This document shows, in pieces, positions 1-64,000 of a stretch of DNA of 64,000 nucleotides. The stretch is from Hwanghaeella grinnelliae. Its GTDB lineage: Bacteria > Pseudomonadota > Alphaproteobacteria > UBA8366 > Aestuariispiraceae. A program made the translations under genes and the position numbers. Numbering within the stretch: position 1 is the stretch's first letter; each line of letters opens with the position of its first letter. The notes under the pieces were generated by a model. The model saw nothing but the letters and a program-made list of their open reading frames with translations, made no database searches and was not told the DNA's origin. The stretch lies in NCBI RefSeq assembly GCF_004005845.1, contig NZ_SADE01000002.1, forward strand, positions 1,054,421 to 1,118,420. Direction: 5' to 3'.

Positions 1-417
1 CCGGAAGCCGAAGCGGTTATCGATGGCGACAAAAGGCGGTTGCTGATCAAAGGCTCGATGACAAATACGACGGGTGAAACCATCGTCATACCGAAGCTCG
101 GCGGTGTGCTGAAGGATGCGACCGGCAGCATTCTGCATGAATGGGTGTTCGAAGCCGAAAAACCGGAAGCCTTTCCCGGCGAGACAATCGCCTATGAAAG
201 TGTGGTTGAGGATCCGCCGCGTGGGGCGACCTCGCTGGAAGTCACGTTCAAGACCGATGAAGAGGCCATGGAGGCGATGAAATCCATGGAAGGCGGTCAC
301 GACATGAAGGCTGACGATAGCCACGATATGAAAGCAGAAGATGGCCACGGTCAGGATTCCAAATCCGACGATGGTCACGGCAGCGCCGAAGGCGGTTCGG
401 ATTCCGGCCATCAATAG
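1..417 (+). CDS. DUF3426-type protein with His/Asp-rich tail (5' end outside window)
   Basis: The frame is open from the first base, so the true start lies upstream; 138 residues are visible. The first ~85 residues fit the DUF3426 domain found at the C-terminus of MJ0042 zinc-ribbon membrane proteins of alphaproteobacteria: a 'L-x-I-x-G-x-x-x-N' strand, a 'L-x-D-A-x-G-x-x-L-x-x-W' segment, and a 'F-P-G-E' turn before the last strand. The expected zinc ribbon and TM helix would be off the left edge. The last ~45 residues are an acidic, His-rich tail with repeated GHDMKADD/GHGQDSKSDD-like units, which is unusual and may bind metal. The domain call is moderately sure; the function is unknown. 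Confidence 0.6.
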   Translation, partial: PEAEAVIDGDKRRLLIKGSMTNTTGETIVIPKLGGVLKDATGSILHEWVFEAEKPEAFPGETIAYESVVEDPPRGATSLEVTFKTDEEAMEAMKSMEGGHDMKADDSHDMKAEDGHGQDSKSDDGHGSAEGGSDSGHQ

Positions 418-572
418 CGCCGGCTGACGCATCCACCGCAGAAGGACGACTCGTTTGCTTAATCCTTGCAGGGATTCTGGTTTATTCGGCGGGCGGGTTC
501 GACCAAACGATCCCGTCGGCGAGTTCCGATAGCCGACCTCGCAGCCCAGTCAAGCTGACCAGCCCCATGGGA

Positions 573-3119
573 CTATTCGAATTGCCGCAGTAGCCGGTCG
601 ATGTAGTCGAGTTCGACCTCTGGCCGTGAGCGGTCGCCGGACCGACGCCGCAACTCGTCGCGGATTTCCCGGGCGCGTTTCAGGTCGCCGGTGTCGGGAA
701 TGACGACATCGCCCTCAGCCTGTCCAGGGGTTGCGTCGTTGGGCGCGCGGCCGAAGGGGTCCTGATCGCCTGTATTGGGTCCCTGGCCGGTCGCCTGCTG
801 TCCTTGGCCCATCTGGTTGCCAAAGCGTTCCATGAATTGCTGCTGGGCTTGCCGGGCAGCTTCCTGCAATTGGTCCAGGGCCTGACCCTGGGGGCCCACG
901 GCGTCGCCGGGTTTACCTTGCTGCAGCGCTTCGGTAGAGCCGCGCATTTCCTGCTCCGCCCGTCCGAAGGGCGCCGGAATATCGCCCATCATCTCGCCAT
1001 ATCGCTGCATCAGGTCGCCCAATTGCCGCCGGAGGGCTTCCTGGAGCGCCGCGTCCGCGGCCATTGAGCCGCGCTGTCCCTGCTGCTGGCTATTGCCTTG
1101 ATTTTGACGGTTGCCCTGCTGCATATCCGGATTGCCGGATTCCTGTTGGCGGGTGTTGTTGTGCGTTCGGTCCAACAGTTCACGCTGACCGTTCATCAAT
1201 TCCTGCAGCCCTTCCAGCATCTCCATGGCTTCCATGCCTTGCGGGGAAGGGCGCTGCTGAATGCCGACCTGCAGATTTTCCATCATCCGCTGTAACTGTT
1301 CCAGCATGCGCCGCGCCGCGTCCTTCATGCCGTTCTGAAGCATTTCCCGGACGCGTTCCATGATCTGGTCGATATCCTGCTTCGCCAGCATCCGGTCGTT
1401 TTCGTCCATCGGGATGTCTTCGATACCGCCTTGGTCCATCTGTTCCTGGGCGTTCTGCATCAATGCCTGCAGGTATTCGTCCATCGCCTGCTTCAATTCC
1501 TGCATCAGGCGGTCGATTTCCGCGGCATCCGCATCCCGCGCGATGGCATCCATCAGGGCCTGTTCGGCCCGGCGCAGGCGCTGTTCGGCGACCGACAGAT
1601 TGCCGTCTTCAAGTCGCAATGCAAGCTGCCATAGCAGGTCGATCATCCCGTCCATGACGTTCTCGTCCGGGTCGACGGCAAGCCGCCGTGCCGCCATGTT
1701 CAGCCCCAGGAATACAACGACGTCTCCGTCATAGGCTTCCTTGTCCCACGCCAGTTGGCGCAAAACGCTGGCGACCAGTGGGGCAACGGGCAGGCCTTGC
1801 AGTCCAAGTCGTTTGCGTTGCGCAATAATTTTCTGGGCGACGGGATGACGGAATTCCCGTTCCGGTAAGGTTATGCCGATGGGCTCGCTTTTGCCGATCT
1901 GATCTATCGCGTCGGTCGCGGAAAGTTCCGCCCAAACTTCTTCGCCGGCCCAGATATGATCCATCTGGTTCAGGAAGTGACTACCCTCGATTTGAACCGA
2001 ACCGGGCCCACCGCCAGCCGGAAGGTCGATGGCGATGACCTCATCTCCGGGTTGGGCCGGCGCTTCGGTGCGCCGCAGCTCGATGCTAAGGTCCATGACC
2101 CCGTAGTCGTCCGCCGCATGATAACGAAGCTCCAGCGAGCCGCGCGCGGTTTGCCCGGTCTGCGCTTCCGACAAATCGGCGGTCGGGATCTTGTCCGGAA
2201 TGACGGTGATGTCCCAGGTCGCGACGGTTTGCCCGGCTGCCTTGACCCGGATGATCCCCGACTTGGTCAATGCCCCTTCGGCCCGGAAGCTGTCGGCGGC
2301 TATGCTCAAGAATCCGTCCTGTGCCCCGAAGGATGCGCCGTCGAGTTCCGGCACGTCCTTCACGCCGCCGATCTGGGCGACCAGCTTCGACCCCGCCGGC
2401 ACGGCGAATTGCCTCACGGCACCAGGGTCTGTCGCATTCGCTTCGGGTTCGGACACATTCCCGGCGGGCTCCATACCGGTCAGGAAGATCGGCGCGGCCC
2501 CGGTATAATCGGGCGGTGTGATCCAGGCATCCAGAGTAAGGGCGGCAGCGGATGCCGCACCGGCGTCGGTGAAGTTCGGTTCGAAGAAACGGTTGAAATT
2601 CTCACCAGCTCGGCCGCCGACACCAAAAATCACAGCAACCAGCAAAATACCCGCGCCCAGGCGCAGGGCGAACGGATCGCGGCGTGCCAGTTGCGCTTCC
2701 GGTGCACCTGCGGTCAGACCGTGCACGGTTTCCGCCATGCGTTTCTTGTGCAACGCCCATAGGGCGGCGCCCATGCCGTCCTCGCCACCACTGGCGATAT
2801 CGTCTTCAAGCGCGGTCAGCGGCCGGTGCTCAAGCTTGTTGGCGCGTTCGATATGGTGGACGACCTCGGCATGGGTCGGGGGACGGAAGCGGCGCGCCGC
2901 ATCGTACAGCGCCCAGGCAAGTCCCAGCAGGCCGGCGATCAGAACGGCAAGGTGCAGCCAACCGAAAAGCTCGGACGCGAAACCGCTGAAGGCAAGGGCC
3001 AACAGCGCGGCAAGAATGGTCAGGAACGGCCAGGATGCGGCCAGCAGACGCTCCGCCCAAAGGATAGCGGTTCCCTTAAGGAAGGGAATTCCTCGTGGCG
3101 TTTGCGTCTGTTCCGTCAT
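573..3119 (-). CDS. TIGR02302 / DUF4175 family membrane protein
   Basis: An 848-residue protein of the alphaproteobacterial TIGR02302 family, whose biochemical role is unknown. It has three predicted TM helices near the N-terminus (about residues 27-46, 53-72 and 151-168) and then a large, probably periplasmic, beta-rich region. A long Gln/Met/Glu-rich helical region follows (about 560-790) with low-complexity QQGQ/NQGN stretches. The conserved C-terminal signature REIRDELRRR...ELDYIDRLLRQF is present. Its ATG overlaps the lysA stop by 4 bp (ATGA), so it is probably translationally coupled as the last gene of argH-lptM-lysA. Antisense frames here are shadows of the Gln-rich region. Confidence 0.9.
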   Translation of the reverse strand: MTEQTQTPRGIPFLKGTAILWAERLLAASWPFLTILAALLALAFSGFASELFGWLHLAVLIAGLLGLAWALYDAARRFRPPTHAEVVHHIERANKLEHRPLTALEDDIASGGEDGMGAALWALHKKRMAETVHGLTAGAPEAQLARRDPFALRLGAGILLVAVIFGVGGRAGENFNRFFEPNFTDAGAASAAALTLDAWITPPDYTGAAPIFLTGMEPAGNVSEPEANATDPGAVRQFAVPAGSKLVAQIGGVKDVPELDGASFGAQDGFLSIAADSFRAEGALTKSGIIRVKAAGQTVATWDITVIPDKIPTADLSEAQTGQTARGSLELRYHAADDYGVMDLSIELRRTEAPAQPGDEVIAIDLPAGGGPGSVQIEGSHFLNQMDHIWAGEEVWAELSATDAIDQIGKSEPIGITLPEREFRHPVAQKIIAQRKRLGLQGLPVAPLVASVLRQLAWDKEAYDGDVVVFLGLNMAARRLAVDPDENVMDGMIDLLWQLALRLEDGNLSVAEQRLRRAEQALMDAIARDADAAEIDRLMQELKQAMDEYLQALMQNAQEQMDQGGIEDIPMDENDRMLAKQDIDQIMERVREMLQNGMKDAARRMLEQLQRMMENLQVGIQQRPSPQGMEAMEMLEGLQELMNGQRELLDRTHNNTRQQESGNPDMQQGNRQNQGNSQQQGQRGSMAADAALQEALRRQLGDLMQRYGEMMGDIPAPFGRAEQEMRGSTEALQQGKPGDAVGPQGQALDQLQEAARQAQQQFMERFGNQMGQGQQATGQGPNTGDQDPFGRAPNDATPGQAEGDVVIPDTGDLKRAREIRDELRRRSGDRSRPEVELDYIDRLLRQFE

Positions 3120-4423
3120 CCACTCATCCCTGCAAGTTTCGGAACGGCTTGTTCACCCGGTCCGCTCAGCCAATCGGGGATCCTGTCGGCCCCGAGCATT
3201 TCCTCATAGGTTTGGCGCGGGCGGATGACGGCGAACCGGTCCCCGTCCACCAGGACTTCCGGCACCAAGGGCCGTGAATTATAGGTCGATGCCATAACAG
3301 CACCATACGCGCCGGCCGTTGTGAAGGCTACCAATTCGCCGTCATTCAGGAGGGGTAATGGGCGTTCCTTCGCAAAAGTATCGCCGGATTCGCAGATTGG
3401 CCCGACGATGTCCGCCGGGCTCATCGGCGTGCCCTCCGGGCGTTCAATGACCGGCTTCAGGCCGTGGTAACCGTCATACATCGCGGGCCGGATCAAGTCG
3501 TTCATGGCCGCGTCTACGACGACGAAACGGCGCGACTCGCCTTGTTTAACGAACAGAACCTTGGCCAGAAGGATGCCGGCATTGCCAACGATCATACGGC
3601 CCGGCTCGAACAGCATTTCCACGTCCAGCGGTTCGATGATTTCCCGCGCGACAGCGGCATAGGCATCGGGCAGGGGCGGCGTTTCACCCGCATAAGGAAC
3701 ACCGAGGCCGCCGCCGAGGTCGACGCGGTGAATCGGGATCCCTTCCGCGCGCAATTCGCGCACCAGATCGGCAAGGCGCTGAAAGGCCGCCCGGTATGGT
3801 TCAAGATCCGTCAGTTGCGATCCGATATGCGCCGCCACGGTCACCGGTGCCAGGTTCGGCATGGCCTGCGCGCGTTTGAAAATGTCCAACGCATAGGCGA
3901 TGTCGATGCCGAACTTGTTCTCTTTCTTCCCGGTGGAAATCTTGTGATGCGTCTTCGCGTCCACATCTGGATTAACCCGGATGGCAATTTCCGCCACCTT
4001 GCCGCGTTCTCCCGCGACCGTGTTCAGAAGCTCCAACTCGTTGACGGACTCGACATTGATTTCCAGGATACCGGTATCCAGCGCGAAAATCAGTTCCTCG
4101 GCGGTCTTGCCGACACCGGAAAAGACGATGCGCGACGGTGGAATGCCCGCCGCCAATGCGCGCCGAAGCTCGCCTTCAGAAACCACGTCGGCCCCCGCGC
4201 CCATATCGCCAAGCGTCTTCAGGACGGCCAGGTTGGAATTCGCCTTAACCGCATAGAAGACAGAGGCGCGCGCGCCCGCGAATGCGTCGGTGAAGACCTT
4301 GTAGTGCCGGCGCAGCGTTGCGGTGGAATAGACATAAACGGGCGTGCCGACGGCTGACGCGATCTCGGACAGGGGCACGTCTTCTGCGTGGAGAGTGCCG
4401 TTGCGGTAGTTGAAATGATCCAT
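3116..4423 (-). CDS. lysA: diaminopimelate decarboxylase
   Basis: PLP-dependent fold-III decarboxylase that converts meso-diaminopimelate to L-lysine, the last step of lysine synthesis, in the cytoplasm. Visible motifs are the PLP lysine in FYAVKANSN (Lys60), HIGSQ, the glycine loop GGGLGV, EPGR and the active-site CESGD. The length (435 residues) is normal. The ATG at 4423 follows the lipoprotein gene by 26 bp and the 3' end overlaps the TIGR02302 gene by 4 bp. The arrangement argH-lptM-lysA is common in proteobacteria. Confidence 0.97.
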   Translation of the reverse strand: MDHFNYRNGTLHAEDVPLSEIASAVGTPVYVYSTATLRRHYKVFTDAFAGARASVFYAVKANSNLAVLKTLGDMGAGADVVSEGELRRALAAGIPPSRIVFSGVGKTAEELIFALDTGILEINVESVNELELLNTVAGERGKVAEIAIRVNPDVDAKTHHKISTGKKENKFGIDIAYALDIFKRAQAMPNLAPVTVAAHIGSQLTDLEPYRAAFQRLADLVRELRAEGIPIHRVDLGGGLGVPYAGETPPLPDAYAAVAREIIEPLDVEMLFEPGRMIVGNAGILLAKVLFVKQGESRRFVVVDAAMNDLIRPAMYDGYHGLKPVIERPEGTPMSPADIVGPICESGDTFAKERPLPLLNDGELVAFTTAGAYGAVMASTYNSRPLVPEVLVDGDRFAVIRPRQTYEEMLGADRIPDWLSGPGEQAVPKLAGMSG

Positions 4424-4449
4424 GTTTCAAAATCTCCGGTGACGCGCGG

Positions 4450-4644
4450 TCACGATGTCGGATAGGTCTTCGGATAGGTCGGGTTCGGTCCTGGGGCCTG
4501 CGGGTCGTCTTTTTTGCCGCATCCAGCGGTCAATCCCAGCGCAACGATACCCGCCAGGATCAACCCCGATTTGATCGCAAAGGCTTTCCGGCCGCGTTTC
4601 AAGGCGCGACGGGTCTCTGCCTTCCCTGCTGTTTCATAGCTCAT
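4450..4644 (-). CDS. lptM: LptM/YifL-like small lipoprotein
   Basis: A 64-residue protein with a basic N-region, a hydrophobic stretch (about 24-40), and a lipobox-like LTAGC ending at Cys42. A short Lys/Asp/Pro-rich mature part follows ([11 protein letters not shown]...). This matches the small lipoprotein encoded between argH and lysA in many proteobacteria, known in E. coli as LptM (YifL), which assists assembly of the LptD-LptE outer-membrane LPS translocon. The start overlaps the argH stop by 4 bp. The basic leader before the lipobox is longer than usual, so an internal start is possible. Assignment rests on position and architecture; homology to LptM itself is inferred. Confidence 0.7.
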
Positions 4645-6053
4645 ACCGAAAACCTTTTCCGCGCCTCGGCCGCCGCCGCGCGGACATTATCCGGTGCCGT
4701 TCCGCCGAAACTCGTCCGGCTTTGGATCGACGATTCCGGAGACAATACAGAATATATATCCTGCGTGATCGCGGATTCCACCGATTGCAGCTCTTCCAAG
4801 CTCAATTCTGCGATATCGACGCCTTTCTTCTCCGCCAGCGCGACGATCGCGCCGGTCACGTGATGGGCGTTTCGGAACGGCATTCCCAACACCCGCACAA
4901 GCCAGTCGGCCAGGTCGGTCGCGGTCGGGAAACCCGCGGCCAGCGCCGCCCGCAGCACGTCGGGGCGGGGTTTCATGTCGGCCACCATCCCGGCCGAGGC
5001 TTCGACCGCCAGGATCAGGCTCTCCACCGCATCGAACAGGGGTTCCTTGTCTTCCTGCATGTCCTTCGCGAAGGTCATCGGCAGGCCTTTCATCACCGTC
5101 AGGATGGAGACGAGGGATCCGATGATGCGGCCCGGCTTCGCCCGCACCAGTTCCGCGGCGTCCGGATTGCGTTTCTGCGGCATGATCGAGGATCCGGTGG
5201 TGAACGCGTCCGTCAGCTCTATGAACCGGAACCGGTCTGATGCCCAGATAACGATTTCCTCGGCAAGGCGGGACAGGTGCACCGATATGATCGAGGCGGC
5301 GGCCAGGAATTCCATAATGAAATCGCGCGCCGAAACACCGTCCATGGAATTCGCCATCGGGCGGTCGAAGCCGAGCGCCTTGGCGGTCGCTTCCCGGTCG
5401 ATGGGAAAGGACGTGCCGGCCAGCGCGGCAGACCCCAGCGGACATTCGTTCATTCGCTTGCGGCAATCGGCCAGCCGGCCACGGTCGCGACCGACCATTT
5501 CAGCATAGGCCAGCATATGGTGCCCGAAGGTTACCGGCTGGGCCGTTTGAAGGTGTGTGTAGCCGGGCATCACCACATCGGCATGCTGCTCCGCCTGGGC
5601 GATCAACGCATCCTGCAGGGCGGCGAGGCGGGTATCGATCCCGTCCACGGCATCGCGCAGCCAAAGCCGCATATCGGTGATGACCTGGTCGTTCCGGCTG
5701 CGCCCTGTATGCAGGCGACCGGCGGGGTCGCCGATGATCTCGCGCAGGCGTGCTTCCACATTCATGTGGATGTCTTCCAACGCACGGCTGAATTCGAACG
5801 TACCGGCTTCGATCTCGCCTTTGATCTGATCGAGGCCTTTCAGGATCTGTGCCGCATCGTCATCGGAGATGATGCCCTGTTTGGCCAACATCTGGGCATG
5901 CGCCTTCGATCCCTGAATGTCCTGAGCATAGAGACGTTTGTCGAAATCGATGGAGGCATTGATTTTTTCCATGATTTCCGCGGGACCGGCGGAAAACCGG
6001 CCGCCCCACATGGCATTGGCCGTGCTTTTTTCGTTGCCCTTTGTATCCGTCAT
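4641..6053 (-). CDS. argH: argininosuccinate lyase
   Basis: 470-residue member of the fumarase/aspartase superfamily. It cleaves argininosuccinate to arginine and fumarate, the final step of arginine synthesis. The signature loop [11 protein letters not shown] carrying the catalytic serine is present, along with TGRSRNDQV and the N-terminal MWGGRF. First gene of the minus-strand operon; the 3' end overlaps the small lipoprotein gene by 4 bp. The region upstream, 6054-6287, separates it from the divergent thioredoxin gene and must hold both promoters, but I see no convincing -35/-10 pair. Confidence 0.97.
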
Positions 6054-6287
6054 GAACGCCTCTATATGTGATGCCGGGCGTTGTCCGGCATGCGGTAAGA
6101 ATGTTTGGACCGTAGGCCTGCCGTGAATGGCGGGCCGGCGGGACTATCCGTTGCCACGCAGCGGCTTGCAACCGGGTTTCCCCAGGTTGTGGGCTATCCG
6201 TTCAAGCGCTTGTGACGGGATTTCCCCGACCGGATTGGGTAAATCCCATACACAGGGTGAAAACAACCCGCAGGAAGCAGGACTGGT

Positions 6288-6893
6288 ATGATTTCGACGT
6301 GTTTCTCCCCCCAATACCGCCCGGCGCGCGTGATTGCCGCGTTGGCCGGCTTGACCCTGGCCGTTTCCCTGGCCTTGTTCGCGACAGCGGCAAAGGCATC
6401 GAACTTGCCGCCGACGGACGGGGAAATGCAGGGTTTCACCTTGCTGAAGCAGCGGGTCGCCGCGCCGACAGTGCCTTTCCAAACCGGGGAAGGTGGGGAA
6501 ATCGATATGACGGCATTTCAGGGTAAGGTCCTGATCGTCAATTTCTGGGCGACCTGGTGCGCGCCCTGCATCAAGGAGATGCCATCGCTGGACAAGCTGC
6601 AGGCCGCCTTCCCGGATGAGGATTTCGAGGTGGTCGCCATCAATCAGGACCGGGGTGGAAAACGGGTTGCCGAGCCTTTCCTGCGCGACAAGCTGGGGCT
6701 GGAAAACCTGGACATCTATCTCGACGCGAAATTCGCGCTGGGGCGAGCCTTCAAGAACCGTGGTTTGCCGGCGACCTATGCCATCGATCGTCAGGGAAAT
6801 ATCGTCGGTGGCATGTTTGGCCCGGCGGAATGGGATTCCGAGGACGCCAAGAAGCTGGTTCGTCACCTGCTGGACGAGAAAGCAGGCGGCTAA
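6288..6893 (+). CDS. TlpA-like thioredoxin-fold disulfide reductase
   Basis: 201-residue exported or membrane-anchored thioredoxin-like protein. A hydrophobic signal/anchor (about residues 14-36, ending near AKAS) precedes a TlpA/ResA-type domain with the redox motif W-C-A-P-C (Cys91, Cys94) in NFWATWCAPC, and a conserved cis-Pro region in GLPATYAID. Such proteins reduce disulfides in the periplasm, for example during cytochrome c maturation or copper-site assembly. No cytochrome genes are adjacent, so the client is unknown. It is divergent from argH, a placement known in other alphaproteobacteria. Confidence 0.9.
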   Translation: MISTCFSPQYRPARVIAALAGLTLAVSLALFATAAKASNLPPTDGEMQGFTLLKQRVAAPTVPFQTGEGGEIDMTAFQGKVLIVNFWATWCAPCIKEMPSLDKLQAAFPDEDFEVVAINQDRGGKRVAEPFLRDKLGLENLDIYLDAKFALGRAFKNRGLPATYAIDRQGNIVGGMFGPAEWDSEDAKKLVRHLLDEKAGG

Positions 6894-6914
6894 CCGGGCG
6901 TTTCGTTTATTCGG

Positions 6915-7409
6915 CTACTGGTGCCGGCTCGTTTGCGTTTCCACGGCTTTCATCAGGGCGTCGACCACTTCTCGGCTCAAGCGGTCGCCTTGCCCCTCGA
7001 TCTTCTCGCGATAAATAACGCGGAGCGCATTCACATGTTGTTCGATCAAGGCGACATTCACTTCCGACTCGTCTTCGGTTTCGAGAAGATAGAGGCATAG
7101 GGACCGGCCGACTTCGGTGATCAGCGGAAACCCGAAGGTCGCGGCCTGGCCCCGTATGTTGTGAACCAGGCGGAAAAGGGTCTTAAGATTGGCCGTCGTG
7201 GGGGCTTTTTTCACGGCCGCCATGTAATTTTCCAGCGCGACCATGTCGTCCGCCAAATGCCGGTCGTAATCCTTGCTCAACCGCTGAATGGCGCGGTCCG
7301 CGTCGGCGACGGCCTGTTGCACGGTCTTTCCGCCGGTCTTGGGTACTTTTTCAGCCAAGCGGTTCGGCGGCCGCTCAATTTTCACATTGCCATGATTTTC
7401 TTCCGCCAT
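6915..7409 (-). CDS. Hpt-domain phosphotransfer protein
   Basis: 164-residue cytoplasmic protein with a histidine phosphotransfer domain. The phospho-accepting His is probably His83 in the motif F-R-L-V-H-N-I-R-G-Q-A-A-T-F-G, and the surrounding sequence is helical as expected for the four-helix bundle. The N-terminal ~40 residues are basic and probably disordered. It lies 29 bp downstream of a receiver-domain gene on the same strand, so the two probably form a relay module. No histidine kinase is present in the window. Confidence 0.85.
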   Translation of the reverse strand: MAEENHGNVKIERPPNRLAEKVPKTGGKTVQQAVADADRAIQRLSKDYDRHLADDMVALENYMAAVKKAPTTANLKTLFRLVHNIRGQAATFGFPLITEVGRSLCLYLLETEDESEVNVALIEQHVNALRVIYREKIEGQGDRLSREVVDALMKAVETQTSRHQ

Positions 7410-7438
7410 CGCTCTCCCCTGGCGCGGTTTCGGTTCCG

Positions 7439-7942
7439 TTAAACGAGGAACACTTCCTTGTTCTGCCTGCGCTCGCGGCCTTTATATTTGCCATCGGCCC
7501 GGCGTCGCCTGTCCGGGCCGAAATAGGTGTCGGTACGGATGAACGGACGCGGTTGATCGATGATGGACATCAACCGCGCATACATGGACTTGGTCGAGAC
7601 CGGTTTTGCCAAGAACTCGGTCACGCCGGAATCCCGCGCTTCCACCACCCGTTTCCGTTCGCTGAAACCGGTCAGCATAATGACCGGAATATACCGATCG
7701 GGGCTGTTTTCATCCAAGCGCAGCCATTTCACCAGGGTAATGCCGTCACCCGGTTCCATATCCCAGTCGGATATGATGACGTCGGGCTGCCTGTCCCGGG
7801 TCATGGCGAAGCCCTCTTCGGCATTCTGCGCATGATAGACTGTGCCGATCCCTATCGACTCCAGTATCGCCTCGACCGTTTCACGCATGAAACGGTTGTC
7901 GTCGACGATCAGCACACGCAGATTGGAAAAATCGTAGGCCAT
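7439..7942 (-). CDS. single-domain response regulator (CheY-like) with basic tail
   Basis: Receiver domain of about 167 residues starting MAYDFSNLRVLIVDD. The acidic pair is Asp14/Asp15, the phosphorylation site is Asp59 (IISDWDM), and the conserved Thr (MLTGF) and Lys (LAKP) are present. There is no output domain. The C-terminal ~35 residues are Arg/Lys-rich (GPDRRRRADG, KGRERRQNKE). I chose the ATG at 7942 over an in-frame GTG at 7987 because the domain begins immediately after it. Likely phosphorylated through the Hpt protein encoded just downstream. Confidence 0.9.
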   Translation of the reverse strand: MAYDFSNLRVLIVDDNRFMRETVEAILESIGIGTVYHAQNAEEGFAMTRDRQPDVIISDWDMEPGDGITLVKWLRLDENSPDRYIPVIMLTGFSERKRVVEARDSGVTEFLAKPVSTKSMYARLMSIIDQPRPFIRTDTYFGPDRRRRADGKYKGRERRQNKEVFLV

Positions 7943-8176
7943 ATTGTCCAAGCCTGATGGTGACGGATAACCCCTGATTTCTACCACGATAAACCCACTA
8001 CGACGCCCTATCCCGAAACCTGCCGCCAGGACTCCGCCTGCGCTGCGTCAGGTCTTCGGACGCATTCTTCCCAATGCCACCAAAACACCGGCTCCCCAGT
8101 ACCGTAATTGGAGTGAGCGGAAGCGTTGCCGTCAAGCACTACGGGGCTGAACTCTGCGGTGCTCGATAATCCGCTA

Positions 8177-8213
8177 ATAAAAAACCGCCCCGGCAGGTGC
8201 CAGGGCGGCTTTA
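8177..8213 (-). terminator. Rho-independent terminator downstream of the 3-hydroxyacyl-CoA dehydrogenase
   Basis: Read on the minus strand, an 11-bp GC-rich stem (CCGCCC with GGGCGG, extended by TGGCA/TGCCG with one G-U pair) encloses a tiny loop. It is followed directly by six T residues and more A/T. It starts ~25 bases past the stop codon at 8236, and the rest of the intergenic region to 7943 contains nothing else I can name. Confidence 0.85.
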
Positions 8214-8235
8214 AACATGATAATTGCTGGGTCGC

Positions 8236-9108
8236 CTATCGCGTTGGGACCGGCGTATCCGTCGAGTAATCATAAAAGCCGCGGCCCGTTTTCCGGCCCA
8301 GCCAACCGGCTTCGACATATTTCACCAACAGCGGGCAGGGGCGGTATTTGCTGTCCGACAGGTCGTTATAGAGCACCTGCATGATCGCAAGGCATGTATC
8401 CAACCCGATGAAATCCGCCAGTTCCAGCGGGCCAAGCGGGTGGTTCGCGCCCAGCTTCAGCGACGTATCGATACCGGTGACCGACCCGACGCCCTCGTAC
8501 AGGGTGTAGACCGCCTCGTTGATCATCGGCAGCAGGATGCGGTTGACGATGAAGGCCGGGAAATCCTCGGCACTGGCCACCGTTTTCCCCAGTATTTCAG
8601 CGAATTCGCAGCATTGCGTGTAGGTATCTTCCGAAGTTTGAAGCCCGCGGATGACCTCAACCAGTTTCATCGCCGGCACCGGGTTCATGAAATGCAGCCC
8701 GATGAATTTCTCCGGCCGGTCCGAGGCGGTCGCAAGCCGTGTGATCGAAATGGACGAAGTGTTGGTCCCGATCCAGGCTTCCGGTTTCAGGTGCTCGGCC
8801 AGCTCGACGAAGATCTTCCGCTTCAGTTCTTCGTTCTCGGTCGCGGACTCGATGACGAGATCGCAATCCGCAAGCGATGAATAGTTCGTGGAAGTGGTGA
8901 TCCGCGCCATCGCGGCATCGACGGAGGCAGGGTCCTCGCCGTGTTTGACGGCCTGCCGTTCCAGGCCCGTGCGAACGAGTTCCAGTGCCTGGTCCAATGC
9001 ATCCTGGTCGATATCGACCAAGGTCACTTCATATCCATGGCCGGCACTGACATGGGCGACGCCATGTCCCATCTGTCCCGCACCAATCACGCCAACTTTC
9101 TGTGTCAT
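8236..9108 (-). CDS. 3-hydroxybutyryl-CoA dehydrogenase
   Basis: 290-residue NAD-dependent 3-hydroxyacyl-CoA dehydrogenase that oxidises or reduces 3-hydroxybutyryl-CoA/acetoacetyl-CoA. The N-terminal Rossmann motif GAGQMGHG is complete. The catalytic region HFMNPVPAMKLVE and the C-terminal helical domain with NHPLGPLELADFIGLD are typical of the Hbd/PaaH family. I chose ATG 9108 over an upstream TTG because a GGGA-type ribosome site precedes it. It lies downstream of etfA in the same orientation, a common arrangement for fatty-acid and butyrate metabolism. Confidence 0.93.
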   Translation of the reverse strand: MTQKVGVIGAGQMGHGVAHVSAGHGYEVTLVDIDQDALDQALELVRTGLERQAVKHGEDPASVDAAMARITTSTNYSSLADCDLVIESATENEELKRKIFVELAEHLKPEAWIGTNTSSISITRLATASDRPEKFIGLHFMNPVPAMKLVEVIRGLQTSEDTYTQCCEFAEILGKTVASAEDFPAFIVNRILLPMINEAVYTLYEGVGSVTGIDTSLKLGANHPLGPLELADFIGLDTCLAIMQVLYNDLSDSKYRPCPLLVKYVEAGWLGRKTGRGFYDYSTDTPVPTR

Positions 9109-9199
9109 TGTTTTTCCCGATTCCCGCAACGGCTATGTCACGATGTCGGCCCCGGACTGTCCCGCCCGAATTCCGCACCGCAACATAGCCTTGCGCAAA

Positions 9200-10141
9200 T
9201 CAGAGGACTTTGTCCAGTTCCGCTTCCAATTCGGGAACGGCTTGGAACAGGTCCGCGACCAATCCGTAGTCGGCAACTTGGAATATCGGGGCTTCTTCAT
9301 CCTTGTTGATCGCGACGATCACCTTGGAATCCTTCATCCCCGCCAAGTGCTGGATGGCACCGGAAATGCCGACCGCGATATACAGGTCCGGCGCGACAAC
9401 CTTACCGGTTTGACCGACCTGATAGTCGTTCGGCACGAAACCGGCATCGACGGCGGCGCGTGACGCACCGACGGCGGCGCCCAATTTGTCCGCAACCTTT
9501 TCCAGCATCGGGAAATTTTCGCCCGACTGCATGCCGCGTCCACCGGAAATGACGATCCGGGCGGAGGTCAGTTCGGGGCGTTCGCTGACAGTGATTTCCG
9601 CACCCAGGAAGCTCGACAAACCGCTGTCGCCTTCGCCGCCGATGGTTTCGACCGCAGCGGAACCGCCTTCTTCGGCGACCGCTTCGAAGGCAGTACCGCG
9701 AACCGTAACGAATTTAACCGCATCGCCCGACTTCACGGTGGCGATTGCGTTGCCGGCATAAATCGGCCGTTCGAACGTGTCGGCATCGACAACGGCGGTG
9801 ATATCCGAGATTTGCTGCATGTCCATCATGGCGGCAGCGCGCGGAATGATATTTTTGCCGAATGTATCCGCCGGGGCCCAGACATGACTGAAGTCCGAAG
9901 CCAGTTTCACGATCAGCGGGGCATAGTTTTCCGCCAACTGGCTTTCCAGCTCCGGTGCATCCGCGCAGATGACCTTCGCGACGCCTTCGATCTTGGCTGC
10001 CGCTTCCGCGACACCGCCGCAACCCGAACCGGCAACCAGCAGCGTGATGTCGCCGCCGGCGGCCTTGGCGGCCGCGACCGTGTTCAACGTGGCCGCTTTG
10101 ATTTCGCCGCCTTCATGTTCGACGAGGACAAGATTGCTCAT
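9200..10141 (-). CDS. etfA: electron transfer flavoprotein, alpha subunit
   Basis: 313-residue FAD-binding subunit of ETF, which takes electrons from acyl-CoA and other dehydrogenases and passes them to ETF-ubiquinone oxidoreductase. The C-terminal FAD-binding signature is clear: [47 protein letters not shown], and [24 protein letters not shown]. The length is normal. It follows etfB by 64 bp in the same orientation. Confidence 0.97.
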
Positions 10142-10205
10142 CGATTGTCTCCTAACCTAGAATTTATCGGATCCGATTGCGCCAACTCTGCGAAGAGGGC
10201 GCCGA

Positions 10206-10955
10206 TCAGATCACCTTGGCTTCGTTCTTCAGCTTGTCGACCAATTCGGCGACAGACTCGACCTTGGCACCGCCCTGGCGTTTCTCGGGCTCAACCACTT
10301 TCAGCACTTCGAGGCGCTTCGCGGGTTCGACACCGAGATCGGCCGGCGACATCGTGTCGATCGGCTTCTTCTTCGCCTTCATGATGTTGGGCAGCGAGGC
10401 GTAACGCGGTTCGTTCAAACGAAGGTCCACCGTCAAAGCGGCGGGCAGTTTGACGTTGATGGTTTCCAGACCGCCGTCCACTTCGCGGGTGACGTCCATG
10501 GAACCGTCTTTCATCTCAACCTTGGAAGCGAAGGTCGCCTGCGGCCAGCCCATCAGGGCGGCCAGCATTTGGCCGGTCTGGTTGCTGTCGTCATCGATGG
10601 CCTGTTTGCCGAGAAGAACCAGTTCGGGGCCTTCTTTTTCGACGATCGCCTTCAGCATTTTGGCGATTGCCAGCGGTTCGACATCCGCGTCGGCTTCGAC
10701 CAGAATGCCGCGGTCGGCGCCCATGGCAAGCGCGGTGCGGATCGTTTCCTGGCTTTGCGTCGGACCGATGGAAACGGCGACGATTTCCGTCGCGGTACCG
10801 GCTTCCTTCAAGCGGACGGCCTGTTCGACGGCGATTTCGTCGAACGGGTTCATGGACATCTTCACGTTCGCGGTCTCAACACCCGTCTGGTCCGGCTTCA
10901 CGCGGATTTTGACGTTGTAGTCGACGACCCGCTTAACGGGGACGAGAACTTTCAT
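10206..10955 (-). CDS. etfB: electron transfer flavoprotein, beta subunit
   Basis: 249-residue AMP-binding subunit of ETF. It begins [22 protein letters not shown], and the beta signature [29 protein letters not shown] region is present around residues 115-150. First gene of etfB-etfA-(3-hydroxyacyl-CoA dehydrogenase). The ribosome-binding site AAGGA lies upstream of the ATG on the minus strand. Confidence 0.97.
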
Positions 10956-11290
10956 CTTCGGGAATCCTTCGTAACAAGGTTCACAAACAAGAGGCCGCCC
11001 TTCACAGCGCCCTGAAACCGACCGTCAGGCCGACCGGGCTAGAGCCGGTTCGCCGTGGCTCCCTCCACGTCGACCATGCCTCGTTTCCACATAATTCGAC
11101 ACTGTGCGCCCAAGGAAACAAGCCGGTCTCCAACCAGCGCAGCCCCCGTGTTTAGGGCCGCGTAGAAGCCGGGTCAAGTCGCAGGCGGGCCGCTTTCTGG
11201 CCGATCCGCGACCCGAATTCGCATTAGGGTGTAGCGATGTCCGCATAGGTCCCCGCACAGGTCACGATAGCATGCCGCCGGGTCCGAATG
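10956..11290. other. 335-bp intergenic region upstream of etfB
   Basis: The region lies between the stop of the methyltransferase-like gene and the etfB start, both on the minus strand, so it should contain the etfB promoter. Apart from the etfB ribosome-binding site I see no convincing promoter hexamers, hairpin terminator or RNA gene. Short open frames here have no initiation signal or recognisable protein. Confidence 0.5.
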
Positions 11291-12001
11291 TCACGACCAT
11301 ATGGCGGCGCGCACCGTGGTCGATACATCCAAGTCCGCGGCAATCTCGCCAAAGGGGGCGACAGGCCACTGCCATTCGCGGAATTCCGCAGGATCCGGCA
11401 GGTTGGGACCCCCGGACCATGGCGTCTGGGTGATCTCCATCTCGCCCGAACCACGCCGGGTTTCCCGGCGTTCTACGTCGCCGATGACGCAGGCGACCGA
11501 TCCCAGCGCCAGTGTTTCTGCCAGGTGGCGCTGGCGCAATGCCGCGCGGTCCGCGGGGTCTATTCCTGGCGCGACACCCAGTTGTGAAACGAGGTTGAGG
11601 CTGACGATCAGGTCCGTATCCGCGGGAAAGGCAGGGCGGGGGCCGTTTCTGCCGGTCACGTCCGCGTCGATCAGGGACAGCCTGCGATGTCCGCGCGCGC
11701 GCAGCCGCATGGATAAGGGATGCACCGCGTCGACAAGATCGATCTGGCCGAAGGTCGCTGCGAGGGACTCGAGCGGCAAGTCGAAACCATGTCCGCTACC
11801 CATCACGACGGCCCGGCGCTTCTTGCCACATCGGGCGGCGGCTTGCAGTACCGCGTTCTTCGTATTGGTCAGATGGTCGGCCCAATCCGCCTTGAGGCGG
11901 CGATGGCGTGCACCGATGGCAATGCTTTCGCGAAGATATCCGGCGTGACGGGCCCAGCCGGGGCAAGGCGTGGCGAGATAGAGCAGCGCTTCCGTCAACA
12001 T
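11291..12001 (-). CDS. putative SAM-dependent methyltransferase-like protein
   Basis: 236 residues. The centre has a Rossmann-like start, RAVVMGSGHGFDLPLE, followed ~15 residues later by an acidic strand end, IDLVDAVHP. This is the pattern of SAM-binding motifs I and II. Later sections, DLIVSLNLVSQLG and ACVIGDVERR, fit strands 4-5 of that fold. I cannot name the substrate, and the family may be restricted to Rhodospirillales-type bacteria. It precedes etfB and follows a two-TM protein gene in the same orientation. Confidence 0.6.
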   Translation of the reverse strand: MLTEALLYLATPCPGWARHAGYLRESIAIGARHRRLKADWADHLTNTKNAVLQAAARCGKKRRAVVMGSGHGFDLPLESLAATFGQIDLVDAVHPLSMRLRARGHRRLSLIDADVTGRNGPRPAFPADTDLIVSLNLVSQLGVAPGIDPADRAALRQRHLAETLALGSVACVIGDVERRETRRGSGEMEITQTPWSGGPNLPDPAEFREWQWPVAPFGEIAADLDVSTTVRAAIWS

Positions 12002-12038
12002 GCCGCCATGCGCCTCATGTCCAAACCTTTTCGGCGCG

Positions 12039-12323
12039 CTAAATGACGAAACGGTCGAGCAGCAGCAGGGCGGCGATAATAACCGTGCAGATCATCGCCA
12101 AGCGTTTCTGCCAGTTGATGTACCACATGCCCTGTTCCGTATAGACCAGTTCCTTATGCTTGAAGAGCGAGTCCTTCAGCATGTAGGCGCTGCCATGTTC
12201 CCGCTTGTGCCGAAAAGCCAGGACCTGAAGGACCATCGCGGCAAGGATGGTTATGATGAAAACGGCCGCCGCGATCAGCATCACCGCTGTCGGTTCCACA
12301 TTCGCGAGTTCTTCTTCGGACAT
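12039..12323 (-). CDS. small two-TM membrane protein, function unknown
   Basis: 94 residues with two hydrophobic helices (about 13-36 and 74-92) separated by a ~35-residue polar segment rich in Lys/His/Tyr. I do not recognise a family. It lies 29 bp downstream of the adenosyltransferase gene in the same orientation, so it is probably cotranscribed with it. The ATG at 12323 is the only sensible start. Confidence 0.7.
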   Translation of the reverse strand: MSEEELANVEPTAVMLIAAAVFIITILAAMVLQVLAFRHKREHGSAYMLKDSLFKHKELVYTEQGMWYINWQKRLAMICTVIIAALLLLDRFVI

Positions 12324-12352
12324 GATGAAAACTTTCCGGGTCTAGGGGCCGG

Positions 12353-12919
12353 TCAAGGCCGATTGGCGCCCGGTACCCACAAAACGTCGGCCTTGCCGCC
12401 GTCATTACAATGACGCGACAGGACGAAGAGCAGATCCGAGAGCCTGTTGAGATATTTGACCGCCGCCGGGTTCACGGTTTCGGTCCGGGACAATTCGATC
12501 GTGTCGCGCTCAGCCCGGCGCGCGACGGTGCGTGCCAGATGCAGATACGCGGCAGCGGGGCTTCCGCCTGGCAAAATGAAACTGGTCAGGTCGGCCAACG
12601 GTTCGTTAAACGCGTCGATCTCCGTTTCCAGCCTTTCCACTTGGCCATCGGTGATACGCAGGGCGCCCTCAGCCTTCCGCCCGTCTTCCGGCGTGCAAAG
12701 GTCGGCGCCCAGGTCGAAAAGATCGTTCTGAATACGGGAAAGCAGGCGGTCGACGTCGCCGTCGGTGTGAAGACGAACAAGGCCGATCACCGAATTCGCC
12801 TCATCGACAGTGCCGTATGCCGCGACCCGGACATCGTCTTTCCGACGCCGGGACCCGTCGCCCAACGAGGTTTCCCCGCCGTCGCCGCCGCGCGTATAAA
12901 TTTTTGTCAGTTTAACCAT
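12353..12919 (-). CDS. cob(I)alamin adenosyltransferase, PduO/MMAB type
   Basis: 188-residue ATP:cob(I)alamin adenosyltransferase that makes adenosylcobalamin, the cofactor of methylmalonyl-CoA mutase and other mutases. The PduO-type ATP-binding N-terminus YTRGGDGGETSLGDGSRRRKDD is followed by YGTVDEANSVIGL, and later LPGGSPAAAYLHLARTVARRAER is present. The length is normal. It sits upstream of the small membrane protein gene near the etf genes, a grouping seen in other Rhodospirillales. Confidence 0.95.
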   Translation of the reverse strand: MVKLTKIYTRGGDGGETSLGDGSRRRKDDVRVAAYGTVDEANSVIGLVRLHTDGDVDRLLSRIQNDLFDLGADLCTPEDGRKAEGALRITDGQVERLETEIDAFNEPLADLTSFILPGGSPAAAYLHLARTVARRAERDTIELSRTETVNPAAVKYLNRLSDLLFVLSRHCNDGGKADVLWVPGANRP

Positions 12920-13051
12920 GCGGGCAAAGATAGCCTTGGTTCGGCCTGTGTCCAGGACTGTTTCAGCCAGCGGCTGCAGGCGCGCAACGCAACGAAGCGG
13001 CGTGTTGCCGCGCCGCTGTTCAAAAACCAGAGATCGTTGCCTGAAGGTGGG

Positions 13052-13255
13052 TTAGCTGCCGTTGCGCAGCAGCATCAGTCCAAGGGCGAACATCGCCAAA
13101 GCGAAGCCTTGCGCGACGATCCGGTAACGCATCAGCCGGTTGCCCCAACGATCGTTGAACTCCCCGCCGCGTACCATGGAATAAATGCCGGTCGCCAGGA
13201 TCGCGAGTGTCGCGACCATGCCGATAACCATCAGGATTATTGCGAATACTGCCAT
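13052..13255 (-). CDS. HIG1-domain / twin-transmembrane small protein
   Basis: From ATG 13255 the product has 67 residues with two TM helices (about 2-24 and 46-64). The connecting loop is YSMVRGGEFNDRWGNRLMRYRIVAQG, the signature of the HIG1 family (hypoxia-induced, respiratory supercomplex-associated in mitochondria; bacterial role unclear). The frame extends upstream to 13315 (ATG) and 13345 (TTG), but the extension contains Cys-rich non-conserved sequence. The shorter start fits family length, although I see no strong ribosome site for it. Confidence 0.8.
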   Translation of the reverse strand: MAVFAIILMVIGMVATLAILATGIYSMVRGGEFNDRWGNRLMRYRIVAQGFALAMFALGLMLLRNGS

Positions 13256-13384
13256 AAGCGCCGGTATAGCCCCGGGTGACGGGCAAAACCACTCACAATA
13301 TTCTGCACGGGACATTCCGCCGCAGAACCCGCCCTGCACAGGCAACTCCGCGACCTCCCGCGGATAGGCAGGCGGGGTCGGTGA

Positions 13385-13669
13385 TCAGAATCGGCCAGCC
13401 GCCGATTTCATGGCGCGCGACAGATCTTCCCAGGCGGCGTCGATTCCGACCTTCAAGTCGTCCCAGGCGCCTTCTCCTGCATCCCGCATTTCGTCGAATT
13501 TGGCCGACATTCTTTGCCGGCGCTCTTCAAGATCCGCGATTTCGGCCTGATACCGTTGCCGCATATCGTCACCGGCTTTTTCGGCCTTCGCTTTGAAGCG
13601 CTCAATCTCCGCCTCGTATTCGAGAAGACGGGCTTTCAGTTCGTGTTCATAGGCTTTTTTCATGCTCAT
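13385..13669 (-). CDS. small coiled-coil protein
   Basis: 94 residues, almost entirely charged and helical. A heptad-like segment at about residues 6-60 is rich in Glu/Lys/Arg/Ala, and is followed by a short amphipathic helix near AWDDLKVGIDAAWEDLSRAMKSA. A strong ribosome-binding site (AGGGAGAG) precedes ATG 13669. The repeated 'A-W-x-D-L' unit near the end resembles small stress-related coiled-coil proteins, but I cannot assign a function. Confidence 0.75.
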   Translation of the reverse strand: MSMKKAYEHELKARLLEYEAEIERFKAKAEKAGDDMRQRYQAEIADLEERRQRMSAKFDEMRDAGEGAWDDLKVGIDAAWEDLSRAMKSAAGRF

Positions 13670-13883
13670 AAAATCTCTCCCTTTTTCAAATCTCTACACC
13701 CGGCACACCGGTCGAAACCGGTTCGGTTCTGGAAATCCGGGGTCTGAAGACGCCAATCGGCATGTGTTTGGGCTCGGCCAATTGCCGAAACCGGTGACGA
13801 TGGCGCTTGCAAGGCTTTGTCAGGCCGGGCTGCGCAGCATGCGAGGAACTTTGTGCTCGCCGCTGGTGCTTTTTCGAGTGAGG

Positions 13884-14180
13884 CTAGTCGCGCCCTTTCG
13901 GCGGCACCGTCTTTCGGGTCGTCGCCCTGCCTGTGGAATCGTTGCGTTTGCGGCGGTTAGGGAACCGCAGCACGTTGCTTTCTCCACTGACTGTGACGGT
14001 AGGTGCCTCCACCGCGATTACATCCAAGCCGCCTTCGGCTGCAAGCCGCTCCAGCCGTTGCGTTTCCGCAACGCCATTGAACGTTTCACCATGGGCCAGG
14101 GGGTAAATCGCGTTGTAGCCGCCATGCCGGTAACGCACGACGCTTGAGGGACGTCTACCGTAAGTCCAGACGTTGGACAT
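13884..14180 (-). CDS. hypothetical 98-residue protein
   Basis: Supported mainly by a good ribosome-binding site (AAGGGAGA, ~7 bases before ATG 14180) and alphaproteobacterial codon choice. The product starts MSNVWTYGRRPSSVVRYRHGGYNAIYPL and ends in a basic tail (FPNRRKRND...RKTVPPKGRD). No TM segment, signal peptide or recognisable domain is visible. It sits between the coiled-coil gene (same strand) and a divergent permease gene. Confidence 0.5.
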   Translation of the reverse strand: MSNVWTYGRRPSSVVRYRHGGYNAIYPLAHGETFNGVAETQRLERLAAEGGLDVIAVEAPTVTVSGESNVLRFPNRRKRNDSTGRATTRKTVPPKGRD

Positions 14181-14378
14181 GGGTGATCTCCCTTCTCAAA
14201 ATCACTGTCTAACATGTGGCATGGAAGGCGGCTCTTCGCAAGAGAAGCGGGAAAACTTGCTAAAATCAGATACTAAGGTAAAGACTCGATTTTCGATGCC
14301 TTGCCTTATGCGGGAAGCGATTCTCAACGCTGGGGCCCCGCGCCGCCATTCCGCCCCTTCCGGAGCCTGTTTTCCACC

Positions 14379-15317
14379 ATGGAAATCGTCTTAGAGATCG
14401 TTATTCCCGTCTTTGCCATCCTGTTGATGGGCTATGGCGCGCGGAAACTTCATCTTTTCAAGGAGGAAAGCGCGGCCGGCTTGGCGAAGTTCGTGTTCAA
14501 CTTCGTGATTCCGCTTTTCCTGTTCCGCACCTTCGCGACCAACGAATTGCCGGATTCCATCCCATGGGGACTGTTTTTTAGCTTCTATTTGGCCGTTTTT
14601 GCCGTTTACGGGCTGGGCATCACGGTCGGCAAGGTGGTTTTCGGCCGGGACTTGATGGGCGCGACATTGACCGGAATGGGCTGCGCCTTCGGCAATACGG
14701 TGCTGTTGGGGCTGGCGTTGGGTCTGCGGGCTTTTGGCGACGAGGGCGCGGTCCCGATGTTCCTTATTCTCTCCGTTCACGGCCTGATCCTGATGACCGG
14801 AACGACAATTCTGTTGGAAGCGGGGCGCAATGCGGGGTCGGCGTTGAAAGACCTGCCCCTTAAGGTTCTGAAGGGCATGCTGACCAACCCGCTTATCGTC
14901 GGTCTGGCCGTGGGGCTCTGCTACAATCTGGCTGGTCTGCATATTCCGAAAATGGCGGATGATTTTCTGCGCATCATGCAGGGCGCGGTCCTGCCCTGCG
15001 CGCTGTTCGCCATGGGGTCTACCTTGGCCGAATACGGGTTCAAGGGGCGCCTGGGGCAGTCGATCTTTTCGGTCGGTTTGAAATGCCTGCTGCTGCCGGC
15101 ATTGGTCTATGTGTTGGCGACATATGTTTTTCACCTGGAGCAAAGCTGGGCCTTGGCGGCGGTCCTGCTGGCGGCTCAGCCGACGGGCGTTAATGTCTAC
15201 CTGTTCGCCCAGCGCTATGGCACGGCCCAGGCGCTTGCCTCGACGACGATCTTTCTATCGACCGCCTTTTCGATCTTTTCGCTGCCGGTCGTGCTTTATC
15301 TTTTCGGGATAGATTGA
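14379..15317 (+). CDS. AEC family (auxin efflux carrier-like) transporter
   Basis: 312-residue inner-membrane permease with about ten TM helices in two five-helix halves. Each half begins with the family pattern (VIPVFAILLMGYGARKL; later VGLKCLLLPALVYVLATY). The AEC motif PTGVNVYLFAQRYG near residue 270 is typical. Bacterial members export or import carboxylates such as malate or malonate; the substrate cannot be read here. I chose ATG 14379 (MEIVLEIVIPVF) because an in-frame upstream start adds a polar, non-family leader. Confidence 0.9.
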   Translation: MEIVLEIVIPVFAILLMGYGARKLHLFKEESAAGLAKFVFNFVIPLFLFRTFATNELPDSIPWGLFFSFYLAVFAVYGLGITVGKVVFGRDLMGATLTGMGCAFGNTVLLGLALGLRAFGDEGAVPMFLILSVHGLILMTGTTILLEAGRNAGSALKDLPLKVLKGMLTNPLIVGLAVGLCYNLAGLHIPKMADDFLRIMQGAVLPCALFAMGSTLAEYGFKGRLGQSIFSVGLKCLLLPALVYVLATYVFHLEQSWALAAVLLAAQPTGVNVYLFAQRYGTAQALASTTIFLSTAFSIFSLPVVLYLFGID

Positions 15318-15329
15318 CCGGCCGCGGTA

Positions 15330-16124
15330 TCAGGCGGTCAGCGCACCGTCGACCCGCAGCTCCACGCCCGAGACATAGGCTGCTTCGTCAGAGGCTAGGA
15401 ACAGGGCCGCATTGGCAATGTCCCAAGCCGTTCCCTGGCGCCCCATAGGCACGGTTGCGGCGCGTTTCGCCGCCAGTTCCTTGGGGGCGGTCTTGCTGTC
15501 GACGAAGGCGCTGACATGGGGGGTGTCGATCACCCCTGGCAGCAGAGCGTTGGCGCGAACCTGATAAGCGGCGTTTTCCCGCGCGACAGATTTGGCGAGG
15601 CGGACCAGCGCCATTTTCGACACTTCGTAGGACGCATAACTGTAGGGGCCGGAATAGACCGCCGCGACAGAAGATACGTAGATCAACGAACCGCTGCCCT
15701 GCGCGCGCATCGCGGGCAGGATAGCCCGGGACATGCGCATCGCGCCGGTCAGGTTGATCTCGAAGACCCGCTCCCAATCCTCATCGGTGGTATCGAAAAC
15801 ACCACCCTGTTGGCTTATGCCCACATTGTAGTCGAGGATGTCGAGGCCGCCCCACAGCGTTTCCATCCTGTCCAGGACCGCGCTGCCCGACTGTGGATCA
15901 GTGACTTCGGTGGCGAGAACCTCGGCGCTGCCGCCTTCGCTGCGAATAACCTCGGCGGTCTTAGCCGCCGCTTCCTCGTTACGGTCGACGCAAAGGACCT
16001 TGGCCCCCTGGCGTGCGAACAGCACCGCGGTCGCCTTGCCGTTGCCCCAGCCATCTCCGACGGAGCCAGCCCCGATGATCGCCGCGCGTTTGCCGGCCAG
16101 TCTGGTTCCCGTTTCCAAGGTCAT
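15330..16124 (-). CDS. short-chain dehydrogenase/reductase (SDR)
   Basis: 264-residue NAD(P)-dependent oxidoreductase. It has a variant nucleotide-binding loop (GAGSVGDGWGNG, with extra glycines compared with the usual TGxxxGIG), Asp/Arg after strand 2 (CVDRN), NVG in place of NNAG, and the catalytic Ser with Tyr-x3-Lys (YEVSK). Its ATG overlaps the TRAP large-subunit stop by 4 bp, so it is the last gene of the ThDP/TRAP operon. By position it may oxidise the hydroxyl group of the imported substrate or of a product of the ThDP enzymes; this is inference. Confidence 0.92.
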   Translation of the reverse strand: MTLETGTRLAGKRAAIIGAGSVGDGWGNGKATAVLFARQGAKVLCVDRNEEAAAKTAEVIRSEGGSAEVLATEVTDPQSGSAVLDRMETLWGGLDILDYNVGISQQGGVFDTTDEDWERVFEINLTGAMRMSRAILPAMRAQGSGSLIYVSSVAAVYSGPYSYASYEVSKMALVRLAKSVARENAAYQVRANALLPGVIDTPHVSAFVDSKTAPKELAAKRAATVPMGRQGTAWDIANAALFLASDEAAYVSGVELRVDGALTA

Positions 16125-17488
16125 GGGCTCAACACCTGATTGGGTAGCCACATGACGATGTTCGGCTGCCAGATAAGAATGAAAAGGACGGCGACCTGCA
16201 GCAATACGAAGGGAACGATCCCACGATAGATATCGGCCATCGAGACCATGTCGCCCGCTGCTCCTTTCATATAGAACAGCGCGAAACCGAAGGGCGGCGT
16301 CAGAAACGACGTTTGCAGGTTCACGGCCACCAGGATGGTGAACCAATAGACAAGGTCTTCCTTGGGAATGAAGTCACCAAGATCCATCAACCCGACAATG
16401 GGTGAGAAAATCGGCAGCAGGATCAGGGTGATTTCGATCCAGTCGAAGAAGAAACCCATGACAAAAACCATGGCCATCATGGTGAACAAAAGGGCCCAGT
16501 CGCCCAAATTCAGGCTTTGCGCGAGGTCGATGATGAAATCGTCCCCACCGATCTTCCGGAAGACATAGGAAAAGGCGGTTGCCGCCGCGAAAATAAAGAA
16601 CAGAAGCCCGATCGTGCGAAGGGAGCTGTCGGTCGCATCTCCAAGGATTTCGCGGCTTAGCCGGCCACGCGCCAAACCCAGTAGCAAGGCGGCGAAGGCG
16701 CCGACGCCGGATGCTTCCGTCGGGCTCGCAATCCCACCGATGATCGACCCAAGCACCGCGATGATCAGGATCAAGGGGAAGGAGACCGAAACGATGGTGT
16801 CCTTGATCAGGCCTTTCTTTTCCTCCGGGGCGATGGCGGCGGGAACAGGGGTCTCGTTCGGCCGGACGATCGACCGCACGACCACATAGACCAGATAAAC
16901 GCCCGCCAGAAACAAGCCCGGCAGGAAGGCCGCGACGAAAACCTTGGCCAGGTTGAGGGAAAGCAGGTCCGACATGAAGACCAGCATGACCGACGGTGGG
17001 ATTAGGATACCCAGCGTGCCGGCGCTGGCGACCGCGCCGGTTGCGAGGGGCGCGGCATAGCCTGCGCGCAGCATGGTGGGCAGCGCCATCACGGTCAGCA
17101 TCACGACCGACGCGCCGATAATGCCGGTCGCGGCGGCAAGGATCGTTCCCATCAGCACCACGGCAAGCGCCAGCCCGCCCGGCACGCGCGCCAAAAGGGT
17201 CTGCAAGGTCAGTAGCAGATCCTCGGCGATCCGGGTCTTTTCCATCACCACACCCATGAAAATAAACATAGGGGCGGCGACAAGGACCGCGTTGTCGACC
17301 ACCGATCCAAATATCCGCGTGGGAATAAGCGAGACGTGCACAAAGCGCATCTCGCCCAATCCCATGGCGATTATCGCGAAGATCAGCGTCACCGCGGTCA
17401 GCACGATGGGGACCGGCAATGCCGTGAAGAGCCCCAGAATGAGGCTCAAGAACATCAGGGCAGGCAGGTATTCGGTCAGCGTTTCCAT
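16121..17488 (-). CDS. dctM: TRAP transporter large permease (DctM)
   Basis: 455-residue, ~12-TM inner-membrane subunit of a TRAP secondary transporter, which couples sodium entry to uptake of an organic acid delivered by the binding protein. Typical sequence includes PMFIFMGVVMEKTRIAEDL, GTILAAATGIIGASVVMLTVMALPTML, a PPSVMLV segment, and the C-terminal FLTPPFGFALFYMKG. It overlaps the small subunit gene by 13 bp and the SDR gene by 4 bp, indicating one transcript. Confidence 0.95.
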   Translation of the reverse strand: METLTEYLPALMFLSLILGLFTALPVPIVLTAVTLIFAIIAMGLGEMRFVHVSLIPTRIFGSVVDNAVLVAAPMFIFMGVVMEKTRIAEDLLLTLQTLLARVPGGLALAVVLMGTILAAATGIIGASVVMLTVMALPTMLRAGYAAPLATGAVASAGTLGILIPPSVMLVFMSDLLSLNLAKVFVAAFLPGLFLAGVYLVYVVVRSIVRPNETPVPAAIAPEEKKGLIKDTIVSVSFPLILIIAVLGSIIGGIASPTEASGVGAFAALLLGLARGRLSREILGDATDSSLRTIGLLFFIFAAATAFSYVFRKIGGDDFIIDLAQSLNLGDWALLFTMMAMVFVMGFFFDWIEITLILLPIFSPIVGLMDLGDFIPKEDLVYWFTILVAVNLQTSFLTPPFGFALFYMKGAAGDMVSMADIYRGIVPFVLLQVAVLFILIWQPNIVMWLPNQVLSP

Positions 17489-18027
17489 AAGCCACGCTCT
17501 ATAAAGGGGTCTGTAAGAAGATCGGGGCGCTTCAATACCGCCAGGATGCGAAGCGCAACCGCCAGGCAGCCGGCGATGGTCAGTACCGCGGAAATCGGAA
17601 TCGCGGATTTGATGATCCAGCGGTAGGGCAGACCCCGACCGCCATTGGCGCCTTCGCCGCGAAGGAAGGCGCGCTCAGCCAGTTCATAGCCGTACCAGGC
17701 GATGAAGGCGAAAAAGGGAATAACCAGAAAAAGGACGACGAAGAATTCGAGCCACAAGCGGAACCGGTCGCTCACCTTATGCGCAAAGACGTCGATGCGC
17801 ACATGGGCGTTCCGGGTATAGGCATAACCGAAGGCGAAGACGGCGACGACACCGTGCAGGTGCCATTCCAAGTCCTGTAAAATGAAGGATCCGGTGGCAA
17901 AGAACTTCCGCCCGATCACATCGTAGATGATGACGAAGACGAGCAGGATCATGACCGCTGCCGCGATCCGCGCAGCCCAGTCGCAGACCCGCGTCAGAAA
18001 ATCCGCCAGTCTCAAACTCGTTTCCAT
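17476..18027 (-). CDS. dctQ: TRAP transporter small permease (DctQ)
   Basis: 183-residue four-TM subunit that partners DctM. It shows the DctQ pattern: an N-terminal TM (AAAVMILLVFVIIYDVIGRKFF), then DLEWHLHGVVAVFAFGYAYTRNAHVRIDVFAH, and a final TM near the C-terminus. It lies 66 bp downstream of the binding-protein gene on the same strand. Confidence 0.93.
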   Translation of the reverse strand: METSLRLADFLTRVCDWAARIAAAVMILLVFVIIYDVIGRKFFATGSFILQDLEWHLHGVVAVFAFGYAYTRNAHVRIDVFAHKVSDRFRLWLEFFVVLFLVIPFFAFIAWYGYELAERAFLRGEGANGGRGLPYRWIIKSAIPISAVLTIAGCLAVALRILAVLKRPDLLTDPFIERGLWKR

Positions 18028-18093
18028 TCGCGTCTCCGTTTCAAAGTTGCGTCCGGGGACGCGATGCCGCGTCCCCGGAGCAAATCAAACTGA

Positions 18094-19131
18094 TCAGTTC
18101 AGGTAACCGATCGACTTCCATTCGGAATAGTTCTCGCGGAAGGTCGCGATGCTTTCCCAGGCGCGTTTGAAGTCCGCGTCCTGTGCCGATTTCTCAGCTG
18201 CGACTTCTTTCCAGGCCTTTTCATACGCGGCCAGGATTTCCGGCGGCCATTGGTGGACCTGAACGCCGTTTTCCTTCTGCATCTTGGCCAGCGGCTCAAG
18301 CTGAACGGCTTCGCCCTCGGCCATCGTCTTCAGGACCTGGGCCTCGCAGGCGGTTTCGATGATCGCCCGCTCCTGATCGCTCAGGTCGTTCCAGGTATCC
18401 AGGTTGATGATCAGGCTCAGGAAACTGGTCTGCTGGTGCCAGCCCGGGAAGTAGTAATGCTTCGCGTGCTCGTACATGCCGACCATGTTGTCCAGGAAGG
18501 GGAAGCCCAGCTCCGCGCTGTCGATCGCACCGGTATTCAGTGCCGACATCGTATCCGCCAGACCCATCGACTGGGCTTCGACGCCCAGCTTCGCCATGAC
18601 CGACGCACCCAGGCCGAAGAAGCGCATCTTCTTGCCCTTCAGGTCGTCGACGGTCTTGACCTCTTCCCGGAACCAGCCGGACGCTTCAGGCACCAGCGTC
18701 GAGCAATGCAAGGTCTTGATGTTGTAGGCTTCCTCGGAGATTTCGGTCCACATCTCGTTGCCGCCGCCATAGTACCACCAGGCTGCGTATTCCTTGATGT
18801 CGGGTCCGAACGGGAAGGTCGTGAAAAGCGGCGCGGAGGGCACGATCCCCTCGGCGAAGCCGATGGAATACCAGGACGCTTCGACAGCGCCGGTGGAAAC
18901 GGCGTCCCAAACTTCACCCGTCGCGACGATTTCGCCCGGGTTCTTCACGTCGAATTTGATACCGCCGGCCGTCAAAGTGTCGACCTTTTCAGCGATGTCC
19001 CAGGCGGGCTTCCCGAGCAGCGGTAGCGTTTGCGGAAAAATCGCCTGCATTTCGATGTCTTTGGCGCTTGCGGCCGTTGACACCATTGCCGCCGCGCAAG
19101 CGGCGATAAGGAACTTGGTCTTCATTGGCAC
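18094..19131 (-). CDS. dctP: TRAP substrate-binding protein, TakP-like
   Basis: 345-residue periplasmic binding protein with an N-terminal signal peptide (MKTKFLIAACAAAMVSTAASA). Its middle section follows the TakP/2-oxo-acid branch of TRAP proteins: ASWYSIGFAEG, FTTFPFGPD, GWFREEVKTVDDLKGKKMRFFGLG, AIDSAELGFPFLDN and KHYYFPGWHQ. TakP of Rhodobacter binds pyruvate and other 2-oxo acids, so a 2-oxo or 2-hydroxy acid is the best guess for the ligand. The subfamily is recognised by pattern memory only. Gene order is binding protein, small subunit, large subunit. Confidence 0.9.
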   Translation of the reverse strand: MPMKTKFLIAACAAAMVSTAASAKDIEMQAIFPQTLPLLGKPAWDIAEKVDTLTAGGIKFDVKNPGEIVATGEVWDAVSTGAVEASWYSIGFAEGIVPSAPLFTTFPFGPDIKEYAAWWYYGGGNEMWTEISEEAYNIKTLHCSTLVPEASGWFREEVKTVDDLKGKKMRFFGLGASVMAKLGVEAQSMGLADTMSALNTGAIDSAELGFPFLDNMVGMYEHAKHYYFPGWHQQTSFLSLIINLDTWNDLSDQERAIIETACEAQVLKTMAEGEAVQLEPLAKMQKENGVQVHQWPPEILAAYEKAWKEVAAEKSAQDADFKRAWESIATFRENYSEWKSIGYLN

Positions 19132-19154
19132 TCCTCCCAGGTTGGTAGTGTGGT

Positions 19155-20891
19155 TCAGGCCACGCGGTCGCCTTTCTTGACTTGCACGGTCCTGTTATCG
19201 ACGGCCGGAAGCATCCGGGCCGGATCTCGTGTAACCATGACGTCGATGACGCTCGGCCGGGATTTCTCGGCAAAGGCCGCTTTCAGCGCGGCTTCAAGCT
19301 CGGACGGGTCCTCGACACGAATGCCATGGCAGCCCATGGCGTCCGCCACTTTCGCGTAGTTCGTTTCGGCAAGTTCGGAACTCTGGTAGTTGCCTTCGCC
19401 GTACATCAGATGCTGCAGCGCCTTGACGTAACCAGACGCGGCGTTGTTCACGACAATCACGGTCAGGCCCAGATTCATGCGGCGCGCCGTCTCCAATTCG
19501 CCGAGGACCATGTTGAACCCGCCATCGCCAGTCAAGCCGACGACAGTGGCTTCCGGGTCCGCCAACTGCGTTCCCATGGCGCCCGGCAAGCCGTAGCCGA
19601 TGGAGGCGAAACCGCGATCGGGCACAAAGCTGCGCCGCGCGGATTTCGAATTGAACAGCAAGCCGCCCCAATGCGCGGCGAAGCCGCCATCGGCGATCAG
19701 ATAGCCGTTCTCTGGCAGGTGATTGTTCAACTCCGTGATCAAACGCGCCATGTTCACCGGCGTTTCGTCGGAATAGAGGCGTTCGGCGGCCACCTCATCA
19801 TGCCACTTCTGCATTTTCGCAGGGATTTCGGCCAGATAGGCTTCGCGGCGTGCGCGCTGATCCGCAGAAGAGGCTTCAAGCGCGTCGGAAAGGTCGTTCA
19901 AACCATCCCGCGCATCGCCCCACAGCTTCATCGCCGGTTCATAGGTCCGTCCCATCTCCTCGGCGACAATGTCCAGGTGAATGACATTTTGCCCCTTTTT
20001 GGGAATGGTGAAACGCTTGGTTGCGATTTCGCCCAATTTACAGCCCGCCACGACGATGCAGTCGCTGGCGGCGATCAGGTCGTTGGCAATCCGGTCATAA
20101 CGACCGAACAGGCCGGCACTGAGCGGCGAGGTGCAGGCGATGGCGCCCTTGCCCGACATGGTGTGGGCGACGGGAATGCCGTTTTTTTCGGCGAAGCGGG
20201 TGACCGCCTCGGTTGCGCCGGAAATATGAATACCGCCGCCGCAAAGCAGGATAGGGCGTTCGGCCTTTGCGATCATTTCCGCGGCCTTGGCGACGGATCC
20301 CGCATCGGGTCGGCAGCGCAGGGACGGCGCTGCTTCATTGGCGGGGTCGACCTCGAAATCGCCTTCCTCAAATCCATACAGACCATGCGCAATGTCTTCC
20401 GGCACGTCGACGATGACGGGGCCCGGCCGACCGCTTGTGGCGACGGCGAAGGCCCGGCGCATGATTTCCGGGATACGGTGGATGGCTTCAACGCGTAGCA
20501 GTTCTTTGCAGGCAGGGCGCAGGATCGAAACCTGGTCGGTTTCCTGCGTCATGTTCTTGCCCGCATGGTCGCGCTGGGCGTCGCCGACGATGGCGACGAT
20601 GGGCGACCCGGCATTCAAGGCTTCGACAAGTCCGGTAACCAGATTGGTCGCGCCCGGTCCAAGCGTCGCGTCGACCAGGCCGACCCGGCCGGAAACCTTG
20701 GCATAGGCATCCGCGGCGAAAACCGCGCAGCGTTCGTCGTTGATCAGGTTGTGGTTCAGGCCCAGGCGGCGCGCCGCGTCATAGAACGGCAGCAATTGAA
20801 ATCCGCCCATGCCGAACATCGGCCCTGCATTGTGCGCCTTCAGCATGCGTACAAGGGCTTCACCACCGGTCATTTCATTGGTCTGGCTCAT
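19155..20891 (-). CDS. ThDP-dependent enzyme, acetolactate synthase-like
   Basis: 578-residue IlvB/benzoylformate-decarboxylase-type thiamin diphosphate enzyme. It contains the N-terminal catalytic glutamate region (NDERCAVFAADAYA), a central domain (PILLCGGGIHISGA) and the C-terminal ThDP/Mg site GDGGFNMVLGELETARRMNLGLTVIVVNN. It is not the biosynthetic ilvI: the context is catabolic and no adjacent ilvH is present. Likely reactions are decarboxylation or carboligation of a 2-oxo acid. Its start overlaps the E1-beta stop by one base (TGATG), so translation is coupled. Confidence 0.9.
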   Translation of the reverse strand: MSQTNEMTGGEALVRMLKAHNAGPMFGMGGFQLLPFYDAARRLGLNHNLINDERCAVFAADAYAKVSGRVGLVDATLGPGATNLVTGLVEALNAGSPIVAIVGDAQRDHAGKNMTQETDQVSILRPACKELLRVEAIHRIPEIMRRAFAVATSGRPGPVIVDVPEDIAHGLYGFEEGDFEVDPANEAAPSLRCRPDAGSVAKAAEMIAKAERPILLCGGGIHISGATEAVTRFAEKNGIPVAHTMSGKGAIACTSPLSAGLFGRYDRIANDLIAASDCIVVAGCKLGEIATKRFTIPKKGQNVIHLDIVAEEMGRTYEPAMKLWGDARDGLNDLSDALEASSADQRARREAYLAEIPAKMQKWHDEVAAERLYSDETPVNMARLITELNNHLPENGYLIADGGFAAHWGGLLFNSKSARRSFVPDRGFASIGYGLPGAMGTQLADPEATVVGLTGDGGFNMVLGELETARRMNLGLTVIVVNNAASGYVKALQHLMYGEGNYQSSELAETNYAKVADAMGCHGIRVEDPSELEAALKAAFAEKSRPSVIDVMVTRDPARMLPAVDNRTVQVKKGDRVA

Positions 20892-21862
20892 CAGGCAACA
20901 CTCTCCATACTCTTGGTCGCGGCACCGGCGATCATATCGGCGGTAACGCGCAGCTTGTCTTCCAAATTGGGGGCATAGGCGATCAGCGACCGGGGGGAAC
21001 CCAGGCGCTGCGGCGGTGACTTGAACGTTGTCGACTGGGCCATGGTCGCCACGACCTCGGCCCCGAAACCGCCGACCGCGACGGATTCATGGGCGACGAT
21101 CAACCGCCCGGTCTTGTTGACGCTTTCCAGCACGGCGGCTTTATCCCAGGGCCAAAGGCTGACGAGGTCTATGACCTCCGCAGAGATGCCTTTTCCCGCC
21201 AAGGTCTCGGCAGCTTCGACACAAAGATTGGCCGTGTGCGACCAGGACACCAGGGTGACGTCGCTTCCGGTGCGGCGGATTTGCGCCTTGCCGAATTCGG
21301 CCTTCAGGCTGGTATCGACCTCACCTTCCATCATCCAGATGTTCTTGTGTTCCAGATACACGACCGGGTCGTCGCATTCGATCGCGGCCCGCATCATGGA
21401 ATAATTGTCCTGCGGCGTGGCCGGGCAGCAGACGACAAGACCCGGGATATGGGCGTACCAACTCTCCAGACTTTGACTGTGCTGCGCCGCGGAGGACCGC
21501 CACATGCCCATCGGCTTGCGGATCACCATCGGCGCGCGGCTTTGCCCACCGAACATGAACCGAGCCTTGGCGATCTGGTTCACCAACTCGTCGGTGGCGC
21601 AAAGCGCGAAGTCGGCGAAGCGCATCTCCACGATGGGACGCGTGCCCACCAAGGCCGCGCCGAAGGCGGCGCCCATGATGCAGGCTTCAGAAATGGGGGC
21701 ATCGGAAATGCGTTTCGGTCCGAATTCCTCGGGCAGGCCGGCATATTGCTTGAACACGCCACCGCGTCCCAAGTCTTCGCCGACGCACCAAACGCGGTCA
21801 TCCGCGCGCATTGCTTCCGCCACGGCGAGGCGCGCCGCTTCCGCATAAGTCATCACGGTCAT
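20891..21862 (-). CDS. 2-oxo acid dehydrogenase / acetoin dehydrogenase E1 beta subunit
   Basis: 323-residue transketolase-like beta subunit of a heterotetrameric ThDP dehydrogenase. Visible motifs include the ThDP-pyrimidine region (EDLGRGGVFKQYAGL, DAPISEACIMGAAFGAALVG), PIVEMRFADF, and the C-terminal domain SLWPWDKAAVLESVNKTGRLIVAHESVAVGGFGAEV. It is coupled to the alpha subunit gene by a one-base stop/start overlap. No E2 (lipoyl acyltransferase) gene is adjacent. Confidence 0.93.
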   Translation of the reverse strand: MTVMTYAEAARLAVAEAMRADDRVWCVGEDLGRGGVFKQYAGLPEEFGPKRISDAPISEACIMGAAFGAALVGTRPIVEMRFADFALCATDELVNQIAKARFMFGGQSRAPMVIRKPMGMWRSSAAQHSQSLESWYAHIPGLVVCCPATPQDNYSMMRAAIECDDPVVYLEHKNIWMMEGEVDTSLKAEFGKAQIRRTGSDVTLVSWSHTANLCVEAAETLAGKGISAEVIDLVSLWPWDKAAVLESVNKTGRLIVAHESVAVGGFGAEVVATMAQSTTFKSPPQRLGSPRSLIAYAPNLEDKLRVTADMIAGAATKSMESVA

Positions 21863-22851
21863 CAGAACGCCTCCTGCGCGGGCGAACCCACGTCCTGCAC
21901 ATCGTTGAATACGGTATCGTCGGCCGGCCAGGGCGCGGCTTTCGCTGCGTCCAGCGCCGCCTGCATTTCAGCGGTGGCCGTCGTGCGGACGGCGTCCAGG
22001 TCCGTTTCGGACACACCGGCTTCCTGAAGCAATTCGCGCTGTCGTGAGACCGGGTCGCTTTCGCGGCGCATGCGGTCGGCTTCCCCTTCGGGGCGATAGG
22101 TAGCCGGGTCGAAATAGGTGTGACCATCCAGCCGATAGGTCTTCGCAAGCATGAATTCCGGCTTTCCGGTCGCGCGGATGCGGGCGATGATTTCGGCCGA
22201 TTTCGTCGCGATTTCCTCGACATCGTTGCCGTCGATCTCGGTCACCGGCAGGCCGATGGCCCGGGCGCGGTCGGCGACATTGCCGGATGTCATATCGGAT
22301 GTCTTGGTGGATGCCGAATACTGGTTGTCTTCGCAAACGAACAGGATCGGTAGTTCAAAAACCCCCGCCCAGTTGATGCCTTCCAGGAAGGGCCCGCGAT
22401 TGGCCGCGCCGTCGCCGAAGAAACAGACAGTGACCTGGTCGCCGCCCAGAAGCTTCACCCCGTGGGCCGCACCGGCGGCGATGGTGATATTGGCGGAGAC
22501 GACACCATTCGCGCCCAACATGCCGACACCGAAATCGGCGATATGCATGGACCCGCCCTTGCCGCCGCAGCATCCGCCTTCGCGGCCGAGAAGTTCCTTC
22601 ATCATCGCCGTAGCGTCAGCGCCTTTGGCCAGGGTGTGGCCGTGCCCGCGATGCGTCGATGTGATGTAATCGTCTTTGCGAAGGGACTCGGTCACGCCCA
22701 CGGCGACCGCTTCCTGGCCGATTGAAAGATGTATCGCGCCTAGAACCAATTCTTCTTCCACCGCCGCATGGCGGGCGGTTTCTTCGAAAGCGCGTATGCG
22801 CTCCATCAGGGTCAGTCGGGCCAACCCTCGTTCGACGTCAAAATTACGCAC
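21862..22851 (-). CDS. 2-oxo acid dehydrogenase / acetoin dehydrogenase E1 alpha subunit
   Basis: 329-residue alpha subunit. The ThDP-binding motif GDGAANRG...CEDNQYS is complete, preceded by STHRGHGHTLAKG and the GGKGGSMHIAD loop typical of AcoA/PdhA. First gene after the iclR gene on the minus strand, with a 2-bp gap. Together with the beta subunit it would decarboxylate a 2-oxo acid or cleave an acetoin-like compound and pass the acyl group to a lipoyl carrier. The carrier must be encoded elsewhere, for example with the sucB/lpd proteins; this is inference. Confidence 0.93.
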   Translation of the reverse strand: MRNFDVERGLARLTLMERIRAFEETARHAAVEEELVLGAIHLSIGQEAVAVGVTESLRKDDYITSTHRGHGHTLAKGADATAMMKELLGREGGCCGGKGGSMHIADFGVGMLGANGVVSANITIAAGAAHGVKLLGGDQVTVCFFGDGAANRGPFLEGINWAGVFELPILFVCEDNQYSASTKTSDMTSGNVADRARAIGLPVTEIDGNDVEEIATKSAEIIARIRATGKPEFMLAKTYRLDGHTYFDPATYRPEGEADRMRRESDPVSRQRELLQEAGVSETDLDAVRTTATAEMQAALDAAKAAPWPADDTVFNDVQDVGSPAQEAF

Positions 22852-22853
22852 GG

Positions 22854-23633
22854 TCAGAACAACTCCTCTTGTTCAAGAATGCTCGTCTTTTCGGACAGCA
22901 CCGCAGCTTCCTCCCGCAACAGCGGGACCAATTCGCTCTCGATGCGTTCGATAGCCATCCTGTCGTTAATCGCACCTATCCCGATGGCGGCGATCAGCCT
23001 GCCGGACCGGGTGATGATCGGCAGCGCCACGGCGCTCATGCCCGGGATCACGATCGATGGGTTCAAGGCATAGCCGCGGCGATGAAAATCCGCGCAGCAT
23101 TCCTCGGCCAGTTCGGGGGTGACGTTGAAATCGGCCATCCAGCTCTTATTCGCCTGGGCGGCCGCTTTGCGTTTGGATTCGGGCATGGATGCATACAGTG
23201 CCTGGGCCGTCGCCCCGGCGCCCAGCGGCACGCGGTCGCCGGCATCGATGGTCAGGGTCCGGATCGGGAAGGCGCCCAATTCCCGGCGCACGCAGATAGA
23301 CACCGCGCCTTCCGGGGCTGACAGGAAAATCGTATCGCCGCTGGCATCCGCCAGGCGCCGCATGCTGCGCTTTGCCAAGGCCGCCAAGTCCGATCGGCTG
23401 GCGGTGCGGGCGATTTTCGCCAATACGCTGCCCAGATGATACCGCCGGTTATCGGGGTCCTGATAGACGTAGTGCACGTCCAGAAGCGAGGTCAGCACGC
23501 GGTGTGTGGTGGTTTTTGTGAATTCGGTGCGCGCCATGATTTCCGTCAGGCTGGCGCCCAATGGCGCCTCGCTCAAGGCGGATAAGACGCGGCTGGCGCG
23601 CGCGATCGACCCTACCGGCGTTGCTGACGGCAC
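22854..23633 (-). CDS. IclR family transcriptional regulator
   Basis: 259 residues. The N-terminal winged helix-turn-helix is at about residues 8-65 (SIARASRVLSALSEAPLGASLTEIMARTEFTKTTTHRVL), and the IclR effector domain follows to the C-terminus (DGDTIFLS-like strand, GATAQALYA). It starts at GTG 23633, preceded by a perfect AGGAGG ribosome site. It is the first gene of the minus-strand ThDP/TRAP operon and divergent from the two-repeat protein gene. The intergenic palindrome at 23653-23669 is a likely operator. Confidence 0.95.
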   Translation of the reverse strand: MPSATPVGSIARASRVLSALSEAPLGASLTEIMARTEFTKTTTHRVLTSLLDVHYVYQDPDNRRYHLGSVLAKIARTASRSDLAALAKRSMRRLADASGDTIFLSAPEGAVSICVRRELGAFPIRTLTIDAGDRVPLGAGATAQALYASMPESKRKAAAQANKSWMADFNVTPELAEECCADFHRRGYALNPSIVIPGMSAVALPIITRSGRLIAAIGIGAINDRMAIERIESELVPLLREEAAVLSEKTSILEQEELF

Positions 23634-23652
23634 GTGACTTCCTCCTGAACTG

Positions 23653-23669
23653 TTCCGTTATTCGGAACT
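23653..23669. promoter_or_regulatory. candidate IclR operator palindrome
   Basis: Perfect inverted repeat GTTCCG-TTATT-CGGAAC in the 95-bp gap between iclR and the divergent two-repeat protein gene. The 6-bp arms and 5-bp AT-rich spacer resemble operators of IclR-family regulators. Its position could control both transcription directions. Confidence 0.6.
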
Positions 23670-23728
23670 ATTGTGCCGATAATAAGAACCAGTTGTCCAA
23701 ACGAGTCAAACGCAATACCAATATCCTC

Positions 23729-24520
23729 ATGCAAAAGGACCACCTGTTACTGAACTCGATCACCGATGCGGACGGCACCGCGCCAGGGCGGATCGCCGTT
23801 TCCGGCTCCCATGGCGGGCTTTACGCAGCCGCGGTAGCGTCGCGCGCGGGCTTGCGCGCGGTTGTGCTGAACGATGCGGGGCGGGGCTTGGACGATGCCG
23901 GGATCGCCGGGGTTAAGGCGCTAAGCGATGTCGGCATGGCGGCTTGCGCGGTGGATTGCATGACAGCCGAAATCGGCTCCGCCGTGGATATGGCAGAGAA
24001 CGGGATGATCTCGTTCGCGAACGAAATGGCGGCGGGCTTTGACGTCGCGGTGGGGCAAACCGTCGCAGAAGCGCTGGAAAGGCTCGCCAATGCACCGGAG
24101 CCGTCCGGGATGATGGACGCGATCCCGGAGGCCCGCTGGGACGAGAAGGTTGGCGCGCATCAAGTGCTCTGCGTCGACTCCGCTTCCCTGATCAAGCCGG
24201 AGGATGCGGGCCGTATCATCGTGACGGGCTCACACGGCGGGTTGATTGGCGGGGATCCAGCGCGGGCCTGCAAGGCGGAGGCTTTTTTCGTCAGCTATTC
24301 CGATGCGGGTCGGGGCAAGAACGATATCGGCCTGTCCCGTTTGCCGGCGCTAGACCAGCGCGACATCGCCGCCGTTACCTTGGACTGCAATACCTGTCTG
24401 ATCGGAAGTGCCGCTTCCGCACTGACGACCGGCCGGATTTCCGCCGTCAACAAGACCGCCGCGGCGTTGGGTGCCGCCATAGGGCAACCGCTTGCTGAGT
24501 TTTTAGCTGGCTTGTCCTGA
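23729..24520 (+). CDS. unrecognised protein made of two internal repeats
   Basis: 263 residues from ATG 23729; the longer frame upstream crosses the operator and is unlikely to be translated. Residues ~20-120 and ~161-262 are clearly homologous to each other. Both contain GRI-x-V-x-GSHGGL (His28/His169), DAGRG (Asp49/Asp192), a D-C pair (Cys77/Cys220), IGSA, and a closing G-Q-x-x-x-E-x-L segment. There is no signal peptide or TM segment, so it is probably cytoplasmic. It is divergent from the IclR/ThDP operon and may act on the same substrate. I do not recognise the family and assign no function. Confidence 0.8.
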   Translation: MQKDHLLLNSITDADGTAPGRIAVSGSHGGLYAAAVASRAGLRAVVLNDAGRGLDDAGIAGVKALSDVGMAACAVDCMTAEIGSAVDMAENGMISFANEMAAGFDVAVGQTVAEALERLANAPEPSGMMDAIPEARWDEKVGAHQVLCVDSASLIKPEDAGRIIVTGSHGGLIGGDPARACKAEAFFVSYSDAGRGKNDIGLSRLPALDQRDIAAVTLDCNTCLIGSAASALTTGRISAVNKTAAALGAAIGQPLAEFLAGLS

Positions 24521-24654
24521 TGTTCATGGTCAAAGGCGGTTGGCGGTTGCGATTCCACCGTCTATAACGCCGCCATGATGTTTCGTTCGTTCCATGAAAT
24601 CGACGTTTCCCCGGCCGCTTCGGCGCGGATGCGTTTGATTGCGCGAATTACGAA

Positions 24655-24676
24655 CCCGGTCCCCGAGGGGAACCGG
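24655..24676 (+). terminator. GC-rich hairpin downstream of the two-repeat protein gene
   Basis: CCCGGT-CCCC / GGGG-A-ACCGGG forms a 10-bp stem with a one-base bulge and a minimal loop. No T-run follows, so intrinsic termination is uncertain; it could instead lie in the leader of the ACT-domain gene at 24735. Nothing else is visible in 24521-24734. Confidence 0.4.
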
Positions 24677-24734
24677 GCCTAGAGCGCTGCTCTATTCGCT
24701 GCATCAATTTTCATGGAAATCAGGGGCGACTGTC

Positions 24735-25019
24735 ATGTCCTTCCTTCATAGTCGCGTTGAGGCGACTTCACAGACCGCTTGTTTCAGCGTGGTCGGCGTT
24801 GCCGACCCGAACCTTCTACACCGTCTTCTTGAACCTTTCGCCAAGCGGGGGCTGATACCGTCCCGCGTGCACGCGGATACCGACCCGGAAGACCGCTTGC
24901 TTGTGGATATTCAAGTTGGCGATATGGATCAGGATCTGGCCGGTCGGATCGGTGCGGGACTGCGCCAGGTGATCGGTGTTGAACTGGTCCTCGTCTCGTC
25001 CAAGGCGCAATGCATCTGA
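24735..25019 (+). CDS. small ACT-domain-like protein
   Basis: 94 residues from ATG 24735, beginning MSFLHSRVEATSQTACFSVVGVADPNLLHRLLEPFAKRG. The strand-helix-strand pattern (ACFSVVGVADPNLLHRLLEPFAKRGLIPSRVHAD, then LLVDIQVGD, then a helix and a final strand VELVLVSSK) fits a stand-alone ACT domain, as in regulatory subunits that bind amino acids. It lies 22 bp upstream of the Nudix gene and is probably in an operon with it. The ligand is unknown. The longer frame upstream has no family sequence. Confidence 0.65.
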   Translation: MSFLHSRVEATSQTACFSVVGVADPNLLHRLLEPFAKRGLIPSRVHADTDPEDRLLVDIQVGDMDQDLAGRIGAGLRQVIGVELVLVSSKAQCI

Positions 25020-25041
25020 ACCCATCGAGGAGTATCGGCCG

Positions 25042-25905
25042 ATGAGCTTCCTGGACCATATCAGAGCCTGCAATAACGGGGATCTCTCGGTCCAGACACG
25101 CTTCTGCGTGGCCGGTGAAAATATCGGTTGGGTCGGCCCTGAAATCGCTGAAACCCTGCTGATGCAGTTCGACTGCTTCAGCAGGGAAGCTGATGCCATT
25201 GTTCTCACCGGCGCAGCTAACACGGTGGAAGAGCGGTCAGCCCTGATGGCGGATGTCGCGGCTGAGCTGTCGCGGCTGGGTGTCGTCGATGGGTTGCGGG
25301 ATGAACTGTTCCCGGCCATGCGCAATTGGGGGGAGGAACCGCGGTTCTTGATCGACCGGGTCGCAGTGCCGCCCTTCGGCTTGCGGGCATGGGGCATTCA
25401 CTTGAACGGATATGTCCGCAAAGCCGATGGCCTGCATTTGTGGATCGGGCGTCGAGCATCCGGCAAGTCCACCTATCCGGACCTGCTGGACAATACGGTC
25501 GCCGGCGGCCAGCCCTTTAATCTGACGCTGAGAGAAAACCTGATCAAGGAATGTGGGGAGGAAGCCTCAATCACGCCGGCTATGGCGGCACAGGCCGTTC
25601 CGGTCGGCTGCATCACCTATGTCCGGGAAGAGAAGGGCCGTATTAAACCAGACGTGATGTTCTGCTACGACCTGGAAATGCCGGAAAACTTCACACCGGT
25701 GAATACGGATGGCGAACTTGCGGGCTTTTATCTGCTGCCGGCGGGCGAGGTGATGGAAATCATCCGCACCACGGAGGAATTCAAGTTCAACTGCAACCTT
25801 GTGCTGATCGACTTTTTCATCCGCCACGGCTTGCTGACGCCGGATGACGAGCCAGACTACACCGAGCTTTGCGAAGGTATGCGTAAAGGACACGCCGCCA
25901 GTTAG
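25042..25905 (+). CDS. DUF4743 / Nudix hydrolase (thiamine-pyrophosphokinase-related type)
   Basis: 287 residues from ATG 25042 with GAGGAG upstream. The N-terminal ~110 residues match DUF4743. The Nudix domain follows (about 115-260), with the substrate-facing section HLNGYVRKADGLHLWIGRR and a Nudix box reading GG-x5-L-x7-KECGEEASI. This plant/fungal TPK-N-related family has Nudix activity on damaged thiamine diphosphate forms in some members. The cofactor link to the nearby ThDP enzymes is suggestive but not proven. Confidence 0.88.
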   Translation: MSFLDHIRACNNGDLSVQTRFCVAGENIGWVGPEIAETLLMQFDCFSREADAIVLTGAANTVEERSALMADVAAELSRLGVVDGLRDELFPAMRNWGEEPRFLIDRVAVPPFGLRAWGIHLNGYVRKADGLHLWIGRRASGKSTYPDLLDNTVAGGQPFNLTLRENLIKECGEEASITPAMAAQAVPVGCITYVREEKGRIKPDVMFCYDLEMPENFTPVNTDGELAGFYLLPAGEVMEIIRTTEEFKFNCNLVLIDFFIRHGLLTPDDEPDYTELCEGMRKGHAAS

Positions 25906-25918
25906 GATTATTCCTCGA

Positions 25919-26854
25919 TTATTCCTCGTCTGGAAACCCAGCCAAGGCGCGGATCTCTGCCGGCGACAAACCGTCTTCCCGCAGGGCGGCGATGGCCATG
26001 GACTTTTCCCGTTTCGACAGGCGCTGGCCGTCCTCGTCCAGCAATAATCCATGGTGATGGTAATTTGGGGCGGGCAGGGCGAAGAGCGTCTGTAGGATGC
26101 GGTGGATGCTGGTTGCGTGGAGCAGGTCTTCGCCCCGGGTCACATGGGTGACGAATTGCATCGCATCATCGACCGTGACGGACAGGTGATAGCTGCTGGG
26201 TGTGTCCTTCCGGCACAGAACGATATCGCCGCAGGAAAGACCGTCCACTGTCACTTCGCCGAAACGCGCGTCGTTGAAGGTCAGCGGCCCGGTCATGCCG
26301 ACGGCGCGGTCCATATGCAGACGCAGGGCATAAGGTTCACCTTCTTCCATCCGGCGTTTTGCTTCCTGCCAGGGCAGGTGCTTGCACGTGCCGGGATAGA
26401 GCGGCCCGTCTGGCCCGTGCGGCGCTGATGGGGCGGCGGCGATTTCGGCCTGGATTTCCTTCCTGGTGCAGAAGCAGGGATAGACCAGATTGCCTTCCTC
26501 CAGCACATGGAGGAATTCGTTGTAGACTTCCATTCGTTCGGATTGGCGCAGCACCGGTCCATCCCAGTCCAAGCCAAGCCATTCCAGATCCCGCAGGATC
26601 TGCGTTTCAAATTCCGGCAGGCAGCGGCCTGTATCGATATCCTCGATGCGCAGGATGAACCGGCCGCCGGCGTCGCGCGCCTGTTTCCAGGCGAATAGCG
26701 CGGAATGCACCGTACCAAGATGCAGCAGGCCGGTTGGGCTGGGCGCGAACCGCGTCGTCATTGGAAGGTGGCTTAGAATCCCTGAAGGGTCACCCCATTG
26801 CGCGCCGCTTGGTTTGCTCATGGCCGGTTGCATCATGTCGGTCGGGTCGTTCAT
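25919..26854 (-). CDS. gluQ: glutamyl-Q tRNA(Asp) synthetase
   Basis: Truncated glutamyl-tRNA synthetase paralogue that glutamylates queuosine in tRNA-Asp. Class I motifs are present: FAPSPTGLLHLGTVHSA (HIGH-like), RIEDIDTGR, a zinc-binding set (CFC in PCFCTRKE and Cys in YPGTC), and the KMSKS-like QRLSKRE near the C-terminus. It lacks the anticodon-binding domain, as expected. The conserved region begins at Met 26761; the 31-residue extension from ATG 26854 is poorly conserved, so the true start may be 26761. Confidence 0.9.
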   Translation of the reverse strand: MNDPTDMMQPAMSKPSGAQWGDPSGILSHLPMTTRFAPSPTGLLHLGTVHSALFAWKQARDAGGRFILRIEDIDTGRCLPEFETQILRDLEWLGLDWDGPVLRQSERMEVYNEFLHVLEEGNLVYPCFCTRKEIQAEIAAAPSAPHGPDGPLYPGTCKHLPWQEAKRRMEEGEPYALRLHMDRAVGMTGPLTFNDARFGEVTVDGLSCGDIVLCRKDTPSSYHLSVTVDDAMQFVTHVTRGEDLLHATSIHRILQTLFALPAPNYHHHGLLLDEDGQRLSKREKSMAIAALREDGLSPAEIRALAGFPDEE

Positions 26855-26911
26855 ATGGCTGGCCTAGGCCCGTCGCAATCTTAAGTCAAATCTACCGACG
26901 GGCATTCGGGA

Positions 26912-27538
26912 TTGGAAACGTATCTGGTGAACAAGCAGACTTTGATCAAGGCATTGGACGACGTCGCCGGCATCGATCACCAGGTCGCCGATGCCTTGGC
27001 GCTGGTCGGCTATCCGGAACCCAGAACCGCGCCCGGGGGCTTCCCCGCCTTGTTGTCGATTGTCGTGAACCAGCAAATTTCCAAGGAAGCCGCGCGGGCG
27101 ATCCTGGGCCGGTTGGAAAACCTGATGCCGGGGACAACGGCGGAAGCGTTCCTGGCCCAGCCGGATGAAGCCTTACAGGCCGCAGGCTTGTCGCGCCCGA
27201 AAATCCGCTACGGTAAGGGGATCGCGGAGGCCGTCGCGTCGGGAACGGTTCCGATTGAAGATTTTCCCGGCATGCCGGATGACGAGATCATCGCCGCGCT
27301 GACCGGACTGAAGGGAATTGGCCTTTGGAGCGCGGAGATTTATTGCATGTTTTCCTTGGGGCGGCCCGACTTGTTTCCGGGGGAGGATATTGCCCTTCAA
27401 GAGGCGATGAAGCGCCTGAAAGGGCTGGATGCCAGACCGGCGCCGAAACTGGCGCGGGAACTGGCCCTTGGTTGGTCGCCTTGGCGCAGCGCCATGTCGG
27501 TTTTCCTGTGGCACTACTACCGCGGCGCGCCCGCTTGA
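26912..27538 (+). CDS. DNA-3-methyladenine glycosylase, AlkA-type
   Basis: About 203-208 residues with a helix-hairpin-helix-GPD domain: LTGLKGIGLWSAEIYCMFSLGRPDLFPGEDIALQ contains the hairpin and the catalytic Asp. The family removes alkylated purines from DNA. Start codons are TTG 26912 or GTG 26927; the latter is preceded by GGAAACG. There is no Ada-like domain. It is divergent from gluQRS. Confidence 0.88.
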   Translation: METYLVNKQTLIKALDDVAGIDHQVADALALVGYPEPRTAPGGFPALLSIVVNQQISKEAARAILGRLENLMPGTTAEAFLAQPDEALQAAGLSRPKIRYGKGIAEAVASGTVPIEDFPGMPDDEIIAALTGLKGIGLWSAEIYCMFSLGRPDLFPGEDIALQEAMKRLKGLDARPAPKLARELALGWSPWRSAMSVFLWHYYRGAPA

Positions 27539-27567
27539 ACCTGTTTTCATCGTAAGTAAGGGATCGG

Positions 27568-28224
27568 ATGATGATGATGGAATTGGACGGACCGGAACAA
27601 ACGCCTGCCTCCGGCGCTGCGGCCAAACAGCTCGTGATCCTGCTCCATGGGCTGGGGGCGGATGGCAATGATCTGATCGCGCTTGCGCCGCATCTGGCTC
27701 AGGCTCTTCCAGATGCGCATTTTATCGCGCCGGACGCACCTTTTCCCTGTGATATGGCGCCCTATGGCCGGCAATGGTTCTCATTGCAGGATCGCGACCC
27801 GGCGGTGATGTTGAGCGGAATCCGCATCGCGGCACCGATCCTGGACGGGTTCATCGACAAGCAAATGGCGCGGTTTGGTCTCGACGCCGGTGCGGTCGCG
27901 TTGGTCGGGTTTAGCCAAGGAACCATGATGTCGCTTCATGTGGCGCCGCGCCGGCCCGACCCTTTCGCGGCGGTCGTCGGGTTTTCCGGCGCGCTTTTGG
28001 CGGGTGAGGCATTGTTGGATGAGGCACGCAGCAAACCGCCCGTTCTTTTGATCCATGGCGACGCGGATGAAGTCGTGCCGGTCCAGGCCACACCGGCAGC
28101 GGCGGGCGCTCTGCAGGATGCGGGGTTCACGGTCGAAACGCTGATTTGCCCTGGTGTACCCCATTCAATCGATCCGGCCGGACTGAAGCGGGCGATCGAC
28201 TTTCTGGGGAAACACCTGACCTGA
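27568..28224 (+). CDS. alpha/beta-hydrolase, carboxylesterase/phospholipase family
   Basis: 218 residues with the family pattern LVILLHGLGADGNDLI, nucleophile GFSQG, an Asp in HGDADEVVP and a His in GVPHSID. It resembles bacterial carboxylesterase YpfH and the acyl-protein thioesterase group. It follows the glycosylase gene by 29 bp on the same strand. The substrate is unknown. Confidence 0.9.
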   Translation: MMMMELDGPEQTPASGAAAKQLVILLHGLGADGNDLIALAPHLAQALPDAHFIAPDAPFPCDMAPYGRQWFSLQDRDPAVMLSGIRIAAPILDGFIDKQMARFGLDAGAVALVGFSQGTMMSLHVAPRRPDPFAAVVGFSGALLAGEALLDEARSKPPVLLIHGDADEVVPVQATPAAAGALQDAGFTVETLICPGVPHSIDPAGLKRAIDFLGKHLT

Positions 28225-28431
28225 TTGATCTTGTCGGACTGATATTGTCGGTATTCACGACAAGGAGTGACGGCAAGATGTTGGAAAGAAGCGCATCGAA
28301 CGCTCTTTTCTTACAGATTGGTTATATTTTGTCCCCTCAGCCCCGCTTTTCTTGTACGCGGTTGAAGAATCCGTGTAGCTTTTAACCAACCTTGGCAAGG
28401 GTGGCCCCCGCAAAAACGGGAGTTCAGTGCG

Positions 28432-28992
28432 GTGACTACGGCCTTGAATAACTGTCCGGCGTTGGTTCTGAACGCGGACTTCAGACCGCTTAGTTATTTT
28501 CCGCTTTCTACTTGGACGTGGCAGGACGCGGTTAAGGCGGTGATATCCGACCGCGTATCGGTCCTCTCCGAATACGAAACGGAAGTTCACAGTCCCAGTT
28601 TCACGATGGCGTTGCCCAGCGTGATTGCTTTGCGGGACTATATTCGACCGTCCCGGCAACCGGCTTTTACCCGGTTCAACGTTTTCCTTCGGGACAAGCT
28701 GACATGCCAGTATTGCGGCACCGGCTTCAATGCACAGGATCTGACCTTCGATCATGTCGTGCCGCGCAGCCAAGGCGGACGGACGACATGGGAAAACGTC
28801 GTGACGGCGTGTTCGCCGTGCAATCTGCGCAAGGGGGGACGGACGCCGGTTCAGGCTAACATGCCGCTCCGTCGGGCGGTGCGGCCGCCTACGACCTTTC
28901 TGTTGCAGGAAAACGGCCGGTCCTTCCCGCCGAATTTTCTGCACGAAAGCTGGAACGACTATCTCTACTGGGACATGGAACTGGAACGGTAG
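28432..28992 (+). CDS. HNH endonuclease
   Basis: 186 residues from GTG 28432. The HNH domain is at about residues 85-145: CQYCG...LTFDHVVPRSQGG...WENVVTACSPCN, with both CxxC zinc pairs and the catalytic His. The N-terminus VLNADFRPLSYFPLSTWTWQDAVKAV is typical of stand-alone chromosomal HNH proteins found in almost all alphaproteobacteria. It shows no sign of being mobile. The upstream gap 28225-28431 has no clear promoter or RNA gene. The 3' end overlaps the convergent gene by 28 bp. Confidence 0.93.
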   Translation: MTTALNNCPALVLNADFRPLSYFPLSTWTWQDAVKAVISDRVSVLSEYETEVHSPSFTMALPSVIALRDYIRPSRQPAFTRFNVFLRDKLTCQYCGTGFNAQDLTFDHVVPRSQGGRTTWENVVTACSPCNLRKGGRTPVQANMPLRRAVRPPTTFLLQENGRSFPPNFLHESWNDYLYWDMELER

Positions 28993-29351
28993 GCGTCCTC
29001 GCCGCCGCTTTCAGCTGGGTCTCCCTCGGACGCCGACCGCATCATGCGCTCGGCCTCCCGGATTGCGTGACAGCGCAGCGCTTTTCCGTCATCGGCCGGG
29101 AAAAGAGAGATCATGCGCCGCCAATCGACCAAGGGGCCGGCGATATCCGGCCAGTCCGCAAACAGGGTCTCGATACGCCGCGCGGCGCCGGTCAACAATC
29201 CGCGCGCCTGTTCCGCATCTGTCTCCAGCGTATCGGCGGCAAGATCCGCCAACATGGCCAGCGCACGCCGCAGAACGGCAGTTGCCGTCATACCGGTCGG
29301 ATAGTCGTTTTGAAGCCTTACGAAGCGGCTTTCGAACCGTGACAGGGACAT
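28965..29351 (-). CDS. hypothetical helical protein
   Basis: 128 residues from ATG 29351, chosen because GGAGGG lies 6 bases upstream; an upstream in-frame start gives 139. It appears largely alpha-helical, with Arg/Ala/Leu-rich segments (ATAVLRRALAMLADLAADTL...) and an acidic C-terminus. No TM segment or known domain is visible. It is convergent with the HNH gene. Confidence 0.6.
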   Translation of the reverse strand: MSLSRFESRFVRLQNDYPTGMTATAVLRRALAMLADLAADTLETDAEQARGLLTGAARRIETLFADWPDIAGPLVDWRRMISLFPADDGKALRCHAIREAERMMRSASEGDPAESGGEDAYRSSSMSQ

Positions 29352-29439
29352 AGGAACCCTCCGGCGGTTATCATCGCCAGACAACAGAAGGTCATGATTC
29401 TGCTAAAACCGCCAATGGATTTCTGGGTCGAGAAGGGGC

Positions 29440-30021
29440 TCAGACCCGTTCTGAAAGCCAGATCGCCAGCTTCGACGCGCTCTTCACCGCGCGGGTCAGG
29501 ACCGGATAGCCGGGCGCCTGTTCGGCCCCTTCGGCGTAACCGATATCGCGATGCTCGATTTCTTCCTGCCGGAATTTCTCGATCGTCGCCTTCAGATCAG
29601 CCTCATCCTCGCCAAGTTTATCCGCCTGTGCGGCGTAATGTTCGTCGATCACTTCCTCGACCGCGACAGTACAGGCCATGGCGGCCTGTTCACCCAACAA
29701 GGCGGAACCGGCGCCCATGGCGTAGCCGGCGATATGCCAGATCGGCGTCATGGCGGTCGGGCGGACACGGCGTTCGACCAGCATCTTGTTGAACGTATCG
29801 AGGTGAACTTGTTCCTGCTCAGCCATGTGCTTGATCAAGGGGCCGGAAGAGGTCCGGCGCAGAACATCGTGCTGCCCGGCATAGATCCGGGTGGCGCCAA
29901 ACTCGCCTGCCTGGTCGACGCGGATCATCCGCGCGACACTGTCGGTGGGGCGAGGGTCGCCTGGCAGATAGCGCGGGCCGCGGCCCGGTTTCGTCTCGCC
30001 CTGGTTCGTTGCGGTGGTCAT
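29440..30021 (-). CDS. coq7: 3-demethoxyubiquinone 3-hydroxylase
   Basis: 193-residue membrane-associated di-iron hydroxylase of ubiquinone synthesis. The four-helix di-iron ligands are visible: the Glu in VDQAGEFGA, EQEQVH, EEVIDEHY and EEIEHRD. The Coq7 type is common in alphaproteobacteria in place of UbiF. It starts with ATG 30021, 37 bp downstream of dsbB on the same strand. Confidence 0.96.
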   Translation of the reverse strand: MTTATNQGETKPGRGPRYLPGDPRPTDSVARMIRVDQAGEFGATRIYAGQHDVLRRTSSGPLIKHMAEQEQVHLDTFNKMLVERRVRPTAMTPIWHIAGYAMGAGSALLGEQAAMACTVAVEEVIDEHYAAQADKLGEDEADLKATIEKFRQEEIEHRDIGYAEGAEQAPGYPVLTRAVKSASKLAIWLSERV

Positions 30022-30058
30022 CGCCGTCTCAATCCGTATTCTCGATCGTTACTGCGGA

Positions 30059-30559
30059 TCAGCGCATGGCCTTGCGGATCAACAAGCCGATCGCGGTGGC
30101 TGCGCCAAGCGCCAATACCAGATTGTAACCTGCCATGGAGATTCCGAACAGGCTCCAGGCCACTTCGTCGCACCGTATCACCGGTGCGCTCATGATTGCG
30201 TCTTTTAGCGCATTGATGTCCAGGTCGTTCAGCCCGCCGCTGGTGCAGGAAGTAGGGCCTTCCCACCATTTCTGTTCCACACCCACATGGTAGCCGGCCG
30301 TCGCGGCGCCGGCCAGGATCACCACGATGGTCAAGGTCAGCCCGGTCAGCAGCAACGTGGTCTTGCGCCGCAGATAGAAGGTGACGCCGGCCACGCCGAG
30401 CGCAATCCACCACGCCAGTCTTTGATACTGGCACAAGGCGCAGGGATGTATGTCCAAAACGTGTTCGAAGAAATAGGCCGTTCCCAACACGCCGACGATG
30501 AAGATCATCACCAAGGCGGGGGTCTGTTGAAGGCTGGGCAGTCGCGATCTGGCGTTCAT
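30059..30559 (-). CDS. dsbB: disulfide bond formation protein DsbB
   Basis: 166-residue four-TM inner-membrane protein that reoxidises periplasmic DsbA with quinone. The first Cys pair is in HPCALCQYQR; the second pair is in the long periplasmic loop (SCTSGG and VIRCDEV). I chose ATG 30559 over TTG 30580. It lies between the YqaA-like gene and coq7, both on the minus strand. Confidence 0.93.
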   Translation of the reverse strand: MNARSRLPSLQQTPALVMIFIVGVLGTAYFFEHVLDIHPCALCQYQRLAWWIALGVAGVTFYLRRKTTLLLTGLTLTIVVILAGAATAGYHVGVEQKWWEGPTSCTSGGLNDLDINALKDAIMSAPVIRCDEVAWSLFGISMAGYNLVLALGAATAIGLLIRKAMR

Positions 30560-30602
30560 TACCGTTTCTCTCGTTTTCAACCGGATGCGGCTGCGATCAC
30601 TG

Positions 30603-31205
30603 CTAGTGTAACCACTTAATCGCCATGAAGCCGCCGATCAGCAATATGAAAAAGGCGGTGGTCATCAGGCCGAACCGCTCTTCGATCAGGGTGCGGATCG
30701 GCCCACCGAACATCCGCAACAGAATGGATACGATATAGAACCGTAATCCCCTGCTGAGGATGGAGGCGAGCACGAAGGTCATAAGATTGAGTTCCATGGC
30801 GCCTGACGCGATGGTCACGATCTTGAAGGGCAGCGGCGTCAAACCGCCGCCGATCACGATCAGCCAGCCATATTCGGCGAAAGAGGCGCGCGCCTGTTCC
30901 AGTGCTTGTTCGTAACCATAGAACCTGACGATCGGTTCGCCGATGACATCGAACAGCCCATAGCCGATCAGATAACCCCCGACACCCCCCACAACACTGG
31001 CGATTGTGCATATGGTCGCATAGCGCAGGAAGCGATCACGATTGGCCAATACCATCGGTATCAGCATGACATCGGGGGGGATGGGGAAAATGACGCTCTC
31101 AATGAACGACACAAAGGCCAGATATCGTTCGGCCAAAGGATGCGCCGCCATGCGCATGGTCCAATCATAAAGGCGGCGCAGGGGACTGAAGAGCGTTTGG
31201 ATCAT
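30603..31205 (-). CDS. YqaA family (SNARE-associated/DedA-like) membrane protein
   Basis: 200 residues with four or more TM helices and the VTT/DedA-type signature: FVSFIESVIFPIPPDVMLIPMVLANRDRFLRYA, GGYLIGYGLFDVIG, and GGGLTPLPFKIVTIASGA. Members of the wider family scramble or flip phospholipids. The function of the YqaA branch is not established. It lies 43 bp upstream of dsbB. Confidence 0.92.
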   Translation of the reverse strand: MIQTLFSPLRRLYDWTMRMAAHPLAERYLAFVSFIESVIFPIPPDVMLIPMVLANRDRFLRYATICTIASVVGGVGGYLIGYGLFDVIGEPIVRFYGYEQALEQARASFAEYGWLIVIGGGLTPLPFKIVTIASGAMELNLMTFVLASILSRGLRFYIVSILLRMFGGPIRTLIEERFGLMTTAFFILLIGGFMAIKWLH

Positions 31206-31327
31206 AGGGGAACCGATCAGGCTATATGGTCTTTCTGTCGGCTCGTCTTCTATTCCTTCCTTGTCGACTTGGCTAGAGAGCGGGTCGCTGAAATGCGACC
31301 CGCCTTCCAGTCAGTTCGATCCAATCG

Positions 31328-31549
31328 TCACTTAGGCAGCGGCAAGGGCTTAACAACGCGCTCGCCGTCCGGGGTGATGTATTGGGTCAATGTACCGGTT
31401 AGTGCATAGACCCCGTCACTGACCGTGCCACGGTCCAGGGGTATCACGGTCAACCCGACAACCAAGATGGCCCAAAGGCCCATGCCTGCCGCGATGCTTA
31501 TCTTTGCCAAACGCGAGCTTCTAAGCCCGCCGGGAATGAATAAACTCAT
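31328..31549 (-). CDS. small single-TM protein, function unknown
   Basis: 73 residues from ATG 31549, with GGAG a few bases upstream. One TM helix at about residues 16-37 is followed by a short extracytoplasmic segment (DRGTVSDGVYALTGTLTQYITPDGERVVKPLPLPK). No family is recognised. Confidence 0.55.
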   Translation of the reverse strand: MSLFIPGGLRSSRLAKISIAAGMGLWAILVVGLTVIPLDRGTVSDGVYALTGTLTQYITPDGERVVKPLPLPK

Positions 31550-33091
<1,542 letters not shown>

Positions 33092-33102
33092 AGACTAAGT
33101 TA

Positions 33103-33170
33103 CCGAAGACCTCTTCGGTCTAGGTTTGGAAGCCGCGCTCTCCTTCAAAGGGGGCGCGGCTTCTTTCTTT
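33103..33170 (+). terminator. mdh terminator (two successive hairpins)
   Basis: A small perfect hairpin CCGAAG-ACCT-CTTCGG (33103-33118) is followed by a 10-bp stem GAAGCCGCGC/GCGCGGCTTC (33129-33138 with 33154-33163). It ends in TTCTTTCTTT. This would end mdh transcription before the glycosyltransferase gene. Confidence 0.8.
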
Positions 33171-33224
33171 CCGCTTCGCCATGGCGGATGATCCTGTTCA
33201 ATTGACCGACAGCGACAGTGTTGC

Positions 33225-35000
33225 GTGAGGGTACGCGTGCAAGGCGAAAACGATCTGCAGATTGCGAAGACCGCGCTGGCGAACGGCGATGGCGGGACTG
33301 CCTTTGCCGCCTTGAACCGTTTGCTGCGCGATCAGCCCGACCATGCGGAAGGCCTGTATCTGATGGCGCTCTGTGCGAACGCGGCCGGACGGGGTGATGT
33401 CGCGATCGATTGTTTGCAGAAAGCGCGTGTGGCCGCGCCGGACGATGCGGATATCGCTTTCTCTCTGGGATCGCTTCTGGCTGCAACAACCCCACAGAAG
33501 GCATTGGCCCCCTTTCGCGACGCGGTTCGCCTGCGTCCCGATTTCGCTCCGGCCTGGACGAATATGGGAAACCTTCTTGCCGGCATGGGGCTTTTGGAAG
33601 AGGCGGCGGAAGCTTATGAGCAGGCGCTGAAAGCCGATCCAGATCTTTTGGAAGTGGAATCGAACCTAGGTGTGATCCGGCAAAGCCAGGGCCGTCATGA
33701 CGATGCGCTTCGCCATCACGACCATGTGGTCAGACAGCGACCGGGTTTCGGAAAGGGCCAGCACAATCGGCTAATGTCGATGCACTATAATGAAGGCCTT
33801 ACTTCGGATGAGATTCAGTCGGCCCACAGGGCATGGGGGCAAGCCCTGTCGACGAACCAAGCTGACCGGGTCGCCCAATCCGCGCCATTTGCAAAAGGTG
33901 CTGGCGCGGACCGCGTCCTGCGTGTCGGCTATGTTTCTCCGGACTTTCGACAGCATCCGGTCGCCAATTTCTTTCTTCCCTTACTGGAAGCCCATGATAG
34001 GCATCACGTCGATGTCTGGTGCTATTCCGATGCCGGGCACCCGGACGCGATGACGGAAACGTTACGGGGGCGTGCAGATCATTGGGTCGATACGGCCGGT
34101 TGGACCGATGACGCTCTGGCCGAAAGGATCTCCTCGGACCGGATCGATATTTTGGTCGATTTGGCCGGGCATACTTCGGGCAATCGGCTTTCGGTCTTCG
34201 CGCGGCGCGTGGCGCCCGTTCAGATGACATGGCTTGGTTATCCCGGCATTACGGGGCTGGGTGAAATGGATTACCGGCTGACCGATGCGGTCGCGGACCC
34301 GCCGGTTGAGGCGGATGGAGGGGAAGCTGAACAACTGATTCGGCTTCCGAGTGGGTTTCTGTGCTATCGCCCGCCGGTCGACATTCCCGTGGCCAAGACA
34401 CCGCTCGGCGGTCGGCCCATCGTGTTCGGGTCTTTCAACAATTTTGCCAAGGTAAATGGAACGGTCCTGGATCGTTGGGCCGAAATTCTGAAGGAATGCC
34501 CAGACGCATTGTTGATGGTGAAGGCCCGGTCGCTGAACGATCCGGGGACGCGGTGGCAATGCGCCGACGCCTTCCTGGCCCGCGGGGTCGACCCGGCGCG
34601 ACTCAGGCTGCGCGGCACCGTACCGGGGCTGGCCGAGCATTTCTCGCTCTACAATGACATCGACATCGCGCTGGACACCTTCCCCTATAACGGTACCACG
34701 ACAACATTCGATGCCCTTTGGATGGGAACGCCCGTCATTGCGCTGCGCGGTGAACGCCATGCGGCCCGGGTCGGGGCCTCCATTCTGACCCATTTGGGCC
34801 TTCCTGAATTGATCGCGGAAGACCATCCCGCCTATATATCGGCGGCGGTGGCACTTGCCGGGGATGCGGCCCGATGCGGCGATTATTCGGCCCGTTTGAG
34901 GGACAGATTGCGGGCCTCACCGCTTCTTGATGCGGGCCGGTTTGCGCGCACCATCGAAAAAACCTATCGGGAGAAGTGGAATGTTTGGTGCCACGGCTAG
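33225..35000 (+). CDS. TPR-containing SPINDLY-like O-GlcNAc transferase homologue (GT41)
   Basis: 591 residues. The N-terminal ~190 residues are TPR repeats (LARLGR-type helices: 'AEGLYLMALCANAAGRGDVAIDCLQKA', 'PAWTNMGNLLAGMGLLEEAAEAYEQALKADP'). The C-terminal ~370 residues are a GT41/SPINDLY catalytic region: GYVSPDFRQHPVANFFLPLLEAHDR, DILVDLAGHTSGNRLSVFARRVAPVQMTWLGYPGITG, FGSFNNFAKV, and LDTFPYNGTTTTFDALWMGTPVI. Family members transfer GlcNAc or fucose to Ser/Thr; the bacterial target is unknown. The start GTG 33225 is provisional (GTG 33237 is possible). It sits between mdh and sucC. Confidence 0.9.
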   Translation: MRVRVQGENDLQIAKTALANGDGGTAFAALNRLLRDQPDHAEGLYLMALCANAAGRGDVAIDCLQKARVAAPDDADIAFSLGSLLAATTPQKALAPFRDAVRLRPDFAPAWTNMGNLLAGMGLLEEAAEAYEQALKADPDLLEVESNLGVIRQSQGRHDDALRHHDHVVRQRPGFGKGQHNRLMSMHYNEGLTSDEIQSAHRAWGQALSTNQADRVAQSAPFAKGAGADRVLRVGYVSPDFRQHPVANFFLPLLEAHDRHHVDVWCYSDAGHPDAMTETLRGRADHWVDTAGWTDDALAERISSDRIDILVDLAGHTSGNRLSVFARRVAPVQMTWLGYPGITGLGEMDYRLTDAVADPPVEADGGEAEQLIRLPSGFLCYRPPVDIPVAKTPLGGRPIVFGSFNNFAKVNGTVLDRWAEILKECPDALLMVKARSLNDPGTRWQCADAFLARGVDPARLRLRGTVPGLAEHFSLYNDIDIALDTFPYNGTTTTFDALWMGTPVIALRGERHAARVGASILTHLGLPELIAEDHPAYISAAVALAGDAARCGDYSARLRDRLRASPLLDAGRFARTIEKTYREKWNVWCHG

Positions 35001-35021
35001 GGATTATTATGACCGATCCGG

Positions 35022-35049
35022 TTGCACTGAGTAGAAAGGTTGCTAAATT
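35022..35049 (+). promoter_or_regulatory. candidate promoter for sucCD
   Basis: TTGCAC (35022-35027) and TAAATT (35044-35049) with a 16-base spacer, in the 276-bp gap before sucC. It fits a sigma-70-like promoter only loosely; a start site near 35057 would give a ~220-base leader containing the hairpins at 35181-35220. Confidence 0.35.
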
Positions 35050-35180
35050 ACGCCCGCTCAGCGGGGCCCGGAAACCCATTATTCTCGATGGTGTGCGGAC
35101 GTCGCGGATGGTGGGCGGAAAGGCGATACCCATAGGTGTAGTCCAGGGGACCGTTCCACAGTCTTTCTGCCGATTTACCG

Positions 35181-35220
35181 GCCCCTTTCGGGGCAGGGAT
35201 CTGGTGCCGCTCCGGTACCA
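35181..35220 (+). other. two hairpins in the sucC leader
   Basis: GCCCC-TTTC-GGGGC (35181-35194) and TGGTGCCG-CTC-CGGTACCA (35202-35220, one G-U pair) lie in tandem ~60 bases before the sucC start. They have no T-tract, so they look like leader structure and not a terminator. A short open frame crossing them (35010-35248) has poor codon use. Confidence 0.5.
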
Positions 35221-35276
35221 AGTCCAACCGGAAGGGGTTTGGGCGTGATCATAGCCACGGGGAAGTCTTAAGCGAC

Positions 35277-36473
35277 ATGAACATCCACGAATATCAGGCC
35301 AAAGAGCTTCTACGGAAGTTTGGCGTTGCCGTGCCTAGCGGGCAGGTGGCCTACACCGTCGATGAAGCGGTGCAGGCGGCAAACGAACTTGGCGGTCCGA
35401 TCTGGGTCGTCAAATCCCAAATTCACGCCGGGGGCCGCGGGGCCGGCCGGTTTAAAGACGGCGATCCCGACAAGGGCGGCGTGCGTGTCAGCAAGTCCGT
35501 CGAGGACGTGCGTGAAAACGCCAAAGCCATGCTCGGCGCGACGCTGGTCACCAAGCAGACCGGGCCGGAAGGCAAGGAAGTGAGCCGCCTTTATATCGAA
35601 GACGGTTGCGATATCGCACGGGAACTATACCTCTCCCTGCTGCTGGACCGCGCCACAAGCCAAGTGACCATCATGGCCTCCACCGAAGGCGGGATGGAAA
35701 TCGAGGAAGTCGCGGAAGAGCATCCCGATAAAATCATCCGCGTCACGGTCGACCCGGCGACGGGCATCTCCGGCTTCCATTGTCGGCGCATTGCCTTCGC
35801 GTTGGGCCTCGAAGGGGCCCAGGTCAAAAGCTGCACTCAGTTCTTGACCGCGATGTACAATGCTTTCACCCAGCTCGACGCCAGCATGGTCGAAGTGAAC
35901 CCGTTGGTCGTGACCGGCTCGGGTGAGGTTATCGCGCTGGATGCGAAGATGAACTTCGACGACAACGCGCTGTTCCGTCACAAGGACATCGCCGGCATGC
36001 GGGACGAGACCGAAGAAGACCCGATGGAGCTGGAAGCGACCAAGCACGAGCTGAATTACATTAAGCTCACCGGGTCGATCGGCTGCATGGTCAATGGTGC
36101 CGGCCTTGCCATGGCGACGATGGACATCATCAAGTTGAAGGGCGGCGATCCCGCGAACTTCCTGGACGTCGGCGGCGGCGCCACCAAGGAACGTGTGACC
36201 AAGGCCTTCAAGATCATCCTCAGCGATCCGAATGTCGAAGGCATTCTGGTCAACATCTTCGGCGGCATCATGCGGTGCGACGTCATCGCCGAAGGGGTGG
36301 TCGCGGCTTCCCGAGAGGTGAACCTGCACGTACCCCTGGTGGTACGTCTGGAAGGCACCAATGTGGAGCAGGGCAAGAAGATCATGGCGGAATCGGGTCT
36401 GCCGATCATCTCTGCCGACAATCTTGAAGACGCGGCCGAAAAGGTCGTGGCTGCTGTGAAGGAGGCTAACTGA
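35277..36473 (+). CDS. sucC: succinyl-CoA synthetase, beta subunit
   Basis: 398-residue ATP-grasp subunit of succinyl-CoA ligase (substrate-level phosphorylation in the TCA cycle). The N-terminus [17 protein letters not shown], the ATP-grasp segment [16 protein letters not shown], and the C-terminal [16 protein letters not shown] and [13 protein letters not shown] are diagnostic. Its last base overlaps the sucD ATG (TGATG), so translation is coupled. Confidence 0.98.
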
Positions 36474-37348
36474 TGGCCGTTCTGGTTAACAAGGACACAA
36501 AAGTCATCTGCCAGGGCTTCACCGGCGCGCAGGGGACTTTCCATTCCGAGCAGGCAATTGCCTACGGCACGCAGATGGTCGGCGGTGTCACGCCCGGCAA
36601 AGGCGGCGGTACGCATCTGGACTTGCCGATTTTCAACACCGTGGCGGAAGCCAAGCATGTGACCGGCGCCAATGCGACCGTGATCTACGTGCCGCCGCCC
36701 TTCGCGGCCGACGCAATCCTGGAGGCGATCGACGCCGAATTGGAACTTGCGGTCTGTATCACGGAAGGCATTCCGGTGATGGACATGGTGAAGGTCAAGC
36801 GCGCGCTGAGCGGGTCGAAGACCCGGTTGATCGGCCCGAACTGCCCCGGTGTGATCACGCCGGAACAGTGCAAGATCGGGATCATGCCGGGCCATATCCA
36901 CCGCGCCGGCAAGATCGGTGTGGTTTCCCGTTCCGGAACGCTGACCTACGAAGCAGTCGCGCAGACGACGGCGGTCGGCCTTGGTCAGTCGACCTGCATC
37001 GGTATCGGCGGTGATCCGGTCAACGGTACGAACTTCATCGATTGCCTGGAGATGTTCCTGGCCGACGATCAAACCGAGGGCATCATCATGATCGGGGAAA
37101 TCGGCGGCACGGCTGAAGAAGAAGCCGCGGAATTCGTCAAATCCTCGAAAGTGAAAAAGCCGATGGTCGGCTTCATCGCGGGCCGTACGGCGCCTCCGGG
37201 CAAGCGTATGGGCCATGCGGGCGCCATCATTTCCGGTGGTCAAGGCACGGCCGACTCCAAAATGGAGGCGATGAGTAGCGCCGGTATCCGCGTATCGGAG
37301 AGCCCATCGGCGCTTGGTACGACGATGCTGGAAGCAATGAAGGGTTGA
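36473..37348 (+). CDS. sucD: succinyl-CoA synthetase, alpha subunit
   Basis: 291-residue CoA-binding and phosphohistidine subunit. The CoA-binding N-terminus reads [17 protein letters not shown]; the phospho-His lies in the conserved [14 protein letters not shown] (His about residue 246). The length is normal. A strong hairpin 8 bases after the stop separates it from sucA. Confidence 0.98.
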
Positions 37349-37356
37349 TGTAGAAA

Positions 37357-37382
37357 CGGCGCCGGGGTAATCCCCGGCGCCG
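37357..37382 (+). terminator. strong hairpin after sucD
   Basis: Perfect 11-bp stem CGGCGCCGGGG/CCCCGGCGCCG with a TAAT loop. It is followed by CTACTTTAGACC, which lacks a clean T-run. It may terminate part of the sucCD transcript or protect its 3' end before sucA. Confidence 0.65.
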
Positions 37383-37425
37383 CTACTTTAGACCTGGATT
37401 AAAAAAGGTTTTGGTCGGTATCATG

Positions 37426-37476
37426 GCACGTAGAGAAACAGCACGGTTTCTGTGACCCTGCTGGGGGTCTACGTGC
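37426..37476 (+). other. large inverted repeat in the sucD-sucA gap
   Basis: GCACGTAGA (37426-37434) pairs perfectly with TCTACGTGC (37468-37476). Nested inside is AGAAAC-AGCACG-GTTTCT. The structure lies 137 bases upstream of the sucA ATG and has no T-tract, so it may be a leader element or protein-binding region. Confidence 0.5.
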
Positions 37477-37613
37477 TACGCTGCGATGAGAAACAGTCGG
37501 GATTGTAACGCTGATCTGACGCTTGCCGTCCGAATGGCGTCCACGACTGCACCGGTTTCGTCCGCACCGATTGGACGGGTCCGGTGGCAGTCGACCGAAA
37601 AGGGAGATGCGTG

Positions 37614-40600
37614 ATGACCTATGCCGGGAACACGACGCCGCTTTTTCAAGCCAACGAAACGTATGTGGCCGAACTGTACCAGAAATTCCTGAGCGACCCC
37701 GCTTCGGTCGATCAGCAATGGGCGGAGTTTTTTTCGGGCCTGGAGGATGGTGACCTTAATTTCCTGCAAGGGTATCGAGGACCGAGCTGGGCGCCGCGCG
37801 CGACCACGGTCATCGGCCCGAAGGGTGACGACCAAGCCGAGACCTTCGCGGAACTGACCGATGAAGGCACTTCCTACGACGAAATTCTGCGCCGACTGGC
37901 CAAGGCCGGGACGCCCGGCGCCAGCGCGGGTGAGATCCGGCAAGCAACCTTGGACTCGATCCGCGCCCTTATGATCATCCGCGCCTATCGGATGCGCGGG
38001 CATGCGGTCGCCCATCTCGATCCATTGAACCTGCACGAACCGGCCTATCAGCCGGAACTCGATCCCAAGACCTATGGGTTCGAGGATGTGGACATGGATC
38101 GGCCGATCTTCATCAATTACTATCTCGGTCTTGAATCCGCCTCCATGCGGGAAATCGTGCGGATCTGCCAGGAGACCTATTGCGGTTCCATCGGCATCGA
38201 GTTCCAGCACATTCAGAACCCTGAAGAAAAATCCTGGATTCAGGAACGCATTGAAGGCATCCGCAACCGGACCGAATTCACAGATTTGGGCAAACGGACG
38301 ATCCTGGAGCGGCTGACGCAGGCCGATATCTTTGAAACCTATCTGGACAAAAAGTATCGCGGCACGAAGCGTTTCGGCCTGGATGGCGGGGAATCCCTGG
38401 TCCCGATGCTGGAGCAGATTTTCAAGCGCGGCGCACAGTTGGGTTTGCAGGAAGCGGTTCTGGGCATGGCCCACCGCGGACGTCTGAACGTTCTGGCGAA
38501 CATCATGCGCAAACCCTATCAGGCGATCTTCGCGGAGTTTGAAGGCATCAGCACGAGCCCGGAAGACGTGCAGGGCTCCGGCGACGTCAAATATCATTTG
38601 GGCACTTCCGCCGACCGTGAATTCGACGGGCGCGTGGTTCACCTGTCGCTGACCGCCAATCCCAGTCACCTGGAAGCGGTGAACACGGTTGTGCTCGGCA
38701 AGGTTCGCGCCAAGCAGCGGCAACGCGGCGACGAAGACCGTGAGAAGGTCATGGGCATCCTGCTGCATGGCGATGCCGCCTTCATCGGCCAGGGCATCGT
38801 TGCGGAAACTTTCCTGCTTAGCCAATTGGACGGCTACCGCACGGGCGGCACGATTCATATCGCCATCAACAATCAGATCGGCTTCACCACGGCACCCAGC
38901 AAGTCGCGTTCCTCGCCCTATTGCTCGGACATGGCAAAATTGGTCGATGCGCCGGTCTTCCATGTTAACGGGGACGACCCCGAAGCCTGCGTCCACGTTG
39001 CACGGATCGCGATTGAATATCGCCAACGCTTCAAGAAGGACGTCGTCGTCGACATGTGGTGTTACCGTCGGCACGGGCATAACGAAGGCGATGAGCCGAT
39101 GTTCACCCAGCCGCAGATGTACACAAAGATCGGCGAGCATCCGCGGACCCGGCAGATCTATGCGGATCAGCTGGAAGGCGAAGGCACGCTTCCTGAAGGG
39201 GAAGGCTATAAGATCGTTCAGGAATTCACCAATCACCTAGACGCGCAATTCGAAGCCCGCCATTCGTTTAAAGCAAACAAGGCCGACTGGCTGGAAGGTA
39301 AATGGGCCGGTCTGGGCATCGCCGCCGGTGAGGCGCGGCGCGGTGAGACCGGTGTCGATATCGACCTTTTGAAGGAAGTGGGCTACGCGATTTCCGCCGT
39401 GCCGCAGAACTTCGGCCTGAATTCGAAGATCAAACGCCAGCTCGAACAGAAGCGGAAAATGATCGAAACGGGCAAGGGGATCGACTGGGGTACCGCCGAG
39501 GCGTTGGCCTTCGGGACCCTGCTTTGCGAGTCGACCTCGATCCGCCTCTCGGGTGAGGATTCCGAACGCGGTACTTTTTCCCACCGGCATTCGGTCTTGA
39601 TCGACCAGAAGACGGAGGAGGAATATGTCCCCCTCAACAATATTCGCATGGGCCAAGCACCGTTCGAGGTGATCGACAGCCCGCTCAGCGAATTCGGCCT
39701 GCTCGGTTACGAATACGGCTATGCCAGTGCGGAGCCGCATTCCCTGGTGCTTTGGGAAGCCCAGTTCGGCGATTTCGCCAATGGCGCCCAGGTCATCATC
39801 GACCAGTTCATCGCATCCGGTGAGTCGAAATGGCTGCGCATGTGCGGCTTGGTCATGCTGTTGCCGCATGGATACGAAGGCCAGGGGCCGGAGCATTCCA
39901 GCGCGCGGTTGGAACGGTATCTGCAACTTTGCGCGGAAGACAACGTTCAGGTTTGCAACATCACCAGCCCGTCCAACTTCTTCCATGCACTGCGCCGACA
40001 GGTTCGTCGGAATTTCCGCAAACCGCTGATCCTGATGTCGCCGAAATCGCTGCTGCGTCACAAGCGTTGCATCTCTTCGCTGGATGAAATGGCCCAGGGG
40101 TCGACCTTCCACCGCTTGCTGTGGGATGACGCCCAATGGGAAAAACGTTTGGCAAAGGACAGCGATATTCGCCGTGTCGTGATCTGTTCCGGCAAGGTCT
40201 ATTTCGATCTGCTCGAGGAACGCGACGAACGCGGCATCGACGACATTTATCTGCTTCGCGTGGAGCAGCTCTACCCTTGGCCGGAGAAGGCCCTTGAAGT
40301 GGAACTGGGCCGGTTCCCGAACGCGGAAGTCGTCTGGTGTCAGGAAGAGCCGGAGAATGCCGGTTCCTGGTTCTTCGTGGACCGGCGCCTGGAAAAGGTT
40401 CTCAACACGGTTGGCAATAATGTCTCCACGCGACCCCGTTATGTCGGTCGTAAGGAAGCTGCATCGCCTGCCGCGGGCCGGATGAAGGACCATTTGGCTG
40501 AGCTGAAGCGCTTCATCGACGAGGCGTTGACGCTGGAAGGGCCAAGCCGGGCACCGAAGAAGGCTGCGGCAAAAGCGACACTGGCGGCGGGCGTCGGCAC

Positions 40601-40925
40601 AAAGGCGTCTGCAAAGAAGGGCGCTGCGAAGAATGCAGGTGCCAAGAAGGCAGGCGCCAAGAAGGCTGCTGCGAAAAAGGCTGTTGCAAAAAAGGCGGGG
40701 GCTAAAAAAGCGACCGCAAAGAAAGCAGCGGCCAAGAAATCGGCCGTAAAAAAGGCGCCTGCTAAAAAAGCGGGGGCTAAAAAAGCGACCGCAAAGAAAG
40801 CAGCGGCCAAGAAATCGGCCGTAAAAAAGGCGCCTGCTAAAAAAGCGGCTGCGAAAAAAGCGGGTGCAAAGAAACCTGCTGTTAAGAAAGCGGCGGCTAA
40901 TAAGAAGGCGAAAGCCAAGAAATAG
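37614..40925 (+). CDS. sucA: 2-oxoglutarate dehydrogenase E1 with long Lys/Ala C-terminal tail
   Basis: 1103-residue ThDP-dependent E1 of the 2-oxoglutarate dehydrogenase complex. The core (about 1-979) has E1o motifs: the N-terminal E2/E3-contact helix ([25 protein letters not shown]), [49 protein letters not shown] and [19 protein letters not shown]. Residues ~980-1103 are a 124-residue Ala/Lys tail built of x-AKK units, absent from normal E1o. I chose ATG 37614, with AAAGGGAG upstream, over GTG 37584. The tail contains an exact 75-bp tandem repeat. Confidence 0.98.
40695..40844 (+). repeat. exact 75-bp tandem duplication in the sucA tail
   Basis: Two adjacent copies (40695-40769 and 40770-40844), identical at every base and each exactly 25 codons. 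Each encodes an Ala/Lys/Gly/Thr/Pro-rich segment beginning [10 protein letters not shown] and ending VKKAPAKK. The length keeps the frame. Base identity, including synonymous positions, points to a recent duplication. Confidence 0.97.
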
Positions 40926-40974
40926 GCGAAGAGTTAGCGGGAAATTGTAACCCTAAACGACCAATCGGAAATGA

Positions 40975-41001
40975 CCGGACGCGGGGAGTTACGCGGTCCG
41001 G
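40975..41001 (+). other. hairpin between sucA and sucB
   Basis: CCGGAC-GCG pairs with CGC-G-GTCCGG (one bulged base) around an 8-base loop, in the 103-bp gap between sucA and sucB. No T-run follows. It ends 27 bases before the sucB ATG, so it could set relative translation or stability of the sucB part of the message. Confidence 0.5.
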
Positions 41002-41028
41002 CATTCTAAATGGAGCTTGGATAGGAAA

Positions 41029-42327
41029 ATGGCGACGGAAGTGCACGTACCGACGCTTGGTGAGTCGGTTTCAGAAGCAAGTATCATGCGGTGGTTCAAA
41101 AAGCCCGGAGAAGCCGTGGCTGTCGATGAATCGCTGGTCGAGCTGGAAACCGACAAAGTGACTGTGGAGGTCCCATCCCCTGTGGCTGGCACCCTGTCGG
41201 ATATTGCCGCGGAGGAGGGCGCCGAGGTCGAGGTGGGTGCGCTTTTGTGCACAATCGCCGAAGGTGCCGCGGCACCTGCCCCTAAAGAGGAGGCCCCTAA
41301 GGCGGAGGCACCGAAAGAGGAAGCCCCCAAGCCGGCAGCTGAAAAGCCTGCTGAAGCAGCACCGGCCCCTGCAGCGGCGCCGGCCAGCAATGACACGCTT
41401 TCACCGGCTGTCGCGAAGATGGTCACGGAAAATGATCTCGATGCGTCGAAAATTCCGGCGACGGGTCCGAAGGGCAACCTGACCAAGGAAGACGTGCAGA
41501 ATTTCCTCAGCGGTGGTGGGGCCAAGGCCGCGCCTGCTGCGAAGGCGCCTGCCGCAGCGCCGGTCGGTGGACCGAAGCCGCCGGTCGCGACTTACGAACC
41601 GTTGCCGGATCGGCCCATGGATCCGCGTGGTGAAGAACGCGTCCGGATGCCGAAGCTGCGCAAGGTCATCGCGACGCGTTTGAAGGAAGCTCAGAACACA
41701 GCGGCTATGTTGACCACGTTCAACGAAATCGACATGACCGCGATGATGGAGCTTCGCAAGGACTACAAGGACAAGTTTGAGAAGAAGCACAATGTGAAGC
41801 TGGGCTTCATGAGTTTCTTCGTGAAGGCATCGGTGATCGCGCTTCAAGAACTGCCCGCGGTGAATGCGGAGATCTATGGCGATGAGATCATCTATAAGAA
41901 TTACTACGATATCGGCATTGCCGTCGGCACGCCGTCGGGTCTTGTCGTCCCTGTGCTGCGTGACGCGGACAAGAAGAGCTTCGCCGAAATCGAGGGAACG
42001 ATCGCCGATTTCGGACGCCGCGCCCGTGACGGCAAGCTCAGCATGGCCGAGATGATGGGCGGTACCTTCACGATCACCAATGGCGGTGTTTTCGGCTCGC
42101 TGATGTCGACGCCGATCATCAACCCGCCGCAGTCCGGCATTCTGGGCATGCACAAAATCCAGAAGCGTCCGATCTGCGATGCCGAAGGCAATATCGTGGT
42201 CGGTAACATGATGTATGTGGCCCATTCCTACGATCACCGCATCATCGACGGTCGCGAGGCGGTGACCTACCTCGTGCGCCTGAAAGAAATGCTGGAAGAC
42301 CCGGCCCGCCTGCTGCTGGACGTTTGA
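41029..42327 (+). CDS. sucB: 2-oxoglutarate dehydrogenase E2, dihydrolipoyl succinyltransferase
   Basis: 432 residues from ATG 41029. The lipoyl domain (1-80) has the lipoylated Lys in [14 protein letters not shown]. An Ala/Pro/Glu/Lys-rich linker (about 83-125) and the E3/E1-binding domain ([32 protein letters not shown]) follow. The catalytic domain ends with the active-site [14 protein letters not shown]. There is one lipoyl domain, as usual. The linker is Ala/Pro/Glu-rich and does not resemble the AKK tails of Mdh and SucA. Confidence 0.98.
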
Positions 42328-42357
42328 TCCGCTTGCAGACGAAGAAATGTCTAGGCG

Positions 42358-42387
42358 ACGCCCCCTTAACCGGGGGCGTTTCCTTTT
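42358..42387 (+). terminator. sucB terminator
   Basis: Perfect 8-bp stem ACGCCCCC/GGGGGCGT with loop TTAACC, followed by TTTCCTTTT. It lies 31 bases after the sucB stop and just before the convergent protease gene. Confidence 0.85.
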
Positions 42388-42393
42388 CCGGAA

Positions 42394-43152
42394 CTACTCG
42401 ACGTGACAATAGACCTGGATCACCCGGTTCTCAGCCCTCAAACGCCTGCCGATTTCGGACAGGTCGCCGGCCGTGGGCGATGATACCGGCTGGGCTCCAC
42501 CGCTCGATCCACCGCCAGGCAACATCGATCTCAATGTCGTCGGTGTGTTCGCGACGATCCGCCCCAGTGCGTCGTCTGACCCGACCAGAATGCCGATGAC
42601 ATATCCTTCGCCGTTTATCACCGGTCCTCCGGACATGCCGGCATAGTCGGTGCCGGCCGGTGGCTCCGGCCGTTCCGCCCAGACGATGACGGGGAAGGCG
42701 CCGCCGGGCACGCCGGACCGCTCGATCTCACGGTATTCGACCTGTTTGGCGATAAATTCACGGGGGCTGCCGGCTGGGTATCCGATCAGAAAGGCGTCGT
42801 CATGCCGCTGTGGGTCCATGTTCGGTCTGGCTATTGGCAAGGGCAGGGCGGAAAAATCCGCATACAGCAGGCTTGCATCCGCGGTGTCGTGATGGACAAC
42901 GCGGTCGGCCACGCCGACCAGTCTTTCGTTCTTGATGAATCCGATCCCGTCACACTTGTCGACCACGTGGCGGGCCGTCATCCAAAGCCCCTCGCCGACG
43001 CTGAAGGCGGTGCCGGAGCCTGGTACGCGGATCTCCCTTTCCGGTTCCAGGACAAGTTCGTAGGGCGTCGGCAACAGATCGAAATCGGTGTAAAGCCAAA
43101 GACCCAAAAGGCAGACGGCGACCAGGACCCAAAGCGGTTTGGTATTGTTCAT
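42394..43152 (-). CDS. trypsin-like serine protease, membrane-anchored (copy 2)
   Basis: 252 residues: an N-terminal signal anchor (about 7-22) and then an S1/trypsin-like domain. The triad is readable: His62 in MTARHVVD, Asp92 in TADASLL, Ser174 in GMSGGPV. No PDZ domain follows, unlike DegP. It is a paralogue of the gene immediately upstream (33-bp gap), and both share TARHVVD-x-C, GYPxG and SGGPxxxxxGxVIG patterns. The likely role is periplasmic proteolysis; the target is unknown. Confidence 0.85.
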   Translation of the reverse strand: MNNTKPLWVLVAVCLLGLWLYTDFDLLPTPYELVLEPEREIRVPGSGTAFSVGEGLWMTARHVVDKCDGIGFIKNERLVGVADRVVHHDTADASLLYADFSALPLPIARPNMDPQRHDDAFLIGYPAGSPREFIAKQVEYREIERSGVPGGAFPVIVWAERPEPPAGTDYAGMSGGPVINGEGYVIGILVGSDDALGRIVANTPTTLRSMLPGGGSSGGAQPVSSPTAGDLSEIGRRLRAENRVIQVYCHVE

Positions 43153-43185
43153 GCCGCTATCGTTCCGTTGTGTTCGGGCTGGATG

Positions 43186-44082
43186 TCAAAGGCTGTCGAG
43201 GGGGCTTCTTCGGCCCGGAATCTTAACATGGCAATAGACCTGCACGACGGAAAGGGCGGCGCGCAAGGCATCGCCTTTTTCCTGATAGGTCGACGGGGTC
43301 AGGTTCGGGACGGGGTCGGCATGGCGCGCGTCGATGGCAAATTGTTGGGCTGCGCCCGCCAGATCGATCATCTCGGATGACAGGGTTGCCTGCGTGGTCG
43401 CGACCCGCCCGCGCCTGGGGCTTTCCGCGATCGTAACGCCGATGACGCGACCCGTTTCGTCGAAGGCCGGACCGCCGCTCAAACCGCCCAGTGAGGTTAG
43501 CCTTGCCGGGATCTCTTTCGCGGCCCAAACCTGGATCGGAAATGTCGCCGCGCCCCGACCCCGGATCGTCGCCGCGCTATCGCCCATGAACAGGGAAAAG
43601 ACATCGCCCGGATCGCCGCCCGGATAGCCCAATTGGAATCCGTTGGCGCTTCTGGCCGGATGATAGGCCGTCGTGACGGTTTGCATCAGAGGAACGCGGA
43701 GCGGCAGTTGCAGCAGCGCGATATCCGCCTTGGGGTGAAGCATGACGCCCTGGGCTTTCTGGTCCCGTTTGATCTTTTTCCCAGGTTTGATCAGCCAGAC
43801 GCTGTCGCATTGATCGACCACATGACGTGCCGTTAACCACAACCCGTCCGCCACCGCGAAGGCCGTGCCGGTGGACCGCACGCGGTCCGTATCGGCTTGC
43901 AATAACCATCGTTGGATCGGCCCGGTCGCGGCGCGCCGGACGTCGAAATTCTCCCTCGTTTCCGTTTGTCCGCTCGGCGGGGGTACCGGGCGCCGCGGGG
44001 CAGTGCTGTCGAAATCCGTCACGACGGATAGGACGATGAAGGCAGCCGTCAGCAGAATCCAAAGGAAACGCGTGTTCCGCAC
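43186..44082 (-). CDS. trypsin-like serine protease, membrane-anchored (copy 1)
   Basis: 298 residues from a GTG start. The signal anchor is at about 7-21, a Pro-rich linker follows, and then the trypsin-like domain with His87 (LTARHVVD), Asp120 (PKADIALL) and Ser202 (GLSGGPAF). The N-terminal linker is ~25 residues longer than in its neighbour. It begins 3 bp after the DUF350 stop, so DUF350 and the two proteases probably form one operon. Confidence 0.85.
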   Translation of the reverse strand: MRNTRFLWILLTAAFIVLSVVTDFDSTAPRRPVPPPSGQTETRENFDVRRAATGPIQRWLLQADTDRVRSTGTAFAVADGLWLTARHVVDQCDSVWLIKPGKKIKRDQKAQGVMLHPKADIALLQLPLRVPLMQTVTTAYHPARSANGFQLGYPGGDPGDVFSLFMGDSAATIRGRGAATFPIQVWAAKEIPARLTSLGGLSGGPAFDETGRVIGVTIAESPRRGRVATTQATLSSEMIDLAGAAQQFAIDARHADPVPNLTPSTYQEKGDALRAALSVVQVYCHVKIPGRRSPLDSL

Positions 44083-44085
44083 GGC

Positions 44086-44499
44086 TCAGCCTGCGACTGC
44101 CGCTGCGATGACCGCACCGACCGCTAGTTTCACTGCCATGATGACGACACCCGCAGCCAATTCGTTGTTTTCCACACGCGCCTGCATGTCCTTCAATACA
44201 AAATCACAAATCAGATAGGCGATAGCTTGAAGAGCCACCGTCACGACACCCCAGACAATAAGGTCCAACAGACCCAAACTTGCATTCATGGCAAAAGCGA
44301 GGGGGATGGCGATCCCCAATATCGCGCCCGCAAATGTAACGCTGGCTGTCACATTTCCGACTCTGATCAAGTCCAACTCTTTAAACGGGGTGACCTTTTC
44401 GTACACCCATAGGCCGATGCCCAGCAGCAGCAACGTGGTCACGACGTGCAGAAGCAAGACCGGCAAACCGGACCAAAGAGATAACAGAATAGGTTCCAT
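44086..44499 (-). CDS. DUF350 family membrane protein
   Basis: 137 residues with four TM helices in two similar halves, the DUF350 (UPF0719) arrangement. The first half has YEKVTPFKELDLIRVGNVTASVTFAGAILGIAIPLAFA and the second half VFVLKDMQARVENNELAAGVVIMAVKLAVGAVIAAA-type sequence. Function is unknown in general; family members often sit beside stress or peptidase genes. First gene of the three-gene minus-strand unit. Confidence 0.9.
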   Translation of the reverse strand: MEPILLSLWSGLPVLLLHVVTTLLLLGIGLWVYEKVTPFKELDLIRVGNVTASVTFAGAILGIAIPLAFAMNASLGLLDLIVWGVVTVALQAIAYLICDFVLKDMQARVENNELAAGVVIMAVKLAVGAVIAAAVAG

Positions 44500-44603
44500 G
44501 ACGTCATTCCACTGTATTGGGGCAACCGGGGGATGCTATATCGCTTCGAGGCGGATCGTCATCCCGCAAACCCCAATGACAAATAACCACCGGAGGAAAA
44601 CGC

Positions 44604-45338
44604 TTGAGTGACGTGACGCTAAACCATGCGGAATGGCGCGCAGCGCGGCGTGTCGGGCTCATCGATGGGTTCGGTGTGCCCTCATTCGCCTTGTTCACAA
44701 CCATGATCGGCTTCGGCGCGATCGCCCGAGAAGCCGGGTTGGATATATATGTGACCGTGGCGACGACGATGTTCGTCTGGGGCATGCCTGGGCAGGTTGC
44801 TTTCGCAGACCTCTATGCCGCGGGGGCAAGCGGATTGGTGATCTTCACGGCGGTCGCGCTCGCCAATATGCGGATGTTGCCGATGACGGTCTCCGGCCTG
44901 CCGATGATGCATCTGAAGGCCCACAAGCGGGGTTTGTTCCGAAATATCGTCACGGCGCACCTCCTGGCGATCACAGGCTGGGCGCAACTCACCGCGGCAC
45001 GGAACAAAGTGCCGCCGATGGGCGTGCTGCCGTACTATCTGGGTTTTGTCAGCGTGGTCTATGTCGCCGCCAATCTGGGGACCGTCTTCGGATATTACCT
45101 CAGCGATATCGTGCCGGACCCGGTGATCCGTGTCGCGGTCTATGTGACCCCCCTCTATATCGTTCTGCTGGTTTCCAGCGCCAGGGTCTGGGCCAACCGT
45201 TTGGCCGTCTTGCTGGGCGCGATCCTGGGGCCGCTGACCTACCCGCTGCTTGGCGATTGGTGCATCCTGGCTGCCGGTCTGGGCGGCGGAACGGTGGCTG
45301 TCGTTATTGCGCACAAGACGGGGAGGGCGCCGGAATGA
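44604..45338 (+). CDS. azlC: AzlC family branched-chain amino acid exporter subunit
   Basis: 244-residue membrane protein of the AzlC/YgaZ family, with about seven TM helices and the family N-terminus FALFTTMIGFGAIAREAG and MFVWGMPGQVAFADLYAAG. It starts at TTG 44604 with a strong GGAGG site 7 bases upstream. Together with AzlD it is expected to export small or branched-chain amino acids. The stop overlaps the azlD ATG by 4 bp. Confidence 0.9.
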   Translation: MSDVTLNHAEWRAARRVGLIDGFGVPSFALFTTMIGFGAIAREAGLDIYVTVATTMFVWGMPGQVAFADLYAAGASGLVIFTAVALANMRMLPMTVSGLPMMHLKAHKRGLFRNIVTAHLLAITGWAQLTAARNKVPPMGVLPYYLGFVSVVYVAANLGTVFGYYLSDIVPDPVIRVAVYVTPLYIVLLVSSARVWANRLAVLLGAILGPLTYPLLGDWCILAAGLGGGTVAVVIAHKTGRAPE

Positions 45339-45688
45339 CGCTTCCCGACGCGCTTGTACCCTGGAGCATGATGGGGTTGGCGGTGATCGCTACCTTCGTT
45401 TGGCGGATGCTGGGCCTGGCGCTGGCCGACCGGCTGGCCAGTCACAAGCTTCTGTTCGACTGGGTGAACACGGTTGCTTACGCGATGGTCGCCGGGTTGA
45501 TGGTGCGGATCATATTTTTCCCGACGAATGTGACCGCGGAAGCGCCGATGATTGACCGTTTGGCGGCCTTCGCGGCGGCGCTGCTTGTCTGGTGGCTTCG
45601 GGGAAGGTCGCAGATCCAAGGCTTCGCCGCGGGTGTCGCGGTCTTTGCTCTTCTTTCCGCGGCGAGGCTGTATGGTTTCCTCCCCTAG
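45335..45688 (+). CDS. azlD: AzlD family transporter subunit
   Basis: 117-residue partner of AzlC with three to four short TM helices (ALVPWSMMGLAVIATFVWRMLGLALA..., TVAYAMVAGLMVRIIFFP, AAFAAALLVWWL). It starts at ATG 45335, overlapping the azlC stop (ATGA), so expression is coupled. Confidence 0.85.
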   Translation: MTLPDALVPWSMMGLAVIATFVWRMLGLALADRLASHKLLFDWVNTVAYAMVAGLMVRIIFFPTNVTAEAPMIDRLAAFAAALLVWWLRGRSQIQGFAAGVAVFALLSAARLYGFLP

Positions 45689-45796
45689 TCTTGTGGTCCC
45701 CTTCGGCTTGCTGTGCGTGACTCGGTCGGGGAGACCGGTCACATTTCTCCGTCTGTCATCGACGGACGTCAGCCTTTTCGACCAGATGGTTTCAAA

Positions 45797-47017
45797 GTGA
45801 ACCGGCTGCGGTATGCCTGGGTCGTCGTTTTTTGTGCATTGGTATTTGCCATCGGCCAATTTCACCGTGCGGCGGGCGGCATCCTATCCCCTGTCCTGGC
45901 GGAAGACTTAAGTCTGTCGGCGTCGGCGCTGGGTAGTGTCATTGGCGCCATGTTTATCGCCACAATGGTGATGCAGATCCCCGCCGGTGTTGCGCTGGAT
46001 CGATTTGGCCCCCGCCGGGTTCTTCCGTTGATGTTGGGCATTGCCGGGATCGGCAGCCTCGTTTTTTCCCGCGCCGTGGAACTGGAATGGGTTTATGCCG
46101 GCCGCATCCTGCTCGGAATCGGTTTTGCCTCCTCTTCCGCGGCGGCGCATATCCTCTTCTCCCGCTGGTTTTCGCAAGACCGTTTCGCGCAAGTATCCGG
46201 AATCATGGTGGCGATCGGCGGGATCGGCGGGCTGACCGGCACCTACCCATTGGCGACGATCGTCGACGTCGTCGGCTGGCGTCCGGCCCTTATGGCGGTG
46301 GGGATGTTCACACTTGCGATCGCCATCCTGGGTTCGATCACCATCCGCAATGCGCCGCCCCATGTACCGCGTCCCGTTTTTCAGCCAACAGGGTGGCGCT
46401 CAATGCTCAACGGGTTTCGGGAAATCTTCGGAAACCGCAACTTCCCCAGGTTGCTTGCGATGGGGACCGTAGCTTTTGCACCGATCACGACGGTCGCGGG
46501 GCTGTGGGGCGGGCCGTATTTTCAGGAGGTTCATGGATACGACACGCAGGAAGCCGGTTCCGTCCTGTTCGCATTGTTCTTGATGACGATGATCGGCGGC
46601 CTTGTCTTCGGCCCCTTGGATCGGCTTTTGGGAACGCGGAAAAAGGTGGTCCTCGGCGGGGCGGTTGGCTCGGCGGTTTGTGTCGGCGCCGTCGCGGTCA
46701 TCGGCGGACTTCCGCCGGTTGCGGTAATTGTTTTGTTGCTGGGAATGACGCTTTGCCAGAACTTCTATTTGACGCTGAACGCCCATAACCGGGCCCTGGT
46801 CGGAGATCACCTTGTCGGGCGCGCTTCAACGCTCATCACCGTCGCCGCTGTCGGTGGGATTCCCGTGATGCAGGGAGGATTCGGCATTGCGCTCGACTGG
46901 GGGCAGGCGATGGGGTTGACGGTTGAGCAGTCCTACCGGCTCGGTTTCGGCTTCATCGCCGCCAGTGTCTTTGTTGCAGGGTTGGTCTATGCGGGGTCGG
47001 AAGACCGAAAACCCTAG
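45797..47017 (+). CDS. MFS transporter
   Basis: 406 residues from GTG 45797 with about 12 TM helices. The loop 2-3 MFS motif reads GVALDRFGPRRVLPL and a second version, GPLDRLLGTRKKVVLG, lies between helices 8 and 9. The N-terminus FCALVFAIGQFHRAAGGILSPVLAEDLSLSASALG is typical of the oxalate/formate or nitrate-type families. The substrate is unknown. The longer upstream frame adds a polar leader and is unlikely. It lies 108 bp after azlD. Confidence 0.85.
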   Translation: MNRLRYAWVVVFCALVFAIGQFHRAAGGILSPVLAEDLSLSASALGSVIGAMFIATMVMQIPAGVALDRFGPRRVLPLMLGIAGIGSLVFSRAVELEWVYAGRILLGIGFASSSAAAHILFSRWFSQDRFAQVSGIMVAIGGIGGLTGTYPLATIVDVVGWRPALMAVGMFTLAIAILGSITIRNAPPHVPRPVFQPTGWRSMLNGFREIFGNRNFPRLLAMGTVAFAPITTVAGLWGGPYFQEVHGYDTQEAGSVLFALFLMTMIGGLVFGPLDRLLGTRKKVVLGGAVGSAVCVGAVAVIGGLPPVAVIVLLLGMTLCQNFYLTLNAHNRALVGDHLVGRASTLITVAAVGGIPVMQGGFGIALDWGQAMGLTVEQSYRLGFGFIAASVFVAGLVYAGSEDRKP

Positions 47018-47056
47018 TACCCCCCGTTGCCGGCCCCTTGGAAGGCGCAAGCGCCG

Positions 47057-47332
47057 CTAAATCGAATCCTTGCGGTCCTCTTCCTGTTTTCTTGGACTTT
47101 CGGGCGATTTGTCGTCTTCCGGATGGATGCGACGGATGATGATATCGCCATTGGGCAGGATTTCAGGTGTTTCGTATTGCGGGATACTGCCGATGAACAG
47201 GTCCAGCGCCGATAAAAGCTTCGCCAAGCCTTCTCGCGCCAACTCCTCCGGCGACCGTTCTTGCGCCAGGGCGGGGCCGCCGGCGAGGCACAGGGAAAGG
47301 CTGACCGCGATGGGCGCCAGTAGTTTTTTCAT
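47057..47332 (-). CDS. small secreted protein, function unknown
   Basis: 91 residues from ATG 47332: a signal peptide (MKKLLAPIAVSLSLCLAGGPALA, cleavage near Ala23) and an acidic/charged mature part with an ILPNGDIIIRRIHPE segment and a Lys/Glu-rich end. It is probably periplasmic. This resembles short AAA-family-adjacent secreted proteins of Rhodospirillales, but I cannot name it. It is convergent with the MFS gene. Confidence 0.7.
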   Translation of the reverse strand: MKKLLAPIAVSLSLCLAGGPALAQERSPEELAREGLAKLLSALDLFIGSIPQYETPEILPNGDIIIRRIHPEDDKSPESPRKQEEDRKDSI

Positions 47333-47561
47333 AATATCCGTCCTTGTCAGTATGCCTGACCAATAGCGCAAGATTGGGGCCAAATTAAGGCCTATGCGCT
47401 AGAAACTTGGTTTCCCATCCGGACGGTTCAAGTCCTTAATACCCTTTCCCTTTTCGACGCGTTGGGGCAAGGTGCGGTCCGATTTGGGCCGCCCTGGCTG
47501 CGCGGTCCGGAAGATCTTATGACGAAGATCTATGACGAAGATCTGCGAAGAGGGGTCAGCG

Positions 47562-48971
47562 ATGAGCGAAAACCAATACGACGTGGTCGTTGTTGGCGGT
47601 GGACCGGGCGGCTATGTGGCCGCGATCCGCGCCGCGCAATTGGGATTGAAAACCGCTTGCGTGGAAATGCGCACGACCCTGGGCGGGACCTGCCTGAATG
47701 TCGGCTGCATTCCCTCAAAAGCCTTGCTGCATGCGTCCGAACGGTTCGAGGAAGCCGAACACGGGTTGGAAGCGCTCGGTATCAAGACCGGGGGCGTGAA
47801 GCTCGACCTCAAAGGCATGATGGGCCACAAGGACAAGGTCGTCGGCGACAACGTCAAGGGCATCGAGTTCCTGTTCAAGAAGAACAAGATCGACTGGATC
47901 AAGGGCAAAGGTAAGCTGAAATCCGGGACCGAGGTGGAAATCACCGAAGGGCCGGACAAGGGCAAGACCGTCGCCGCCAAGAACATCATCATCGCGACCG
48001 GCTCGGAATCGACGCCGATCTCGGGTGTCGACGTGGATGAAAAACAGATTGTCACCTCCACCGGCGCGCTGGAACTCGGCAAGGTGCCGAAGAAGATGGT
48101 CGTCATCGGCGGCGGGGTTATCGGCCTCGAATTGGGCTCGGTCTGGGCCCGTCTAGGGTCGGAAGTCACCGTGGTTGAATTCCTGGACCGGATTCTTCCC
48201 ACCAATGACGGCGAAATCAGCAAGAACTTCCTGCGCATCCTGAAGAAGCAGGGGATCTCGTTCAAACTCTCCTCCAAGGTGACTTCGGCCAAGACCGCCA
48301 AATCCGGCGTGACGTTGACGGTCGAACCGGCCGCGGGCGGCGATGCGGAAGAGATCAAGGCCGATATCGTCCTGCTATCGGTCGGCCGCCGTCCTTACAC
48401 GGAAGGGCTCGGCCTGGAAGATCTGGGGATCGAAACCGACAAGCGCGGGGTTATCCAGGTCGACGATCACTACCGGACCAATGTGCAGACGGTCTACGCG
48501 ATCGGCGACTGCATCCCGGGCGCGATGCTGGCGCATAAGGCGGAAGACGAAGGCGTCGCCGTCGCAGAGATGATCGCCGGCCAGAAGCCGCATATCAATT
48601 ACGACGCCATTCCGGGCATCGTCTATACGTGGCCGGAAGTTGCTTCCGTCGGCAAGACCGAGGAAGAATTGAAGGACGCGGGTATCGCCTATAATTCCGG
48701 TAAATTCCCTTTCACGGCGAACGGACGGGCGCGCGCGATGAATGCCACGGATGGTTTCGTGAAGATCCTGGCGGATAAGACAACCGACAAGGTGCTGGGT
48801 TGCCATATCATCGGACCGGATGCCGGCGGGCTGATCCATGAAATCGTCACCATCATTGAATTCGGTGGTTCGGCGGAAGACGTGGCGCGGACCTGCCATG
48901 GACATCCGACGCTCAACGAGGTGGTGAAGGAAGCGGCGCTCGCCGTCGATAACCGCACGATCCATATCTAA
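47562..48971 (+). CDS. lpd: dihydrolipoyl dehydrogenase
   Basis: 469-residue E3 flavoprotein that reoxidises the lipoyl groups of SucB and other 2-oxo acid dehydrogenases with NAD. FAD motif GGGPGGYVAA, redox disulfide GGTCLNVGCIPSK, NAD motif GGGVIGLELG, and the C-terminal His-Glu dyad HGHPTLNE are all present. ATG 47562 has AGAGGGG upstream. It is separated from sucB by about 5 kb of unrelated genes, so it has its own promoter region (47333-47561). Confidence 0.98.
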   Translation: MSENQYDVVVVGGGPGGYVAAIRAAQLGLKTACVEMRTTLGGTCLNVGCIPSKALLHASERFEEAEHGLEALGIKTGGVKLDLKGMMGHKDKVVGDNVKGIEFLFKKNKIDWIKGKGKLKSGTEVEITEGPDKGKTVAAKNIIIATGSESTPISGVDVDEKQIVTSTGALELGKVPKKMVVIGGGVIGLELGSVWARLGSEVTVVEFLDRILPTNDGEISKNFLRILKKQGISFKLSSKVTSAKTAKSGVTLTVEPAAGGDAEEIKADIVLLSVGRRPYTEGLGLEDLGIETDKRGVIQVDDHYRTNVQTVYAIGDCIPGAMLAHKAEDEGVAVAEMIAGQKPHINYDAIPGIVYTWPEVASVGKTEEELKDAGIAYNSGKFPFTANGRARAMNATDGFVKILADKTTDKVLGCHIIGPDAGGLIHEIVTIIEFGGSAEDVARTCHGHPTLNEVVKEAALAVDNRTIHI

Positions 48972-48990
48972 AATTCGGACTGGACTGTCT

Positions 48991-49023
48991 GCCAACGGCT
49001 TGGCCATACGCCAGGCCGTCGGC
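48991..49023 (+). terminator. long hairpin downstream of lpd
   Basis: 14-position stem GCCAACGGCTTGGC/GCCAGGCCGTCGGC (one mismatch, one G-U) with a CATAC loop, 20 bases after the lpd stop. No T-run follows, so it may be a Rho-dependent or 3'-protective structure and not a classical terminator. Confidence 0.55.
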
Positions 49024-49142
49024 ATGTTCGGGCGCGGGTGGATAGGTCTGCTCGCCCCCTCCCCCAGTTGATTTCATTGACACCCGGCACCGCATGGCCG
49101 GAAACTCCGTCGATACGCGACGACTTTTTTAGGAGATCGGGA

Positions 49143-49745
49143 ATGACAGATGGCGTGGTGGATTTCGTCCGAATGGAAGACGGAACCAAGGAAGAATACG
49201 ATCTTCTCGAAAGCTATGAGAAACCGTTTCGGGACGGCGTTGCGGACAGATTGCTCGATCATCTGAAGACGCTCGACGCCAGTACCGGTGGCTACAAGAT
49301 CACGCGGCTGGGGCATTCGCTGCAATCCGCCACGCTCGCCTATCGCGACGGTGCGGATGAGGAAATGGTGGTCGCGGCCCTGTTCCACGATATCGGCGAT
49401 ATGTTGGCCCCGTCGAACCACAGCGATTTCGCGGCTGCCGTCTTGCGGCCCTATGTTAGCGAGAAGACCCATTGGATCGTCAAGCATCATGGCGTCTTCC
49501 AAATGTACTACTACGCCCATCACACGGGCGGGGACCGCGACGCGCGAGACCGGTATAAGGATCATCCCTGGTACGCCGACTGCGAGTATTTCTGCTACAA
49601 CTACGACCAGAACGCCTTCGACCCGGATTACGACACCTTGCCGCTCGAGTTCTTCGAACCGATGGTCCGCCGGGTATTCGCTTCCTCCAAGTACGAAAAC
49701 CTCGACCACGCGCCCGGTGAGTCTCCACCGGTCGCGGCTGAGTAA
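49143..49745 (+). CDS. HD-domain protein (PhnZ/inositol-oxygenase-like pattern)
   Basis: 200 residues from ATG 49143 with AGGAGAT upstream. The HD metal set is readable: His58 (GHSLQSA), His82-Asp83 (LFHDIGD), His93 (SNHSDF), His115/116 (VKHHGVF), Asp155 (CYNYDQN). This four-His-two-Asp pattern with QSA matches HD proteins related to the mixed-valence di-iron oxygenases (MIOX, PhnZ, TmpB), not simple phosphatases. The substrate is unknown. It lies 15 bp upstream of the M24-fold gene and is probably cotranscribed with it. Confidence 0.85.
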   Translation: MTDGVVDFVRMEDGTKEEYDLLESYEKPFRDGVADRLLDHLKTLDASTGGYKITRLGHSLQSATLAYRDGADEEMVVAALFHDIGDMLAPSNHSDFAAAVLRPYVSEKTHWIVKHHGVFQMYYYAHHTGGDRDARDRYKDHPWYADCEYFCYNYDQNAFDPDYDTLPLEFFEPMVRRVFASSKYENLDHAPGESPPVAAE

Positions 49746-49760
49746 CGGAGAGTCCCTACG

Positions 49761-50957
49761 ATGACCGCGTTTCACGCCACCGCGGTCGATCATAAAGCGC
49801 TACGCGCCTACCGGTTGGGGAGAGTCCGGGAACAGCTTCGCCGCCGCGATTATGGCGGCATCCTGCTCTACGATCCGCTAAACATCCGGTATGCGACGGA
49901 TACGTCGAACATGCAGGTTTGGACCCTGCATAACGCCGTCCGCTATGCCTTCATTCCGACGGAAGGCCCCGTCACACTGTTCGACTTCCACGGTTGCGGG
50001 CACCTGTCCGCGCAGATCGAGGTCGTCGACGAGGTGCGTGCGGCAACCGGATGGTTCTATTTCGGCGCAGGGGAAGAGGCGCCTGTCCGGGTTCAGTCCT
50101 GGGCCGACGAACTGCTGGAGCTGATTAAACAACATTGCGGCACCAATAACCGCATCGCGGTCGACAAGCTGGACCCGCTGGGTGTTTGGGCGCTGGAAGA
50201 ACGCCAGATCGATATCCAGGATGGCCAGCAGGTCATGGAAATCGCCCGCGAGGTGAAGAACCATCTGGAGCTGGCCGCGATGAAGGAATCCATTGCTGCC
50301 TGCCAGGAAGGCATGCGCCGCATGCGCGCGGCGTTGGAGCCTGGGATCACCGAGAACAAGCTGTGGTCCATCCTGCATCAGACGAATATCGAGATGGGCG
50401 GAGAGTGGATTGAAACCCGTTTGCTGACCTCAGGCCAGCGCACCAATCCCTGGTTTCAGGAATGCAGCAATCGGGTGATCCAGAAAGGCGATATCGTCAG
50501 CTTCGACACAGACCTGATCGGCCCGAACGGGTATTGTTCCGACATCTCCCGCACGTGGCGCTGTGGTGGCGGTAAACCAACTGACGAACAACGGCGGCTC
50601 TATGCGGTCGCGCGGGAGCAGATCCGCTTTAACATCGACCTGCTGCGGCCCGGCATGACCTTTAAGGAGTTTGCTGAGAAAAGCTTCCAACTGCCGGACG
50701 AATTTGTCGCCAATCGCTATTCCGTCGTCTTTCACGGCGTGGGGCTCTGCGACGAATATCCAGGTGTCGTCTACGCTCAGGACTGGGAGCATGGCGGCTA
50801 TGACGGGGTGATCCAGGAAAACATGACCGTCTGCGTCGAAAGCCTTGTGGGGACGGAAGGCGGGCGCGAATGCATCAAGCTGGAAGAACAGGTCCACGTC
50901 ACCGCATCAGGCGCCAAACAGCTCAGCACCTATCCGTTCGAGGATGATTGGCTCTAG
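49761..50957 (+). CDS. dddP: M24-fold protein, DddP-type dimethylsulfoniopropionate lyase candidate
   Basis: 398 residues with a creatinase-like N-domain and a pita-bread C-domain. Metal ligands are readable: Asp249, Asp251 and Asp261 (FDTDLIG...CSDISRTW), His325 (FHGVGLCDEYP), Glu360 (CVESLVG), Glu375 (KLEEQVH). Tyr320 and Asp331 flank His325. From memory, the DddP of Ruegeria lacuscaerulensis uses Asp295, Asp297, Asp307, His371, Glu406 and Glu421 as ligands and Tyr366/Asp377 in catalysis. Every spacing matches with a constant offset of 46. DddP cleaves DMSP to dimethyl sulfide and acrylate. The alternative is a DddP-like M24 protein of other substrate. Confidence 0.7.
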   Translation: MTAFHATAVDHKALRAYRLGRVREQLRRRDYGGILLYDPLNIRYATDTSNMQVWTLHNAVRYAFIPTEGPVTLFDFHGCGHLSAQIEVVDEVRAATGWFYFGAGEEAPVRVQSWADELLELIKQHCGTNNRIAVDKLDPLGVWALEERQIDIQDGQQVMEIAREVKNHLELAAMKESIAACQEGMRRMRAALEPGITENKLWSILHQTNIEMGGEWIETRLLTSGQRTNPWFQECSNRVIQKGDIVSFDTDLIGPNGYCSDISRTWRCGGGKPTDEQRRLYAVAREQIRFNIDLLRPGMTFKEFAEKSFQLPDEFVANRYSVVFHGVGLCDEYPGVVYAQDWEHGGYDGVIQENMTVCVESLVGTEGGRECIKLEEQVHVTASGAKQLSTYPFEDDWL

Positions 50958-50964
50958 GCGTTGA

Positions 50965-51939
50965 TTATCGCGACCGCGGATGCGCCTTGGCGTATTCGGT
51001 CATCAAGGTGGCGGTGTCGACCTGGGTGTAGCGCTGTGTGGTCGAAAGCGAGGCGTGGCCGAGCAGCTCCTGAATCGTGCGCAGATCCCCGCCGCCGGCC
51101 AGCAGATGGGTGGCGAAGGAATGACGCAGGGCGTGGGGCGACGCCGTCTCGGGCAAGCCCAATCCGCGCCGGGCGGTTTGCAGGACCTTGCGGGCGACGG
51201 ACGGGTTTAACCGTTTGCCCCTTGCACCGATGAACAAGGGCCCGTCCGGACCCGGCCCATAGGGACAGAGTTTTCGGTATTCCGCGATGGCGTCCCACAC
51301 CACGGGCAGCAGGGGGGTAAGGCGTTCCTTCCGTCCCTTGCCGATCACACGCAGCATGGTGCTGCCTTTGCCCTTTTCGGGAATGTCGGACTGATTCATG
51401 TCCAAGGCTTCGGCGATCCGAAGCCCGCAGCCATAGAGCAGGGAAACGAGGGCGCAGTCGCGGGCACCGATCCAGGGTTCGGAGGCCATCAGATCGATCT
51501 CGTCGATCAGGACTTCCGCATCCGCCTGCGACAGGGCCTTTGGAACGGCGGAAGGGATTTTCGGCCCGCGGATCGCGTGGACGGCATGGTTTTCGCCCCG
51601 GCCGGTCTTTTCCAACCATTTGTAAAAAGTGCGTATCGTGGACAAGGCCCGGGCATTGCTTGTCGCGCTCAACCCGTCCCGAACCCGGTGGGCCAGCCAG
51701 CTGCGGAAATCGAAGGGTTTCAAACCTTCCAGCACACCGATCGTCAGGTCTTCGCCGGTATGTCCGGCAATAAAGCTGAAGAAATTGCCCAGATCCCGGG
51801 AATAGGCCGAGACTGTGTTCGGGGAGACGCGGCGCTCCATACGGAGCCAATCGAGAAAGGCGGCAAAAACCGGTTGTATCCCCGGCGGAATGGCCAGGGG
51901 AATTTCCGGCGGTCCGTCTGTCTTACGCGTCCTCGTCAT
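50965..51939 (-). CDS. xerC: tyrosine recombinase XerC
   Basis: 324-residue site-specific recombinase that resolves chromosome dimers with XerD at dif. The N-terminal core-binding SAM-like domain (about 20-115) precedes the catalytic domain with Arg in GCGLRIAEAL, Lys in GKGRKERLTPL, HALRHSFATHLL, GHASLSTTQ and the Tyr nucleophile in RYTQVD. It is chromosomal, not phage: it overlaps the DUF484 gene by 17 bp, the standard xerC context. No dif site is visible in the window. Confidence 0.95.
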   Translation of the reverse strand: MTRTRKTDGPPEIPLAIPPGIQPVFAAFLDWLRMERRVSPNTVSAYSRDLGNFFSFIAGHTGEDLTIGVLEGLKPFDFRSWLAHRVRDGLSATSNARALSTIRTFYKWLEKTGRGENHAVHAIRGPKIPSAVPKALSQADAEVLIDEIDLMASEPWIGARDCALVSLLYGCGLRIAEALDMNQSDIPEKGKGSTMLRVIGKGRKERLTPLLPVVWDAIAEYRKLCPYGPGPDGPLFIGARGKRLNPSVARKVLQTARRGLGLPETASPHALRHSFATHLLAGGGDLRTIQELLGHASLSTTQRYTQVDTATLMTEYAKAHPRSR

Positions 51940-52645
51940 CTTCAGGAAGGTCCAGCCAAACCCGTATCAGTTTCTCAAGCACGCGGGCCAGGAATTGCAG
52001 CAATTCGGTTGCCTGACCGCTGTGGAACCGGGCGCGATCACGGCTGCCAAAGGCGAGCAGGGCGGGCGGTGCTTCGGGTGAAATCTGCAGCCTGACGATC
52101 GCTTGCGATGCGATAAGCGTCGCCGCCGATCCGAATATACCCGGATCGGCCGAGATATCCTGCTCCAGCAGAATCGATTGCCGACCGCGCAACGCGCTGG
52201 CGACGGCCCCTTCGGGCAATAACTTCAGGGATCGAACCGGTACGGCGAAGGAGCCGTTCGATTCGACGCAAAGCATGACCGCGTCCACATCCAGCAGGAC
52301 GGCGAGGTCGACGGTGGCGATTTCGATCAACTGTTCGAAGGACGTCGCGTCCAGCAATTTCAGCACGCATTCATGGATGCGGGCCGTGGTCGACAGGTTG
52401 TCCCGGCTGTTGTCGATCAACAGGCGCGCGACGTCTTCCGTCTGCTCCACCTTTTCCCGCAGTCGGCCGATCAAGGCCTGCTGCAGATCGATGACGCCAT
52501 CGCCCAATTCCCGTTCGGGCATGACGAGCGCCGTCAGCGCCTCGACGTTTTCCTGAAGGAAACCGGGATTGTCGTGCAGGAACCGAAGCACCTGGTCTTT
52601 ATCGATCGTGCTGACGGCCTTGGCCGGTTCAGATCCGTTTGCCAT
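51923..52645 (-). CDS. DUF484 family protein
   Basis: 240 residues with a short N-terminal helical segment (VLRFLHDNPGFLQENVEAL, then a MPERELGDGVIDLQQALIGRLREK coiled segment) and a GAF-like domain (about 85-225). DUF484 genes precede xerC in many proteobacteria, where the function is unclear. The 3' end overlaps xerC by 17 bp, so translation is coupled. Confidence 0.95.
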   Translation of the reverse strand: MANGSEPAKAVSTIDKDQVLRFLHDNPGFLQENVEALTALVMPERELGDGVIDLQQALIGRLREKVEQTEDVARLLIDNSRDNLSTTARIHECVLKLLDATSFEQLIEIATVDLAVLLDVDAVMLCVESNGSFAVPVRSLKLLPEGAVASALRGRQSILLEQDISADPGIFGSAATLIASQAIVRLQISPEAPPALLAFGSRDRARFHSGQATELLQFLARVLEKLIRVWLDLPEDDEDA

Positions 52646-52687
52646 GTCCAGATGCCCCCGAAGACCTTTTGAAAACCAACCCTGGAC

Positions 52688-53341
52688 CTATAGAATCGAC
52701 TGACCGGTTTTTGCCCAATCCGCCAGGAAGGCATCCAACCCCTTGTCGGTCAGCGGATGCTTGAACATCTGGCGCAGAACGTTCGGCGGCAGGGTCGCAA
52801 CCCCGGCACCCAACTGACCGGCGACGACCACATGGCGCGGGCCGCGAATGGACGCGACCAGAACCTCGGTTGCGAAATCGTAATTGGCATAGACGTCGCA
52901 GATATCGGCGATCAATTGCATACCGTCTTCGCCGATATCGTCCAACCGCCCGACGAAGGGCGAGATGAAGGTGGCACCGGCCTTCGCGGCCAGAATCGCC
53001 TGGGCGGCGGAGAAGCAGAGCGTGACGTTCACCATGGTGCCGGCGTCGGTCAGCGCCTTGCATGTCTTCAACCCATCCGGCGTCAACGGCACCTTGATGG
53101 CGACATTGTCGGCGATGGCCGACAATTTGGCGGCTTCCTTCATCATCGTTTCATGGTCGGTCGCGACGCATTCGGCGCTGACGGGGCCGTCGACCACGTC
53201 GCAGATTTCGGCCACGACATCCAGGAAGTTCCGGCCGGTTTTGGCAATCAGCGACGGGTTGGTGGTGACCCCGTCGACCAATCCCGTTGCCGCCAATTCG
53301 CGAATCTCGTCAATGTCGGCGGTATCGATGAAGAATTTCAT
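52688..53341 (-). CDS. fsa: fructose-6-phosphate aldolase / transaldolase-like protein
   Basis: 217-residue TIM-barrel aldolase. The N-terminus is [36 protein letters not shown]; the Schiff-base Lys is in [25 protein letters not shown] and [11 protein letters not shown] are typical of the short TalC/FSA type. Whether it acts as transaldolase or aldolase cannot be decided from sequence. It is divergent from priA, the standard alphaproteobacterial order. Confidence 0.93.
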
Positions 53342-53527
53342 GGCTGTGTCTCTCGTCTTTCGCTCGCGTTCCGCGCACGACTTGCACCGCGCCCAGTCCG
53401 ACTATAGTTCCGAGTATAGTCCGACCTGAAATTTCAGGGTCCCTTCACGTGACACTCCTGCGAGTCGTCTATAAGGGCAAACCCGGTTGGAAGTTCAGGT
53501 CACCGTCAGCAAGGAGAAATCTACCCC

Positions 53528-55774
53528 ATGCCGCCGTCCGCTGCCAATTCGGCCACGCCGCCGGCAAGTCAGCCAGCAGGCGATAGGGTGATGGTCGAAC
53601 CGGGCGCGCGCGTCAAGGTCCTGATCCCGCTACCGTTGGATGGCGCGTACGATTACCGCCTTCCCATTGATATGGTGGCGGAAATCGGGTCCTTCGTCGT
53701 CGTGCCCCTGGGCAACCGCCTGGTTGCGGGCGTGATCTGGGGGGAATCGACCGACAGCGACGTGCCGGAAGACAAGCTGCGGGAAATCTCGGGTTTGCTG
53801 GAAGTGCCGCCCCTGCCGAAAGCGAATCGGGCCTTCGTGGAATGGTTGGCGGCTTATTACTTGTCCCCGCCGGGCAATGTGCTGCGCATGGCGATGAGCG
53901 TTGCCTCGGCCCTGGAACCGCCGACCACGCGGCCGGCCTATCGGCGCGCGGATATCGCCCTCGACGCGCTGGAGATCCGGCCCACAGCCGCACGCAAACG
54001 GGTGCTGGAAGTGGCGTCCGACGGCTTCGCACACCCGGCGAGCGAACTTGCCTCGATGGCGGGGGTCTCTTCGTCGGTCATCAAGGGGCTGGCCGAGGCG
54101 GGCGCCTTGGAGGTGATGCAGGTTCCGGATCAGGCGCGTTGGACGCCGCCCGACCCGAACCTGCCCGGCCCGGAGCTGTCCGGAGATCAAAAGATTGCCG
54201 CCGATCAGGTTGTCGCGGCCGCGAATGAAGGCTTCTCCGTCACGCTGCTCGACGGGGTCACGGGGTCTGGCAAGACGGAGGTTTATTTCGAGGCGATTGC
54301 CGCGACTTTGGCTGCGGGAAAACAGGTCTTGGTCCTGCTGCCGGAAATCGCGCTTTCCTCCCAATGGCTGGCGCGGTTCGAACAGCGTTTCGGCGCCGCG
54401 CCGGCGGAATGGCATTCGGACCTGACGCAGGGACAGCGACGGCGCACCTGGCGGGGCATCGCGGAAGGGCGGGCGCGAATTGTCGTCGGCGCGCGCTCGG
54501 CTCTGCATCTTCCCTATCCGAATCTCGGGCTGATCGTCGTGGATGAAGAACACGAAACCGCCTTCAAACAGGAAGACGGTGTCGCCTATCACGCACGGGA
54601 CATGGCCGTGTTGCGGGCCAGGTTGGCCGAAATCCCGGTGATCCTGGTCTCCGCGACACCCTCGCTCGAAAGTCTGTTGAACGCCAAGGAAGGGCGTTAC
54701 CAACTGCTCCACCTGCCGAACCGGCACGCCGGGGCAACCATGCCGACAGTTGAACTGATCGATATCACCAAGGATAAGCCGGGCCGTCAGCAATGGCTGA
54801 CGCCGACCCTGCGCAAGGCGCTGGAGGACAACCTTGCGGCAGGCGAGCAATCGCTTCTTTTCCTCAACCGGCGCGGCTATGCGCCGCTCACCCTGTGCCG
54901 GACCTGCGGTCATCGGCTGGCCTGCCCGAACTGTTCCGCCTGGCTTGTGGAACATCGCTTTACGCGCAGCTTGCAGTGCCACCATTGCGGCTTCACGACC
55001 GGTGTGCCGAAGCATTGCCCGTCCTGCGACGATACCGACAGCTTCGCGGCTTGTGGGCCGGGCGTCGAGCGGATGCTGGAAGAAGCGACCCTGCTGCTGC
55101 CCGATGCCAGGATAGAGGTCGTCACGTCGGATACGATCCGCGGGCCGTTGCAGGCCGCCGCCTTCGTGGAGCGGATGGAGAACGGCGAGATCGATGTCGT
55201 CATCGGAACGCAGATCGTCGCCAAGGGCTATCACTTCCCGCGGTTGACCCTGGTTGGTGTCGTCGATGCGGATTTGGGGCTGAACGGCGGCGATCTTCGC
55301 GCGGGCGAGCGTACCTATCAGTTGATGTATCAGGTCGCGGGGCGCGCCGGCCGGGAAGGACTGCCCGGGCGGGTTATGCTGCAAACCGCCAGCCCAACCG
55401 TTCCCGTGATGCAGGCACTGGCCCGGCATGACCGGGATGGGTTCCTGGAAGCGGAGTTAAAAATGCGGGAAGAATTCGACTTTCCGCCCTATGGCCGGCT
55501 GGCGGCGTTGATCGTATCGGGCCAGGACGAAGGCTTGGTCGATCGCGTGGCGCAAGCGATCGGAAGGGCCGCGCCGCACGGCAAAGGGCTGACCGTGCTG
55601 GGACCCGCCCCTGCGCCCTTGGCTTTGCTGCGCGGGCGCTATCGCCGGCGTTTGCTGCTGAAGACCAGCCGGGAGGTCAGCGTTCAAAAGGTCCTGGCCG
55701 ATTGGCTCGGCAAGGTTCAGATACCCAACCCTATCCGCCTGCAAGTGGATGTCGACCCCTACAGTTTCCTCTGA
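53528..55774 (+). CDS. priA: primosomal protein N' (PriA helicase)
   Basis: 748-residue replication-restart helicase. The N-terminal 3'-DNA-binding domain is about 26-130. The helicase has Walker A GVTGSGKTE, the DEEH box VVDEEHE, ATPSLES, and the C-terminal lobe GTQIVAKGYHFPRLTLVGVVDAD. Zinc-binding Cys pairs (CRTCG, CPNCS, CHHCG, CPSCDD) lie between the lobes. It has a short Pro/Ala-rich N-terminal extension. The divergent gap to fsa (53342-53527) should contain both promoters; no clear hexamers are seen. Confidence 0.97.
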   Translation: MPPSAANSATPPASQPAGDRVMVEPGARVKVLIPLPLDGAYDYRLPIDMVAEIGSFVVVPLGNRLVAGVIWGESTDSDVPEDKLREISGLLEVPPLPKANRAFVEWLAAYYLSPPGNVLRMAMSVASALEPPTTRPAYRRADIALDALEIRPTAARKRVLEVASDGFAHPASELASMAGVSSSVIKGLAEAGALEVMQVPDQARWTPPDPNLPGPELSGDQKIAADQVVAAANEGFSVTLLDGVTGSGKTEVYFEAIAATLAAGKQVLVLLPEIALSSQWLARFEQRFGAAPAEWHSDLTQGQRRRTWRGIAEGRARIVVGARSALHLPYPNLGLIVVDEEHETAFKQEDGVAYHARDMAVLRARLAEIPVILVSATPSLESLLNAKEGRYQLLHLPNRHAGATMPTVELIDITKDKPGRQQWLTPTLRKALEDNLAAGEQSLLFLNRRGYAPLTLCRTCGHRLACPNCSAWLVEHRFTRSLQCHHCGFTTGVPKHCPSCDDTDSFAACGPGVERMLEEATLLLPDARIEVVTSDTIRGPLQAAAFVERMENGEIDVVIGTQIVAKGYHFPRLTLVGVVDADLGLNGGDLRAGERTYQLMYQVAGRAGREGLPGRVMLQTASPTVPVMQALARHDRDGFLEAELKMREEFDFPPYGRLAALIVSGQDEGLVDRVAQAIGRAAPHGKGLTVLGPAPAPLALLRGRYRRRLLLKTSREVSVQKVLADWLGKVQIPNPIRLQVDVDPYSFL

Positions 55775-55866
55775 TGTTTCGGCCATGGCCGGTCTTGTTT
55801 CGAACCGCTATGCCGGCAGTTGACCGACATCGGAAAATTCAAGAGTGTGTCAGCCGAACTGAAAAG

Positions 55867-55886
55867 AAGACATCTGAAGATGTCTT
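55867..55886 (+). promoter_or_regulatory. perfect palindrome in the tctC leader
   Basis: AAGACATC-TGAA-GATGTCTT: an 8-bp perfect stem with a 4-base loop, 10 bases upstream of the GGGAGG ribosome site of tctC. It could be an operator for a local regulator (none is encoded nearby) or an RNA hairpin limiting translation. Confidence 0.5.
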
Positions 55887-55907
55887 GGATTTATGGGAGG
55901 AAGTGCC

Positions 55908-56897
55908 ATGAAATTTCTTAAAACGGCAGCTGCTGCCTTGATTCTTTGCGCCGGGCCTGCGCTGGCGGATTATCCGGAACGTGAAGTCCTGGGCGTTGTC
56001 ATGTGGGGTGCAGGCGGCGCAACGGATACCGTCGCCCGGGCGGTCAACCCGGCGGCGGAAGCGGCGCTTGGGAAGCCCATCGTTGTCCTGAACAAGTCCG
56101 GGGGGGCGGGTGCGATCTCCACGGCCTTCGTCAACGCGGCGCCGGCCGATGGCTACACTTTTCTCTACGGCGCGGAAAACCCGCAGCTTCACGGCGTGAT
56201 GGGCGTGTCGGATATCGACTATGGCGATATGTACCCGATCAACATCCTGGGCCGTGGGGTCGCCGTCATCGCCGTTCCGGCTGAGTCGAAATACAAGACG
56301 CTGAGCGACCTGCTGGACGATATCAAAGCCAATCCCGGCGCGGTAAAGATGGGATCGACAGGTCCCGGCGGCCTGCCCTCTACGATCGCCGCCCTCATTT
56401 CCAACGCCGTGGATTTCGACGTAACCGCGATCCCCTTCGATGGTGAAGGCCCCGGCCTGACCGCGATGCTCGGTGGCGAGGTCGATTTCATGCCGTCGGG
56501 AATTTCCGCGGCCGCGGAACAGGTGAAGGCAGGCAAGATGCGCGCGTTGGCCGTCGTGAATCCGGAACCCGTGGACACGCTGCCCGATGTGCCGGCGATC
56601 ACCGATACGATCCCCGCGATGGATCGGTTCCTGCCCTGGGGTCCGTTCTACGGCGTCTTCGTTCGAGCCGACGTCCCCGATGACGTGAAGGCGAAACTGA
56701 CCGATGCCTTCAAGACGGCGGCGACCGATGACGCCTTCCTGAAACTGATGGCGAATCGCGGGAACGTCGTGATGAACATGAGCGGCCAGGAAGCAGTCGA
56801 TTTCCTCGCGAAATGGCAACAGGTAACCGTGTGGGCGCTGCAGGATACCGGGGCGGCCAAGGTCAGCCCGGAAGACCTCGGCATCTCGCGTCCCTGA
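55908..56897 (+). CDS. tctC: TTT transporter substrate-binding protein (TctC)
   Basis: 329-residue periplasmic binding protein of a tripartite tricarboxylate transporter. The signal peptide is about residues 1-20, with the Ala-x-Ala end PALADYPE. The conserved pocket is recognised by GGATDTVARAV, NKSGGAGAI and GVVSTGPGGLPSTIA-like text. ATG 55908 has GGGAGG upstream. The carboxylate ligand is unknown. tctB and tctA follow. Confidence 0.9.
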   Translation: MKFLKTAAAALILCAGPALADYPEREVLGVVMWGAGGATDTVARAVNPAAEAALGKPIVVLNKSGGAGAISTAFVNAAPADGYTFLYGAENPQLHGVMGVSDIDYGDMYPINILGRGVAVIAVPAESKYKTLSDLLDDIKANPGAVKMGSTGPGGLPSTIAALISNAVDFDVTAIPFDGEGPGLTAMLGGEVDFMPSGISAAAEQVKAGKMRALAVVNPEPVDTLPDVPAITDTIPAMDRFLPWGPFYGVFVRADVPDDVKAKLTDAFKTAATDDAFLKLMANRGNVVMNMSGQEAVDFLAKWQQVTVWALQDTGAAKVSPEDLGISRP

Positions 56898-56943
56898 TAG
56901 GGGATACCCGGCCTGCCGTTAGGGCGGGCCGGGGCCGCCGAGC

Positions 56944-57426
56944 ATGACCGCATCGACATCAACGCCCCTGCGACCGGGGGAGCGCCTTTTCGCGCTCCTG
57001 TTGGTTCTCTTCGCCGCCCTCGTGTTCTGGCAATCCTATGAGATTTCGGGATTCAAGGGGCTGACGACGGGCGGCGTGATGCCGATGTTCGCGTCCGGCG
57101 TGATGGTGGCCACAAGCATCTTCCTGCTGTCCCGTACCTTGGCGAAGCCCCAGAACGGGGACGGAAGTCTGGCTGGATTGGCTGCGTTCCTATTTCCCTT
57201 GCGGGTCGTTCTGTTCGCCCTGGCGGTGCTGGGATACGTGATCTCGATCCCTGTGATCGGGTTCCTGCCGGCGTCGGCAGTCTTCCTGTTCGTGGCGATC
57301 TGGCGGCTTTGGAAAACCGGGGTTCTCCGCGCCGGCTTCGTGACTGTGGTGGCGGTTGGGGCGATCCACGTTCTTTTCAGGATCGTTTTTCAGGTTGTCC
57401 TGCCCAGCGGAAGCGTGTGGCTCTGA
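56944..57426 (+). CDS. tctB: TTT transporter small membrane subunit (TctB)
   Basis: 160 residues with four TM helices (about 13-29, 40-57, 78-99 and 105-153 containing two). It is the small-subunit partner of TctA. Its last base overlaps the tctA ATG (TGATG). Confidence 0.88.
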   Translation: MTASTSTPLRPGERLFALLLVLFAALVFWQSYEISGFKGLTTGGVMPMFASGVMVATSIFLLSRTLAKPQNGDGSLAGLAAFLFPLRVVLFALAVLGYVISIPVIGFLPASAVFLFVAIWRLWKTGVLRAGFVTVVAVGAIHVLFRIVFQVVLPSGSVWL

Positions 57427-58913
57427 TGGAGGCCTTGAGCTTTTTCGCGACGTCCTGGTTCGACCCGTCCCTGCTGTTCCTGACGGCGCTTGGGACCTTC
57501 GCTGGAATCTATGTCGGTGCGATTCCGGGTCTTTCGGTCACGATGGCCGCCTCCATCCTGATCTCATTCACCTTCAAATGGGACATCAACGAGGCCCTGG
57601 CCCTGATCGCGGGGGTCTATGTCGGTGGTGTCTACGGCGGTGGGCGCACCGCGATCCTGTTGAACATCCCAGGCGCGCCAAGCGCCATCGCCACGGCCTT
57701 GGACGGATATCCTCTCGCCAAGAAGGGCCTCGCCGGCGAGGCCATCGGCCTGACGACCGTCATGTCCGTCCTCGGCGGGTTCGTCGGCATCCTGGCGCTT
57801 GCCGTCGCCGCGCCCCTGATTGCGGATTTCGCCATCAAGTTCACCTCGCGCGAATACATGCTGCTCGGGATTATCGGCATTCTTCTTGTCGGCACCTTGT
57901 CGGGAGAGAGCTTCGCGAAGGGCGCGTTTTCCGGGGCGCTTGGCGTCATGATCGGCATGATCGGTCTGGACCCCATGACAGCGGAGGCACGCTTCACCTT
58001 CGGCTCGATCAACCTGATGGGTGGGGTGCCTTTTGTGGTCGCCATGATCGGGTTCTTCGGTGTGTCGGAGGCGTTGGTGCAGCTCGAGCATCTGGATACG
58101 CCCCGCATCAAGCAGAAAGTGTCGCGGGTTGTGCCGTCCTGGTCGGACATTCGGCGCTACTTCCGCTTGATGCTTAAGTCCTCGGGGATAGGAACCGTCA
58201 TTGGTGCGCTTCCCGGGACCGGCGGGGATATCGCGGCGCTGCTGGCCTACGATCACGCAAAACGGACCACCAAATCACCTGAAGTTCCCTTCGGTGAAGG
58301 TGCGAAGGAAGGGCTGGTCGCGCCCGAAGCGGCGAACAACGCGGCGATTGGCGGCGCTTTCGTTCCCATGCTGACGCTGGGTATTCCCGGCGACGCGGTC
58401 ACGGCCATCATTATCGGCGCGCTGTATATCCATGGCCTGCGGCCCGGCCCCCTTCTGTTGAGCGAGTCGCCGCATTTGTTCTGGTTCATGGTCGGCAATC
58501 TTACCCTGGCGAACCTGTTCCTACTCGTCTTCGGCCTCAGCGGCATACGGTTCTTTGCGAAAGTGGTCGAATGTCCCCAGGCAATCCTGGTGCCGCTCAT
58601 CGTGGTCCTATCGGCGATCGGGGCCTATGCCATTCAGAACAACCCGGCGCATATCACCTGGGCTCTCGGTTTCGGGGTGGTGGGATATCTGCTCCGGCGA
58701 TACGGCTTTCAGGTGGGGCCTATCATTCTGGGGGTCATTCTGGGACCGATGATCGATTCGAACTATCGCCGGGCGATGATCGGGGCCCGAAGCGATGTCG
58801 GACAATTCTTCCTGGATATTGTCAGCCATCCGATTTCCTTCGTACTCCTCTGCGCGCTTGCCTTAATGCTCGTATCCCAGATCCCTCTCGTTAAGCGTCT
58901 TTGGAAACGCTGA
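57426..58913 (+). CDS. tctA: TTT transporter large membrane subunit (TctA)
   Basis: 495 residues from ATG 57426 with ~10-12 TM helices and the TctA signatures: GAIPGLSVTMAASIL, GGVYGGGRTAILLNIPGAPSAIATALDGYPLAKKG, and the second repeat IGALPGTGGDIAALLAYDHAKRTTK, then GAFVPMLTLGIPGDAVTA. The two gly-rich repeats show the family's internal duplication. It completes tctCBA. Confidence 0.95.
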   Translation: MEALSFFATSWFDPSLLFLTALGTFAGIYVGAIPGLSVTMAASILISFTFKWDINEALALIAGVYVGGVYGGGRTAILLNIPGAPSAIATALDGYPLAKKGLAGEAIGLTTVMSVLGGFVGILALAVAAPLIADFAIKFTSREYMLLGIIGILLVGTLSGESFAKGAFSGALGVMIGMIGLDPMTAEARFTFGSINLMGGVPFVVAMIGFFGVSEALVQLEHLDTPRIKQKVSRVVPSWSDIRRYFRLMLKSSGIGTVIGALPGTGGDIAALLAYDHAKRTTKSPEVPFGEGAKEGLVAPEAANNAAIGGAFVPMLTLGIPGDAVTAIIIGALYIHGLRPGPLLLSESPHLFWFMVGNLTLANLFLLVFGLSGIRFFAKVVECPQAILVPLIVVLSAIGAYAIQNNPAHITWALGFGVVGYLLRRYGFQVGPIILGVILGPMIDSNYRRAMIGARSDVGQFFLDIVSHPISFVLLCALALMLVSQIPLVKRLWKR

Positions 58914-58991
58914 GGTTTCTCCGACGACTCGTTATAGAACTGTCGCCGATTCGGACTGAGACACGCCGTTTGCCGTCTGGGGAGGGCTGGA

Positions 58992-59990
58992 ATGAACAGA
59001 ATCGTTAGCTTCGGCGTTTTCGGCGCGATTGTCGGTATCTTGTATACGCAGATCGTCTACGGCGTCGATGTGACCGGTGCCGTGCGCGGGGCCTATGTCG
59101 GGACGGTGATCGCCTCTCTTGCGGCGGTATTTGAGGTTTTCGGCGCCAAGGGCCGATGGAAGCGTTTCTTCCTGACCGTCCCGTTTGCCCTCGCGCTTGT
59201 CCTGCGCACGGCCATCTACACCTCGATCATTCTGGGGGCGCTGATTTCCCAACATCTCGTCGCACCCAACGAGGATGGGCCATTCCTGGCGTTCTTGCTG
59301 GAAACCCGAACCGATGTCGTCTTCTCGTTGATTGCGGCTTTCGTGTTCAATTTCGTTTACGCGATCCACGAATTGCTGGGGCCGAAGGTCCTGATTCGAT
59401 ATCTGATTGGCCGTTACCATCGGCCGACGCGGGAGGAGCGCGTATTCCTGTTTCTGGATATGGTTGGCAGTACCAGGCTGACGGAGGAACTGGGCGACAT
59501 CACCTTCCACGCCATGCTGAACGATTTCTATATCGACCTGACGGACCCTATTCTGCAGCGGCGCGGCGAAATTCATCGCTATGTCGGGGATGAAATGGTT
59601 GCTTCCTGGCCGGTGAGGGACGGGTTGCGAAACGCCAACTGCATATTGGTCGTCGGCGAAATTTTCGGGGCACTGGAAGCCCGGCGGTCATACTACGAGG
59701 AAACCTATGGCGTGTTTCCGACATTCCGTGCGGGGCTGCATTTGGGGCCCGTGGTGATCGGGGAGATGGGGGCAGCAAAAAAAGAATTCGTTTTCGTCGG
59801 TGACGCGGTGAATGCGACGGCGCGGATCGAGCAGGCTTGCCGAACGTTCGGCAAGGATGTCATCGCGTCTGGAGAATTGATCGATCGCCTCGGCTCGCCC
59901 CCCGGCGTGGAGGTCGAGGATCTGGGCGAGTTCGAGCCGCGGGGACGCAGCCACAAGATGCGCATTTTCGCCCTCAGCTACGCGCGTTGA
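58992..59990 (+). CDS. membrane-bound class III adenylate/guanylate cyclase
   Basis: 332 residues. The N-terminal part has four TM helices (about 5-23, 33-51, 60-85, 106-128). The class III catalytic domain (about 148-325) has metal-binding Asp156 in FLFLDMVGSTRL and Asp200 in HRYVGDEMVASWP, with VFVGDAVNATARIE later. It makes a cyclic nucleotide in response to an unknown membrane signal. It lies upstream of the atp operon on the same strand, with 360 bp between them. Confidence 0.9.
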   Translation: MNRIVSFGVFGAIVGILYTQIVYGVDVTGAVRGAYVGTVIASLAAVFEVFGAKGRWKRFFLTVPFALALVLRTAIYTSIILGALISQHLVAPNEDGPFLAFLLETRTDVVFSLIAAFVFNFVYAIHELLGPKVLIRYLIGRYHRPTREERVFLFLDMVGSTRLTEELGDITFHAMLNDFYIDLTDPILQRRGEIHRYVGDEMVASWPVRDGLRNANCILVVGEIFGALEARRSYYEETYGVFPTFRAGLHLGPVVIGEMGAAKKEFVFVGDAVNATARIEQACRTFGKDVIASGELIDRLGSPPGVEVEDLGEFEPRGRSHKMRIFALSYAR

Positions 59991-60350
59991 ACGGCCCCGG
60001 GCCGTCCGGATCGGCAAATACGCAACCGCTTTTTCGACGGCAATTCCAGACGGCAATACCAAATAGTGAAATCGCCTGGAAAATAAAGGGTTTCCGAAGC
60101 CGCCCCGCTAGCTTGAACAGGCCAAGTCCCTATGCTACATCCACGCCGCGCGGAGAGTTCCGGGTGCGTGCGGATATAAGGAAATTTCCGGTTTTTGCTG
60201 GCGAACCTGCTCGAAAAAGGTTGCGTCCGGCGGCTGGGTTCCTATAAACGGCGGCGCGCGCGGGATGAATACCCGCCAATAAGTCTTTTGGGGAAGTTCG
60301 CGACGGATTTTCGGGTCCGGGCGAACCAGCAAAACAGGGGTCTCCATATC
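59991..60350. other. 360-bp region upstream of atpH
   Basis: It begins with a short palindromic hairpin (ACGGCC-CCG-GGCCGT, 59991-60005) that may close the cyclase transcript. It contains the best promoter candidate in the window (60221-60248) and a ~95-base leader to the atpH GTG. Open frames across it have no conserved sequence. Confidence 0.5.
60221..60248 (+). promoter_or_regulatory. candidate promoter of the atp operon
   Basis: TTGCGT (60221-60226) and TATAAA (60243-60248) with a 16-base spacer, a good match to sigma-70 promoters. Transcription would start near 60255 and give a ~96-base leader before atpH. Confidence 0.55.
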
Positions 60351-60905
60351 GTGGCTGCCAAAGGTGGTGTGAACGAAATCGCCGCTCGCTACGCGAAGGC
60401 GCTGTTCGACCTCGCGGACGAGCAGAAAGCGCTGGATCCGGTTGCAGAGGATCTCCGCACAGTTCAGCAGCTGGTTTCCGAAAGCGACGATCTGCGTCGC
60501 ATGGTGCGCAGCCCGGTGATTTCACGGGGCGATCAGGGCAAGGCGATCTCCGCCATCCTTGATAAGGCGGGCACCTCGGAATTGACCGGCAAATTCATCG
60601 GTTATCTCGCATCCCAACGCCGACTGTTCGCGTTGGGCGCGATTACGAAGGCTTTTCTTGCCGAATTGGCCAAGCGTCGGGGTGAAGTGACGGCGGAAGT
60701 GGTTTCCGCCCGTTCGCTAAGCGACGCGCAGGTCGAAGCGGTGGAAGAGGCCTTGAATAATGTTGTCGGCGGCAAAGTTGCCGTGGAACATCGGGTCGAT
60801 CCCTCCTTGATCGGTGGGCTGATCGTAAAGGTCGGCAGCCGCATGGTGGATTCGTCCATGGCGACGCAATTGCAGAAACTCAAGCTTGCGATGAAGGGGG
60901 CTTAG
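60351..60905 (+). CDS. atpH: F1 ATP synthase delta subunit
   Basis: 184-residue stalk subunit linking F1 to the b subunits. It starts at GTG 60351 (AAKGGVNEIAARYAKALFDLADEQ), which gives normal length; the upstream frame extension is not conserved. The C-terminal VEHRVDPSLIGGLIVKVGSRMVDSS is diagnostic. First gene of atpHAGD, 3 bp before atpA. Confidence 0.95.
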   Translation: MAAKGGVNEIAARYAKALFDLADEQKALDPVAEDLRTVQQLVSESDDLRRMVRSPVISRGDQGKAISAILDKAGTSELTGKFIGYLASQRRLFALGAITKAFLAELAKRRGEVTAEVVSARSLSDAQVEAVEEALNNVVGGKVAVEHRVDPSLIGGLIVKVGSRMVDSSMATQLQKLKLAMKGA

Positions 60906-60908
60906 GGC

Positions 60909-62438
60909 ATGGAACTCCGGGCCGCGGAAATTTCCGCAATCCTAAAGGACCAAATCGCGAATTTCGGCACTGAAGCGGATGTGGCCGAAGTTGGCCAAGT
61001 TATTTCCGTTGGTGACGGGGTCGCGCGCGTTTATGGGCTCGATAATGTCCAGGCCGGTGAAATGGTCGAATTCCCGGGCGGCATCAAAGGGATGGCGCTC
61101 AACCTCGAATCCGACAATGTCGGTGTCGTTATCTTCGGTGACGACCGTGACATTAAGGAAGGCGATACGGTCAAACGGACCGGCGACATCGTGGACGTTC
61201 CCGTCGGCAAAGGCCTGCTTGGACGCGTCGTTGATGGCCTCGGCAACCCGATTGACGGCAAAGGCCCGATCGAAGGTGACGAACGCCGCCTCGCCGAAGT
61301 GAAGGCACCGGGCATCATCCCGCGCAAGTCCGTACATGAACCGGTGCAGACCGGCCTGAAGGCGCTCGACGCCTTGGTGCCCATCGGCCGTGGTCAGCGC
61401 GAACTGGTCATCGGTGACCGTCAGACCGGGAAGACCGCCGTCATCCTGGACACGATCATCAACCAGAAGCCGATCAATGAAGGCAACGATGAGTCGAAGA
61501 AGCTGTATTGCATCTACGTCGCCATCGGTCAGAAGCGTTCGTCGGTTGCTCAGGTTGTGAAGACCTTGGCCGACAACGGTGCGCTGGATTACACGATCGT
61601 CGTCGCGGCGACGGCCTCCGATCCGGCCCCGCTGCAGTTCCTGGCGCCGTATACCGGTTGTGCCATGGGCGAATACTTCCGTGACAACGGCATGCACGCC
61701 GCGATCTTCTACGACGATCTGTCGAAGCAGGCGACGGCTTATCGCCAGATGTCGCTGCTGCTTCGTCGTCCGCCGGGCCGTGAAGCTTACCCGGGTGACG
61801 TGTTCTACATCCACTCGCGTCTGCTGGAACGCGCCGCGAAGATGAACGACGAAAACGGTGCAGGTTCCTTGACCGCGTTGCCGGTCATCGAAACCCAAGC
61901 GAACGACGTGTCGGCCTATATTCCGACTAACGTGATTTCGATCACGGACGGTCAGATCTTCCTGGAAACGACGCTGTTCTATAAGGGTGTTCGCCCGGCC
62001 ATTAACGTCGGTCTGTCGGTCAGTCGTGTGGGTTCCGCGGCGCAGACGAAGGCGATGAAGAAGGTCGCCGGCTCGATCAAGCTGGAGCTTGCGCAGTACC
62101 GTGAAATGGAAGCCTTCGCGCAGTTCGCGTCGGACCTCGATGCCTCGACCCAGCGGTTGCTGGCCCGTGGTGCGCGCCTGACGGAATTGTTGAAGCAGCC
62201 GCAGTATCAGCCGCTGAAGGTGTCCGAGCAGGTCGTCAGCATCTATGCCGGTACCAAAGGTTATCTGGACAAGGTTCCGGTCGCTGAAGTCGGCCGGTAC
62301 GAAAAGACTTTGCTGGATCACATGCGGGCTGACTATGCCGACGTGATGAACGAAATCGACAATAGCGGTCAGCTGACCGAAGAAGCCGAAGAGAAGATCA
62401 AGGGCGCGCTGGAAGCGTTCACCAAGACCTTCGCCTGA
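60909..62438 (+). CDS. atpA: F1 ATP synthase alpha subunit
   Basis: 509-residue non-catalytic nucleotide-binding subunit. Walker A is [10 protein letters not shown]; the alpha signature [17 protein letters not shown] and [12 protein letters not shown]-type Walker B are present. It starts 3 bp after the atpH stop. Confidence 0.98.
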
Positions 62439-62505
62439 TCGGGCGAAGGGGGTCTTCGAAATCGGATTTGTCGAAAGTAGCGGTCGAAAGGGCAAGGGTG
62501 GCTAG

Positions 62506-63393
62506 ATGGCCAACTTGAAGGAACTAAAAGCGCGGATTTCCAGCGTGAAGTCCACGCAGCGCATCACCTCCGCGATGAAAATGGTCGCGGCGGCGAAGCT
62601 GCGCAAAGCGCAGGACATGGCCGAAGCGGCCCGGCCGTATGCTGAGCGGATCGAGCGTATGCTGGGTTCGTTGGCTGCTGGGGCTTCCTCTTCCGGGGCG
62701 CCGGCCATGCTGACCGGTACGGGTAAGGACGACACCCATCTGCTGGTTATCGTGACGTCCGACCGCGGTCTGTGCGGTGGCTTCAACGGCTCGATCATCC
62801 GCGCCGTGCGCAGGCGGATCATTGAACTTCAAGCCGATGGCAAGACGGTCAAATTGCTGATCATCGGCCGCAAGGGCGTCGGCCTGCTGCGGCGCGAGTT
62901 CCGCGATTTGTTCGTTGAAGTATACGAAGAACTCGCCAAGCCGATCCCGACTTTCGAGGGCGCGGCGACGGTTGCGGACAAGGTCACGACGATGTTCGAG
63001 GCCGGTGAGTTCGACGTTTGTACGGTCTATTACAACAAGTTCGTGTCGGCGCTGACGCAAGTCGTCACACCGCTTCAGTTGATTCCCTTCGCCGTTCCAG
63101 AAGGCGAAGAAGAACAGCCGACGGTGGGCGGTGCTCAGGCGATCTACGAATTCGAACCGGAAGAAGAAAAGATCCTTGCGGCCCTGCTGCCGAAGAATCT
63201 GTCCACCCAGATTTACCGTGCGATGCTGGAAAGCTTCGCGGGTGAACAGGGCGCGCGGATGACGGCGATGGATAACGCGACCCGAAATGCCGGTGACATG
63301 ATCAACAGTCTGTCGATCACCTATAACCGGACGCGTCAGGCGCAGATCACCAAGGAACTGATCGAAATTATTTCTGGCGCGGAAGCGCTGTAA
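62506..63393 (+). CDS. atpG: F1 ATP synthase gamma subunit
   Basis: 295-residue central-shaft subunit. The N-terminal coiled-coil helix [33 protein letters not shown], the [10 protein letters not shown] turn, and the C-terminal [46 protein letters not shown] are standard. Confidence 0.98.
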
Positions 63394-63399
63394 AACTGA

Positions 63400-64000
<601 letters not shown>

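Follow-up and report, generated by a model that had tools for sequence, protein, structure and literature searches.

Locus and neighbouring catabolic island

The window, a stretch of 64,000 nucleotides from Hwanghaeella grinnelliae, contains a gene for a two-domain protein beside an island of IclR, ThDP and TRAP genes (Table 1). A first-pass annotation of the DNA had described this open reading frame with coordinates and a length that were all correct, and its divergent orientation to the island is confirmed in the window. The ATG start has an identical position in ten of ten aligned loci (the window and nine Rhodobacteraceae-type loci, L019-L027); a longer frame from 23561 is also open.

Table 1. 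Features of the locus. Positions refer to the window.
Feature	Position	Strand	Remarks
Two-domain protein gene	23729..24520	+	263 residues plus stop
N-terminal half, residues 1-126: Ser27-His28, Asp49, Asn98	23729..24106	+	profile alignment, conservation
C-terminal half, residues 127-263: Asp150, Ser168-His169, Asp192, Asn241	24107..24517	+	profile alignment, conservation
Palindrome GTTCCG-TTATT-CGGAAC, candidate IclR operator	23652..23668	.	between divergent genes
IclR-family regulator	22854..23633	-	
E1-alpha-type ThDP subunit	21862..22851	-	
E1-beta-type ThDP subunit	20891..21862	-	
Acetolactate-synthase-type ThDP enzyme	19155..20891	-	
TRAP solute-binding protein	18094..19131	-	PDB neighbours are keto-acid-binding proteins
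TRAP small permease (DctQ)	17476..18027	-	
TRAP large permease (DctM)	16121..17488	-	
Short-chain dehydrogenase (SDR)	15330..16124	-	

A candidate for the operator region that the gene was thought to share with the island is present: a conserved palindrome is located between the two-domain gene and the IclR gene. Its core, TTCC and TCGGAA, is invariant in ten of ten loci, where column identity averages 64%. The automated repeat search did not list this palindrome. The IclR regulator may bind here.

The acetolactate-synthase-type enzyme keeps the glutamate that activates ThDP. For the TRAP binding protein, the closest PDB entries are a ketoacid-binding protein (7ug8) and TakP (2hzk). Arg177, Glu214, Gln156, Glu240, Tyr100 and Trp215, the latter as a main-chain contact, are named as ligand residues of TakP (PMC1839085). 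Of these, Arg177 and Glu214 are retained in the island protein, Gln156 is replaced by Glu, Glu240 by Gln and Trp215 by Leu, and no residue clearly corresponds to Tyr100. An E2 gene (PF00198) is absent from the island. The genome has two matches, one in the window at 41629-42318, about 17 kb beyond the two-domain gene, and one on contig C1. Since the island lacks an E2, the E1 pair would borrow one or work alone. Acetoin:DCPIP oxidoreductase is the E1 pair of acetoin dehydrogenase. With ThDP it can both split and couple alpha-diketones, the latter as 'acetylacetoin synthase' (PMC8541089). Such ThDP chemistry thus exists and offers a model for an E1 pair working without its own E2. An acetoin identity is not implied: the island E1 genes have their best matches with pyruvate dehydrogenase (PDH) E1 models, under the cut-off.

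The island (15330-24520) looks imported, judging from sequence comparisons. Neither its two-domain gene nor its ThDP gene occurs in any of 13 genomes from the family of the window, which include one from the same genus, and its ThDP protein shares 80-90% identity with those of the nine Rhodobacteraceae-type loci. An open reading frame of 94 residues downstream (24735-25019) marks the right edge of the island. By eye it resembles an ACT-type regulatory domain, and it has no Pfam match. Relatives occur in 30 of 59 related genomes, including 10 of the 13 genomes from the family of the window that lack the island. A function as a regulatory subunit of the ThDP enzyme was rejected, as this presence is independent of the ThDP gene.

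Paired residues, predicted fold and kinship

The two halves of the protein are homologous and represent a duplicated domain, as claimed in the first-pass annotation. In hhalign, they align with a probability of 100, an E-value of 6.9e-44 and 39% identity over 117 profile columns. Their local BLOSUM62 score of 180 compares with 35.7 on average (SD 6.5, maximum 71) in 2000 shuffles.

A 90-row alignment, which includes the window protein, supports the reading of a duplicated domain with matched conserved residues. The annotation had placed His28/169, Asp49/192 and Cys77/220 correctly. The His and Asp pairs are invariant (90 of 90 rows), the Cys pair is variable: position 77 is Cys in 16 and His in 52 of 90 rows, and position 220 is Cys in 39 and Ala in 31 of 90 rows. 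Cys is therefore not supported as part of the conserved site and was rejected as a catalytic residue. The proposed set was also incomplete. Ser27/168 and Asn98/241 are invariant in 90 of 90 rows, and so are Gly83/226, Asp150 and Asp159. Where the window protein has IGSA, most relatives have IGD, with Asp in 73 and 63 of 90 rows. In a two-domain member at locus L158 (1090-1908), GAEG replaces the SHG motif in the first half, and the motif is largely retained in the second (VHGG). One of the two sites may be dispensable, going by this loss.

The duplication is only part of the picture, since free single-domain relatives exist. In 30 loci, 25 genes were marked, 24 of them single-domain (117-141 residues) and one two-domain (L158); the gene caller missed the relative in the other five loci (L142, L147, L148, L151 and L152). 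Ser, His and Asn are conserved in 25 of 25 aligned single-domain proteins and Asp in 24. Because these free relatives keep the same residues, one half is an autonomous unit. The fused protein may represent a covalent pseudo-dimer that mimics a dimer of the single-domain form. A half-size protein from L110 had matches at E <= 0.001 in 40 of 200 genomes from the bacterial family of G303, at least four of the 40 being weak fragments. In seven of the 40 genomes, two adjacent matches represent the two-domain form (G457, G536, G554, G582, G586, G633 and G644).

The AlphaFold2 model of the two-domain protein (90 rows) has a mean pLDDT of 96.6 and a pTM of 0.92, and the order of strands and helices is much alike in both halves. 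A single-domain relative (25 rows) was modelled with a pLDDT of 88.9 and a pTM of 0.85. With Foldseek, neither model matched a PDB entry at E <= 0.001. VIA-align placed the DUF1805 protein TA1206 of Thermoplasma acidophilum (1qw2) first for both, with Z 8.2 and an rmsd of 3.1 over 95 of 102 residues for the two-domain model and Z 7.1 and an rmsd of 3.6 over 81 residues for the single-domain model; the runners-up reached Z 5.5 and 5.3, respectively, and best Z values of 7-8 are common without kinship for models that lack a clear Foldseek match.

The first-pass annotation did not recognise the family. This stands insofar as no match to a known enzyme family was found, and is modified by a probable distant kinship to DUF1805. 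None of the libraries searched contains a dedicated model for the family, and the catabolic operon in which it sits is of a general type already known. The window protein reached no Pfam cut-off (DUF1805, PF08827, 17 bits versus 29.5) and came close to none among the NCBIfam models. Searching the PDB with phmmer gave nothing at E <= 10 for the window protein, and profile searches with 16 and 90 rows gave nothing below E 0.1. DUF1805 matches at E <= 1 were obtained for 80 of the 90 aligned members (best 8e-9). Among 20 members scanned singly, 11 matched at E <= 0.001, nine of them under the cut-off, mostly from profile position 8 or 10 to 60-64 of 64. Two of the 20 relatives passed the cut-off, L002 with 31.2 and L028 with 34.5 bits, which is not proof, as L033 passes the IMS cut-off on a partial match. 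A small DUF1805 profile of four plasmid sequences and 1qw2 aligned with only the last 27-34 residues of the halves, at probabilities of 17-32; the Pfam model does better than this five-sequence profile. The single-member Pfam scans of the 20 relatives raise the odds of kinship.

The two-domain family is thus likely, not proven, distant kin of DUF1805, and probably a duplicated, much-changed branch of this fold. DUF1805 proteins such as TA1206 and YunC-like proteins have one domain, the window protein has two. They lack the SHG and NDAG motifs of the two-domain family, and the GYxMC motif of L125-L128, GYAMC in 1qw2, is absent from the window protein. The DUF1805 model matched none of 150 genomes of the phylum, including the genome of the window. 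A search of literature listings, TA1206/1QW2 and YunC included, gave no function and no enzyme activity for DUF1805. Since no function is known for DUF1805 itself, the kinship is not a match to a known enzyme family. The listings, mostly from outside subscription journals, held no work on the two-domain family either. In two plasmid records labelled Stenotrophomonas rhizophila (L129, CP031730.1; CP065518.1), the DUF1805 gene scores the same as that of Lysinibacillus fusiformis pMGMM7, and L129 shares its neighbouring gene order with L126. Both records are likely mislabelled or contaminated.

Other kinships were rejected. The Y-family polymerase model IMS (PF00817) matched 66 of 90 members at E <= 1 (best 7.1e-7), over a short helix stretch only. 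For the window protein, the match was restricted to residues 90-119 (12.3 bits versus a cut-off of 23.2), and one of 20 members scanned passed the cut-off (L033, 24.7 versus 23.2, over 37 of 148 profile positions). UPF0227 matched 22 and Abhydrolase_6 eight of 90 members, and alpha/beta-hydrolase kinship was likewise dismissed. A scan for close relatives by pattern found none in viruses, and a viral fold library gave none at E <= 0.001.

Distribution and genomic settings

Members of the family occur in Pseudomonadota, Actinomycetota, Planctomycetota and haloarchaea. The two-domain gene is present in 18 of the 59 related genomes. In a scan of the phylum, 9 of 398 genomes matched and 6 of 398 were counted as true carriers; of the weak matches, G207 and a second place in G423 were read and resemble, by eye, hydrolases with a nucleophile elbow, and G349 and G438, whose matches are similarly weak, were excluded as well. 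Matches were also found in 13 plasmid records, including haloarchaea, Rhodococcus, Rhizobium and Aminobacter, 12 of them annotated as 'hypothetical protein' and one unannotated. A scan of named genomes yielded 274 loci encoding a relative, and the counts for named loci given here rest on the best 80 of these.

The nine Rhodobacteraceae-type loci all keep the two-domain gene, the IclR gene, the E1 pair, the ThDP gene and three TRAP genes, with the same order of IclR, E1, ThDP and TRAP genes; seven also have an SDR match. The co-occurrence with the ThDP cluster, raised in the first-pass annotation, was found in 16 of 16 ThDP-bearing genomes among the 59 and in 58 of the 80 named loci (ThDP gene with >= 55% identity). 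E1-alpha was found in 51 of the 80, ThDP and/or E1-alpha in 64, both in 45 and neither in 16, with loci cut by contig ends scored as misses. In 61 of the 80, a ThDP or E1-alpha gene is located within 1.5 kb of the two-domain gene. A count of neighbouring genes, covering 89 of 95 loci (L035, L042, L057, L080, L093 and L096 were left out), found the ThDP gene near the relative in 58 of 89.

Across the 59 related genomes, with the ThDP gene called at E <= 1e-150 and E1-alpha at E <= 1e-75, 16 have both genes, two have the two-domain gene alone, none has the ThDP gene alone and 41 have neither. Fisher's test gave a p-value of 1.4e-12, and 1.5e-10 after dropping the 13 genomes from the family of the window that have neither gene; both values are optimistic, as the 59 genomes are related. 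The two carriers without a ThDP gene, G027 and G053, are assemblies of 70% and 77% completeness. E1-alpha occurs in 12 of the 59 genomes, every one a carrier of the two-domain gene. In G037, the two genes are on different contigs, the two-domain gene being at least 34 kb away from both ends of its contig. Because both genes are kept on separate contigs there, the link is more than positional. On a 98-row tree, the ThDP label requires at least 12 changes, seven of them forced by starred branches, where shuffled labels need 18.9 on average. This indicates a clustered link that has nonetheless been gained or lost, or overlooked because of contig ends, on several occasions.

Relatives also stand in other settings. 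On the three haloarchaeal plasmids viewed out of five with a hit (L117, L118 and L124), the relative is accompanied by genes for TRAP, SDR, a RuBisCO-like protein and a four-carbon acid sugar kinase. The neighbours in L117 have their best matches with OiaX (516 bits) and OiaK (441 bits) of the apionate pathway, and in L113 an OiaX/OiaK-like pair scores 454 and 536 bits and is joined by a PF16896 dehydrogenase; all four scores are below the cut-off of 700. L118 and L124 have the same RuBisCO-like/kinase pair by annotation. OiaK is a kinase and OiaX a RuBisCO-like protein, and the two-domain protein is neither. Relatives in Rhizobium, Rhodococcus and Methylovirgula have SDR genes close by, and those in Rhizobium and Rhodococcus have acyl-CoA genes as well. 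Single-domain genes are often near genes that by eye resemble those for TctC/Bug binding proteins. Besides Bug/TctC, further settings include AMP-ligase, beta-oxidation and hydantoinase-like genes.

Proposed function and alternatives

The two-domain protein is probably an enzyme of the catabolic pathways in which it stands. Our tentative proposal is a soluble enzyme in which two DUF1805-like domains are fused and which belongs to a family not yet described. Each half would hold one Ser-His/Asp/Asn site, giving two sites per protein, and catalysis may proceed without an organic cofactor. The protein would be part of the adjoining island for 2-oxo acid catabolism and co-regulated with it by IclR. 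A 2-oxo acid would be imported by the TRAP transporter, and the ThDP enzyme would carboligate it, yielding an alpha-hydroxy-beta-oxo acid of the acetolactate type. The two-domain enzyme may decarboxylate or isomerise this acid to an acyloin, which the E1-alpha/beta pair and the SDR would break down further. The duplication, the invariant residues, the confident fold model, the co-occurrence of the genes and the conserved palindrome are observed; we infer every chemical step of this pathway. Taken as a whole, a two-site enzyme acting on an alpha-hydroxy-beta-oxo acid made by the ThDP enzyme is possible, with considerable doubt.

An alpha-hydroxy-beta-oxo acid was chosen because it is the one nameable substrate type that fits both the ThDP and the OiaK/OiaX settings, and it may be common to both. 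3-Oxo-isoapionate, the substrate named for OiaX and OiaK, is a hydroxylated analogue of acetolactate. According to PMC6302742, such RuBisCO-like proteins decarboxylate or transcarboxylate 3-oxo-isoapionate-4-phosphate. Rather unlikely is the wider idea of a cofactor-free enzyme family of fused single-site domains for acids like acetolactate and 3-oxo-isoapionate, coupled by bacteria and haloarchaea to ThDP enzymes or RuBisCO-like/kinase branches. If true, this would be the first reaction assigned to the DUF1805-like fold.

Acetolactate decarboxylase (AlsD/BudA, PF03306) is similar in size to the two-domain protein and acts on the proposed substrate class. Its Pfam model matched neither the window protein nor the 90 relatives at E <= 1. 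The model is also absent from 59 of 59 genomes, which is uninformative as it is missing with and without the two-domain gene alike.

Several observations speak against the proposed two-site enzyme and its pathway. The relatives in Bug/TctC, AMP-ligase, beta-oxidation and hydantoinase-like settings point to a wider role, and 16 of 80 named loci lack both the ThDP and the E1-alpha gene. Furthermore, the OiaX/OiaK-like proteins score below the cut-off, the first half of L158 lacks SHG and TakP ligands are exchanged in the TRAP protein. A catabolic enzyme of another kind, such as a lactonase, hydrolase or tautomerase acting on the substrate or product of an SDR, is a serious possibility. It would have been recruited to several unrelated pathways, with the ThDP pathway as the most frequent one in the alphaproteobacterial loci covered. 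By raw count, 24 of 89 loci have an SDR gene no more than seven genes away, and 11 have one no more than two genes away. An SDR gene is adjacent or one to two genes away in L062, L110, L117, L120, L121 and L122, and in L110 the SDR and single-domain genes overlap by 4 bases. However, SDR genes are common anyway, and the ThDP link is far stronger, both in the 89 loci and by co-occurrence in the 59 genomes.

The way in which the gene follows the ThDP gene across the 59 genomes would also suit a non-enzymatic protein that serves the ThDP enzyme or the E1 pair as an accessory, regulatory or chaperone subunit. This is unlikely, given that 22 of 80 named loci have no ThDP gene in their flanks, though some are cut by contig ends, and that haloarchaeal L117, L118 and L124 show none in the annotated stretch. 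The invariant Ser, His, Asp and Asn in both halves suggest chemistry. Their symmetry across the halves also argues against a non-catalytic sensor or carrier of small catabolic intermediates. Such a function would agree with the varied pathway settings and with the related DUF1805, for which the literature listings show no enzyme activity, but the Pfam and NCBIfam hits of the window protein and 90 relatives include no DNA-binding or signalling domain; a sensor or carrier is unlikely.

For the proposed two-site catabolic enzyme, whether there are two sites or one can be tested directly, thanks to the paired invariant sites and the existence of free single-domain forms. A family annotated only as 'hypothetical' in the records covered, with 274 loci in one genome collection, is bound to a conserved ThDP pathway. 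Its reaction, once found, would name this pathway and could give the DUF1805-like fold a first function.

In L033 and L039, the relatives have TRAP genes as neighbours together with a ThDP enzyme distinct from that of the window, with which it shares 31% identity. This setting perhaps represents a parallel pathway.
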